Source: a bacterium
Lineage (GTDB): Bacteria; Gemmatimonadota; Glassbacteria; GWA2-58-10
Direction: 5' to 3'
Length of the DNA: 44,512 bases
Assembly (NCBI GenBank): GCA_021372515.1
Contig: JAJFUG010000030.1
Location: 1 to 44,512, forward strand
Shown: piece by piece, positions 1 through 44,512 of the stretch
Position numbering within the stretch: the first letter of the stretch is position 1
How the letters are laid out: each line of letters opens with the position of its first letter
Notes under the pieces: generated by a model
Database searches by the model: none
What the model saw: the letters and a program-made list of their open reading frames with translations, nothing else
What the model was told of the DNA's origin: nothing
Program-made: the position numbers and the translations under genes

Positions 1-1
1 T

Positions 2-1243
2 GAGGTGTTTGGTAAGGCCAGGGCCGAGGGTGTGGCCTGGAGCGCGGCCGGGGTGAAAGTGCGCGACATCCCGCGTTTCGGCTGGCGCGCCTACCATCTG
101 GATGAGGCCTGCTGGTTCCACGGCGAGGCGGAGGTCAAGAAACTCCTGGATCAGATGGCAGCCCTGAAAATGAACGAGTTCCACTGGTACCTGACCGATG
201 ACCAGGGCTGGCGCATCGAGATCAAGAAATACCCGAAGCTGACCGGGGTGGGGGCCTGGCGCAAGGATTCACAGACCGGCGGCTGGGACAGCCCGCTGCG
301 CACGGGCCAGCCCCACGGCGGTTTCTACACCCAGGAGCAGTTGCGCGAGATCGTGCGCTACGCGGCCGAGAGGCATATCAACATCGTGCCCTCGGTCAAC
401 ATGCCGGGCCACTCCACCGCGGCCATCGCCAGCTACCCCGAGATGGGCACCACCGGCGAGCCGGTGGAGGTCTGTGTCACTTTCGGCAAGCTGCCCAGCG
501 TGTTCAACGTGGCGAACGAGAACCTTTACCCGTTCCTGGAGGATATCCTGGACGAGGTGATGGGGATTTTCCCCTCCCAGGTGATCCATCTGGGCGGGGA
601 TGAGGTGCTGTTCGGCCAGTGGGTGGCCTCGCCGCAGATCAAGGCCCTGATCGAGCGCGAGCACCTGAGCGGCCCGGCGGATGTGCAGATGTATTTCACC
701 GGGCGCATGAGCCGGTTCATGGAGGGCCGCGGACGGCGCATGCTGGGCTGGAACGATATAATGGGCGATGACCTGCACGGTCTGCTCAAGGCCGTGGGCG
801 CAGGGGACCTTCGTGACCGCCCGGACCGCCGTAATTTGGCTGCGGGCACGGTGGTGCAGTTCTGGGCCGGGGATATCGCCCTGGCCGAGCGCGCGCTCCG
901 CGAGGGCCACGACATCATCAACTCGCTGCACACCGAGACCTACCTGGACTACGACTACACACAAATCCCCCTGGCCCGGGCCTATGCGTTCGAGCCGATC
1001 CCGCAGGGGCTGGACCGCTCTCTCTGGCCCAAGGTCCTGGGCCTGGGCTGCCAGATGTGGAGCGAGTGGACCCCGACCGATGACAAGGTGGAGCACCAGA
1101 CATTCCCGCGGATAGCGGCCTACGCCGAGGTGGGCTGGACCCGTGCCGCACAGAAGGATTATCCGGATTTCTGCCGCCGGCTGGACAGCATGGAAAAGCG
1201 CTGGAGCCTGCAGAATGTCAATTTCGCCCAGGTCCCGCGCTGA
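2..1243 (+). CDS. Glycoside hydrolase family 20 beta-N-acetylhexosaminidase, 5'-truncated by window edge
   Basis: This is the catalytic (beta/alpha)8 part of a GH20 beta-hexosaminidase, which removes terminal GlcNAc/GalNAc from glycans by substrate-assisted catalysis. The reading frame is open to the first base, so the real start lies outside the window. Alignment with the complete paralogue downstream (1336-2985) suggests about 140 N-terminal residues (signal peptide and GH20b domain) are missing. The GH20 signature HLGGDEV is present, with its catalytic Asp-Glu pair encoded near 599-604. Other family landmarks are HWYLTDDQGWR, the GFYTQEQ segment, VPSVNMPGHS and QMWSEW. The GTG at 5 would give a short ORF but is inside the conserved domain and is not a credible start. 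A strong hairpin terminator follows. The substrate is not deducible beyond a beta-linked HexNAc. Confidence 0.93.
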   Translation, partial: EVFGKARAEGVAWSAAGVKVRDIPRFGWRAYHLDEACWFHGEAEVKKLLDQMAALKMNEFHWYLTDDQGWRIEIKKYPKLTGVGAWRKDSQTGGWDSPLRTGQPHGGFYTQEQLREIVRYAAERHINIVPSVNMPGHSTAAIASYPEMGTTGEPVEVCVTFGKLPSVFNVANENLYPFLEDILDEVMGIFPSQVIHLGGDEVLFGQWVASPQIKALIEREHLSGPADVQMYFTGRMSRFMEGRGRRMLGWNDIMGDDLHGLLKAVGAGDLRDRPDRRNLAAGTVVQFWAGDIALAERALREGHDIINSLHTETYLDYDYTQIPLARAYAFEPIPQGLDRSLWPKVLGLGCQMWSEWTPTDDKVEHQTFPRIAAYAEVGWTRAAQKDYPDFCRRLDSMEKRWSLQNVNFAQVPR

Positions 1244-1261
1244 GCGTTGTCGTTCTCACAA

Positions 1262-1299
1262 AGCCCGGCGCTCAGGCGGTTGAGCGCCGGGCTATAATG
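1262..1299 (+). terminator. Intrinsic terminator after first GH20 gene
   Basis: A perfect 13-bp stem (AGCCCGGCGCTCA, 1262-1274, with its complement at 1281-1293) has a 6-nt loop and is followed by a moderately T-rich stretch. It sits 18 bases after the stop codon and separates the two GH20 genes into different transcripts, or at least attenuates read-through. Confidence 0.75.
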
Positions 1300-1335
1300 T
1301 TTTACCGTTTAGAACCAATTTGGTGAGGGGGGTGG

Positions 1336-2985
1336 ATGGGCAGGGTAATTTTCATTCTGATGTTTCTGTGCGCCTGGGCCGGGTCCGGCTGGGCCGCGGA
1401 GCGGAATGTCTCGGTTATTCCGCAGCCGCAGGAACTGAACCTCACCGGCGGCGAGTTTGTCCTCAACCCGGCCACAGTCATCCTGGCCGACAGCGCGTTC
1501 AACGCCGAGGCGCGCTACCTGGCCGCGTGCCTGGAGGCCCCCACCGGCTTCAAGCCCGGAGTCAAATCAATAGCGGAAAGTAATAAAGCTCAAAATGTTA
1601 TAATTCTGATAAAATCTTCGGATAGCTCGCTCGGGGCGGAGGGTTACGGCCTGGAGGTCACCCCCGCTGCGGTCACAGTTACCGCGTTCGCTCCGGCCGG
1701 GGCGTTCTATGGAATCCAGACTTTCCTGCAGTTGTTGCCCGTGGAGGCGTTCTCATCGCAGAAAACCTCGGGGGTTCTCTGGAGCGCACCCGGGGTGAAA
1801 ATCCGGGATATACCACGGTTCCCCTGGCGCGCCTACCATCTGGATGACGCGCGCTGGTTCCACGGCGAGGCGGAGGTGCTGCGCCTTCTGGACCAGATGG
1901 CCGCGCTCAAGCTGAACGTGTTCCACTGGTACCTGACCGATGACCAGGGCTGGCGCTTGGAGATAAAGCGATACCCCAAGCTGACCGAGGTGGGGGCCTG
2001 GCGCGCCGACACCCAGGTGGGCGGCTGGTACAGCCCGGACCGGGCCGGCAAGCCCCACGGCGGGTTCTACACCCAGGAGCAGGTGCGGCGGGTAGTGCGC
2101 TACGCCGCCGAGCGCCATATTAAAGTCGTGCCCGGGATCAACATGCCGGGACATGCCACCGCCGCCATCGCCGCCTACCCCGAGATGGGCACGAGCGGCC
2201 AGCCGGCCGAGGTGTCCCAGGTGTTCGGCATCCTCAAGCAGACTTTCAACGTTGGGGATGAGAAGGTCTACACTTTCCTGGAGAACATCCTGGACGAGGT
2301 GCTGGAGCTTTTCCCCTCAAAGGAGATACACCTGGGTGGGGATGAGGTGGTTTTCGAGCAGTGGCTGGCCTCGCCGCAGGTGAAAGCCCTGATGGAGCGG
2401 GAGCACCTGGCCGGACCGGCCCAGGTGCAGCGCTATTTCACAAACCGGATGAGCCGTTTCCTGGAAAGCCGGGGCCGGCGGATGATCGGCTGGAACGATA
2501 TCCTGGGCGATGATATCCAGGGTCTGCTCAAGTCCGTGGGGGCCGCCTCCCTGGCCGAGCAGCCCGCGGGCGAGGGGCTGGCCCCGGGCACGATCGTGCA
2601 TTTCTGGCTGGGCGACCCCGCGATCATCGCGCGCGCCGCTCGTGACGGCCACGATATCGTGAACTCGCAGGCCACGATGACCTATTTCGACGATACTTAC
2701 GAAGCGCTGCCCCTGGCCGAGGCCTACGCGTTCGACCCGGTGCCGGACAGCCTGGAGCAGTCTCTGCGGCCGCGCATCCTGGGCCTGGGCTGCGAGATGT
2801 GGAGCGAGTGGGCCCCCTCGGCCGCGCGCGTGGAATGCCGTACTTTCCCGCGTCTGGCCGCCCTGGCCGAGGTGGGCTGGACAAGCCCCGGGCGCAAGGA
2901 CTACGATAATTTCTGTCATCGGCTGGACTGCCAGCAGGCGCGCTGGGACCTGCAGGGCATCCGCTACGCCCGCTGCGTGCGCTGA
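1336..2985 (+). CDS. Beta-N-acetylhexosaminidase (GH20), complete, exported
   Basis: Exported beta-hexosaminidase of 549 residues. It begins with a signal peptide (about residues 1-21, ending GWAA). A GH20b N-terminal alpha/beta domain follows (about 25-140, with the usual IPQPQEL motif), then the GH20 TIM barrel (about 150-500). The catalytic pair D336-E337 lies in HLGGDEV, and HWYLTDDQGWR and the C-terminal EMWSEW segment line the active site. The ATG at 1336 is preceded by a very strong ribosome binding site (GAGGGGGGTGG). The gene is a tandem paralogue of the truncated gene upstream: the catalytic domains align end to end with long identical runs and no large indels. It probably acts on HexNAc-containing glycans in the periplasm or outside the cell. 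A peptidoglycan role like NagZ is unlikely because NagZ is GH3. Confidence 0.95.
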   Translation: MGRVIFILMFLCAWAGSGWAAERNVSVIPQPQELNLTGGEFVLNPATVILADSAFNAEARYLAACLEAPTGFKPGVKSIAESNKAQNVIILIKSSDSSLGAEGYGLEVTPAAVTVTAFAPAGAFYGIQTFLQLLPVEAFSSQKTSGVLWSAPGVKIRDIPRFPWRAYHLDDARWFHGEAEVLRLLDQMAALKLNVFHWYLTDDQGWRLEIKRYPKLTEVGAWRADTQVGGWYSPDRAGKPHGGFYTQEQVRRVVRYAAERHIKVVPGINMPGHATAAIAAYPEMGTSGQPAEVSQVFGILKQTFNVGDEKVYTFLENILDEVLELFPSKEIHLGGDEVVFEQWLASPQVKALMEREHLAGPAQVQRYFTNRMSRFLESRGRRMIGWNDILGDDIQGLLKSVGAASLAEQPAGEGLAPGTIVHFWLGDPAIIARAARDGHDIVNSQATMTYFDDTYEALPLAEAYAFDPVPDSLEQSLRPRILGLGCEMWSEWAPSAARVECRTFPRLAALAEVGWTSPGRKDYDNFCHRLDCQQARWDLQGIRYARCVR

Positions 2986-3008
2986 AACGTGATACAAACA
3001 GTATGCTT

Positions 3009-3049
3009 ACGGCCCGCGGCTTGATCTTGCACCCGCGGGCCGTTATTTT
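3009..3049 (+). terminator. Intrinsic terminator after second GH20 gene
   Basis: Perfect 11-bp stem ACGGCCCGCGG (3009-3019) pairs with CCGCGGGCCGT (3033-3043) across a 13-nt loop, followed by TATTTT. It starts 24 bases after the GH20 stop. Confidence 0.8.
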
Positions 3050-3119
3050 GCCAGTTAATGACAAGGATTCTCATTTTGCGCCCGCACCACGGGTAGGGAG
3101 TCGGCTCAGGCTTGGTATT

Positions 3120-3181
3120 GTAGGGGCAGGCCCCTGTGCCTGCCCCAGCCAGCCCTGGCGGCCACGGGGGGCCGCCCCTAC
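3120..3181. repeat. Small palindromic intergenic repeat (GTAGGGGC...GCCCCTAC)
   Basis: A 62-bp GC-rich element is bounded by an 8-bp inverted terminal repeat, GTAGGGGC (3120-3127) and GCCCCTAC (3174-3181). Inside each half is a local hairpin (GGGGCAGG/CCTGCCCC on the left; GGCGGCC with GGCCGCC on the right). It lies in the 341-base gap between the GH20 pair and recD2, which otherwise holds only the GH20 terminator and no convincing ORF. The form is that of non-autonomous palindromic elements seen as dispersed copies in many environmental bacterial genomes. Only one copy is visible in this window. Confidence 0.55.
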
Positions 3182-3326
3182 GAAAGGCAGAAGGACTGTT
3201 CGCAGCCCCCGCCGGCTTTGCTGCCTTCGCAGAACCGAAAGCAGAGCAAATGTTTAGCCCGTTGATTGAATAAAGAGCATTGAATCGGTCCTCATCCTCT
3301 CAAGCGGCTTAAAAGAAGATACACTT

Positions 3327-5564
3327 ATGAACGGCCCGATACGCGACACGATCAGCGGTGTGCTCGACTATATCAGCTACCGCAACGAGGAAAACGACTA
3401 CACCGTGGCCCGGTTCCTCCAGCAGGGCGAGGGTGAGAGCCTGACTGTCGTGGGGCACCTCTCGGGCGTGAACGAGGGCGAGAACCTGCGCCTGACCGGA
3501 ATATGGAAAAACCACCCCCGTTTCGGCCGTCAGTTCCAGGTGGAAAGCTACGAGTTCATCCACCCCGAGACCGTGGAGGGGATCGAAAAATACCTCGCCT
3601 CGGGCCTTATCCGCGGGGTGGGGCCGGTCACCGCCGAGCGGATCGTGAATGCTTTCGGCGAGAAAACCCTCGATGTGATCGACCACGAGCCGGAGCGCCT
3701 GTCCGAGGTCCAGGGCCTGGGGGCCAAGCGGATCGCCCTTATCAAGGAGGCTTGGCAGGAGCAGCGCGGCAACCGGAGGGCGATGGTGTTCCTGCAGGGC
3801 TACGGCCTGGGGGGCGGGATGGCGGCCCGCATCTGGCGCATCTACCGCGACAAGACCGTGGAGCTGGTTTCCCAGAACCCCTACCGCCTGGTGGATGACA
3901 TCCAAGGCATCGGGTTCGCCACTGCCGACCGGATCGCCGCCAATCTCGGGGTCCTGCCCGACAGCCCGCTGCGCCTGGCCAGCGGCCTGGAGCACACCCT
4001 GGCCCAGGCCGAGAACCGTAACGGCCACACCTGTCTGCCCCTGGAGCGCCTTCTGGAGGAGGGCGCGCGCCTTCTGGCCGTGGAGCGGGACAGCCTTCGT
4101 CCCCCGCTCGAAAATCTGGTGCGGCTGGGACGGCTGGTGGTGCGTCACGAACTGGCCGGGGGCGAAACCTTCATCTACTCGCCACGCTGCTACCGGGCCG
4201 AGGAGGTCGCGGTCGAGCGGGTGGGGGCGATCCTCGGCGCGCGGACCGGGTTTCTGGCCGAGTGCGGCGTGGGCGGCTGGGAGAAGGAGCTGGACGCCTT
4301 CGAGCGTGAGAAGGGGATCAGCCTGTCGGTCGGCCAGCGCGAGGCGGTGCGCGGCGCGCTCAAGGACCGGATCGCCGTGATCACCGGCGGCCCCGGCACA
4401 GGCAAGACCACCGTGGTCGCCGCGCTGATCTCCGTAGCCGAGCGGGCGCATATCCGGGTGACCCTGGCCGCGCCCACCGGACGGGCGGCCAAGCGCATGA
4501 GCGAGACCTCGGGCGGACGGCCCGCCTCCACGATCCATCGCCTGCTGGGCTGGAGTTTCCAGGAGGGCCAGTTCCTGCACAACCGCAGTCGTCCCCTGGA
4601 GGGCGAGGTGTTCGTGCTGGATGAGGTCTCGATGGTCGACCTGCCGCTGTTTGCCAGTTTCCTGGACGCCCTGCCCTGGGGCGCGGCCCTGATCCTGGTC
4701 GGTGATGTGGACCAGTTGCCCTCGATCGGTCCGGGCATGGTGCTGCACGACCTGATCGAAAGCGGAGTGCTGCCGGTCTACCGCCTGGAGGAGGTGTTCC
4801 GCCAGGCCGGACGCAGTCTGATCATCCGCAACGCCCACCGGGTGCGCCGGGGGCTTCTGCCGCAGGAGCGGGACAAGGAGCTCGAATCCGAGATCGAGCG
4901 CAGCGGAGGCGAGCCGCCCCAGCGTGACTTTTTCATTCTGCCGCAGAGCGACCCCGAGTCTCTGCGCGAGCAGCTCGTGCGCCTGATCACCGAGCGCCTG
5001 GAGCCTGCGTTCGGCGTTGATCCGGCCGCCGGGCTGCAGGTGATCACCCCCATGAATAAGGGCCTCTGCGGCACGCGCGCCCTGAACCAGCTCCTCCAGG
5101 GGGCGCTGAATCCGCTGGGAAGGAAAATCAATTTCAGCGGCCGCGACCTGCGTATCGGCGACCGGGTTATGCAGTTGCGCAACGACTACGAGAAGGACGT
5201 GTTCAACGGCGATATCGGCCGGGTGGTGTCGTTCGACAGCGAGGAGCAGAACCTGTGGGTGGATTTCGACGGCCGCACGGTGGCCTATGAGGGTCTGGAG
5301 CTGGAGGACCTCGAGCTGGCCTACGCGGTCACGGTGCACAAGAGCCAGGGCAGCGAGTACCCGGCGGTGATCGTGGTGCTGCTGAACGAGCACTACGTTA
5401 TGCTCCAGCGAAACCTTCTTTACACGGCCCTGTCCCGCGGGCGCAAGGTGGTGGTGCTGGCCGGCGACCCGCGCGCCATGTCCGTGGCCGTGGGCAACGC
5501 CCGCATGGCCGTGCGCCACACCCGTCTGGCCGCGCTGCTGCGTGAGAGCCTGGCCGGGGTTTGA
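3327..5564 (+). CDS. recD2: RecD2-type ATP-dependent DNA helicase (SF1B)
   Basis: A 745-residue superfamily 1B 5'-3' helicase of the RecD2 family, the RecBC-independent type used in replication-fork and mismatch or double-strand-break repair. An N-terminal OB-like region (about 1-85) is followed by repeated helix-hairpin-helix elements (around 95-110, 128-140 and 190-205). The helicase core has Walker A GGPGTGKTT (K360), motif II VLDEVSMVD (D432, E433) and the C-terminal UvrD-like motif VHKSQGSEY (K672). The length is normal for RecD2 and no recB or recC is nearby. The ATG at 3327 has only a weak AGAAG Shine-Dalgarno. It stands alone between the intergenic repeat and the pyrF promoter. Confidence 0.95.
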   Translation: MNGPIRDTISGVLDYISYRNEENDYTVARFLQQGEGESLTVVGHLSGVNEGENLRLTGIWKNHPRFGRQFQVESYEFIHPETVEGIEKYLASGLIRGVGPVTAERIVNAFGEKTLDVIDHEPERLSEVQGLGAKRIALIKEAWQEQRGNRRAMVFLQGYGLGGGMAARIWRIYRDKTVELVSQNPYRLVDDIQGIGFATADRIAANLGVLPDSPLRLASGLEHTLAQAENRNGHTCLPLERLLEEGARLLAVERDSLRPPLENLVRLGRLVVRHELAGGETFIYSPRCYRAEEVAVERVGAILGARTGFLAECGVGGWEKELDAFEREKGISLSVGQREAVRGALKDRIAVITGGPGTGKTTVVAALISVAERAHIRVTLAAPTGRAAKRMSETSGGRPASTIHRLLGWSFQEGQFLHNRSRPLEGEVFVLDEVSMVDLPLFASFLDALPWGAALILVGDVDQLPSIGPGMVLHDLIESGVLPVYRLEEVFRQAGRSLIIRNAHRVRRGLLPQERDKELESEIERSGGEPPQRDFFILPQSDPESLREQLVRLITERLEPAFGVDPAAGLQVITPMNKGLCGTRALNQLLQGALNPLGRKINFSGRDLRIGDRVMQLRNDYEKDVFNGDIGRVVSFDSEEQNLWVDFDGRTVAYEGLELEDLELAYAVTVHKSQGSEYPAVIVVLLNEHYVMLQRNLLYTALSRGRKVVVLAGDPRAMSVAVGNARMAVRHTRLAALLRESLAGV

Positions 5565-5662
5565 CAGATGACGGGATCGGGTCGCCAGGCTGAAACTCAG
5601 GCTCAATGAGGTTTTGAATCTCTTCAAGAACCGCAGGTTGCAGGTGTGGAAGCAAAATTGTG

Positions 5663-5679
5663 TTGACAATTATTCTCAA
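5663..5679. promoter_or_regulatory. Putative Fur/PerR-type operator overlapping the pyrF-fur promoter
   Basis: TTGACAATTATTCTCAA is an imperfect 17-bp inverted repeat. Its core TGACAATTATTCTCA (5664-5678) matches the 7-1-7 Fur-box consensus TGATAATNATTATCA at all but two defined positions. It covers the -35 hexamer and half of the spacer, so a bound repressor would block RNA polymerase. A Fur-family gene is the second gene of the transcript, which fits autoregulation. Metal specificity cannot be read from the site. Confidence 0.6.
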
Positions 5680-5691
5680 TCTGTTTAGATA
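5663..5691 (+). promoter_or_regulatory. Sigma70-type promoter of pyrF-fur
   Basis: A perfect -35 TTGACA (5663-5668) is separated by 17 bp from a -10 TAGATA (5686-5691). Predicted initiation near 5698 would be downstream of the ATG at 5691, so it supports translation from the ATG at 5748. Confidence 0.75.
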
Positions 5692-5747
5692 TGGTACGGG
5701 CGTTACAAATCAACGGCAGCAGTCAGACAACAGGGGGGCAGGCGCAG

Positions 5748-6578
5748 ATGGCAGTTGGGACAGGCTGTTGGGAAAAGTTCGCCGAGGCGGCGAGGAAGAA
5801 TGCAAGCCTGACCTGCGTGGGTCTGGACACCGAGCGGAGCAAGATACCGGTGCACCTTCGCGGCGCCGAGGACGCACTCTACCGTTTCAACTGCGCGGTG
5901 ATCGACTGCACGCTCGACCTGGTCTGCTGCTACAAGCCCAACATGGCTTTCTACGAGGCCGAGGGCCTGCCCGGCCTGGAAGCGCTTCAGAAAACGATCC
6001 GCTACATCGGCGGGCGGGCGCCGGTGATCCTGGACGCCAAGCGCGGGGATATCGGCAACACGGCCGGCAAGTACGCCCGGGCTGCGTTCGAATGGCTGGG
6101 CGCGGATGCACTCACGGTCAACCCCTACCTGGGCTGGGACTCGGTGGAGCCGTATCTCAAGCATGACGGGCGCGGCATTTTCCTTCTTTGCCTGACCAGC
6201 AACCCCTCCTCGTCCGATTTCCAGTCCGGCGGGGAAAACCCGCTCTACCTTCAGGTGGCGCGCAAGGCCGCCGAGTGGGACAAGGGACGCAACAGCATCG
6301 GGCTGGTAGTGGGGGCGACCCACCTGGAGCAGGTCTCGACGGTGCGGGCGGCCGCGCCCGGGCTGCCGTTCCTTCTTCCGGGTATCGGAGCGCAGGGCGG
6401 GAGCCTGGAAAGTGTGGACCGTGCGGCGGAGAACGGCGGTGAGCCGGGCGCGATTGTCAACGCCTCGCGCAGCGTGATCTACGCCGGGGATGGAATTGAT
6501 TTCGAGCAGAAAATCAGAACAGCGGCTGAAAAACTCAAACAAGATGTCGGCGGGCCGCGCACGCGGACCGCGGCTTAA
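5748..6578 (+). CDS. pyrF: Orotidine 5'-phosphate decarboxylase
   Basis: Decarboxylates OMP to UMP, the last step of de novo pyrimidine synthesis, in the cytoplasm. The start at 5748 is preferred over the ATG at 5691 because AGGGGGGC lies 9 bases upstream and the promoter -10 overlaps the earlier ATG. This gives 276 residues. The type-2 PyrF signature DAKRGDIGNT is present (catalytic D96, K98, D101 in this numbering), with the upstream substrate Lys in CYKPN (K63). The segments NPYLGWDSVEPYL and LLCLTSNPSSSDFQ are typical of the longer PyrF subfamily. The fur gene follows after 18 bases. No other pyrimidine gene is in the window. Confidence 0.95.
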   Translation: MAVGTGCWEKFAEAARKNASLTCVGLDTERSKIPVHLRGAEDALYRFNCAVIDCTLDLVCCYKPNMAFYEAEGLPGLEALQKTIRYIGGRAPVILDAKRGDIGNTAGKYARAAFEWLGADALTVNPYLGWDSVEPYLKHDGRGIFLLCLTSNPSSSDFQSGGENPLYLQVARKAAEWDKGRNSIGLVVGATHLEQVSTVRAAAPGLPFLLPGIGAQGGSLESVDRAAENGGEPGAIVNASRSVIYAGDGIDFEQKIRTAAEKLKQDVGGPRTRTAA

Positions 6579-6596
6579 CCTGCCAGGGGAGGCGAC

Positions 6597-7043
6597 ATGC
6601 CGGAGGACCTGACCGAGCAGTTCATTAAGTACCTGCGGGATAACGGCTATCTGATTACCCGCCAGAGGCGCAGGATCGCCGAGATTATTTTCAACTCCAC
6701 CGGCCACCTGAGCGTGGAGGACATCCAGAACCTGTTGCGCCAGAAAAAAATCGCCGCCTCGATCGCCTCGATCTACCGCACGCTGGACGTGCTGATCAAG
6801 AGCAACCTGGTGGTGCAGCACCGTTTCGGCAAGCGGTTCAAGCGTTTCGAGGCCGTGCTCAAGGACAAGCACCACGACCACCTGATCTGCACCCGCTGCG
6901 GTAAGGTGCTGGAGTTCAAGAACGACGCGATCGAGGACCTCCAGGTCAAGGTGGCCAAAGAGCATGATTTCAACATCACCAACCACAAGCTCGACATCTA
7001 CGGTTACTGCAACCGCTGCCGCGCCGGGGTGGAAAAGGAATGA
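6597..7043 (+). CDS. Fur-family metal-dependent transcriptional regulator
   Basis: A 148-residue Fur-superfamily repressor. The N-terminal winged helix spans about 1-85, with ITRQRRRIAEII and the recognition segment SIASIYRTLDVL. The dimerisation and metal domain contains HHDHLIC (H92, H93, D94, H95) and two CxxC pairs, C98/C101 and C138/C141, that form a structural zinc site. A strong AGGGGAGG ribosome binding site precedes the ATG. It is cotranscribed with pyrF behind a promoter that carries a Fur-like box, which suggests negative autoregulation. Sequence alone does not separate Fur, PerR and Zur. The HHDHLIC form with both CxxC pairs is common in Fur and PerR types. Confidence 0.92.
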   Translation: MPEDLTEQFIKYLRDNGYLITRQRRRIAEIIFNSTGHLSVEDIQNLLRQKKIAASIASIYRTLDVLIKSNLVVQHRFGKRFKRFEAVLKDKHHDHLICTRCGKVLEFKNDAIEDLQVKVAKEHDFNITNHKLDIYGYCNRCRAGVEKE

Positions 7044-7104
7044 TCGCGGCCTGAGCCGCTGCGCCGCCTTGCTTTCAACTATCATCCAATCGGAGAGGTG
7101 CGCC

Positions 7105-7869
7105 TTGTTGCCTGGAAAAATGTTGGCCGGCTTTGCCGCCCTCGCTCTCGCTTTCACGGCTGCAGTCAGTGTTCAGGCCGAGCAGGCCGCTCCGCCCACG
7201 CATCATTATGTAGTCAAGCGGGCGCTGTACCCGCCGGTGATCGATGGGGTGGTGAACGAGGCCGCCTGGAAAGCCTGTGAGCCGATCGAGCTGGGCGCGG
7301 CGCGCGAGGGCGAGAAAGTGGGCCAGAAAACCACGGCCCGCATCATGTGGGATGACCGCTATCTCTACCTGTCGTTCGAATGCGAGGACAGCCACATCTG
7401 GTCCACCATGACCGAGCGGGACCAGCCGATCTACAACGAGGAAGTGGTGGAGGCGTTCATCAACCCGGACGGCGACCGCGAGGGCTACCTGGAGCTGGAG
7501 GTCAACCCGCTGAACACACTCTGGGACGGCTATATCGAGAACACGGCAAACGGCCGCGTGGGTCATCTTGCCTGGAACAGTTTCGGCCTCCGCCGCGCGG
7601 TGTTCCTGGACGGCACGCTGAACGACAGGAGCGACACGGACGGCGGCTGGAGCGTGGAGATGGCCGTGCCCCTGGAGGACATCGTGACCGGGGCCCACAC
7701 TCCGCCCGTGGCCGGCGACCGCTGGCGGCTCAACCTCTACCGTATCGACCTGCCCGAGGGGGCCGGGGTGCGGGGAGAGTATTACGCCTGGTCGCCCATC
7801 TCGGGCAAGACTTTCCACGACCCCGACCGTTTCGGCGAGATACAGTTCTCGGATGAGCCGCTGAAATAG
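7105..7869 (+). CDS. Exported carbohydrate-binding family 9-like protein
   Basis: About 254 residues. The TTG at 7105 is chosen because GGAGAGG (7092-7098) lies 6 bases upstream; an ATG at 7120 is the alternative. The longer open frame back to 6964 overlaps fur and has low-complexity coding, so it is rejected. A signal peptide (about residues 1-24, ending VQA) leads into a CBM9-like fold of the DUF1083/DUF5916-associated type. Recognisable motifs are PPVIDGVVNEAAWK, WDDRYLYLSFECED, and NPDGDREGYLELEVN followed by WSVEMAVPLEDI. Such domains bind saccharides or decorate outer-membrane proteins. No catalytic domain is attached, so it probably acts as a stand-alone periplasmic or surface binding protein. 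It converges with lnt, with 12 bases between the stops. Confidence 0.82.
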   Translation: MLPGKMLAGFAALALAFTAAVSVQAEQAAPPTHHYVVKRALYPPVIDGVVNEAAWKACEPIELGAAREGEKVGQKTTARIMWDDRYLYLSFECEDSHIWSTMTERDQPIYNEEVVEAFINPDGDREGYLELEVNPLNTLWDGYIENTANGRVGHLAWNSFGLRRAVFLDGTLNDRSDTDGGWSVEMAVPLEDIVTGAHTPPVAGDRWRLNLYRIDLPEGAGVRGEYYAWSPISGKTFHDPDRFGEIQFSDEPLK

Positions 7870-7881
7870 CGAGTGGGTGGA

Positions 7882-9390
7882 TCAGGCTGCGGGCCTGCGG
7901 TGGCGGAAGAAACTCACCAGCAGGGCGGCCAGGCTGAGGCTCCAGCACAGGTGGGCCGGCCAGTCGCCCAGACGGTTGTACAGCGTGCGGTCACTCCGGA
8001 GCCGTATCCCGGACGTGGCCGCTGTTCTTTCATACAGCAGTGTAGCCTGCCTGCGCCGTCCATAGCTGTCGTAGAATGCACTCACCCCGGTGTTGGCCGA
8101 GCGCACGATGGCGCGGCGGTTTTCGATGGCCCGGAGCACGAGGAACGCACTGTGCTGGTAGGCGGCGCTGGTGCGCTCGAACCAGGCGTCGTTGGTCATG
8201 TTGACCAGGAACTGCGCCCCGCGGCTCACCATGCCCCGGCTGATCTCCGGGAAGATCGACTCGAAGCAGATCAGAGTTCCGAAATCCCCCCGTGCGGTGT
8301 GGAACACCACCAGGCTGTCCCCGGGCACGAAATGCGACCCGCCCACGTCGATTGCCTTCAGCCCGGTGAAAAAGTCCTCGTAAGGGATTCTTTCGCTCAT
8401 CGGGACCATGTGGATCTTGTCGTACTTGCCCGCGATCAGGCCGTTCGGGCCGAACAGGAACGCCGAGTTGAACGAATCGTAGTCCTTGCGGTCCTCGTGG
8501 AAATGGTATTCCGGCGCGCCGGTGAGCAGGAAGCAGTCGAGTCCCTGGGCCACCGAGCCCACGTACTCGCGCCAGCGGCGGTCCGTGCGCAGGTAGGCCG
8601 GGGCCGCGGCCTCGGGCCAGACCACCAGGTCGGGGCGCTCCGCGGCCTGGGAAACTGAGAGCTGGCCAAGTATTTCGAACGTGCTGTCACGCATCTCGGC
8701 GCTCCACTTGACCTCCTGGGCGATGCTGGGCTGGACGTAGCTGACGCGCAGGCTGTCGCCTCCGGCGAGGTCATCGCCGGCGTTCCTCAATACCAGCGCG
8801 CCCCAGGCCAGGGGCAGGGCGACCAGAAGGGCCGCGGCCGCGGCCGCGCGGGCCACGGGAAGGCCGGAGCGGTAACGCTTGTAGACAGTGTACAGCAGGC
8901 CGTTGAGCGCGACCAGCCAGAAAGTCACCCCGTAGGGCCCGCTGAACTCGGCGAACTGGATCAGGACAGGATAATAGGTCAGGCTGTAGGCCGGCTGGCC
9001 CCAGGTGAACGCCAGGTCGCCGTGGGCGTGGATATAGTCGATGGCGGTCCAGACAAAGGGGGCGCTCACGGCCAGCGGCACCCCGAAACTGTTCTCGATC
9101 CGGCGGGTGACCCAAGCGAACAGGGCCAGGTTCGAGGCCATGATCAGGATCAGCACCACGAACCCGGCATCCGTGAAGAGCGTCACCCAGTAGAGAAGGA
9201 TGCCCCAGAAAACGAGGCCGCAGAGGAGAGCCCCCAGCACGGCTCGGGTCGTGGAGCGCTCCCGCTCCAGGAACACAAGCAGGGGGACCAGTGCGATAAA
9301 AGGCGGCAGGAAGAGCCGGAAAGGCGGGAAAGAGAGCACCAGCAGAAGGCCGCTGACCAGCGGGGCGATATGTATTGCTCGCAATCGCAT
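7882..9390 (-). CDS. lnt: Apolipoprotein N-acyltransferase
   Basis: Integral inner-membrane enzyme (502 residues) that adds the third acyl chain to the N-terminal Cys of lipoproteins. About six hydrophobic helices occupy residues 8-200, followed by a periplasmic nitrilase-like domain. The catalytic triad is visible: E260 in VVWPEAAAP, K325 in YDKIHMVPMSE and C375 in GTLICFESIF. Its presence implies a diderm envelope with triacylated lipoproteins, consistent with the lipobox proteins elsewhere in the window. The last transmembrane segment near residue 480 is present, so the gene looks complete. No clear Shine-Dalgarno is seen before the ATG at 9390. It diverges from plsC. Confidence 0.96.
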   Translation of the reverse strand: MRLRAIHIAPLVSGLLLVLSFPPFRLFLPPFIALVPLLVFLERERSTTRAVLGALLCGLVFWGILLYWVTLFTDAGFVVLILIMASNLALFAWVTRRIENSFGVPLAVSAPFVWTAIDYIHAHGDLAFTWGQPAYSLTYYPVLIQFAEFSGPYGVTFWLVALNGLLYTVYKRYRSGLPVARAAAAAALLVALPLAWGALVLRNAGDDLAGGDSLRVSYVQPSIAQEVKWSAEMRDSTFEILGQLSVSQAAERPDLVVWPEAAAPAYLRTDRRWREYVGSVAQGLDCFLLTGAPEYHFHEDRKDYDSFNSAFLFGPNGLIAGKYDKIHMVPMSERIPYEDFFTGLKAIDVGGSHFVPGDSLVVFHTARGDFGTLICFESIFPEISRGMVSRGAQFLVNMTNDAWFERTSAAYQHSAFLVLRAIENRRAIVRSANTGVSAFYDSYGRRRQATLLYERTAATSGIRLRSDRTLYNRLGDWPAHLCWSLSLAALLVSFFRHRRPAA

Positions 9391-9464
9391 TTCGGACTAA
9401 ATTGACCCCGCCGCAGGGAGAATGTTTACTCGGGAGATAACCACTGAAAAGGAAATGTACGGAT

Positions 9465-10121
9465 ATGGGCCGGGAAAAGCCAGCCAAAATTGAATACCGC
9501 ACAATCTACCGTTTCTCGCAGTTCATGGTGCGCATGCTCATGCGCCTGGTTTTCGGGGCGCGCTTTGTACACCAGGAGATATTTCCGTCCGGAGGGCCGG
9601 TGATCCTGGCCTCCAACCATGTGAGCAATTTCGACCCGCCGGCCATAGGCTGCGCAGTGCCGCGCGAGATATTTTTTTTGGGCAAGCGCGAGCTGTTCCG
9701 GAATTTCTTTTTCGGCCGGCTGATCCGGTTCTACAACACCGTGCCGATCCGTCGCGGGGTGATGGACTGGAGCGCCATCGCCGCACTCAAGGACATCCTG
9801 GCCCGCGAGGGAGTGGTGATCATGTTCCCGGAGGGTACGCGCGGGACCGAGGACAGCCTGGGCGAGCCGAAGTTCGGGGTGGGGATGCTGGCCCAGGAGA
9901 CAGGGGCCGTGATCGTCCCGGCGTTCCTGCGCGGCACATCGCGGCTGAAAGAAGCTTTCCTGCGCCGCCGCCCGATGCGTGTACTGTACGGCCGCCCGAT
10001 CCTTCCTGAGGAGTATGCGCAGTTCGAGCACAACCCCAAGGGGCAGATCGCCCTGGCCCGCCTGGTGATGGAGCGTATAGCCGAGCTGCAGAGAATTTGC
10101 GCGGAGAACGAGTCTCGCTAA
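9465..10121 (+). CDS. plsC: 1-acyl-sn-glycerol-3-phosphate acyltransferase family protein
   Basis: A 218-residue PlsC-type acyltransferase that converts lysophosphatidate to phosphatidate in phospholipid synthesis at the inner membrane. The HX4D catalytic motif is NHVSNFDP (H52, D57) and the glycerol-phosphate binding motif is FPEGTRG (121-127). A hydrophobic helix lies near residues 18-32. The ATG at 9465 follows a modest AAAGGA about 12 bases upstream. It is divergent from lnt and just upstream of rpsA. In many bacteria plsC-type genes sit next to cmk and rpsA. Cmk is absent here, but the plsC-rpsA adjacency is kept. Confidence 0.92.
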   Translation: MGREKPAKIEYRTIYRFSQFMVRMLMRLVFGARFVHQEIFPSGGPVILASNHVSNFDPPAIGCAVPREIFFLGKRELFRNFFFGRLIRFYNTVPIRRGVMDWSAIAALKDILAREGVVIMFPEGTRGTEDSLGEPKFGVGMLAQETGAVIVPAFLRGTSRLKEAFLRRRPMRVLYGRPILPEEYAQFEHNPKGQIALARLVMERIAELQRICAENESR

Positions 10122-10150
10122 ATAAAAATAAAAAGCTTAACCGAATATTG

Positions 10151-10185
10151 TTGACTTTCGGATAAGACGTTTTTAAGTTTATACT
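10151..10185 (+). promoter_or_regulatory. Probable rpsA promoter
   Basis: TTGACT (10151-10156) follows an A-rich tract (10122-10138) that resembles an UP element. A -10 is ambiguous: TAAGTT (10174-10179) has a 17-bp spacer, while the better hexamer TATACT (10180-10185) is 23 bp away. Exact initiation is uncertain. Confidence 0.4.
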
Positions 10186-10210
10186 TTCGCAGCAGTTATC
10201 AACCCTGAAC

Positions 10211-10233
10211 CCCCTGAGATCAAGGGGCTTTTT
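10211..10233 (+). terminator. Terminator-like hairpin in the rpsA leader
   Basis: CCCCT (10211-10215) pairs with AGGGG (10223-10227) over a 7-nt loop and is followed by CTTTTT. It lies between plsC and the rpsA ribosome binding site (AAGGAG, 10242-10247). It could end plsC transcripts or attenuate rpsA. The stem is short. Confidence 0.45.
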
Positions 10234-10257
10234 AATCCTTTAAGGAGATTCTCGTTC

Positions 10258-12231
10258 ATGGCGGAGTTGGAAAAGAACACCGATAACCCTCAGGGCGAAA
10301 TCCTGCCCGAGGCTGTTGCGGCCGGCGAGGAAAAGCCGGTCGAGGCGACTGCTGACGCCGCAGTGCAGACCGTGGAAGAAGAGGACGAGAGGGTGGAGGC
10401 TGCACCCGCTGCGGTGGCCAAGCCGGTCGAGGAGGACGAGGAGTACTGGCAGATGCTGGACGAGGGCATCGAGTACACCAAGGACGAGTACAATCGCATG
10501 CTCGTGATGTACGAGTCCACGATGTCCAGCATCGAGGAAGGCCAGGTCATTAAGGGCCGTGTGCTGCGTATCACCGACACGCAGGCGGTCCTCGACATCG
10601 GGTTCAAGAGCGAGGGCACTATCGCCCTGGATGAGTTCAAGACTCCGGACGAGGTGCAGGTCGGCGATGAGGTCGAGGTGTTCCTCGAAAGCCTCGAGGA
10701 TGAGGACGGCATCATCGTGCTGTCCAAGAAGAAAGCCGATTTCATCCGGGTCTGGGACCATATCCGCACTGCCCACGAGAACGACGAGTTGGTCGAGGGC
10801 ACCCTGGTGCGCCGGATCAAGGGCGGCGTGGTGGTCGACCTGCTGGGCGTGGATGCGTTCCTGCCGGGCAGCCAGATCGCCCTGCGCCGTATCCCCAATC
10901 TGGACGAGCTGATGGGGCAGACGTTCAAGTTCAAGATCATCAAGATCAACAAGCGTCGCCGCAACATCGTGATCAGCCGCCGCGTGATCCTCGAGAGCGA
11001 GCGCGAGGAGAAGAAAGAGAAGCTGCTCCAGGAGCTGGAAGTCGGCCAGACCCGCGAGGGCGTGGTCAAGAACATCACCGACTTCGGCGCGTTTATCGAC
11101 CTGGGCGGCGTGGACGGGCTGCTGCACATCACCGACATGTCCTGGGGCCGTGTGGCGCATCCCAGCGAGATGGTCGCCCTGGGCGACAAGATCAATGTCA
11201 AGATCCTGGACCTCGATTTCGAGAACGGCCGGATCAGCCTGGGCCACAAGCAACTCACCCCGTACCCGTGGGAAAACGCCGCCGCCAAGTACCCGGTCGG
11301 CTCGCGGGTCAAGGGCAAGGTGGTCTCGATCACCAATTATGGCGCTTTTGTGGAGCTGGAGAAGGGTATCGAGGGCCTGGTGCACATCTCCGAGATGAGC
11401 TGGACCCGTCATATCCGCCACCCCTCCAAGGTCGTGGCCATCGGGGACATCGTCGAGGCCGTGGTGCTCTCGATCAACCCCGAGGAAGAGAAAATATCGC
11501 TCGGCATCAAGCAGACCGAGGCCGATCCGTGGCAGACTCTAAACCAGAAATACCCGGTCGGTACGGTCATCGAGGGCCGTGTGCGCAACTTGACCTCCTA
11601 CGGCGCCTTCGTGGAGATCGAGGAGGGCATCGACGGGCTGGTGCATATCAGTGACATGTCCTGGACCAAGAGGATCCATCACCCCAGCGAGATCGTCAAG
11701 AAGGGCGACAAGGTCAAGGTGGTGGTGCTCAACATGGACATCGACAACAAGCGGATCAGCCTGGGCATGAAGCAGTTGGCCGACAACCCGTGGGAGCAGA
11801 TCGGCGAGAAGTACCCGGTCGGCACCGAGGTGGATTCCCCGATCGTGCGCCTGCTCGAAAAGGGCGTGGTGGTCGACTTGGGCGAGGACATCGAGGGTTT
11901 CGTGCCGATCTCGCAGCTCGGCCTCAAGGGCACGGTCAGTAATCCCTCGGATGTGTACAAGATCGGGGATGAGCTGAAGCTGAAGATCATCGAGAACGAT
12001 CCGCAGAACCACCGTATCGTCCTGGCCGTCCGCGACATGGCCGAGGCCAAGCGCTACGCCAAGGAGCAGCTCAAGGCCCAGGATGACGGAGTCGAGGTGG
12101 TGGTCGAGGATGAGGAATCCCCGGCCGCTGAGGTCTCCTGCGATGAGCCGGAGAGCGATTCGAATAATGAGGCTGAGGAAGTGAAGCCGGAGGGCGGGGC
12201 GGAGCCGGAATCGACCGAAGCGGCCGAGTGA
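10258..12231 (+). CDS. rpsA: 30S ribosomal protein S1
   Basis: A 657-residue S1 that unfolds mRNA and docks it on the 30S subunit. A long acidic Ala/Glu-rich N-terminal extension (about 1-90) precedes six S1 RNA-binding OB folds (roughly 94-163, 180-248, 262-331, 347-417, 433-503 and 520-590). A Glu-rich tail follows. Repeats 3-5 carry the canonical ITDFGAFIDLGGVDGLLH and YGAFVELEKGIEGLVHISEM type cores. The start is set by a good AAGGAG at 10242-10247. The six-repeat layout matches the proteobacterial and Bacteroidota type. The acidic N-terminal extension is longer than in E. coli S1. Confidence 0.97.
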   Translation: MAELEKNTDNPQGEILPEAVAAGEEKPVEATADAAVQTVEEEDERVEAAPAAVAKPVEEDEEYWQMLDEGIEYTKDEYNRMLVMYESTMSSIEEGQVIKGRVLRITDTQAVLDIGFKSEGTIALDEFKTPDEVQVGDEVEVFLESLEDEDGIIVLSKKKADFIRVWDHIRTAHENDELVEGTLVRRIKGGVVVDLLGVDAFLPGSQIALRRIPNLDELMGQTFKFKIIKINKRRRNIVISRRVILESEREEKKEKLLQELEVGQTREGVVKNITDFGAFIDLGGVDGLLHITDMSWGRVAHPSEMVALGDKINVKILDLDFENGRISLGHKQLTPYPWENAAAKYPVGSRVKGKVVSITNYGAFVELEKGIEGLVHISEMSWTRHIRHPSKVVAIGDIVEAVVLSINPEEEKISLGIKQTEADPWQTLNQKYPVGTVIEGRVRNLTSYGAFVEIEEGIDGLVHISDMSWTKRIHHPSEIVKKGDKVKVVVLNMDIDNKRISLGMKQLADNPWEQIGEKYPVGTEVDSPIVRLLEKGVVVDLGEDIEGFVPISQLGLKGTVSNPSDVYKIGDELKLKIIENDPQNHRIVLAVRDMAEAKRYAKEQLKAQDDGVEVVVEDEESPAAEVSCDEPESDSNNEAEEVKPEGGAEPESTEAAE

Positions 12232-12327
12232 GCGCTTGAGAGAGGGTCCGGTCCGCGGTGGTTGCACGGGCCGGGGCTGAGGTCGAGGATGGGTTGAAAG
12301 TAAAGCCGTGTTTCTTCGTCCGCTGTG

Positions 12328-12358
12328 ATGGGCGCACCCCGCGTGCGCCCATTCTTTT
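12328..12358 (+). terminator. rpsA terminator
   Basis: Perfect 10-bp stem ATGGGCGCAC (12328-12337) pairs with GTGCGCCCAT (12343-12352) over a 5-nt loop, followed by TCTTTTT. It is 97 bases after the rpsA stop. Confidence 0.88.
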
Positions 12359-12379
12359 TGCCCTGGAGTCAGTTTTGAG

Positions 12380-12408
12380 TTGAAATCGGGACCCCATTCG
12401 ACTATTTT
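12380..12408 (+). promoter_or_regulatory. Promoter of the 12463-18759 envelope operon
   Basis: TTGAAA (12380-12385), a 17-bp spacer and TATTTT (12403-12408) lie 54 bases before the ATG at 12463 and just after the rpsA terminator. Confidence 0.55.
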
Positions 12409-12462
12409 AGTAATCTATATCATTCACTGTCACCGGCTTCAACGCACCGGAAGGCCCCATCT

Positions 12463-14022
12463 ATGCAAGATACGCAGCGCATTAGGAAATCGGTTCCGGC
12501 TCTGCTGGCTCTAATTGTTTTCATCGCCGCGTTCTGCGCACCGCTCGCCGCGAAGCAGAAACAAACGCCCGAGGCCCTGCGCCAGGGTGCGCCCTACGCC
12601 GAGATACTTTCCGCGGTCGAGGACTACTCCGCCGGGCGCTACGAGCAGTGCGCCTCCCGCTGCGAGAGTTTCATAGCCTCCCTGGCCCCCGCTGACAGCC
12701 AGTTCGCGTTTCTCGGCCTCTACTACGGCCTGCGCTCGCGCCTGGCGCTGGGCCGCAACACCGGAGCGGATTCCCTGTTCAACGCATACAAGTCCGCGGT
12801 GCCGGACATCCAGACCTCCGAGCTGCTGGCTGTCCTGGGACGGTTTCAGGCTGCCGCGCCAGCCCCTCTGGCGGCCACCGCTCCAGGCCACTGCAACCGG
12901 ATCGGCGTGGTGCTGCCTCTGAGCGGCCGCTACGCCGATTTCGGCCAGGCGATCCGCGAGGGGATACAGATCGCTGTGGACCGCTACAACGCCACGCACA
13001 ACGGGGCAGTCCGGGTGGAGACAGTCTTCCGGGATGACCAGTCCGACCCGCTGATCGCCGCCACGCTGGGGCGCGAGCTGGCCAAGGACACAAGTGTGGC
13101 CGGACTGATCGGCTCGTACCAGGATGACGCCACCCTGTCGCTGGCCATGGCCGCCTCTGGCGCCTCCCTGCCGGTTGTCTGCCCGACCGCTGAGTCGCCG
13201 CAACTGGCCGGGCTGGGCCCGCTGGTGCACGCGATAAACCGCACCGACCCGGCCGAACTGCGCCGCCTGGCCGATTTCACGATCCACAGGCTGGGCCTTC
13301 AGATCTTCGCCGTGCTCGCCCCGAACAACGAAAAGGGCGCACTGCTGGCGGCCAGTTTCCGCTCCGCGGTCCATCACAACGGCGGCGCGGTGGTGGCCGA
13401 CCTGCGCTACAGCGGCGAGGACAACAATTTCGACAGCCAGATGACCTTGCTCCAGCGCTACCTGCCGGATGCGATCTACATCCCGGCCGAGTTGAACGAT
13501 ATCACCCAGATCGCCTCACAGGTGCATTACTACGGCCTGGGACAGGCGCGTATCCTGGGCACCGAGACCTGGCGCAGCGAGCGGGTGCTGCGCATGGGCG
13601 GCGAGTACGTGGAGGGCGTGCTGTTCGCTTCGCCGTTCTACGAGGGCTCGCGCGAGCTGCTCTGGAACAGTTTCAAGTCCGACTACGAGCGTATCTGCCA
13701 GCGGCCGGTGAACAAGTACTCGGCCCTGGGGTTCGACGCCGCCGGGATGATTCTGTACGCGGCCGGGGATTTCCCGGTCAGCCGCAAGGGGCTGGCCGAG
13801 GCGCTGGAGAAAGTCTCCGCCCTGGACGGGGCCTACGGACAGTATTCGGTGGAGCCGGACGGGCGGGTGGAGCGCCGCACTTTCATCCTCGAGATACACA
13901 ACGGCGATGTGATCCCGGCCCAGGCGCCGCAGGTACAGGAAAGCCCGGCGGCGGTGGACAGCCTGGCCCCGGCGGCCTCTCCCGCGCCCGGGCAGTCCGG
14001 CATGTCCGGAGAGGGCCGATGA
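12463..14022 (+). CDS. Periplasmic Leu/Ile/Val-binding-type (LpoA/LppC-like) protein
   Basis: A 519-residue exported protein. The signal peptide (about 1-30) is followed by a helical, TPR-like region (about 40-135). A type 1 periplasmic-binding domain (about 145-480, Peripla_BP_6) starts IGVVLPLSGRYADFGQAIREG. This order, helical repeats then a PBP1 fold, resembles LpoA/LppC regulators of penicillin-binding proteins as well as amino-acid binding proteins. No ABC transporter permease or ATPase genes are adjacent, so a structural or regulatory envelope role is as likely as transport. The C-terminal tail is Ala/Pro-rich. The stop overlaps the next start (ATGA), indicating translational coupling to the methyltransferase. 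Confidence 0.8.
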   Translation: MQDTQRIRKSVPALLALIVFIAAFCAPLAAKQKQTPEALRQGAPYAEILSAVEDYSAGRYEQCASRCESFIASLAPADSQFAFLGLYYGLRSRLALGRNTGADSLFNAYKSAVPDIQTSELLAVLGRFQAAAPAPLAATAPGHCNRIGVVLPLSGRYADFGQAIREGIQIAVDRYNATHNGAVRVETVFRDDQSDPLIAATLGRELAKDTSVAGLIGSYQDDATLSLAMAASGASLPVVCPTAESPQLAGLGPLVHAINRTDPAELRRLADFTIHRLGLQIFAVLAPNNEKGALLAASFRSAVHHNGGAVVADLRYSGEDNNFDSQMTLLQRYLPDAIYIPAELNDITQIASQVHYYGLGQARILGTETWRSERVLRMGGEYVEGVLFASPFYEGSRELLWNSFKSDYERICQRPVNKYSALGFDAAGMILYAAGDFPVSRKGLAEALEKVSALDGAYGQYSVEPDGRVERRTFILEIHNGDVIPAQAPQVQESPAAVDSLAPAASPAPGQSGMSGEGR

Positions 14023-14756
14023 AAGACAACGAGAAGGTCATGCAGGAGTTCGACAGCCGGGAGGAAAGCTACTGGCTCTACAGCGGACGACTGCTGATCC
14101 TCGAACGTCTGCTGCGCGGCCTGATCGCTCCAGGCCTGCGCCTTCTGAACGTGGGTTGCGGCCCCGGCGCCACGAGTTGCCTGGCCGAAAACCTGGGCGC
14201 CGAGGTGGTGAGTTTCGACTACTCGCTGGATGCCCTTCGCTGCACCGCGCGGCGCGGGATGAAACAACTGGTGCGCGGTGACAGCACGCGCCTGCCGTTC
14301 CGGGACCGCAGCTTCGAGTTCCTGTTCTGTATGGACGTGGTGGAACACATCGAGGACCATGTGGCCGCGGCCGCGGAACTCAAGCGGATGCTGGTCCCGG
14401 GCGGACACCTTCTGCTCACTGTCCCGGCCGACCGCTGGCAGTGGACCAGCCGGGATGTGATCTTCGGGCACTACCGGCGGTACAATTCGCGCTCGCTACG
14501 CACTCTTTTGGAGGGGGCCGGTTTCAGTTTCGAGTACCTCACGCATTTCAACTCACTACTCTTTCCGCTGGCTCTGGTCGACCTGCTCCTGGACCGGTTC
14601 CGCCGGCCGCTGAAAGAGGAAAACTGTTACCCTGAATTCAGCGGCCTCGCCAACGCCGTGTTCCACCGGGTGTTCAGCTTCGAGCGGCATTTTCTGCCCC
14701 GGCCCGGTTTCCCGTTCGGCAAATCGCTGCTCTGCCTGTGCCGCCGCCCCGGCTGA
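14019..14756 (+). CDS. Class I SAM-dependent methyltransferase (Methyltransf_11 type)
   Basis: A 245-residue methyltransferase. SAM-binding motif I is LLNVGCGPGATS. An acidic residue ends strand 2 (SFDYS), DSTRLPFRDRSFEFLFCMDVVEHI matches motifs II-III, and LVPGGHLLLTVPA is the post-motif segment. The C-terminal part (after about 150) has a hydrophobic stretch (FNSLLFPLALVDLLLD) that could contact the membrane. It is coupled to its neighbours in a cell-envelope operon and precedes a GT2 glycosyltransferase, so a lipid-linked or glycan substrate is a reasonable inference. No specific substrate can be named. Confidence 0.85.
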   Translation: MKDNEKVMQEFDSREESYWLYSGRLLILERLLRGLIAPGLRLLNVGCGPGATSCLAENLGAEVVSFDYSLDALRCTARRGMKQLVRGDSTRLPFRDRSFEFLFCMDVVEHIEDHVAAAAELKRMLVPGGHLLLTVPADRWQWTSRDVIFGHYRRYNSRSLRTLLEGAGFSFEYLTHFNSLLFPLALVDLLLDRFRRPLKEENCYPEFSGLANAVFHRVFSFERHFLPRPGFPFGKSLLCLCRRPG

Positions 14757-14794
14757 GCGCACTTGAACCGCAACGACTGGAGAAAGAGAGTCAC

Positions 14795-15532
14795 TTGGAT
14801 TCGGGGAAAGTGTTTCTGAGCGTGGTCATCCCGGCCTATAACGAGGAAAAGCGGATCGGCGCAACCCTGGAGGCGATACTGGCCTACCTGCGGGCGCAGG
14901 ACTACTCCAGTGAGATCGTGGTGGTGGATGACGGGAGCCGCGACCGCACCCGCGAGGTGGTGCGCTCGTTCGAGAACCCGCAGGTGGCGGTGCGGGTGGA
15001 GGGCTACGCGCAGAACCGTGGCAAAGGCCATGCGGTGCGCACCGGGATGCTGGCCGCCCGCGGCGATTTCGCCGTGTTCATGGATGCCGACCTTTCCACG
15101 CCCATCGTCATGCTCGACCGGTTCCGTCCCTTGATGGAGCGGGGTCGGGACGTGATAATCGGCACGCGCAAGGTGGACAGCGCCAGGATAGTGAAACACC
15201 AGCCCGGCTACCGCGAGAACATGGGCAAGGTGTTCACCTGGCTGAGCAATGTCATCTTCGGCCTGCGGGTGAGCGATTTCACCTGCGGCTTCAAGTGTTT
15301 CAGCCGCCGGAGCCTGGCGCCGGTGTTCGGCTGCCAGTCTATCGACGGCTGGAGCTACGACACCGAGATAATCGTGATCGCCGACCGCAAGGGCTTCGCG
15401 GTGGATGAAGTCCCGGTGGAATGGGCCAATGACGAGGCCACCCGGGTTCGGTTGCTGAAAAACGTGTTCACCTGCTTTTCCGAGCTGTTCACCATCTGGC
15501 GCAACGACCGCCGCGGACTGTACCGGCCATGA
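14795..15532 (+). CDS. Family 2 glycosyltransferase, polyprenyl-/dolichyl-phosphate sugar synthase type
   Basis: A GT-A fold transferase of about 245 residues, similar to dolichyl-phosphate beta-glucosyltransferases. Motifs are VVIPAYNEEKRIG, IVVVDDGSRDRT and the metal-binding MDADLSTP. SDFTCGFKCFSR and WSYDTEI are typical of the Alg5/DPM group. A TTG at 14795, preceded by GGAGAAAGAGAG, is taken as the start; the upstream GTG at 14738 lies inside the methyltransferase gene, and a GTG at 14810 is possible. No C-terminal membrane segments are present. The stop overlaps the YfhO gene by ATGA, and the pair fits the known scheme in which a GT2 makes a lipid-linked sugar donor used by a YfhO-type GT-C enzyme. 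Confidence 0.88.
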   Translation: MDSGKVFLSVVIPAYNEEKRIGATLEAILAYLRAQDYSSEIVVVDDGSRDRTREVVRSFENPQVAVRVEGYAQNRGKGHAVRTGMLAARGDFAVFMDADLSTPIVMLDRFRPLMERGRDVIIGTRKVDSARIVKHQPGYRENMGKVFTWLSNVIFGLRVSDFTCGFKCFSRRSLAPVFGCQSIDGWSYDTEIIVIADRKGFAVDEVPVEWANDEATRVRLLKNVFTCFSELFTIWRNDRRGLYRP

Positions 15533-17886
15533 GCACCCGCAAGAGCGACGGGCAAAGGAAAGCCGCCCCAACCGAACCTGAGCGCGGCGCCGGGAAACCG
15601 GGGCCGGACAGTATTCTGCGCTGGCTGCCGCTGCTGGCCCTCGCCGCTCTGACCGCAATATTCTTCTGGCCTTACCTCACGCCGCTCAAATCCGGACAGG
15701 CCTGGCTCTGGGAGGATTTCCTCCATTTCTCCTACCCGGTGCGGTTCTTTGCCGCCACCTCGCTGGTGCGGGGCGAGTTCCCGTTCTGGAACCCTTACGT
15801 GTTCGGCGGAATGCCGTTTTTCGCCGACATCCAGACTGCGGTGCTGTACCCCCTGAACCTGGTCCAGACCGTGTTCGCCGGTGCGGACAGCCTCAGCCCG
15901 CGGGTGGTGCAGCTGTTCGACGTGCTCCACTATTTTCTGGCCGGCTGGCTCTGCTGGCGTTTCCTGCGCTATCTCAAGCTGAGCGCCGACTCGAGCCTCC
16001 TGGGCGCGGTGACTTTCGCGTTCAGCGGGTTCCTGATCACGCACGCGATCCACCTGAATTTCATCAACGTCTTCATCTGGCTGCCGCTGATCCTGGAGCT
16101 GTTCCAGCGCGCCCTGGATAGCGGCCGCCTGCGCTGGGCCGTGGGCGCCGCCCTGACCCTGGCACTGAGCACCATGGGCGGCTACCCGCAGTACACCCTG
16201 TACATCTGCTACGTGCTGGGCCTGCAATGGCTGTTGCACGAGGTGGGGGCGCGGGAGCATGGGGGGACGGTGAGCCTTTCGGCCTCCGGCGCGCGCTTTC
16301 TGACCCTGCTCGGCGTGGTGGGCTTCGGGGTGGGGCTGAACGCCTTCAACTGGCTGCCCGCCGCTGAACTGGCCCGCTACACCCCGCGCAGCAGCATGAC
16401 CTGGGAGGCTTCGGTCGAGCACTCCCTGCACCCGCTGCTGCTGTTCAAGCTGATCTGCCCGGGCTTTTTCGGGACCCAGTATCCGGCCGAGAACACCTAT
16501 TGGGCCGGGGGCTACAGCGCGTTCTGGGAGACCTGCCTGTTTGTCGGGGTGCTGCCGCTCAGCCTGGCGCTCTGGGCGCTGGGGGCTTTCCGCCGCGACC
16601 GGCGGGTGCAGTTCGCCGCGCTCCTTACCGGGTTAAGCCTCTGGCTGGCTCTGGGGCGCTTCGGGGGGCTTTACTGGCTGTGCTTCAAGTTCGCTCCGGG
16701 ATTCGGACGGTTCCGCATTCCGGGACGGTTCGCGGCGTTGGCCTCGTTCGGCCTGGCGCTGCTGGCCGCCCTGGGCTGGGAGGCGCTGCGGCGGAAAAGG
16801 AGCGAGGCCGGGGGAAAGGTGGTGCGGGGTCCGTTGCTGGTCGCCGCCGCCCTGGGAGTGGTCGTTGTTTTGATGCTTTGTTTGCTCTACGCCGGTGCGC
16901 TGAACGGACTGTTTGAGGGCGCCCTGACCCGTCCCGAGGTCAAGTCCCTGGCCTCGACCGCTCTCCTGCACTCAGTGGCCACAATAGCGTGTACGCTTAT
17001 CCTGCTGGGTCTTGCCGCCGGCGGACCGCTGAAATTCGACCTGCGCTGGATGGGATATGCGGCCGTGCTTTTCACCTTTTTCGAGCTGCTCACATTCGGC
17101 CGTCCGTTCCTGGACGGCAAGACCGACCCGGGCCAGTTCTACGCCGACTCGCCGGCTGCGGTCCAGTTGAAAAAGGAGCTTCAGACCGAGCTGTTCCGGA
17201 TCAACGCCCGCAGCCTGGAAAACCCCGGTGTAATGGTGCTGCGGCGCAATCAGGGCTGCCTGGACCGTCTGTTCCTGCTGGAGGGCTACAACCCGCTGCA
17301 GCTCAAGCGCCGCCTGGGCGAGGTCGGCCTGGACCGTCAGTTCGACCTGCTGAACGTCAAGTACAGGATCGTGATCGACTACCAGCAGCAGCGGGCCGGG
17401 CTGGTGCCCAACCCCACCTGTATGCCGCGTGCGTTCCTGCTCAGCCGCTGGCGCGTGCTGCAGGAGGACCCGGTGATCCTGGCCACCCTGAACGACTCCA
17501 CGTTCGACTACCGCGGCGAGGCCGTGCTGGAGAAAGCCCCCGGCATTGACTCGTCAAAGGACCAGGGGCATATTGAAACGAAAGCCGAGGTTAAAAGATA
17601 TTCCCAGAACGAGATTACCGTGGAAACCGACAGCCCGGCGCCCGGAATCCTGGTGCTGAGCGAGTGGGACTACCCGGCCTGGAAAGCCTGGGTGGACGGC
17701 TCCCCGCAGGAAATCCTGCGCGCCGATTACGCCCTGCGCGCCGTGGCCCTGCCCGCGGGGCGGCACAGCGTGCGTTTCGCCTACGAGTCCGACTCGGTCC
17801 GGCGCGGGGTGCTGCTCAGCCTGGGAGCGGCCCTGGCTCTGGCGGCGTTCTCGCTCCTGTCCGCGCGCTGGTGGCGCCGCTGGTAG
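15529..17886 (+). CDS. YfhO-family membrane glycosyltransferase (GT-C like)
   Basis: A 785-residue polytopic membrane protein. After a charged cytoplasmic tail (1-30) there are about a dozen hydrophobic helices to residue about 540, then a soluble domain of about 190 residues and a final helix near 765. The first extracytoplasmic loop has the family pattern WEDFLHFSYPVRFF, then FPFWNPYVFGGMPFFADIQ, as in YfhO proteins. In Bacillus, YfhO transfers a sugar from an undecaprenyl-phosphate donor made by the GT2 enzyme CsbB. Here a GT2 gene overlaps by 4 bases upstream, so the same two-step logic is inferred. The acceptor in this diderm is unknown. Confidence 0.85.
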   Translation: MSTRKSDGQRKAAPTEPERGAGKPGPDSILRWLPLLALAALTAIFFWPYLTPLKSGQAWLWEDFLHFSYPVRFFAATSLVRGEFPFWNPYVFGGMPFFADIQTAVLYPLNLVQTVFAGADSLSPRVVQLFDVLHYFLAGWLCWRFLRYLKLSADSSLLGAVTFAFSGFLITHAIHLNFINVFIWLPLILELFQRALDSGRLRWAVGAALTLALSTMGGYPQYTLYICYVLGLQWLLHEVGAREHGGTVSLSASGARFLTLLGVVGFGVGLNAFNWLPAAELARYTPRSSMTWEASVEHSLHPLLLFKLICPGFFGTQYPAENTYWAGGYSAFWETCLFVGVLPLSLALWALGAFRRDRRVQFAALLTGLSLWLALGRFGGLYWLCFKFAPGFGRFRIPGRFAALASFGLALLAALGWEALRRKRSEAGGKVVRGPLLVAAALGVVVVLMLCLLYAGALNGLFEGALTRPEVKSLASTALLHSVATIACTLILLGLAAGGPLKFDLRWMGYAAVLFTFFELLTFGRPFLDGKTDPGQFYADSPAAVQLKKELQTELFRINARSLENPGVMVLRRNQGCLDRLFLLEGYNPLQLKRRLGEVGLDRQFDLLNVKYRIVIDYQQQRAGLVPNPTCMPRAFLLSRWRVLQEDPVILATLNDSTFDYRGEAVLEKAPGIDSSKDQGHIETKAEVKRYSQNEITVETDSPAPGILVLSEWDYPAWKAWVDGSPQEILRADYALRAVALPAGRHSVRFAYESDSVRRGVLLSLGAALALAAFSLLSARWWRRW

Positions 17887-17913
17887 TTATTGTCAGCCGA
17901 GAGAGAGATTGCC

Positions 17914-18759
17914 TTGCGTTACAACACCTATTACGAGGAGCCCGGCTACCTGCTGGGAGGCGGTTTCAGCCCTGCGGTCAAGTATATCCTGATCGCCTGC
18001 ATCGGCTCGTACATTGTGGACGGCCTGTTGCGCATGGCCGCGGGCAGCTCGCTCTGGGTGACCGTGTTCGGCCTGACCCCGCACCTGGTGAACACCCGCT
18101 TTTTCCTCTGGCAGTTCGCCACCTACATGTTTGTCCACGGCGGCCTGTGGCACCTTCTGTTCAACATGTTCGCCCTCTGGATGTTCGGCTCCGAGATCGA
18201 GCGCACCTGGGGCACCCGTGAGTTCACAATCTTCTTCTTCATCACCGGGGTAGGGGCGGGCCTTCTGTACTGGATCTTCGCCTCCGACTGGTCGCTGCCC
18301 ATCCGGGCCGGGCTGCCCAACCAGGCGCTGATCGGCTCGAGTGGGGCGATCTTCGGGCTCCTCGCCGCCTACGGCATGATGTTCCCAGACCGGCGTATCC
18401 TGTTCATGCTGATCTTTCCGATCAAGGCCAAATATTTCGTGCTCCTGCTGGCGGCGATCGAGTTCTGGCTCAGCTGGACCCCCTCGGGCATCGCGCATTT
18501 CGCTCACCTGAGCGGTATGCTGATCGGGTATCTCTACCTGAAAAAGGACTGGCAGTTCAGCCGCCTGTCCTCTGCCTGGCACGACCGCCGTCGCCGCCGC
18601 CAGATCCACCTGGTCAGCCGTGAGCTGGAGAGCCGGCAGAGCGAGCAGGCCGAGGTGGACCGCATCCTGGACAAGATCAACGCCCAGGGCATCCACAGCC
18701 TGACCCGCCAGGAGAAAAAAGTTCTGGAGCGCGCCAGCGCCCGTCGCGCAGGCAAGTGA
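17914..18759 (+). CDS. Rhomboid-family intramembrane serine protease
   Basis: About 281 residues with six predicted membrane helices. The catalytic dyad is S143 in GSSGAIFG and H198 in AHFAHLSGM. The oxyanion-side motif HGGLWHLLFNM (N84) is present. The TTG at 17914, 5 bases after GAGAGAGAG, is preferred over a TTG at 17890 that lacks a ribosome binding site. The C-terminal 70 residues are cytosolic, basic and coiled-coil-like, and end in a segment (INAQGIHSLTRQEKKVLERAS) seen in many rhomboids of this subgroup. It is the last gene of the envelope operon. The substrate is unknown. Confidence 0.93.
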   Translation: MRYNTYYEEPGYLLGGGFSPAVKYILIACIGSYIVDGLLRMAAGSSLWVTVFGLTPHLVNTRFFLWQFATYMFVHGGLWHLLFNMFALWMFGSEIERTWGTREFTIFFFITGVGAGLLYWIFASDWSLPIRAGLPNQALIGSSGAIFGLLAAYGMMFPDRRILFMLIFPIKAKYFVLLLAAIEFWLSWTPSGIAHFAHLSGMLIGYLYLKKDWQFSRLSSAWHDRRRRRQIHLVSRELESRQSEQAEVDRILDKINAQGIHSLTRQEKKVLERASARRAGK

Positions 18760-19074
18760 GAACGCTCCGGACACCTCGCCCGATTTTGTGCCGTCCTGTT
18801 TGATCCCATCGTGACAACATTATCCTTATCATTGTTGCCCCAAAAGAGACATGTGTATCTACAAGTATGGGTTTGAGCAGCATATTTTCCCTGGCTGTGA
18901 GAAAATAATGCCGTATTCTACAGGGGTCGGGGAGAGAATTAATTTTTTTAATTGTATGTGGTCCAAGATATAAACGTAAAATAGCATGCCGGGAAGAGGG
19001 CTGGCATGCTATTTGCTCTTAACAAGCCAGGAAAGGCAACAGGACGGTGGGTCATGAACAGAAGGGGACGGAAA
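18760..19074. other. Intergenic region between rhomboid gene and small Cys protein
   Basis: This 315-base gap is clearly more AT-rich than its surroundings. It holds tandem ATTATC and CTTATC hexamers (about 18819-18830) that faintly resemble a Fur site, and a 40-codon ORF at 18851-18973 with a poor ribosome binding site. It also has a possible -10 TATAAA at 18969-18974 with a poor -35 (TTTTAA, 18946-18951). The 12-bp hairpin listed separately follows. No terminator with a T-tract is evident after the rhomboid gene. Confidence 0.5.
18979..19014 (+). promoter_or_regulatory. Perfect 12-bp hairpin in the leader of the small Cys protein
   Basis: AAATAGCATGCC (18979-18990) is the exact complement of GGCATGCTATTT (19003-19014), with a 12-nt purine-rich loop. 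If the TATAAA at 18969-18974 is a -10, the RNA would begin almost at this hairpin, so it could stabilise or regulate the 5' end. It could also be a terminator with a weak tail (TTGCTCTT). Confidence 0.5.
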
Positions 19075-19215
19075 ATGTGTAAGCACAGGGATTTGATCTA
19101 TATCGGGAAGCAGCCGATAACGCTCAAATCGGACCGTTTCCTGTACCTGTTCAATTGCACGACCTGCAAGACCACCATTTCCATTCCTCCGCGCCGGTCC
19201 CGCAAAGAGCCCTGA
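19075..19215 (+). CDS. Small Cys-containing (zinc-ribbon-like) hypothetical protein
   Basis: A 46-residue basic protein that starts MCKHRDLIYIG and has a later FNCTTCKTTIS segment. The MCxH near the N-terminus and the CxxC about 27 residues later could make one zinc site. The ATG at 19075 follows AAGGGGAC at about 7 bases. Longer in-frame starts (ATG 19054, ATG 19006) lack this spacing, and the 19006 start lies in the leader hairpin. A hairpin follows the stop, and a structured leader precedes the gene. The function is unknown; the family is not one I can name. Confidence 0.6.
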   Translation: MCKHRDLIYIGKQPITLKSDRFLYLFNCTTCKTTISIPPRRSRKEP

Positions 19216-19223
19216 TTCCCAAC

Positions 19224-19245
19224 CGGGCCGTCTCCTGACGGCCCG
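19224..19245 (+). terminator. Hairpin after the small Cys protein
   Basis: CGGGCCGT (19224-19231) pairs perfectly with ACGGCCCG (19238-19245) over a 6-nt loop, 8 bases after the stop codon. There is no T-tract, so termination may be weak or factor-assisted. Confidence 0.5.
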
Positions 19246-19304
19246 TAGTGCACTGCCGTTTCCAACCCCAGACGAAAAACCAGTGCCTGAAATCGATTTT
19301 TCCC

Positions 19305-19333
19305 TTGCCTGGAGCGGCTTTTCAGTGTATATT
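19305..19333 (+). promoter_or_regulatory. tRNA-Lys promoter
   Basis: TTGCCT (19305-19310), a 17-bp spacer and TATATT (19328-19333) lie about 75 bases before the mature tRNA 5' end. Confidence 0.65.
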
Positions 19334-19408
19334 GTAGCCGTTCGCGCTGACAAGGCCGACACCTCTTCAGTGAGGCCCCATCCAAACAAGGCTTCGTCCG
19401 ATTGCAGT

Positions 19409-19484
<76 letters not shown>

Positions 19485-19512
19485 TACTATTCCCAACAGA
19501 CAGACCGGGCCA

Positions 19513-19552
19513 TGCAAATGAACCGCAAACTTGGTTCGCGGGGTTTTTTGCA
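19513..19552 (+). terminator. Terminator after tRNA-Lys
   Basis: The GAACC/GGTTC and CCGC/GCGG inverted repeats offer alternative stems, flanked by TGCAAA and TTTTTTGCA. A run of six T follows the stem. It lies 28 bases after the tRNA. Confidence 0.75.
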
Positions 19553-19564
19553 TTATATTCGCCG

Positions 19565-19594
19565 TTGCGGCGGGTTGAGACCGTTTCGTAGATT
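19565..19594 (+). promoter_or_regulatory. Possible era promoter
   Basis: TTGCGG (19565-19570), an 18-bp spacer and TAGATT (19589-19594) lie directly after the tRNA terminator and 23 bases before the era ATG. Confidence 0.4.
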
Positions 19595-19617
19595 CCCTTA
19601 AGACGGGGTGCAGAGCA

Positions 19618-20553
19618 ATGACAGTTGGTGCAGAGGGCAAACCGGTCAGTCCCGGAGCGAAGCGCAGCGGAGTGGTGGCGATAGCCGGCAGCCCCAATGT
19701 GGGCAAGAGCACCCTGATGAACCACCTGCTGGGGCAGAAAATCTCTATCGTGAGCCCCAAGGCCCAGACCACCCGTCAGCAGGTGTTCGGCATCCTGAGC
19801 GGGGAGGGCTTCCAGGCGCTTTTCATCGACACCCCCGGCGTGATCCAGCCACGCGACCGCATGCAGAAAATGATGATCCAGACCAGTTTCAAGGCAGTCA
19901 GCGGGGCGGATGTGGTGATCTTCATCCTGGACGCCGCCGAAAGCCGCGGCCTGCACCTGGATCCGGAGCTGGAGGGACGGCTGCGCGGGCTCAAGGTGCC
20001 CTGTATCCTGGCCCTGAACAAGATCGACCTCATCCCCAGGGACCGCCTGCTGCCGCTTATCGCCGAGTGCGACGGCACTGGGCTTTTCGCGGAGATCATC
20101 CCGGTGAGCGCCCTGACCGGCGACGGCACCGGGCGTCTGCTGGACTTGGTGGTCCGGCGGCTGCCGGTGGGTGAGTTTATGTACTCGGAGGAACAGATCG
20201 CCACCCAGCCGATGCGGTTTTTCGCAGCAGAGCTGATCCGCGAGGCCATTTTCGAGCAGTTTCGCCAGGAGCTGCCCTACGCCGCCGCAGTGCAGGTGGA
20301 GGAGTACCAGGAGCGTCCGGGGAACAAGGCCTACATCCGGGCCGTGATTTTCGTGGAGCGCGAGGGACAGAAAGCGATTCTGATCGGGCGGGGCGGCGAG
20401 CAGCTCAAGCGGCTTGGCCGCGAGGCCCGCACCCGGATTGAGGAACTTTCCGGCTCCAGTATCTACCTGGACCTCTGGGTCAAGGTGAAAGAAAACTGGC
20501 GTAAGAACGATTCCTTTCTCAAGATGGTCGGCTACACGCCCGACAAACTCTAA
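19618..20553 (+). CDS. era: GTPase Era
   Basis: A 311-residue ribosome-assembly GTPase that binds the 3' end of 16S rRNA. G1 is GSPNVGKST (25-33), the switch I region includes KAQTTRQ, G3 is DTPG (71-74) and G4 is NKID (134-137). The C-terminal KH domain (about 210-300) contains the GRGGEQLKRLG loop. Length and motifs are normal. It is the first gene of a transcript that continues to the Trm112-like gene 24 bases downstream and probably into the PorU-like gene. Confidence 0.97.
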   Translation: MTVGAEGKPVSPGAKRSGVVAIAGSPNVGKSTLMNHLLGQKISIVSPKAQTTRQQVFGILSGEGFQALFIDTPGVIQPRDRMQKMMIQTSFKAVSGADVVIFILDAAESRGLHLDPELEGRLRGLKVPCILALNKIDLIPRDRLLPLIAECDGTGLFAEIIPVSALTGDGTGRLLDLVVRRLPVGEFMYSEEQIATQPMRFFAAELIREAIFEQFRQELPYAAAVQVEEYQERPGNKAYIRAVIFVEREGQKAILIGRGGEQLKRLGREARTRIEELSGSSIYLDLWVKVKENWRKNDSFLKMVGYTPDKL

Positions 20554-20577
20554 CCCGAAGCAACAGTGGAGGACAGG

Positions 20578-20742
20578 ATGCTCGACCCGAAACTGCTTGA
20601 AATTCTGGTCTGCCCGAAATGCAAGGGCGATCTCGAATACCGTCATGACCAGAACGAGCTGGTCTGCCACGCGTGTCGCCTGATCTACGACATCAAGGAC
20701 GATATTCCGATCATGCTGATCGACGAGGCCCGGTCATTCTGA
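20578..20742 (+). CDS. Trm112-family small zinc protein
   Basis: A 54-residue protein that begins [19 protein letters not shown] and has a second pair in [11 protein letters not shown], giving four zinc-ligand cysteines (CxxC ... CxxC). The C-terminal [10 protein letters not shown] is typical of the UPF0434/Trm112 family. Members activate SAM methyltransferases that modify tRNA, rRNA or release factors, and bacterial copies are often stand-alone. GGAGG (20568-20572) is 5 bases upstream. The 15-base gap to the next gene's TTG start suggests cotranscription with the PorU-like gene. Confidence 0.92.
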
Positions 20743-20756
20743 GTGTCGGAGACGCA

Positions 20757-23700
20757 TTGAGAGCCGGACGGAAGATATTCAGCACCGTTCTGTTGACCGG
20801 ATTGACAATCACTTTTTGCGCTTTCCAGTCGCGGCTGAACGCAGCCGAGGGGCCTTTCCGTCTGGTTTCCTCCGGCCCCGGGGGAGTGCGCCTGGTTTTC
20901 GAGCTGCCGGCATGGTCTGTCGAGCCGGTCTTCATGCGCGGTGTGGACTATGCGCGGATCGATGCCACCGGAGCACAGCTTTTCGGCCCGCCGGGCTATC
21001 CGCCGCTGCCGCGCTACAGCGTAGCCCTGGCCGTTCCACCCGGCGTGGCGGTGAGCGCTTCAGCAGGGGGTGAGGATATCCAGAGCGTGCGTATCGGCAC
21101 GCTGGCCCCGTCCCAGTCCACTCCGGATAACGAGACAGGGGAGCTGTCGTTCCAGGCCCTCGCCCCGGAATACACCCGCGGCGGCGAGTACCCGGCCTCG
21201 GCTCTCAGCATGGCCGGTCCTTTCTCTTTCCGCGATTACCGTATCGTGCAGCTCACCGTGAGCCCGTTCAGCTACGACCCGTCCAGCGGGCGGCTGAGCG
21301 TACGCCGCAGCCTGAGCCTCAGCCTGACTTTCAGCGGCTCCTCCTCCCAGCCTGCCGCAACCGTATCCCCCGACCCGCTGGTCCGGGGCTCGCTCCTCAA
21401 CTGGCAGAGCGCCGCCGCCTGGCGCACCCCGCGCAGCAGCCGTCTGGCCGCAGCCGCGGCCTCGCCTTTCGACCGTGCCCCGCGCTGGGCCGCGCTCAGT
21501 GTCGATTCCAGCGGTGTATACTCCGTGAGCGGCGCCGACCTGGTGGCCGCCGGTGCCGACCTGTCCGGGATCACCCCGGCGAACCTTCGCCTGTACTGGG
21601 GTGGAGGACTGATGCTGGAGGAGGCCCCTGAGGCCGCCCAGCCCGACCTGCACGAGGTGGCGGTCCGGGTGACCGGGGCGCAGGACGGCAGATTCGACCC
21701 GAATGACCGGATCATTTTCTACGGCCAGGGCCTGGACCGCTTTACCTTGGATGACAGCGGCGCAGTAGCGAGCCTGCGCCACCGCTACGACAGCCGGGCG
21801 GTCTACTGGCTGGCCTGGGGTGACCCGGTAGCCTCCGGCCTGCGCATGGCCGAGAACACGGCTGCACCGTCACAAAGCGCCTTGCCGGTGACAACCGCCG
21901 AGCGCTGGCTGCATTTCGAGCGCAACACTGTCTATTTCCCCGACCTTCAGACCGAGCAGTCCAAGCTCAACCCCGTGCCCGACTACTGGGCCTGGGTCGA
22001 GGACTCCGACAGCCCTGACAGCCGCGAGCGGCGGCTCGATCTCCCCGTGAACCCTCTTTCAGGCGGTAACTGGCTGCGCTGCCAGTTCTACGGCCAGGAA
22101 CGCTACGCCACCGCACTCTGGCGGTTGAACCTGAACGGCGCCCTGCTCACCCAGGGGGCCAACTATTCCGCCACCGCCGTGACCACCGGCTGGAAAGCCG
22201 TCCCGGAGGGCGGCCTGGGCCAGTCCGGCAACAGCCTGACCCTCACCGGACCGGGGCAGATATACGGGTTTGTCGAGCTGCGGGTGAACACCTCACTGAC
22301 CCTGAGCGGCCGCACCCAGGCCGAGTTCCACCACCGTCAGGACAGCGGCCCGGCCGTGTATCAGGTTTCCGAGGACGCGGTGCGTGAAACCGAGGTCTAC
22401 GATGTCACCCGGCCCGAGCAGCCGGTGCACCTGAGCGCGGTCGAAAGAACCGGCAGCAGCGCGCGGTTTGCTCTGGCCGCCGCTTCCGACTCCCTGCGCT
22501 CGTTCGTGGTTCTGACCGATACCGCCTACGCCCGTCCCGCGACCGTGAGCCTGTTCGAGCCGCCCGGCCTGCGGCATCTGGCCGGGGCTGAATATGTAGT
22601 GATTACCCCACGCGCCCTGGCCTCCCAGGCCCGCGCCCTGGCCGACACCCGCGCTTCGCGTCTTTCCACGCAGGTGGTGGCGGTGGAGGACATCTACGAC
22701 GAGTTCGCCCTGGGCCAGCGCGACCCGGCCGCGATCCGCAATTTTTTCAAATTCGCTTTCGACTCCTGGAGCGTGCGCCCGCGCTTCGCCGTGCTGTTCG
22801 GTGACGGGCACAACGATTTCCGGGGCTACACCGCCGAGGGCCGGGCCAGGGCGAACCTGATCCTGCCTTTCATCAACATTCAGGACACGGCGGTGGACGA
22901 GTGGTACGCACGCTTTGAAAGCGGCGCTCCGCCGCAGATTTCCCTCGGGCGGCTGCCGGTAAAATCGGCCGCGGAGGCCGCGGTGGTGGTGGACAAGATT
23001 GCCCGCTACGAGCAGGGACGCGACCGCGGCGACTGGGTGCGGCGCGCGGTGCTGGCGGCGGATGACGGGTACTCCAGCGGTGGAAACTGCGATCAGGTGG
23101 GGGGGCTGGCTGCTGGCAGCGAGTCGATAGATTCTCTTCTGCCCAATGACCTGGAGCGGAAAAAAGTGTACCTCGACCGCTACCCGTTCGATCCGCCGGA
23201 AATCGGCAGCCGAAAGCCGGCTGCCACGCGCGATCTGATCCAGTGGTGGAACCGCGGGGCCTTGCTGATCAATTATTTCGGTCACGGCAGCCCGACCCAG
23301 TGGGCCCAGGAACTGGTGTTCGATGTGGAACGGGATTTGCCGTTGCTTAGCAACGGATACAAGTTGCCCCTGGTGCTTAGTTCATCCTGTTCTATCGGCT
23401 ATTTCGACAGCTACCGCTCGGATGCCATGGCGGAGCGGCTGTTGACCGCCAGCGGCGGCGGCGCCATTGCGGTCTACGCGGGCACGCGGGTGACTTATGC
23501 GGGGCTGGACCTGGCTCTCAACCGTCTGATGGTGCGGAATCTGTTTACCACGCCGACCGTGACAGTGGGCGAGGCCGCGCTCCAGGCCCGCCTGGGCATG
23601 GGGGACACGGGATCGAGCAACTCGGAACAATATACGGTATTCGGCGATCCGGCCCTGCTGTTGCACGCACCCGTCGGGCAGCTCGACACGCAGCTCGAAA

Positions 23701-24773
23701 GCGCCGCCACGCTCCAGCCCGGCGGCAAGGTGGAGTTCAACGGCAGCGTGAAAAACACGGCCGGGCAGACACTGAACGATTTCTCGGGAGTGGCGCAGAT
23801 AAAGTTCCTGGGTGATGCCGACAAAGTAACACTTTCGTACCAGTGTAACCTGGGCGGCGCCACAAGCACGCAACAGGTGAGTTTCGTCCCGGCGCCGTCG
23901 GTGCTGTTCGACGGCAGCGTGACCGTGAGCGGGGGAAGGTTCAGCGGGGCTTTTGTGCTGCCGCTCAACCTGGCCCAGACCCAGGGCTCGGACAGCCTGA
24001 GCCAGGCGGCGGGCAGCGGACGGTTCCTGGGCTACGCCACCAGTGAGAGCGCGGATGCCTCCGGGGCTGGGGAGAAAGTGCCGGTCTCGCGCCAGGGGAT
24101 CGCGCTCTCGGACAGTGCCGGCCCCGAGATGCACGTGCTCTACCGTGACCGTGAGCTGCGCGACGGAGACAGAGTATCGGCCGGCACGCCGCTGGTCCTG
24201 TCGCTCAAGGACGCCAGCGGTATCAACACTACCGGTGATACGGGTTACCAGCTCTGGGTGGAGGTGGATGAAGGTTCCTCCTATTCGGCCGACCTGACCG
24301 GCTTTTTCCGTTACCGCACGGACAGCTATCAGGAGGGCTCGGTGGAGGTGAACCTGAGCGCGGTCGGGGAGGGGCTGCATAGTTTCCGGTTCCGGGCCAC
24401 GGACAACGCGCTCAACAGCAGCCGCTTCGAGATCATGCTGTATGTCAGCCCGGCCGGCGCAGCGCTCAGCCTGGAGAATGTGCTCAACTACCCCAACCCG
24501 TTCCAGGACGAGACGGATATCTGTTTCGACCTCGGCTCGGCGGCGGATGTGCGGGTGCGCATATTCAGCGTGGCGGGACGCCCGGTGCGAGAGCTGAGGC
24601 TTTTCGGGGCCGCGGCCGGTTTCAACCGGGTGCGCTGGGACGGGCGGGATGAATATCATGAAAAGGTTGCCAACGGAGTTTACATTTATAAGATTATCTG
24701 CAAGCCTGTTTCAGGCGCAGCAAATGACACCGAGGAGGTGGAGGCCACAGGCAAAGCCCTACTTAGTCGCTGA
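20757..24773 (+). CDS. PorU-like C25 (gingipain-family) cysteine peptidase with C-terminal FlgD-like domain
   Basis: An exported protein of about 1338 residues. A TTG at 20757, just after GGAGA, is preferred because the longer frame from 20673 overlaps the Trm112 gene. The signal peptide runs from MRAGRKIFSTVLL to about residue 32. A long N-terminal beta-rich region (about 35-600) precedes the peptidase C25 domain (about 620-980). The dyad is visible as H843 in YFGHGSP and C878 in SSSCSIGYF, 35 residues apart, as in gingipains. A C-terminal domain (about 1250-1325) starts NVLNYPNPFQDET and ends NGVYIYKI, the FlgD-Ig/type IX sorting-like fold. In Bacteroidota, PorU is the sortase of the type IX system and works with PorV, and a PorV-like gene follows here. 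A secreted peptidase role is the alternative. Confidence 0.88.
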   Translation: MRAGRKIFSTVLLTGLTITFCAFQSRLNAAEGPFRLVSSGPGGVRLVFELPAWSVEPVFMRGVDYARIDATGAQLFGPPGYPPLPRYSVALAVPPGVAVSASAGGEDIQSVRIGTLAPSQSTPDNETGELSFQALAPEYTRGGEYPASALSMAGPFSFRDYRIVQLTVSPFSYDPSSGRLSVRRSLSLSLTFSGSSSQPAATVSPDPLVRGSLLNWQSAAAWRTPRSSRLAAAAASPFDRAPRWAALSVDSSGVYSVSGADLVAAGADLSGITPANLRLYWGGGLMLEEAPEAAQPDLHEVAVRVTGAQDGRFDPNDRIIFYGQGLDRFTLDDSGAVASLRHRYDSRAVYWLAWGDPVASGLRMAENTAAPSQSALPVTTAERWLHFERNTVYFPDLQTEQSKLNPVPDYWAWVEDSDSPDSRERRLDLPVNPLSGGNWLRCQFYGQERYATALWRLNLNGALLTQGANYSATAVTTGWKAVPEGGLGQSGNSLTLTGPGQIYGFVELRVNTSLTLSGRTQAEFHHRQDSGPAVYQVSEDAVRETEVYDVTRPEQPVHLSAVERTGSSARFALAAASDSLRSFVVLTDTAYARPATVSLFEPPGLRHLAGAEYVVITPRALASQARALADTRASRLSTQVVAVEDIYDEFALGQRDPAAIRNFFKFAFDSWSVRPRFAVLFGDGHNDFRGYTAEGRARANLILPFINIQDTAVDEWYARFESGAPPQISLGRLPVKSAAEAAVVVDKIARYEQGRDRGDWVRRAVLAADDGYSSGGNCDQVGGLAAGSESIDSLLPNDLERKKVYLDRYPFDPPEIGSRKPAATRDLIQWWNRGALLINYFGHGSPTQWAQELVFDVERDLPLLSNGYKLPLVLSSSCSIGYFDSYRSDAMAERLLTASGGGAIAVYAGTRVTYAGLDLALNRLMVRNLFTTPTVTVGEAALQARLGMGDTGSSNSEQYTVFGDPALLLHAPVGQLDTQLESAATLQPGGKVEFNGSVKNTAGQTLNDFSGVAQIKFLGDADKVTLSYQCNLGGATSTQQVSFVPAPSVLFDGSVTVSGGRFSGAFVLPLNLAQTQGSDSLSQAAGSGRFLGYATSESADASGAGEKVPVSRQGIALSDSAGPEMHVLYRDRELRDGDRVSAGTPLVLSLKDASGINTTGDTGYQLWVEVDEGSSYSADLTGFFRYRTDSYQEGSVEVNLSAVGEGLHSFRFRATDNALNSSRFEIMLYVSPAGAALSLENVLNYPNPFQDETDICFDLGSAADVRVRIFSVAGRPVRELRLFGAAAGFNRVRWDGRDEYHEKVANGVYIYKIICKPVSGAANDTEEVEATGKALLSR

Positions 24774-24825
24774 AAAAAGTAGACTTGCTGTTTCCCCTTT
24801 CAAAACCTTATAGGAGAATATACGG

Positions 24826-25830
24826 ATGCTTAGAAAGTTCATCTTGTCCCTGGCTGTCGTCGCTCTGACCGTCGCTTACGGTTCCAGCCTTTACGCCGCC
24901 GACAATAAAGGCATAAAAGCGGAATTCACCGAGCAGAACGGCGCACGCGCGATCGGTATGGGACATGCCTACACCGGCGTGGCCGAGGGCCTTGCGACAG
25001 TGCTCTGGAACCCGGCCGGCCTGGCCTCGCTGACAAAGACCGAGGTCTATTTCTCGCGCTATAACGGGTTCAGCTTTACGGTCACCGACAATATGGGTCA
25101 GGAGACTGAGGACCAGATCAGTTTCAACCTGTTCAACGTGGGCGTGCCGATCAAGGACATCGGCGTGATCGCGGTCTCGGCCAACCTCTGGGACCTGGGC
25201 AGCAACGAACGGATTGGCCAAGGCCAGAGTTCACAGGGCCTGGACAACCAGAGCGTGCTGATGATGTACGGCTCGTTCGCCACCCGTCTGAGCAAAAAAA
25301 TCGACGTGGGCGTGACCATGAAATACATCCGTGAAAAGCTCTCCAGCGAAGAGGGGGGCGTGGGCACCAGCGCCGCTGTGGACCTGGGAGTGCTCTACCG
25401 CCCGCTGACCGATGTCCCGCTGCAGTTCGGCATGTCGATCCTGGACCTGGGCACGGACATGCAGCACAAGAACGAGTACCAGTCCGACCGCCTGCCGCGC
25501 CGCGTGCGGGTCGGTTTCGGCTACAACATCCTTAAACACCTGATGGAAACGGACAAGTTCAATTTCCTGCTGGCCGCCGATTACGAGCGTTTCCTGGTCG
25601 GCAGCCCGGCCAGCAGCGGCACTTTCGTGGGCGGCGAGTTCTCGGTCCAGCCGAAAGAGGACCTGCTGCTGGCCATGCGCAGCGGCTACCTGAGCGAGGA
25701 GGGCGATCTGAGCGGAGCCCTGATCGGTTTCGGGGTGAGCTGGCGCGGCTACGCTTTCGACCTGGCCCGCGAGCTGGGAGTCAACCCGTTGAGCGACCGC
25801 ACGTTCTTCGCGCTGACCGCTCATTTTTAA
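24826..25830 (+). CDS. PorV/PorQ-family outer-membrane beta-barrel protein
   Basis: A 334-residue outer-membrane protein with a signal peptide (about 1-25, ending YAA). The N-terminal family hallmark GARAIGMGHAYTGVAEGLA leads into TVLWNPAGLASL, the FadL-like PorV/PorQ (UPF0164) signature. Alternating beta strands fill the rest, and the chain ends in an aromatic residue (FFALTAHF). PorV is the shuttle that carries type IX cargo to PorU. Direct adjacency to a PorU-like peptidase gene supports that pairing here. TAGGAGA lies about 9 bases upstream of the ATG. A terminator follows the gene. Confidence 0.9.
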   Translation: MLRKFILSLAVVALTVAYGSSLYAADNKGIKAEFTEQNGARAIGMGHAYTGVAEGLATVLWNPAGLASLTKTEVYFSRYNGFSFTVTDNMGQETEDQISFNLFNVGVPIKDIGVIAVSANLWDLGSNERIGQGQSSQGLDNQSVLMMYGSFATRLSKKIDVGVTMKYIREKLSSEEGGVGTSAAVDLGVLYRPLTDVPLQFGMSILDLGTDMQHKNEYQSDRLPRRVRVGFGYNILKHLMETDKFNFLLAADYERFLVGSPASSGTFVGGEFSVQPKEDLLLAMRSGYLSEEGDLSGALIGFGVSWRGYAFDLARELGVNPLSDRTFFALTAHF

Positions 25831-25875
25831 GATCGAGCCGGGAAGCGTTATGGTGTGGTCCGCATGACAGAACGC

Positions 25876-25920
25876 AGCCCCCGGGGCCTCGTGGAAAGTG
25901 ACTGGGCCGCCGGGGGCTTA
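25876..25920 (+). terminator. Terminator after the PorV-like gene
   Basis: AGCCCCCGG (25876-25884) pairs perfectly with CCGGGGGCT (25910-25918), with a partly paired inner loop and a TATTAT tail. It overlaps the upstream edge of the next gene's earliest start. Confidence 0.7.
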
Positions 25921-25922
25921 TT

Positions 25923-26858
25923 ATGACAGGGGAGATGATGAGGCCGATATCGCTGCTGGCCGTGTGCTTGATTACCGGAAACCTGTTCGCCCAGGCGGCG
26001 CCGCATCTCGACGCAAAGCCTGCCCGGACTGTGTACGCCCAGACTGAAACCGGGGCGGGTTCGCCCGCGAGCCGGGAGGCGGAATTCATCCGCAACCTGC
26101 CACCGGGTGCGAAAATCGCCCTGGCCGCTCTCGTGCCCGGGCTGCCGCAGCTTATGGAGGGCAAGCGCCGCGGCTGGGCCTATTTCGCGGCCGAGGGGGG
26201 TTCCATCGCCGGCATGGTGTTTTTCAACGCCCAGGCCCACGACCGTCAGGACCGTTTCCGTGCCATCGCCCGGGATGCCCGCCGCAATTTCGTGTTGAGC
26301 GGACTGCGCAACAACCCGGAGGAAGTGACCGACCCGCTGGCCGGAGGGTTCGGCGAGTATTACGAGGACCTGACCAAATGGGCCTCCAGCGGTGACTACG
26401 ACAACGATCCCTCGCTGGACGGGGTCCAGCCCGAGACTGACACCCGCACCTACAACGGCCACCAGTGGGAGATCGCCAAGATCAACAACTACACCGGCAC
26501 CAGCGGCGGAATCCCGGTCGCCAAGAGCGCCGAGGAAGAGAGCCGCGCCCTGGCCGCCTACAAGGAGGCGGTCTATCCGCTCCAGTACAACTGGGACTGG
26601 ACCGGCATCGAGGACAGCGAGGCGCTCTACCACGACGTTTTCAACAGCAACGACAAGTCGTACCGGCGGCGCAACCGTTTCACCACGGTCTTGCTGGCCA
26701 ACCATATTGTCAGCGCCATCGACATGCTGGTGCTGGAAAAGCTCAACCGCAGCCAGGGCATGCAGCGTAGCGGCCTGAACCTGGGGCTCTATCCCAGCCC
26801 GGGACGCTCTGCGGACGACTGCCCGGGCGTGAGGCTCAACCTCTCGCGCAGTTTCTGA
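25923..26858 (+). CDS. Exported DUF5683-like hypothetical protein
   Basis: A 311-residue protein with a signal peptide (to about residue 24). The hydrophobic segment PGLPQLMEGKRRGWAYFAAE near residues 70-90 resembles the DUF5683 pattern of a PGxGQ..GK..G turn followed by a membrane helix. The downstream YRRRNRF and HIVSAIDMLVLEKL segments also match that family's layout. The middle is hydrophilic and Tyr/Asp-rich. ATGs at 25935 and 25938 directly follow AGGGGAG and may be the true starts; the ATG at 25923 lies in the tail of the preceding terminator. It is found between PorV-like and GWxTD genes, so an envelope function is likely but unproven. Confidence 0.6.
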   Translation: MTGEMMRPISLLAVCLITGNLFAQAAPHLDAKPARTVYAQTETGAGSPASREAEFIRNLPPGAKIALAALVPGLPQLMEGKRRGWAYFAAEGGSIAGMVFFNAQAHDRQDRFRAIARDARRNFVLSGLRNNPEEVTDPLAGGFGEYYEDLTKWASSGDYDNDPSLDGVQPETDTRTYNGHQWEIAKINNYTGTSGGIPVAKSAEEESRALAAYKEAVYPLQYNWDWTGIEDSEALYHDVFNSNDKSYRRRNRFTTVLLANHIVSAIDMLVLEKLNRSQGMQRSGLNLGLYPSPGRSADDCPGVRLNLSRSF

Positions 26859-27002
26859 CCCGCCGGGCCGCTGTTGGCTGCAGCCAGCCCGCCCTCCCGG
26901 CACGCTGTACGGCTGTAAATCAGAACAGATGCGCATTTCGGGTGTATCACCGACAAATGACCCGCACTTCGATACTCTTCTCCACACAGGGGACTCAACG
27001 GG

Positions 27003-29333
27003 ATGTCAGGTTCACAGCATAAAACCTTCCTGCTCTTTGCCGCTGTCTGTCTGGCTTCGCTGACCTGGGGCGCTGCGCTGCGGGCCGCGGACTCGCCGGT
27101 GGACAGCCTGAAAGGTCAGGCCCTGGTGAATTTCGCCCGCGAGGCCATACTGAACAAGGGCTGGGAGGATGCCCGCGAGGCGCTGGAGAAGTATCTCGGT
27201 GACAACAAGCCCACGGCCGAGATAATGGTCGACCTGGGTCGCTCACAGCTATTTGAGCAGGATGAGAAGGACGCGGAGAAGAGTTTCCGTAAGGCCCTGG
27301 AGCTGGAGAAGCACAGCGCGGACGCCTGGGCCGGGCTGGTCGAGGTCTACCTGATCCGCGACAAGCAGAAAGAGGCCGAGGAAAGCCTGAAAAACCTGCA
27401 CTCCGCCGAGGGCGAAAGCCGTCGTGTCCGCTACTGGCGCGCCATGACGACTGATAAGCTCAAGGCCAAGCAGCACGATGACGCCTATTTTTGGGACACG
27501 CTCGAGCAGCTCGTGCGCGAGGACATCACCGATGTGCAGACGTTAAACACGCTGTGCGACGCCTATGTGGATGACAAGTTCTTCGAGCGTGGCATCCTGT
27601 TCCTCACCGAAATGAGTGAGATGAACAACGACAAGCCGGAATTCCTGTTCCAGCTTGCCCGCATCTACACCAATAGTGGAGATGCCGATCTGGCCAAGGA
27701 CATTTTCCAGCGTATCGAGAAAGCCGGCATGGACAGCCTGAGCCCCAGGCAGCGTTTCCTGATGTCCAAGGAGCTGCTCCGCCTCGATGAGCCGGAGTTG
27801 GCCTGCGAGGCCTATTTCAGCGCGGCGCGCCAGATGGACGACCAGTTGGCCGAGGACGCTCTGGGCGATATCCGCGACATCACTACCAGCGATGAGAAAC
27901 GCGAGTTCAAGCTCACACCCTCCGGCCACAAGGGCCTGTTCCTGATCAATTTCTGGAACCGCAAGGACCCGACCCAGAACACGGTGAAAAACGAGCGCCT
28001 GGTTGAGCACTACAAGCGGATGGAGGAGGTCAAGACCAAGTTCTACAGCCCGCTCAAGCCGGGTTACGATGAGCGCGGGCGGGTATATATCAAGCACGGC
28101 GAGCCGGACCAGAAAGTCAGCCTCAACGGCAACTGGGCGATCCGCGACAACGAGACCTGGCTCTACAGCAAGAACCGCTCGCTGCCGCTGATCTACAATT
28201 TCGTGGCGCGGAACAACTACTACCGCATGGTCTACCGCCTTGAGGAGGCCCTGGTCCCGGACCTCCAGACCGAGATCAACATGGGCGGCAGCAATATCGT
28301 GGCCCTGTTCCGCTCACGCGGCGAGATCGACCCCAAGTACGACCAGCTGGCCAACGAGCTGAACAATTTCCAGGGCAACATCGAGGATGCCCGTCACGGC
28401 AGCCTGATGGACCTGTTCTCGGACGAGGAGATGATGACCGAACGCGGTTTCACCGAGGGCGAAATCACCGAGACTTTCGAGTTCAAGCCCGAGGAGGAGC
28501 CGATGAATTTCTACTACTACCCGGTTTCGCTCAAGGGCCAGGACTCGCTGAGCGCAATGGGTGTGTTTTTCGCCCTGCCCACCGATCAGATCAAGCTGCC
28601 CGACCCGTTCGGCGCGGTGGACATCCCGGTGGAGGTGGAGGTGATAGTCTACGACAGCTGGTGGAAAGAGGTGGCCCGCTCCGTGCAGAGCAAGACCTAC
28701 CGGATCAACAATTTCGTGGCCTCCAAGGACCAGATGATCCCGGACCTGATGGGTCTGCAGCTCAAGCCCGGCAACTATCATCTGGTAGTGCGGATGAAGC
28801 AGTCCAAGAGCAATATTATGCAGATATACAAGAGCAACTATTCGGTGCCTTCGTTCCGCTCGCCGGACAGCCTCTACATCAGCGACCTTCTGCTGGCGGC
28901 GGATGTGGTCGAGGACAACACGCCCAGCAAGTTCAACATCCGCGGGCACCGGATCACCCCCATGCCGTCCTCCTCGTTCAAGAAAGACCAGCCGGTCTTC
29001 ATCTATTACGAACTTTACAACGTGAAGCCCGACTCGGCCGGCAGCAAGCATATCCGGGTGGAGTACACGGTCAGCACCACCGGCGGCGAGCTGAGCGCGG
29101 CGCAGAAACTGATTCGCACCCTGGGACGGCTGATCGGGGTGCGGGACGAGACCGGCAAGGTGGTCTCCACTTTCGAGCGGGACTGGGAGCGGCCAGGCAA
29201 GGTGGACCCGATCTTCCTCTCCATCGACCCGTCCAGCTACCCGCCGGGACGTTATAACGTGATGGTCACGGTGCAGGACACGGTGGGCGGGATGCAGGTG
29301 GCCAGGGACGCCACGTTCCTGATTACGAAATAG
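27003..29333 (+). CDS. GWxTD domain-containing protein with TPR repeats
   Basis: A 776-residue exported protein. The signal peptide ends near residue 28 (LRAA). TPR-like helical repeats occupy about 35-290. The GWxTD domain follows, recognisable from LINFWNRKDP, then GYDERGRVYIKHGEPDQ (about 354-370) and ETWLYS. The usual GWxTD residues are replaced by PGYDE, but the surrounding consensus is clear. The C-terminal half (about 430-776) is beta-rich, probably Ig-like. GWxTD proteins are restricted to a few phyla of the Bacteroidota/Gemmatimonadota/Acidobacteriota type and have no settled function. The gene follows other outer-envelope genes on the same strand. Confidence 0.85.
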   Translation: MSGSQHKTFLLFAAVCLASLTWGAALRAADSPVDSLKGQALVNFAREAILNKGWEDAREALEKYLGDNKPTAEIMVDLGRSQLFEQDEKDAEKSFRKALELEKHSADAWAGLVEVYLIRDKQKEAEESLKNLHSAEGESRRVRYWRAMTTDKLKAKQHDDAYFWDTLEQLVREDITDVQTLNTLCDAYVDDKFFERGILFLTEMSEMNNDKPEFLFQLARIYTNSGDADLAKDIFQRIEKAGMDSLSPRQRFLMSKELLRLDEPELACEAYFSAARQMDDQLAEDALGDIRDITTSDEKREFKLTPSGHKGLFLINFWNRKDPTQNTVKNERLVEHYKRMEEVKTKFYSPLKPGYDERGRVYIKHGEPDQKVSLNGNWAIRDNETWLYSKNRSLPLIYNFVARNNYYRMVYRLEEALVPDLQTEINMGGSNIVALFRSRGEIDPKYDQLANELNNFQGNIEDARHGSLMDLFSDEEMMTERGFTEGEITETFEFKPEEEPMNFYYYPVSLKGQDSLSAMGVFFALPTDQIKLPDPFGAVDIPVEVEVIVYDSWWKEVARSVQSKTYRINNFVASKDQMIPDLMGLQLKPGNYHLVVRMKQSKSNIMQIYKSNYSVPSFRSPDSLYISDLLLAADVVEDNTPSKFNIRGHRITPMPSSSFKKDQPVFIYYELYNVKPDSAGSKHIRVEYTVSTTGGELSAAQKLIRTLGRLIGVRDETGKVVSTFERDWERPGKVDPIFLSIDPSSYPPGRYNVMVTVQDTVGGMQVARDATFLITK

Positions 29334-29358
29334 CCGCGTGGCCGGAGCGTGGTGTGTT

Positions 29359-29508
29359 TCAGAGGGTGATGATGTTGAGCAGAGAGGGCAGGTTGGACAG
29401 CACTTTGGCTGCGATCAGATAGAGCAGTCCGAACAGGGCCAGGTTGAGGACCCAGTTCAGGACACGCTCTGCGAAAAAGGAAAAATCGTCGGTTCTTCCC
29501 TGGTTCAT
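29359..29508 (-). CDS. Small single-pass membrane protein
   Basis: A 49-residue protein starting MNQGRTDDFSFFAERVLNW, followed by one hydrophobic helix (VLNLALFGLLYLIAAKVL) and a short tail. The ATG at 29508 is preceded by a strong GGGGGGC about 6 bases upstream, and a near-consensus promoter lies 44 bases further up. The longer frame to 29625 crosses that promoter and is not credible. It is convergent with the GWxTD gene. I do not recognise a family; small one-helix proteins of this type often modulate envelope complexes. Confidence 0.65.
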   Translation of the reverse strand: MNQGRTDDFSFFAERVLNWVLNLALFGLLYLIAAKVLSNLPSLLNIITL

Positions 29509-29551
29509 GACTGCCCCCCGCAGACAATTGATGGCACGGAACCTGCATTTG

Positions 29552-29581
29552 ATTATAACAATGTTAGGCCTTGAAGTCCAA
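29552..29581 (-). promoter_or_regulatory. Promoter of the small membrane protein
   Basis: On the minus strand, TTGGAC (29581-29576), an 18-bp spacer and a perfect TATAAT (29557-29552) give a predicted start near 29545 and a leader of about 37 nt. Confidence 0.75.
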
Positions 29582-29608
29582 TAATATCTGCTGCGGCAAA
29601 CAAAAAAC

Positions 29609-29638
29609 TTGACAAACGCACACAACCATTACTATATT
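29609..29638 (+). promoter_or_regulatory. Strong promoter of the structured leader / lytic transglycosylase
   Basis: A perfect TTGACA (29609-29614), an 18-bp spacer and TATATT (29633-29638). The predicted start near 29645 is about 270 bases upstream of the transglycosylase ATG. It diverges from the small membrane protein promoter, with 27 bp between the -35 boxes. Confidence 0.75.
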
Positions 29639-29710
29639 TGGTGTAGCTTAGGAAGCCTTAATCTACATATGGTACAGACGCCGATAAGAGGGTTATATTC
29701 TGAACTGCGT

Positions 29711-29739
29711 GCCGGGCAACCGATTGGACCGGCTTTTTT
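29711..29739 (+). terminator. First leader terminator
   Basis: GCCGG (29711-29715) pairs with CCGGC (29729-29733), with an inner CAA/TTG and a CCGA tetraloop, followed by six T. Confidence 0.65.
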
Positions 29740-29775
29740 AAGGTGTTTTCTACCCGATATGGGATAATGACAAGG

Positions 29776-29813
29776 CCTGTTTGAATTTCTGGAGATTCAA
29801 AGGGTCTTTTTTT
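29776..29813 (+). terminator. Second leader terminator
   Basis: TTTGAAT (29780-29786) pairs with ATTCAAA (29795-29801), extended by CC/GG, and is followed by seven T (29807-29813). Confidence 0.75.
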
Positions 29814-29871
29814 GTGGGAGAGGGAGCCGGGTGTATTATTCTCTGGCGGTCGGACCGAGCCGCCACAATTT

Positions 29872-29900
29872 GGAAAACAGGCGTTAGACGCCTTTTGTCC
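29872..29900 (+). promoter_or_regulatory. Hairpin next to the transglycosylase ribosome binding site
   Basis: AGGCGT (29879-29884) and ACGCCT (29888-29893) form the top of an imperfect 11-pair stem with a TAG triloop and outer GGA/TCC pairs. It ends just before the AAAGGGG ribosome binding site (29901-29907), so it could tune translation. Another stem, TGGCGG/CCGCCA, lies at 29844-29865. Confidence 0.45.
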
Positions 29901-29916
29901 AAAGGGGTTATTCAAG

Positions 29917-30642
29917 ATGCACAGTACCAGCGTTTGGAATGAAATCGACCGTAAGACCCAAATCCGCCTCCGGGGGGCGCGCTTGCGAACCCGGGGCCTG
30001 ACCAAGCTGCTCACCCGTTCATCCAACATACTTTTCGGCTTCGTCGCTGTCGCCCTGTCGGCCTCAGTGGTCCATTGGCTGTACCAGTCCCCCGTGACAA
30101 CCTCCACCGAAGTCAAGATTCATATCGGGGGGGCGATCCCGGATGCCGAGGTGCCGCTGATCGCCGAGGCGCGCGCCATGCGCCGCACCGCTCTGGCCCA
30201 TTCGGTGCAGGTGGAGTCGGACCGCGATGTCGGCCGTTTCGCCGACCGGTTCAACATCGACTGGGACCTGGCTCGGCTGGTCAATTCGATCAGCGAGAGC
30301 GAGAACATGGACCCGAACCTGATTTTCAACGTGATCCAGGTCGAGAGCCAGTTCAACACCCGCGCCGTGGGTTCGGTGGGGGAGATCGGCCTGATGCAGG
30401 TGCGTCCCGAGACCGCCCTTACCATCGACCCGGGCGCGACTGTGGAGAAACTCTTCGATCCGGCCTACAACATCCGCATCGGAATCAAGCACCTCAAGGA
30501 CCAGCTCCATTTCTTCCGCGGCGACCTGCGCCTGGCCCTTCTGGCCTACAACCGCGGCCGGGGGACGATCAACTCACTGCTCTCGGTGGGCCTCGACCCC
30601 TCCAACGGCTACGCGGCCAAGATCATGAGCGGCAGCATGTAA
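29917..30642 (+). CDS. Membrane-anchored lytic transglycosylase (SLT domain)
   Basis: A 241-residue protein that cleaves the MurNAc-GlcNAc bond of peptidoglycan to give 1,6-anhydro ends. A basic N-terminal tail precedes one transmembrane helix (about 37-57). The SLT lysozyme-like domain spans about 110-240, with catalytic E143 in FNVIQVESQFN and the family motifs GLMQVRPET and LALLAYNRG. The ATG at 29917 follows AAAGGGG; a longer frame from 29812 begins inside a terminator tail and is rejected. Transcription comes from the strong promoter at 29609 through a long structured leader. It is a MltC/Slt-like family 1 enzyme without extra domains. Confidence 0.92.
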   Translation: MHSTSVWNEIDRKTQIRLRGARLRTRGLTKLLTRSSNILFGFVAVALSASVVHWLYQSPVTTSTEVKIHIGGAIPDAEVPLIAEARAMRRTALAHSVQVESDRDVGRFADRFNIDWDLARLVNSISESENMDPNLIFNVIQVESQFNTRAVGSVGEIGLMQVRPETALTIDPGATVEKLFDPAYNIRIGIKHLKDQLHFFRGDLRLALLAYNRGRGTINSLLSVGLDPSNGYAAKIMSGSM

Positions 30643-30667
30643 AGCCGGTACGGATAATTCGATGACT

Positions 30668-30710
30668 AAAGCCCGCGGGGAGAGTTGCTTATCCCGGCGG
30701 GCTTTGCTTT
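30668..30710 (+). terminator. Terminator after the lytic transglycosylase
   Basis: AAAGCCCGC (30668-30676) pairs with GCGGGCTTT (30697-30705), with an inner GGGA/TCCC, and is followed by GCTTT. Confidence 0.8.
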
Positions 30711-30753
30711 GAGCGCGAATTCATGGTCTGGATCGTATGTCTTGAATTGATGC

Positions 30754-30777
30754 AGTGGCACGGCGCGCCGTGCCACT
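30754..30777. repeat. Perfect 24-bp palindrome
   Basis: An uninterrupted palindrome made of AGTGGCACGGCG and its exact complement, centred on an AscI-type GGCGCGCC. It lies between the convergent lytic transglycosylase and cvpA genes. There is no T-tract on either side, so it is not a standard terminator. It could be a protein-binding site, a cruciform or a copy of a dispersed palindromic repeat. Confidence 0.6.
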
Positions 30778-30858
30778 TCGTAAATACTCCAACAGCCTCC
30801 GGGCACTATTGCGCACATAAAAGCGACTTGCCCATCAACGGGAAGGAACGGAGCCCGG

Positions 30859-31368
30859 TCAGACCGGCGGTGAGCTGTGACGATGTGTGAGCGGGGGGCG
30901 CTGGGTCAGGAAAGGCGCGTGCTCCAGGCACCAGTCGGCGCTCTGCAGAAGGTAAGGCGTGAGGTAGTTCTGGCTGGTCACCCGGTTGTGAGGATAGTTC
31001 ATCTCGGCCCAGGCGAACACGAGCGATGCCACCAGCACTCCGCGCGCCAGCGAGATAACGGAGCCACCCAGACGGCTGAGCGCGGGAAGCTTTTTCTCTT
31101 TCTTGTCGTGGCTCATCGCGGCGCACATCAACTCCACGGCCAGCCAGACCCCCATGAAGACCGCGACAAAGCCCAGGGTGTCGCTGGAGACGGGCAGGTG
31201 GATAAGGGAGGCCAGTTTCTCTCCGGCCAGTTGGTGATAGTTGGCCGCGGCGATCAGGCCCAGGCAGAGCGCCAGGGTGGCGAACAGTTCCTTGACCAGC
31301 CCTTTCCAGAAACCCCGTAGAATGAAAGTGGCCAGGAACAGGATGACGATGCCGTCGATCACGGTCAT
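30859..31368 (-). CDS. cvpA: CvpA-family inner-membrane protein
   Basis: A 169-residue CvpA family protein (named for colicin V production; linked to envelope homeostasis). About four hydrophobic helices span residues 4-118. It starts MTVIDGIVILFLATFILRG, with the family's FxG-GLVKEL turn following (RGFWKGLVKEL). GGAGGAAT lies 6 bases upstream of the ATG, and a consensus promoter is found at 31444-31416. The C-terminal tail beyond residue 150 is His/Pro-rich and not conserved in the family. The gene diverges from ssrA. Confidence 0.88.
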   Translation of the reverse strand: MTVIDGIVILFLATFILRGFWKGLVKELFATLALCLGLIAAANYHQLAGEKLASLIHLPVSSDTLGFVAVFMGVWLAVELMCAAMSHDKKEKKLPALSRLGGSVISLARGVLVASLVFAWAEMNYPHNRVTSQNYLTPYLLQSADWCLEHAPFLTQRPPLTHRHSSPPV

Positions 31369-31415
31369 TCGGATTCCTCCGGAACTGGTGTTTGGAGCGG
31401 TTTCTAACGCCGCAT

Positions 31416-31444
31416 ATATTACTCGCGGGCCTTGACTTTGTCAA
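31416..31444 (-). promoter_or_regulatory. cvpA promoter
   Basis: On the minus strand, a perfect TTGACA (31444-31439), a 17-bp spacer and TAATAT (31421-31416). Predicted initiation near 31409 gives a leader of about 40 nt. Confidence 0.75.
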
Positions 31445-31460
31445 TGCGCCTGGCTATGTT
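31432..31460 (+). promoter_or_regulatory. ssrA promoter
   Basis: TTGACT (31432-31437), a 17-bp spacer and TATGTT (31455-31460). Initiation near 31467 would leave a short 5' extension removed by RNase P. The -35 is the left arm of the inverted repeat TTGACTTTGTCAA, whose right arm is the cvpA -35. Confidence 0.7.
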
Positions 31461-31482
31461 CAGATAACCGTGGGAACACTCT

Positions 31483-31837
31483 GGGGGCGACATGGTTTCG
31501 ACGGGGACAGGGAAGGGTATGACAGCATGCCGGGGCCCCGTGCCTCGTTAAAAAACGGGAAAAATCACAACTGCCAACGACAACTTGGCTCTGGCTGCCT
31601 AACTAAGGCATCCACGTTCGTCACAGGATCCCCGCCCGTGGAGCGGTGACGAACGCCGAAAAAGCGGGCTGGCCCGACCGGATGCCGGTGACGGGAGGGC
31701 GAGAACTTCACCGGATGGTCTGAGGTGGACTGGCCGACGTAGTCCACCGATGACGACAACCTGAACGCCGGCTAAGCATGTAGCGGTTGTATTCGTCCGG
31801 TCTTCGGACGTGGGTTCGATGCCCACCGCCTCCACCA
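31483..31837 (+). ncRNA. ssrA: Transfer-messenger RNA (tmRNA)
   Basis: A one-piece tmRNA of 355 nt that rescues stalled ribosomes. The 5' end GGGGGCGACATGG pairs with the 3' CGCCTCC followed by ACCA to form the tRNA-Ala-like acceptor. The T arm GTGGGTTCGATGCCCAC precedes it. The tag reading frame starts at GCC 31573 and encodes ANDNLALAA, ending in TAA at 31600-31602. That is nine encoded residues, one fewer than the E. coli tag, with the usual LAA degradation signal. It has its own promoter and a strong terminator. Confidence 0.97.
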
Positions 31838-31844
31838 TCTTGAG

Positions 31845-31887
31845 AGAGCAGCCTTTCCGCCGGACAAGGGAAAGGCTGCTCTTCTTT
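31845..31887 (+). terminator. ssrA terminator
   Basis: A perfect 14-bp stem (31845-31858 with 31869-31882; core GCAGCCTTTCC/GGAAAGGCTGC) is followed by TCTTT. It lies 7 bases after the mature 3' end. Confidence 0.85.
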
Positions 31888-31904
31888 AACCCCGAGCCGG
31901 CGCT

Positions 31905-32705
31905 ATGACCGATTTCTCGAAAAGATCCTCACGCTATGAGCAGAACTCGCTGGTGCAGAAATCAGCGGCCCAGACCCTGATCGCGCTGCTGGCGATCGGG
32001 GCAGAGGAGGACGTCCTCGACCTGGGCTGCGGCAGCGGAGGGCTGACCAAGACCCTGCGCGGCCTCACACGCGGACGGGTGCTGGGCGTGGACAGCGCCG
32101 CGGGCATGCTGGCCCAGGCACGGCAGAACTCGGGGGATGACAGCATCGAGTTCGTGCAGTCCGAGGCCGGTGGGATGGATTTCGACAGACAGTTCGATAT
32201 CGTGTTCTGCAACTCGGCTTTCCAGTGGTTCCGTGAGCCTGCCCCGGCTCTGGAGGCAATCCGTCGGGCGCTGCGTCCCGGCGGGCGGGTCGGGGTGCAG
32301 GCCCCGGCCACCCGCAACTACTGCCCGAATTTCCTGCGCGCCGTGGCCGCGGCCTGGGAAGACCCTGACCTGGCCCCATTCCTGGCGGCTTTCGACCCGC
32401 CCTGGCTGTTCCTGGACACCGAACGGCAGTACAGCGAGCTTTTCCAGGCCCACGGCTTCAGGGTCACGCATTGCCGTCTCGAGACAATCCGCGGCGAGTA
32501 CGCCGCGGCCCAGGCCCTGGCCATCTTCTCCACCGGCGCCGCGGCCGGCTACCTCAACCCGGCCTGCTACCGCACGGCACTGCCCGGCTGGTATGCGGAG
32601 CGGTTCCTTGAGCGTGTCGGTGCGGATTTTTCCGCCCAGGCGAAAGGCGGGGACAGGCTGGAGCTGGTTTTCACCCGTATTTTCCTCACCGCGGTTCGAA
32701 ACTGA
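31905..32705 (+). CDS. SAM-dependent methyltransferase (BioC/Tam-like)
   Basis: A 266-residue class I methyltransferase. Motif I is VLDLGCGSGGLT, the acidic residue after strand 2 is in GVDSAAGML, and FDIVFCNSAFQWF followed by LRPGGRVGVQAPA matches the trans-aconitate methyltransferase and BioC-like group. The C-terminal 100 residues form a substrate cap as in those enzymes. No biotin genes are in the window, so BioC cannot be assigned. The gene stands alone between the ssrA terminator and the respiratory operon. The ATG at 31905 has only a weak ribosome binding site. Confidence 0.82.
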   Translation: MTDFSKRSSRYEQNSLVQKSAAQTLIALLAIGAEEDVLDLGCGSGGLTKTLRGLTRGRVLGVDSAAGMLAQARQNSGDDSIEFVQSEAGGMDFDRQFDIVFCNSAFQWFREPAPALEAIRRALRPGGRVGVQAPATRNYCPNFLRAVAAAWEDPDLAPFLAAFDPPWLFLDTERQYSELFQAHGFRVTHCRLETIRGEYAAAQALAIFSTGAAAGYLNPACYRTALPGWYAERFLERVGADFSAQAKGGDRLELVFTRIFLTAVRN

Positions 32706-32833
32706 ACGGTTTTTACGAAATCATCTCTGTATCCCTGCTATTCCTTTCATCGTTTCCTGCCCGTTCTTTTCCTGCAACACAACCCTGATCTTCACGTTAA
32801 TAGTGCATCCGACAGGGTTGGGTTATCGCAACA

Positions 32834-32944
32834 ATGTTTAATTTCCTGCAAGAAAAAAACCGCCCTCACTGGACAACCTGCCGGAAATTGTGTAAACTTT
32901 TTGAAAAGCCATGTAAAGCCTGCCCTGATACAGATTGCCTTTAA
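32834..32944 (+). CDS. Tiny Cys-rich ORF ahead of the respiratory operon
   Basis: A 36-codon ORF starting MFNFLQEKNRPHWTTC with five cysteines in the pattern Cx3Cx6CxxCx4C near the C-terminus, ending 54 bases before actA. The composition is protein-like and metal-binding-like, but the upstream GGGTTGGGTT is a poor, distant ribosome binding site. It could be a small zinc protein, a leader peptide or chance. The remainder of the 32706-32998 gap holds no clear terminator, promoter or RNA. The base composition is AT-rich compared with neighbouring genes. Confidence 0.35.
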   Translation: MFNFLQEKNRPHWTTCRKLCKLFEKPCKACPDTDCL

Positions 32945-32998
32945 GCCCCAGAGCATCCTAAGTCGCCGAATGACAGAACAACTCAGGGGATCGGACTG

Positions 32999-33709
32999 TT
33001 GCTCAAACCAGTTAAAAACCACATACACCTGATACTGTTGCTGCTCATTGTCCTCGGCTTGGGCGGGAAATTTCTCTGGAACCTGGAGTACAACACCGGC
33101 TACACACCGGACCAGCCGATTCCTTTCTCACACAAGCTGCACGCCGGCGACTACAAGATGGACTGCCTGTACTGCCACGCCTCGGCCGAGAAAGGCCCTC
33201 ACGCCACGATCCCCCCGATGAATGTCTGCCTGGGCTGCCACTCGGTGATCGCGGTCACGAAGGACAACATCAAGAAAATGACCCAGATGTACAACGACGG
33301 CGAAGTCATGCCCTGGGTGCGGGTGCACCGTCTGCCGGACCATGTCTATTTCAACCACAAGTGGCACCTTAACGCTGGGGTGACCTGCCAGGAGTGCCAC
33401 GGCCCGGTGGAGACAATGGCTGTGGTGGGCCAGGTTATGCGACTGGAGATGGGCGACTGCCTGGCCTGCCACCGCAAGCGCGACAAGAGCGATGCCTGGC
33501 TCGCCCTTCAGGACAGCCTGGGCACGGGGGGTTACCCGGTCATGGAGTACAAGAGCTATCCGTACCTTAAATATATCAGCCGGGCCACACTGTGGAGCGC
33601 CGAGGCCGCCGGCGAGCTGCCGGCAGTGAAAGCCGCACCGGCCAAGAGCGCCACCGGTGTTTTCCCGGAACAGAACGCTTTGACCCAGTGCAGCACCTGT
33701 CACCAGTGA
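32999..33709 (+). CDS. actA: Alternative complex III pentahaem cytochrome c subunit ActA
   Basis: A 236-residue pentahaem cytochrome c of the quinol:cytochrome c oxidoreductase (alternative complex III). One N-terminal membrane helix (about 9-24) anchors a periplasmic domain with five CxxCH sites: C56-H60, C77-H81, C130-H134, C154-H158 and C231-H235. The start is TTG 32999, set by AGGGGA 8 bases upstream. Haem-rich ActA receives electrons from the ActB iron-sulfur chain. It is the first gene of an operon continuing to the end of the window. Confidence 0.94.
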   Translation: MLKPVKNHIHLILLLLIVLGLGGKFLWNLEYNTGYTPDQPIPFSHKLHAGDYKMDCLYCHASAEKGPHATIPPMNVCLGCHSVIAVTKDNIKKMTQMYNDGEVMPWVRVHRLPDHVYFNHKWHLNAGVTCQECHGPVETMAVVGQVMRLEMGDCLACHRKRDKSDAWLALQDSLGTGGYPVMEYKSYPYLKYISRATLWSAEAAGELPAVKAAPAKSATGVFPEQNALTQCSTCHQ

Positions 33710-33732
33710 AACGGGACCGGATCGGATAAAGC

Positions 33733-36700
33733 ATGGAAAAACCAGCCGGATATTGGTCTGACATCGAGCAGTATGTCCGCGCGCAGGAGGCGGGGGCGGA
33801 GCATTACCGGCCGCTTTGCGGCGCGCCTGTGTCCACTGCGCCCGAGAAGGCCGGGGTGGGACGGCGCGATTTCCTCAAGCTGGGCGGCCTGGCCGCGGTG
33901 TTCTCGCTGGCCGGCTGCATGCAGCGCCCGGCCGAGAAAATCATCCCCTACCTGAACCGCCCCGAGGAGATTGTGCCCGGCGTGGCCAACTACTACGCCT
34001 CCAGTTGCGGCGGCTGCGCCATGACCTGCGGCCTGGTGGTCAAGGTGCGCGAGGGCCGTCCGATCAAGGTGGAGGGCAACCCGGACAACCCGTTCAATCG
34101 CGGGGTGCTCTGCGCCCGCGGCCAAGCCTCGGTGTTCGACCTCTACGACCCGGACCGCGCGCGAAAGCCGCTGCGCCGCACTGACCAAGGCGCCTGGGAG
34201 GAAAGCTCGTTCGCGGACCTGGACCGGGAAATCGCGGCCAAGCTGAAAGAGCGCAAAGGTGAGGTGGTGCTGCTGAGCGGCCCCTGGCACGGACCGGCGC
34301 GCAGCGCCCTGGCCGAACGGTTTGTCGCCGGGCTGGGCCCGGCCTCGCACGTGCGTTTCGCCCCGCTGCGCGACCATGCCTACGCCGCCTCGCGGCGGGT
34401 CTGTTTCGGCGACAAGGGGCAGTGCCGCTACCGTCTGGACCGCTCGCGCCTGACCCTGGCCCTGGGGGCTGACATTTTCGCCTCGGGACGGTTCTACCTG
34501 GAGGATCTGCGCCAGTTCACCGCCGGGCGTAACCCGGAATCAGGCGAGATGCCGCGTCTGGTGGCGTTCGAGCCTACAATGAGCGAAACCGGGGTGCTGG
34601 CAGATGAGCGCTACCCGGTGGCGACCCTTGATCTGCTGGCAGTGGCCGGCGCCCTGGTGAACCAGTTGCTGCTTATCATGAAAGTGTCGGCTTATGCCCA
34701 GGACAGCGCCCTGTGCGCCTCTTTCAGCCGTTTCGAGCCGGAGGCGGTGGAGAAACGCCTCGGTCTGCCCGAGGGTCTGATCGCCCGTCTGTCGGATGAG
34801 CTGTGGGCTGCGAGCGGAGCCTCTCTGGTCCTGACAGAGAATTTTTCGAACCAGTTCGACAGTGACAGCGCCCTGCACGCGGCCGGGCACCTGCTCAACT
34901 CTATCCTGGGCAACGAGGGGACGACTGTCGAAAGCGGCACAGTGGGCGACCAGCAGGACACCGACCCCTCAGAGGCGCTGGATGAGCTGGTGAAGCGGAT
35001 GGACCGGGGTGAGGTCGCGGCGGTGATCATCGCCGGGACCAACCCGGCGTTCTACCTGCCTGAGGCGAGCGGGTTCAGCCGGGCGCTGCTCAATGTGCCG
35101 CTGCGGGTCTCCCTTTCCGAGCGGCTGGATGAGACCGCACGGCTCTGCCATTACGTTCTGCCGGGGCTGCACGCCCTGGAAAGCTGGGGCGACAGTGAGC
35201 CTCTGCGCGGGCTGTTCGTGTTCCAGCAGCCCACGATCTCACCCCTCTGGGAGAACCGTCAGGCCGAGGACAGCCTGCTGGCCCTGGGCGCGGCACTCGG
35301 CATTGGCGAATTCACAAACAATGAAAAAGCAGTTGCTTGGCGCGATTATTTAAAGATACACTGGAAAGAGATAATCTTCCCGGGCCTGGGCCTGTCCGCC
35401 GATTTCGAGGCGTTCTGGCTCGACTCACTCAAGAAAGGCCAAGCCGAGCTGGACCTGGGGGACACGCCGGCCGATCCACCCAAGCTGGACAGCGTGGCTG
35501 TGGCCGCGGCTCTGGGCGAGCTTGATGAAAGTACGCCGTCGGCGGAAGGGGAGTTTCAGCTCAGCCTGACCGCGGGCTCGGTGCACCTGGACGGCCGCTC
35601 GGTCAACAACCCCTGGCTGCTGGAGCTGCCGCACCCGGTGACCCGCATTACCTGGGACAATTATGTCTGTATCTCCCCGGCGGACGCCCTGGAACGGGGG
35701 CTGTCGGAGGGGGACCAGGTGCGCCTGAGCGTGGAGGGCGCGGAGGCTGTCCTGCCCGTGCATGTGAAACCGGGGCAGGCGAGGGGAGCTTTGACCGTGG
35801 ATGTAGGCTGGGGACATGTCCCGGCCGGGGCCGAGGAGCAGATTCATGGAGTGAACGCATTCGCCCTGGCCGCGTTCGAGGGTGGGAGGCTTGCGTTCAC
35901 CCGCCGCAAGGCCCGGCTCACGCCCACCGGCGAACGGGTCCGTCTGGCCTCGGTCCAGGGCAGCGCCGACACGCACGGACGGCCGATCGTGTTCGAGACC
36001 ACGCTGGAGGAGTTCCGCCAGGACCCGCGGGCCGGGCAGTTCGAGCACGCCGGGGGCGGGCATACCGGGGAGCCATCCGCCCTGGGGCACTACCCGCGGG
36101 CCACGCTCTGGAAAGAGGATGAGCACCAGTATCCCGGCCACCGCTGGGGCATGCTGATCGACCTCAACCGCTGCAACGGCTGCGGGGCCTGCACCCTGGC
36201 CTGCCAGGTGGAAAACAACATCCCGTACGTGGGCCGGCGCGAGGTGCTGATGGGCCGCGAGATGCACTGGATCCGCGTGGACCGCTATTTCAGCGGCGAC
36301 CCGTCCAACCCCGACTCCCTCTACCAGCCCATGCTCTGCCATCACTGCGGCCACGCCCCCTGCGAGACTGTCTGCCCGGTGCTGGCCACGGTGCACAATG
36401 ACGAGGGCCTGAACCTGCAAGTCTACAACCGTTGCGTGGGCACGCGCTACTGCTCCAACAACTGCCCCTACAAAGTGCGGCGGTTCAATTACTTCGAGTT
36501 TTCGAAAGAGGCCTACGGTGAGAAGCCTCTCAATTTCACGCTCAACCCGGAAGTCACGGTGCGGGAGAAGGGCGTGATGGAAAAGTGCACGTTCTGCGTG
36601 CAGCGGATCCGCGAGGCGCGCTACCGGGCCAAGGAGAGAGGGACGCCGGTGCGGGATGGCGAGGTTGTCCCGGCCTGCGTGCAGACCTGCCCCACCGGCG

Positions 36701-36876
36701 CGCTGACCTTCGGGGATGTCAACAATCCGGAGAGCCGCATCTCGAAGCTCCTGGCCGAGCCGCGCGCGTTCCGGGCCCTGGAGGAGCTGAACACGCGCCC
36801 CCAGGTTTCGTACCTGACTCTGGTCCGTAACCGTGCGCCACGGAATAACACAAGTGAAAGCCATCAGCATGGATGA
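33733..36876 (+). CDS. actB: Alternative complex III molybdopterin oxidoreductase-like/ferredoxin subunit ActB
   Basis: A 1047-residue fusion. A Tat-type motif [10 protein letters not shown] (R44R45) is followed by a lipobox-like LAGC (C62), so the protein may be a Tat-exported lipoprotein. The N-terminal half (about 85-740) is a complex iron-sulfur molybdoenzyme-like domain. It keeps a Cx2Cx3Cx27C motif (C92, C95, C99, C127). The C-terminal half (about 795-1020) is a four-cluster ferredoxin domain with [35 protein letters not shown] and CTFC...CVQTC groups. Electrons pass through it towards the ActA haems. Catalytic molybdenum binding is not expected in this family. Its end overlaps actC by 8 bases. 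Confidence 0.94.
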
Positions 36877-38266
36877 AACCACCCAGATAAGTCCGGACGC
36901 GGCTGAAAAAATCACCTCACCCGGCTGGCTGCCCGAGTCGATGGGTATGGCCCGGGTGACCGAGGATGTGCAGCGCCCGATGGACGCCCGCCCGGGACTG
37001 TTCTGGGCCATGCTGCTTTTCGCCGCGATGAGCCTGGCCGGGATGATGTTCCTGACCGTGGGCTGGCAGTTGCACAAGGGCCTGGGAATCCTGGGTATCA
37101 ACCATCCGGTGATGTGGGGCTCGTACATCACCAATTTCGTGTTCTGGGTGGGCATCGGGCACGCGGGGACGCTGATCAGCGCGATCCTCCTTCTCTTCCG
37201 TCAGCGCTGGCGCAACCAGATCAACCGCACCGCCGAGGCGATGACCATCTTCGCCGTGATGACCGCCGGGCTGTTCCCGCTTCTCCACGTGGGGCGCACC
37301 TGGGTCGCCTACTGGCTGATCCCGTACCCCAACCACCGCGAGCTGTGGGTCAATTTCCGCTCGCCGCTCATCTGGGATGTTTTCGCGGTGAGCACCTATT
37401 TCGCGGTCTCGGCCATGTTCTGGTTCCAGGGCCTGATCCCCGATTTCGCCACCCTGCGCGACCGGGCGGTGAACAAGATCAAGAAATTCGTCTTCGGGGT
37501 GCTGGCCCTGGGTTGGAGCGGCTCCTCGCGCGACTGGAACAACTATGAGCGCGCCTACTGGCAGTTTGCCTGGCTGGCCACGCCGCTGGTGCTGTCGGTG
37601 CACAGTGTGGTGAGTTTCGATTTCGCCACCGCGCTCTTGCCCGGCTGGCACGCGACTATTTTCCCGCCGTATTTCGTGGCCGGGGCCATTTTCAGCGGCA
37701 TGGCGATGGTGGTCACCCTGCTGGTGCTGATGCGCCGGGCCTACCACTTGGAGGATTATATCTCGCTGCGGCACCTGGAGATGATGAACAAGGTGATCCT
37801 GTTCACCTCGCTGCTGGTGGGCTACAGCTATGCGATGGAGTTTTTCACCGCCTGGTACAGCGAGGAGACCTACGAGCGCTTCGTGTTCATGAACCGGGCG
37901 ACCGGCCCCTACTGGGCCACGATCTGGACCATGCTGATCTGTAACGTGTTCGTGCCGCAGCTTTTCTGGTTCAGGAAAATACGCCGCAGCCTCAGGGCCA
38001 TGCTGGTTATCTCGATCCTGGTCAACGTAGGCATGTGGCTGGAGCGGTTCAACATCATCGTCACTTCTCTATCGCGCGAGTTCCTGCCCGCTAACTGGGG
38101 GCATTACAGCCTGACCGTTTTCGACTGGGCCGTACTGGTCGGCTCGTTCGGCTTCTTTTTCACGTTCTTCCTGCTCTTCATCAAGTTCTTCCCGGCGATC
38201 TCGATGTCCGAGACAAAGATGGTGCTGCTGAAACCGGGCGCGGGCGGAAAGAGGGCTGACCGATGA
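36869..38266 (+). CDS. actC: Alternative complex III membrane subunit ActC (NrfD/PsrC family)
   Basis: About 465 residues with ten hydrophobic helices in the NrfD/PsrC fold. ActC carries the main quinol site near the periplasmic face. The segments [24 protein letters not shown] and [16 protein letters not shown] are characteristic of this subunit. The ATG at 36869 overlaps the actB stop; GTG 36854 and GTG 36833 are longer alternatives. The ribosome binding site is weak, which suits translational coupling. The 4-base ATGA overlap with actD follows. Confidence 0.94.
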
Positions 38267-38781
38267 AAGCGCATAAGCTGTTGTTGGGCTATCTCGACAC
38301 GCCTGAGCGGGCGCTGGAAGCGGCCGAGAAAGCCCGCCGGGCCGGGTTCAGCGGCCTGGACCTGTTCTCGCCCTACCCGGTGCACGGGTTCGAAGCGGCC
38401 CTGGACCTCAAGCCCTCCTGGGTGCCGTCGATAGCCAAGGTCATGTTGATCGCCGGGGCCGGGCTGGCGTTCCTTCTGCAGGCCTGGACCTCGGCGGTGG
38501 ACTGGCCGATCAACGTGGGTGGCAAGCCGCTGGTCTCCTGGCCCGCGTTCATGCCGGTGGTGTTCGAGGGCGCGGTGCTGCTGGCCGGGCTGGCCACATT
38601 CATGAGCCTGATGCATTTCCTGCGCGCCTGGCCCGGCAAGCGCCCAGCCGTGGCGAGCAGGCGTCTTACGGTGGACCGTTTCGCCTTGGCGATCCCGGCG
38701 ATGGATGAGGCCGACTGCGAACGGATTAAGGACTTTCTGAAAGGCTGTGGGATAGATGAGATCGAAATCCGGGAAAACTGA
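38263..38781 (+). CDS. actD: Alternative complex III membrane subunit ActD (DUF3341)
   Basis: A 172-residue DUF3341 protein. A small cytosolic domain (about 1-50, starting [16 protein letters not shown]) is followed by two membrane helices (about 57-75 and 102-123) and a short cytosolic C-terminal domain ending in GIDEIEI. ActD is a structural subunit next to ActC and ActF. It overlaps actC by 4 bases and actE by 26 bases. Confidence 0.92.
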
Positions 38782-39358
38782 ACACCTGGCTGTCCTGGCC
38801 CTGCTGCTCCTGGTTTCGGGCTGTTTCCGCGAGCGCACCCAGCGCGAGTGGGAGTACATGCCCGATATGTACCGCTCGGCGGCGATCAAGGCGCAGGAGG
38901 CTGACCCGGACGGCGCGAGCCTGATGCGTATGCCGCCCGAGGGCGCAGTGCCGCGCGAGACCGAAATCTACTGGCCTGCCGCAGCCGACACCCTGGCCGC
39001 CTACGCCATGGTGAACCCGCTTCCCGACAGCAAGGCGGTTCTGGAGACCGGAAAGAAATATTTCAATATCTATTGCATAGTCTGCCACGGGCCGCGCGGG
39101 GCAGGGGACGGCCCGGTGATCCCCAAGATGCCGCCGCCGCCGCCCTTGACCTCGGACAAGGTGTGCGCCTGGCCGGATGGCCGTATCCACCACGTGATCG
39201 TGCACGGCCAGGGCAACATGCCCTCGTACCGCAGCACGGTGGATGCCCCGACCCGCTGGGCCATAATCCGCTACCTGCGGGTTATCCAGCGCGCCGAGCA
39301 TCCGCTGCCTGGGGATGAGGCCCTGCTGGCCGCCGATTCCTCGGCCGTGCAGAAATGA
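38756..39358 (+). CDS. actE: Alternative complex III monohaem cytochrome c lipoprotein ActE
   Basis: A 200-residue lipoprotein cytochrome. The signal peptide ends in the lipobox VSGC (C23), so it is lipid-anchored in the periplasm. A single haem site is C107-C110-H111 in YCIVCHG, with a likely Met axial ligand M155 in GQGNMPSY. It takes electrons from ActA and passes them to the downstream cytochrome or oxidase. The ATG at 38756 lies inside actD in another frame, giving a 26-base overlap. The N-terminal segment EWEYMPDMYRS is typical of ActE. Confidence 0.93.
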   Translation: MRSKSGKTEHLAVLALLLLVSGCFRERTQREWEYMPDMYRSAAIKAQEADPDGASLMRMPPEGAVPRETEIYWPAAADTLAAYAMVNPLPDSKAVLETGKKYFNIYCIVCHGPRGAGDGPVIPKMPPPPPLTSDKVCAWPDGRIHHVIVHGQGNMPSYRSTVDAPTRWAIIRYLRVIQRAEHPLPGDEALLAADSSAVQK

Positions 39359-39388
39359 TGCTTTCCCGGAACAGAACGGACCTTGAGC

Positions 39389-40588
39389 ATGCATGAAGAG
39401 GAAAACATCCAGGTTCAGGATCCCGGACCGCTGCGGCCCAACCGTCCGCTGGACACGCTGCTGGCGGCGCTGGCCGCCGTGGGTGTCGTTGTGTTCATCG
39501 CCGGGCTGGGCGTGGACAGCACGCGGGTCTGGTACAATTACCTTCTGGAGTACTATTTCTTCCTGGCCCTGGGCCTGGCTGGTCTGGTGCTGACCGCAGT
39601 GCACTACGTGACCGGGGCCACCTGGTCGGTGACGGTGCGGCGCGTGGCCGAGGGCCTGAGCGCCTATCTGCCGTGGGCCCTGGCGCTCGGCCTGCCCCTG
39701 TTTTTCGCCGTGCCGAAGCTCTACACCTGGGCCCTGCCGGCCACGGTGCACATGTTCCATGAGAAGCACATCTACCTCAACCGGGCGTTCTACATGGGCC
39801 GCGAGGCGTTCGGCTTCGCGATCTGGCTGGGACTGGGTGCTGCAATCGTGCGCAACTCATTGCGCCAGGACAGAGGGGAGGGCTCGCTCGCCCTCTACAG
39901 CCGCAACCGCAAGCTGGCCCCGGCCTTTCTGATCCTGTTCGGCCTGACCTTCACTTTCGTTTCCGTGGACCTGCTGATGTCCCTGGATGAGAACTGGTAC
40001 TCCACCATGTTCCCGGTCTACTGTTTCGCCGGGCTGTTCCTGAGCGGCCTGGCCCTGACCACGGTGCTGACCGTCTGCCTCCACCGCGCAGGCTATCTGG
40101 CCCAGGCGGTGCGTCCTCACCACCTGTACGACCTTGGCACCTGGATCATGGCGTTCTCCTGTTTCATGGTCTACATCGGGTTCTCGCAATACATGCTGAT
40201 CTGGTACACCAACATGCCGGTCGAGATCGCCTATCTGCTCAAGCGCTCGACAGGCGGCTGGGGCTGGGTGTTCCTGCTGCTGCCGCTTCTCAAGTGGCTG
40301 CTGCCGTTCGTGGTGCTGATGCCGTCGAAACTGCGCGGCAACGAGACAGTGCTTCTTTTTGTGGGCCTGGGCGTGCTGGCCGGCCAGTGGCTGGATGTCT
40401 ACTGGATGGTGGCGCCGGTGTTCTCCGAGACTTTGCGCCTGCCCGGCTGGATCGAGATCGGCCTGTTCCTGGGATTCGCCGGGGTGTTCGGTCTGGCGCT
40501 CAGGCGCTTTTACCGACGGCATTCGCTGGTGGCGTTCAACGACCCGCGTATCGAGGAATGCATGAAGGGCAGGTACCTGCATGTCTGA
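39389..40588 (+). CDS. actF: Alternative complex III membrane subunit ActF
   Basis: About 399 residues with around ten hydrophobic helices; it is the NrfD-like partner of ActC in quinol binding or proton handling. Recognisable stretches are AFYMGREAFGFAIWLG, VDLLMSLDENWYSTMFPVY and FSQYMLIWYTNMPVEI, all diagnostic of ActF. The ATG at 39389 is taken as the start; a TTG at 39383 two codons earlier is equally possible. It overlaps the next cytochrome gene by 8 bases. Confidence 0.93.
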   Translation: MHEEENIQVQDPGPLRPNRPLDTLLAALAAVGVVVFIAGLGVDSTRVWYNYLLEYYFFLALGLAGLVLTAVHYVTGATWSVTVRRVAEGLSAYLPWALALGLPLFFAVPKLYTWALPATVHMFHEKHIYLNRAFYMGREAFGFAIWLGLGAAIVRNSLRQDRGEGSLALYSRNRKLAPAFLILFGLTFTFVSVDLLMSLDENWYSTMFPVYCFAGLFLSGLALTTVLTVCLHRAGYLAQAVRPHHLYDLGTWIMAFSCFMVYIGFSQYMLIWYTNMPVEIAYLLKRSTGGWGWVFLLLPLLKWLLPFVVLMPSKLRGNETVLLFVGLGVLAGQWLDVYWMVAPVFSETLRLPGWIEIGLFLGFAGVFGLALRRFYRRHSLVAFNDPRIEECMKGRYLHV

Positions 40589-41543
40589 GTGGCTGAAAAA
40601 ACTTCTGCCCCTGGCCTATCTGGCCATGCTGCTGATCGCGATCTACGCGGTCTATACCTCGTTCGGCAGCGGCTTGAAGCGCGGCGAGTTCACCGGCAAG
40701 TACTATCCGCCCGACACCCTGAAACCAGGAGCGGCCCTCAAGCCCAAGGATGAGGTGTTCCTGGTTGACCTGCTGGAGCCCACCCCGGAGATGCTTTCCT
40801 CAGGAAAGCAACTGTTCCAGCAGAACTGCGTGTCGTGCCACGGCTCGGAGGGCAAGGGCAATGGTCCAAAAGCCGCCGGGCTGAACCCGCCGCCGCGCAA
40901 TTTCACGGCCGAGAAGTTCAAGAACGGGGCGGCCTCGCTCCAGATATACAACACCCTGGGGACAGGAGTGCCGGGCAGCAGCATGGCCTCGTTCAGCTTC
41001 CTCTCCGTGCGCGAGCGTATGGACCTGGCCCACTACGTGCGCACGTTCGTGCCCAACCCGCCGTCCAACCCTCAGGAGTTGGTGGACCAGTTGCCCAAGC
41101 CGTCCGGGGCCGGTGCTGCCACAGCGGCTGCGCCCTCCGCGGCAAACGCGGATTCGGCAAAAAAGCCGGAGAAGATCAAGCCCTTGCCTCTGGGACTGGC
41201 CGAAAGCCAGATTCTAAAAGAGGCTGCGGAAAAGGCGGGAGAAGAAACCAGAGTCGAAGTCCGGACGATAGAAAGCCGCCTCTGGGCCGAGCGCTGCGCA
41301 GTCTGCCACGGCGAGTCAGGGCAGGGGAGAGCCTATGCTCTGCGTGTTCCCAACACCGGCCTGATCTACGTCCGGACCAAGCCGCTGTCCGCTTATCACG
41401 GCCCGGCCCTGGACAGCCCGGAAGCCCTGGCGCGGTTCCTGGCCGCGGGTGTTCCCGGCCTGCCGGGGCACCGTTTCAGCGCTCTGGGGCAGGCCGCGGC
41501 CACTGAACTTCTGGACGGTATCCGTCAGAGCCAGACACACTGA
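40581..41543 (+). CDS. Dihaem cytochrome c linking ActF and cytochrome oxidase genes
   Basis: A 320-residue membrane-anchored protein with an N-terminal helix (about 9-27) and two class I cytochrome c domains. The haem sites are C83/C86/H87 in NCVSCHG and C239/C242/H243 in CAVCHG. They are separated by an Ala/Pro/Lys-rich linker (about 173-225). Placement between actF and coxB suggests it carries electrons from ActE/ActA to the CuA centre, in place of the cytochrome c domain fused to subunit II in caa3 oxidases. It has no standard gene name that I can assign with confidence. Confidence 0.88.
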   Translation: MSEWLKKLLPLAYLAMLLIAIYAVYTSFGSGLKRGEFTGKYYPPDTLKPGAALKPKDEVFLVDLLEPTPEMLSSGKQLFQQNCVSCHGSEGKGNGPKAAGLNPPPRNFTAEKFKNGAASLQIYNTLGTGVPGSSMASFSFLSVRERMDLAHYVRTFVPNPPSNPQELVDQLPKPSGAGAATAAAPSAANADSAKKPEKIKPLPLGLAESQILKEAAEKAGEETRVEVRTIESRLWAERCAVCHGESGQGRAYALRVPNTGLIYVRTKPLSAYHGPALDSPEALARFLAAGVPGLPGHRFSALGQAAATELLDGIRQSQTH

Positions 41544-41559
41544 GCACGGGACAAGGCTG

Positions 41560-42348
41560 ATGAAACAGAGGCTCTTCATACTCTCCACCGCACTGCTCGC
41601 CGCCCTGGCCTGCGCCGGAGCACACCCGGGTGACATCACCAACTGGCTGCAGGCCCCGGCCTCGACCACCGCGGTCGAGGTGCGCCACAGCTTTTTCCTC
41701 ACCCTGATACTGATCGCCCCGTTCCTGCTGGCCGCCGAGGGCCTGCTGCTGTTCGTGATCTTCCGTTTCCGGGCCAAGCCCGGACGAGAGCCGGCCAAAT
41801 TCCACGAAAACACGCGCCTGGAGATCGCCTGGACAGTCGCACCGGCCCTGGTGCTTATCGTGATCGCGGTCTCCACCTACAAGCTGATCGAGAGTATCAA
41901 CTACTCTCCGGCCAGCGATATCCAGGTCGAGGTCACGGGCCAGCGCTTTTTCTGGAAATACACCTACCCGGAGTACGGGTTGACTATCTCGGACGAGCCG
42001 CTGGTGGTGCCCGAGAACAAGGTGGTCACCCTGCTCGGCACGAGCGTGGATGTGATCCACTCCTGGTGGGTCCCGGCCTTGGGGATCAAAAAGGACGTGC
42101 TGCCGGGACGGATCACCGAGGCCTGGTTCAAGGCGCGCCGTGGAACATACAAGGGGCAGTGTGCCGAGTTGTGCGGCCCGCTGCACGCTGAAATGCTGAT
42201 CGACGTTAAAGTTGTCTCTGAAGACGAGTTCAAGTCCTGGATCAGGTCCAAGCAGGCCGAGCTGGCCGTGCCGTCCGCCGCAGCGCCGGCGGATTCCTCC
42301 GCCGCCAAGCCCGCCGACTCGACCGGGACCGCCACGGGAAGACAGTGA
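41560..42348 (+). CDS. coxB: Cytochrome c oxidase subunit II
   Basis: A 263-residue subunit II. A signal-like helix (about 5-20) and two membrane helices (about 45-68 and 90-112) are followed by the CuA cupredoxin domain. All CuA ligands are present: H167, C201, E203 (carbonyl), C205, H209 and M212 in the CAELCGPLHAEM segment. The ATG at 41560 follows ACAAGG; the longer frame from 41449 runs through the upstream gene. The C-terminus is an Ala/Ser/Pro tail with no CxxCH, so no cytochrome c is fused. The stop overlaps a possible GTG start (42345) of coxA by 4 bases. Confidence 0.95.
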   Translation: MKQRLFILSTALLAALACAGAHPGDITNWLQAPASTTAVEVRHSFFLTLILIAPFLLAAEGLLLFVIFRFRAKPGREPAKFHENTRLEIAWTVAPALVLIVIAVSTYKLIESINYSPASDIQVEVTGQRFFWKYTYPEYGLTISDEPLVVPENKVVTLLGTSVDVIHSWWVPALGIKKDVLPGRITEAWFKARRGTYKGQCAELCGPLHAEMLIDVKVVSEDEFKSWIRSKQAELAVPSAAAPADSSAAKPADSTGTATGRQ

Positions 42349-42359
42349 GGGGTGCATCG

Positions 42360-43940
42360 ATGAGCGATAGTCCTGAAAGGAAAAAATACCCGGCCTTTTT
42401 CGAGTGGCTCACCACCGGCGACCACAAGAAAATCGGTATCATGTACCTCTGGTTCGCCCTGTTCATGGCCCTGGTGGGCGGCGGGCTGGCCGGGGCGATC
42501 CGCGCCCAGCTCGCCAGTCCGGACAGCGGCCTGATGCGCCCGGAGCTGTACAACATGTCCATCTCGATGCACGCCACGCTGATGATCTTTTTCATGATCA
42601 TCCCGGCGTGGGTCGGGTTCGGCAACTATTTCGTACCGCTGCTGATCGGGGCGCGGGACATGGCTTTCCCGCGGCTCAACGCTTTCGCGTTCTGGCTGGC
42701 CGTTCCGGCGGCGGTGCTGATTCTGAGTAGTTTCCTGGTCGTGGGCGGCTCGATCCAGACCGGCTGGACCGCCTATCCGCCCTTGTCGCTCAAGGCTTTC
42801 TCGGCCGGCGCGGGCACGGACATGTGGATACTGGGGATAATCATCGCCGGGACGGCCTCGGTGCTGGCGGCGATCAATTTCATTGTCACCACCGCCAACA
42901 TGCGCGCCCCGGGGATGACCTGGCTCAAGATGCCGCTTTTTGTCTGGGCCTGGTTCGTCAACGCCACCCTGATCCTGATTGCCACGCCGGTGCTGAGCTC
43001 GGCACTGGCCATGCTGCTCACCGATCGTCTTTTCGGCACCACGTTCCTGACCGTGGGCTCGGGCGGCGACCCGCTCCTGTACCAGCACCTGTTCTGGTTC
43101 TACTCGCATCCGGCGGTCTATATCATGATCCTGCCCGGTTTCGGCGTGATCTCGCACGTGGTGGCGGCTTTTTCGCGCAAGCGGGTGTTCGGCTACCGGG
43201 GCATGGTCACCGCCCTGGCCCTGATCGGGATAATCGGCTACATGGTCTGGGCGCACCACATGTTCGTCTCGGGTATCCCGGCCTGGCTTCAGGTGTTCTT
43301 CTCCTACGCCTCGATGGTCATCGCGGTGCCCACCGGGATAAAGGTGTTCAGTTGGCTGGCCACGATCTGGGGCGGGACGATCCGGTTCTCCACGCCGATG
43401 AAATTCGCCCTGGGCTTTATCGGCCTGTTCGTGCTGGGCGGTATGAGCGGGATCATGCTGGCCAACGTGCCCATCGACTACCAGGTGCACGACAGCTATT
43501 TCGTGGTGGCGCATTTTCACTACGTGCTGGTGGGCGGCTCGGTGATGGCGATCCTGGCGGCGACCTATTACTGGTTCCCCAAGATGAGCGGACGGTTCCT
43601 GAGCGAGAAGCTGGGGACATGGATTTTCTGGCTGATCTTCGTCGGGATCAATATCACGTTCTTCCCCCAGCACATCCTGGGTATCCAGGGCATGGCGCGG
43701 CGCATATTCACCTACCGGCCCGAGTTCACCGCGCTCAACCGGGTCTCCTCGTTCGGCTACCTGTTCCTTCTGCTGGGCGGCCTTCTGCTGGTCTGGGACC
43801 TCCTGCGCCAGGCCTTTTTCCGCAAGGGCAGCCTTCCGGATGACCCCTGGCAGGTAAACGACATCCAGCACACCTTGGACTGGGCCGTGGCCAGCCCGCC
43901 ACCGGAATACAATTTCGAGGAAATACCGGTAATCAAGTGA
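42360..43940 (+). CDS. coxA: Cytochrome c oxidase subunit I, A2-type haem-copper oxidase
   Basis: A 526-residue subunit I that reduces O2 to water and pumps protons. Twelve helices carry the metal ligands. H71 and H387 bind the low-spin haem, H385 in VVAHFHY binds the high-spin haem, and H250, H299 and H300 bind CuB. Y254 is the cross-linked Tyr. The segment FYSHPAVY (Y248, S249) replaces the D-channel Glu with Tyr-Ser, the mark of the A2 subfamily known from Rhodothermus and Thermus caa3. The ATG at 42360 is preferred; GTG 42345 is an alternative that would overlap coxB. Confidence 0.96.
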   Translation: MSDSPERKKYPAFFEWLTTGDHKKIGIMYLWFALFMALVGGGLAGAIRAQLASPDSGLMRPELYNMSISMHATLMIFFMIIPAWVGFGNYFVPLLIGARDMAFPRLNAFAFWLAVPAAVLILSSFLVVGGSIQTGWTAYPPLSLKAFSAGAGTDMWILGIIIAGTASVLAAINFIVTTANMRAPGMTWLKMPLFVWAWFVNATLILIATPVLSSALAMLLTDRLFGTTFLTVGSGGDPLLYQHLFWFYSHPAVYIMILPGFGVISHVVAAFSRKRVFGYRGMVTALALIGIIGYMVWAHHMFVSGIPAWLQVFFSYASMVIAVPTGIKVFSWLATIWGGTIRFSTPMKFALGFIGLFVLGGMSGIMLANVPIDYQVHDSYFVVAHFHYVLVGGSVMAILAATYYWFPKMSGRFLSEKLGTWIFWLIFVGINITFFPQHILGIQGMARRIFTYRPEFTALNRVSSFGYLFLLLGGLLLVWDLLRQAFFRKGSLPDDPWQVNDIQHTLDWAVASPPPEYNFEEIPVIK

Positions 43941-43953
43941 GGGAGAAATCCAG

Positions 43954-44512
43954 ATGAACAACCAGTCGGAACAGCCCAACTCCACGGCCGCGGCCCCCCT
44001 CCAGCGGAGCCTGGGTCGCTGGTTCGTTGTGCTCAGCCAGATGGTGATTCTGATAATGATCGTGGGCGGAGTGGTGCGCCTGAGCGGCTCGGGGCTCTCC
44101 ATCCCGGAATGGCCCGTGATCAACGGCAGCCTGTTGCCACCGCACAATGACGCCCAGTGGCTGGCCGTGTACAAGACATATCACCGTCAGATCGAGGGCA
44201 TCGAGGTGGACCGTCTGATCGAGAGCGAGGAGCCGGATATCGTGCCGGTCGGACGGTTCAAGATCATGTTCGCCATCGAGTATTTCCACCGCACCGTGGC
44301 CGCGGTACTGGGTCTGGCGTTCCTCTGGGTGGCGCTCAAAGTCTGGCTGAACGCTGCGGCCCGCAAACGTTACGGCCTGCGCATGTTCGGCCTCATGGCC
44401 CTGCTCCTGGTCCAGGCCATGCTGGGCGGGCTGGTGGTCAAGACCGACCTGGCCGCGGCCCTGGTGGCAATCCACCTGGGAGTGGCCTATATTTTCTTCG
44501 GGGTGTTGTTCT
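43954..44512 (+). CDS. ctaA: Haem A synthase (COX15/CtaA), 3'-truncated by window edge
   Basis: The first 186 codons of a COX15/CtaA-type haem A synthase, open to the last base. GAGGGAGAA precedes the ATG at 43954. The family pattern VVRLSGSGLSIPEWPVINGSL closes the first helix, YFHRTVAAVLGL holds a haem-ligand His, and QAMLGGLVVKTDL, then IHLGVAY, follow. It converts haem O to haem A for the oxidase encoded immediately upstream. There is no Cys pair in the first periplasmic loop, so this is not the Bacillus-type disulfide variant. Confidence 0.9.
   Translation, partial: MNNQSEQPNSTAAAPLQRSLGRWFVVLSQMVILIMIVGGVVRLSGSGLSIPEWPVINGSLLPPHNDAQWLAVYKTYHRQIEGIEVDRLIESEEPDIVPVGRFKIMFAIEYFHRTVAAVLGLAFLWVALKVWLNAAARKRYGLRMFGLMALLLVQAMLGGLVVKTDLAAALVAIHLGVAYIFFGVLF

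Follow-up and report, generated by a model that had tools for sequence, protein, structure and literature searches.

Why should the gene for a wall-cutting enzyme be preceded by a leader of about 270 nt that contains two consecutive intrinsic terminators before the start codon? The question is raised by a lytic transglycosylase (LT) gene in a Glassbacteria genome, located in the stretch of 44,512 nt analyzed here as a whole (the window; contig 30, from a genome of 4.87 Mb). The transcript is predicted to start at around 29645, about 272 nt upstream of the ATG at 29917; if this start is correct, the 5' hairpin would lose its first few bases and have a shorter stem. The first-pass annotation had described a consensus promoter, a leader of this length, a 5' stem, two terminators with six and seven T, and two later stems reaching up to the ribosome binding site of a lytic transglycosylase gene, and we recovered all of these features (Table 1). 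The long-range pairing that had also been reported does form in the minimum-energy fold, between 29729-29739 and a G-rich stretch 3' of terminator 2, but this partner would be transcribed only after both terminators.

Table 1 Features of the LT gene and its upstream region in the window.
Feature	Position	Strand	Details
Divergent gene for a 49-aa membrane-type small protein	29362..29508	-	In all six genomes; syntenic anchor
Sigma-54-type promoter (putative)	29532..29547	+	TGGCACGGAACCTGCA (TGGCAC-GGAAC-CTGCA); a similar site before LT in each of the six genomes
Sigma-70 promoter (putative)	29609..29638	+	TTGACA-N18-TATATT; near-consensus, 11/12 consensus positions
5' hairpin of predicted transcript	29641..29668	+	-8.9 kcal/mol, z -1.35
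32-codon ORF	29669..29767	+	Spans terminator 1; no ribosome binding site
Intrinsic terminator 1 (predicted)	29711..29739	+	5-bp GC stem 29711-29733 and T6 29734-29739; z -1.0
Intrinsic terminator 2 (predicted)	29772..29813	+	16-bp stem with one bulge, 29772-29808; T7 29807-29813; z -2.3
GC-rich hairpin (hairpin 4)	29844..29865	+	-12.5 kcal/mol, z -2.5
Hairpin adjoining the ribosome binding site (hairpin 5)	29869..29903	+	z -3.4
Ribosome binding site	29901..29907	+	AAAGGGG, before LT ATG 29917
LT	29917..30642	+	241 aa; N-terminal membrane segment and SLT domain (PF01464, E 9.4e-23)

The best reading of this arrangement is a premature-termination leader, in which LT transcription would be set by read-through; judging from sequence, we give it a probability of about one half. 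The sigma-70 promoter would produce an RNA of roughly 95-170 nt that mostly ends at the intrinsic terminators before LT, and the LT mRNA from this promoter would be limited to read-through. A second, sigma-54-type promoter upstream of the leader (3' of the terminator in one genus) would add regulated LT transcription, and the released RNA may also act as a small RNA (sRNA). The promoter, the terminators, the sigma-54-type sites and their conservation are read directly from the DNA, and we infer transcription, termination and read-through.

The comparison set consisted of six genomes of the class, namely the window's genome and G001-G005; an additional public record, L029, represents the same locus as G002. 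LT orthologues with 50-56% identity are present in all five other genomes, and the order of sigma-70 promoter, leader, terminator, hairpin near the ribosome binding site and LT is the same in all six. A TTGACA-N16-18-TAnnnT promoter lies at the same place in every LT upstream region, with almost no further matches in these loci outside the cvpA/tmRNA intergenic region. It is followed by a clear intrinsic terminator before LT in five of the six genomes, the T-tract of G002 being imperfect. Because this layout recurs, the leader is probably a real regulatory RNA, though a small one and of a known type. The neighbors are also common to all six genomes, with the 49-aa protein gene on one side (38-47% identity in L030-L034 by tblastn; no match in Pfam or NCBIfam) and the tmRNA downstream. 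Between the cvpA and tmRNA (ssrA) genes lie divergent promoters with overlapping -35 boxes that form a palindrome of the TTGACAATGTCAA type, both in the window (31416-31460) and in its equivalents in all five relatives (L030-L034).

Four of the leaders (G001, G003, G004 and G005) can be aligned and represent a single-copy, sequence-conserved RNA of 167-230 nt. The conserved parts are the start AACTTTTTTG, a YCRGGAAaayCGTT box and the terminator arms GCAATCTTTT ... GGAAAGRTTGCTTTTTTT; the arms, in the form GCAATCTTTT / GGAAAGRTTGC-T7-8, are nearly invariant. A covariance model from these leaders matched each of the four once and nothing in the window, G002 or 55 genomes of the wider phylum, and no extra leader copies were found by BLAST in the six genomes or by the covariance model in 61 genomes. 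The leaders of the window and G002 have diverged beyond sequence match to the other four, so the window is tied to its relatives by layout, not by sequence. Between G003 and G005, the leader is 76% identical, compared with 48% (31/64) for the fourfold sites of the LT gene; with about 140/200 leader positions taken from a sliding profile against 31/64, the difference gives a Fisher p of 0.0025. Both genomes have 5'-end hairpins, which differ in sequence from that of the window. The predicted transcripts of the five relatives (L030-L034) begin near AA(C/G)UUUU(U/G)U, which is absent in the window; promoters that show UTP-sensitive slippage have a U-run at the transcript start.

When the six leaders were aligned together with MAFFT, the result was reliable only in the promoter and was kept out of the covariation analysis. 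With the four alignable leaders only, RNAalifold recovered the terminator as the sole fold, with no two-sided changes; six genomes, four of them alignable, are too few for covariation to be decided. In five genomes, a small GC hairpin lies 8-9 nt 5' of the ribosome binding site; G002 has a different hairpin, further upstream. The pairs of the small GC hairpin, read by hand, vary on both sides: pair 3 is C-G or G-C, and pair 4 is G-C, C-G or U-G. A similar hairpin precedes about 13% of the other putative genes in these loci (19/147, LT genes left out), which makes the ribosome-site hairpin modest evidence. For the GC-rich hairpin 4, no counterpart was identified in the relatives.

The sigma-54-type promoter at 29532 had been overlooked in the first-pass annotation. 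All six sites follow the TGGCAC-N5-TTGCW-type sequence and spacing, with one mismatch in the window and CGGCA in G004, and only three further sites, away from the LT upstream regions, were found on both strands of 105 kb. Each of the six genomes carries an rpoN gene. The site precedes the sigma-70 promoter by about 62-81 bases in four genomes (the window's own, G001, G002 and G004); in the remaining two, G003 and G005, it immediately follows the terminator, with about 112 bases left to the start codon. Within the class, this promoter has thus switched sides of the leader, a change confined to one genus (G003, G005). Where both promoters are 5' of the terminator, as in the first four genomes, LT would require read-through, barring an unseen promoter between terminator and gene; in the genus with the site 3' of the terminator, LT transcription need not cross the leader, which counts against the premature-termination reading.

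A switch between alternative folds was sought by pairing the terminator 5' arm with the upstream RNA in transcripts ending after the arm, using dinucleotide-shuffled upstream controls. In each of the six genomes the arm was 0.17-0.51 paired upstream and never above the shuffles. This result makes a simple RNA antiterminator switch unlikely and weighs against the premature-termination reading as well. The locus shares with premature-termination (attenuator) leaders in general the succession of promoter, leader, intrinsic terminator and gene, but neither an antiterminator nor a leader peptide was found here.

The lack of an antiterminator favors another reading, that of a stand-alone, trans-acting sRNA gene whose RNA base-pairs with its targets and which lies 5' of LT by chance, with LT served by the sigma-54-type or another promoter. 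Such a gene would have its own promoter and terminator, both present as sequence, and it would fit the conserved single-copy RNA with a strong terminator in four genomes as well as the sigma-54-type promoter that LT has after the terminator in G003 and G005. Elsewhere, in the remaining four genomes, the sigma-54-type site is 5' of the leader, so the RNA and LT are not separated, and the RNA always adjoins LT. Hfq was not found in the six genomes, but it is dispensable for many sRNAs. We regard the stand-alone sRNA as possible and as the main rival of the premature-termination leader, and both may hold; attenuator or small RNA, as originally proposed, is still the right pair of alternatives.

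Each of the six genomes has a csrA gene, the four aligned leaders share one invariant GGA, and the relatives have AGGAG ribosome binding sites. These features are consistent with control of the leader by CsrA, which would bind GGA both in hairpins and in the ribosome binding site. GGA is a common triplet, however, and the ribosome binding site of the window has none; a role of CsrA is only a suggestion, and we consider a CsrA-controlled leader improbable.

Cyclic-dinucleotide riboswitches of the ydaO/c-di-AMP and GEMM c-di-GMP families are also found before wall hydrolases. An undescribed riboswitch that binds, for example, a cyclic dinucleotide or a cell-wall precursor and governs the terminators is a further rival reading. 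The terminator-bearing leader before a wall hydrolase and the YCRGGAAaayCGTT box kept in four genomes would suit this idea. In Rfam scans of the window and its relatives at gathering and relaxed thresholds, only tmRNA, a tRNA and chance matches appeared, leaving the leader without a family, be it a cyclic-dinucleotide riboswitch, 6S RNA or another; the first-pass annotation had likewise seen no known cyclic-dinucleotide riboswitch core. The suggestion of an undescribed riboswitch itself found no support, with no compensatory changes in the terminator stem of the four alignable leaders, the terminator as the only conserved fold predicted and thus no aptamer-like one, no mutually exclusive antiterminator above shuffles, and no significant structure in the window leader. 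We find no positive support for a ligand-binding riboswitch and consider it very improbable. On these comparisons the leader is probably restricted to the Glassbacteria lineage, with no sign of a new riboswitch.

As a conserved, single-copy RNA of roughly 180 nt, the leader resembles 6S RNA, but it does not match that family and the 6S candidates lie elsewhere: four of the six genomes have candidates below the Rfam cut-off at loci other than this one (L058-L061), and none was found in the window's genome. The 6S RNA of this class has perhaps diverged. Among published motifs, the closest one found is YjbJ (WRC-39-1) of Streptococcus, which lies 5' of a gene predicted to encode a lytic transglycosylase; it is rated a weak riboswitch candidate, has covariation-supported hairpins and 40 representatives, and its authors also allow protein binding (PMC11109978). 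In both cases the 5' UTR of the transglycosylase gene contains a hairpin and a second, terminator-like one, but the YjbJ motif belongs to another phylum, is supported by covariation, and is likened to this leader by description, not by sequence. Nothing relevant was found in the literature on Glassbacteria small RNAs.

The leader could also be an ordinary long 5' UTR whose terminator-like hairpins are incidental and regulate nothing. As a whole, it folds no differently from shuffled sequence (z -1.44 for 29609-29916, -0.68 from start to ATG and -0.29 from start to terminator 2), and no antiterminator was found. However, the + strand of the 44.5 kb window has only four T6+ tracts with a stable hairpin before them, two of which are the leader terminators. 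At this density of 0.10 per kb per strand, about 0.03 would be expected in 272 nt against the two observed, a contrast somewhat inflated by the A+T content of the leader, which is above the window average. A simple terminator scan detected neither terminator, owing to their loop and stem shapes. Since a terminator recurs at this position in five or six genomes, with nearly invariant sequence in four, an unregulated 5' UTR is highly improbable. Terminator 1 lies inside the 32-codon ORF, which exists one base from where it was first placed (29670-29768), but the ORF lacks a ribosome binding site, as had been noted, and has no counterpart in any relative, so that control of termination by translation of a leader peptide is largely refuted by non-conservation and scarcely credible.

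We tentatively propose, as a possibility we rather doubt, that the leader is a Glassbacteria-restricted, undescribed regulatory RNA in which the conserved terminator and the sigma-54 promoter jointly gate LT, either through read-through controlled by a ligand or protein or through the released RNA acting in trans. Should read-through be regulated, the locus would show RNA-level control of a wall-cutting enzyme in an uncultured bacterial class, and its pairing of a premature terminator with a sigma-54 promoter would provide a testable two-input control; if not, it would hold a regulatory leader or sRNA gene of the ordinary sort.
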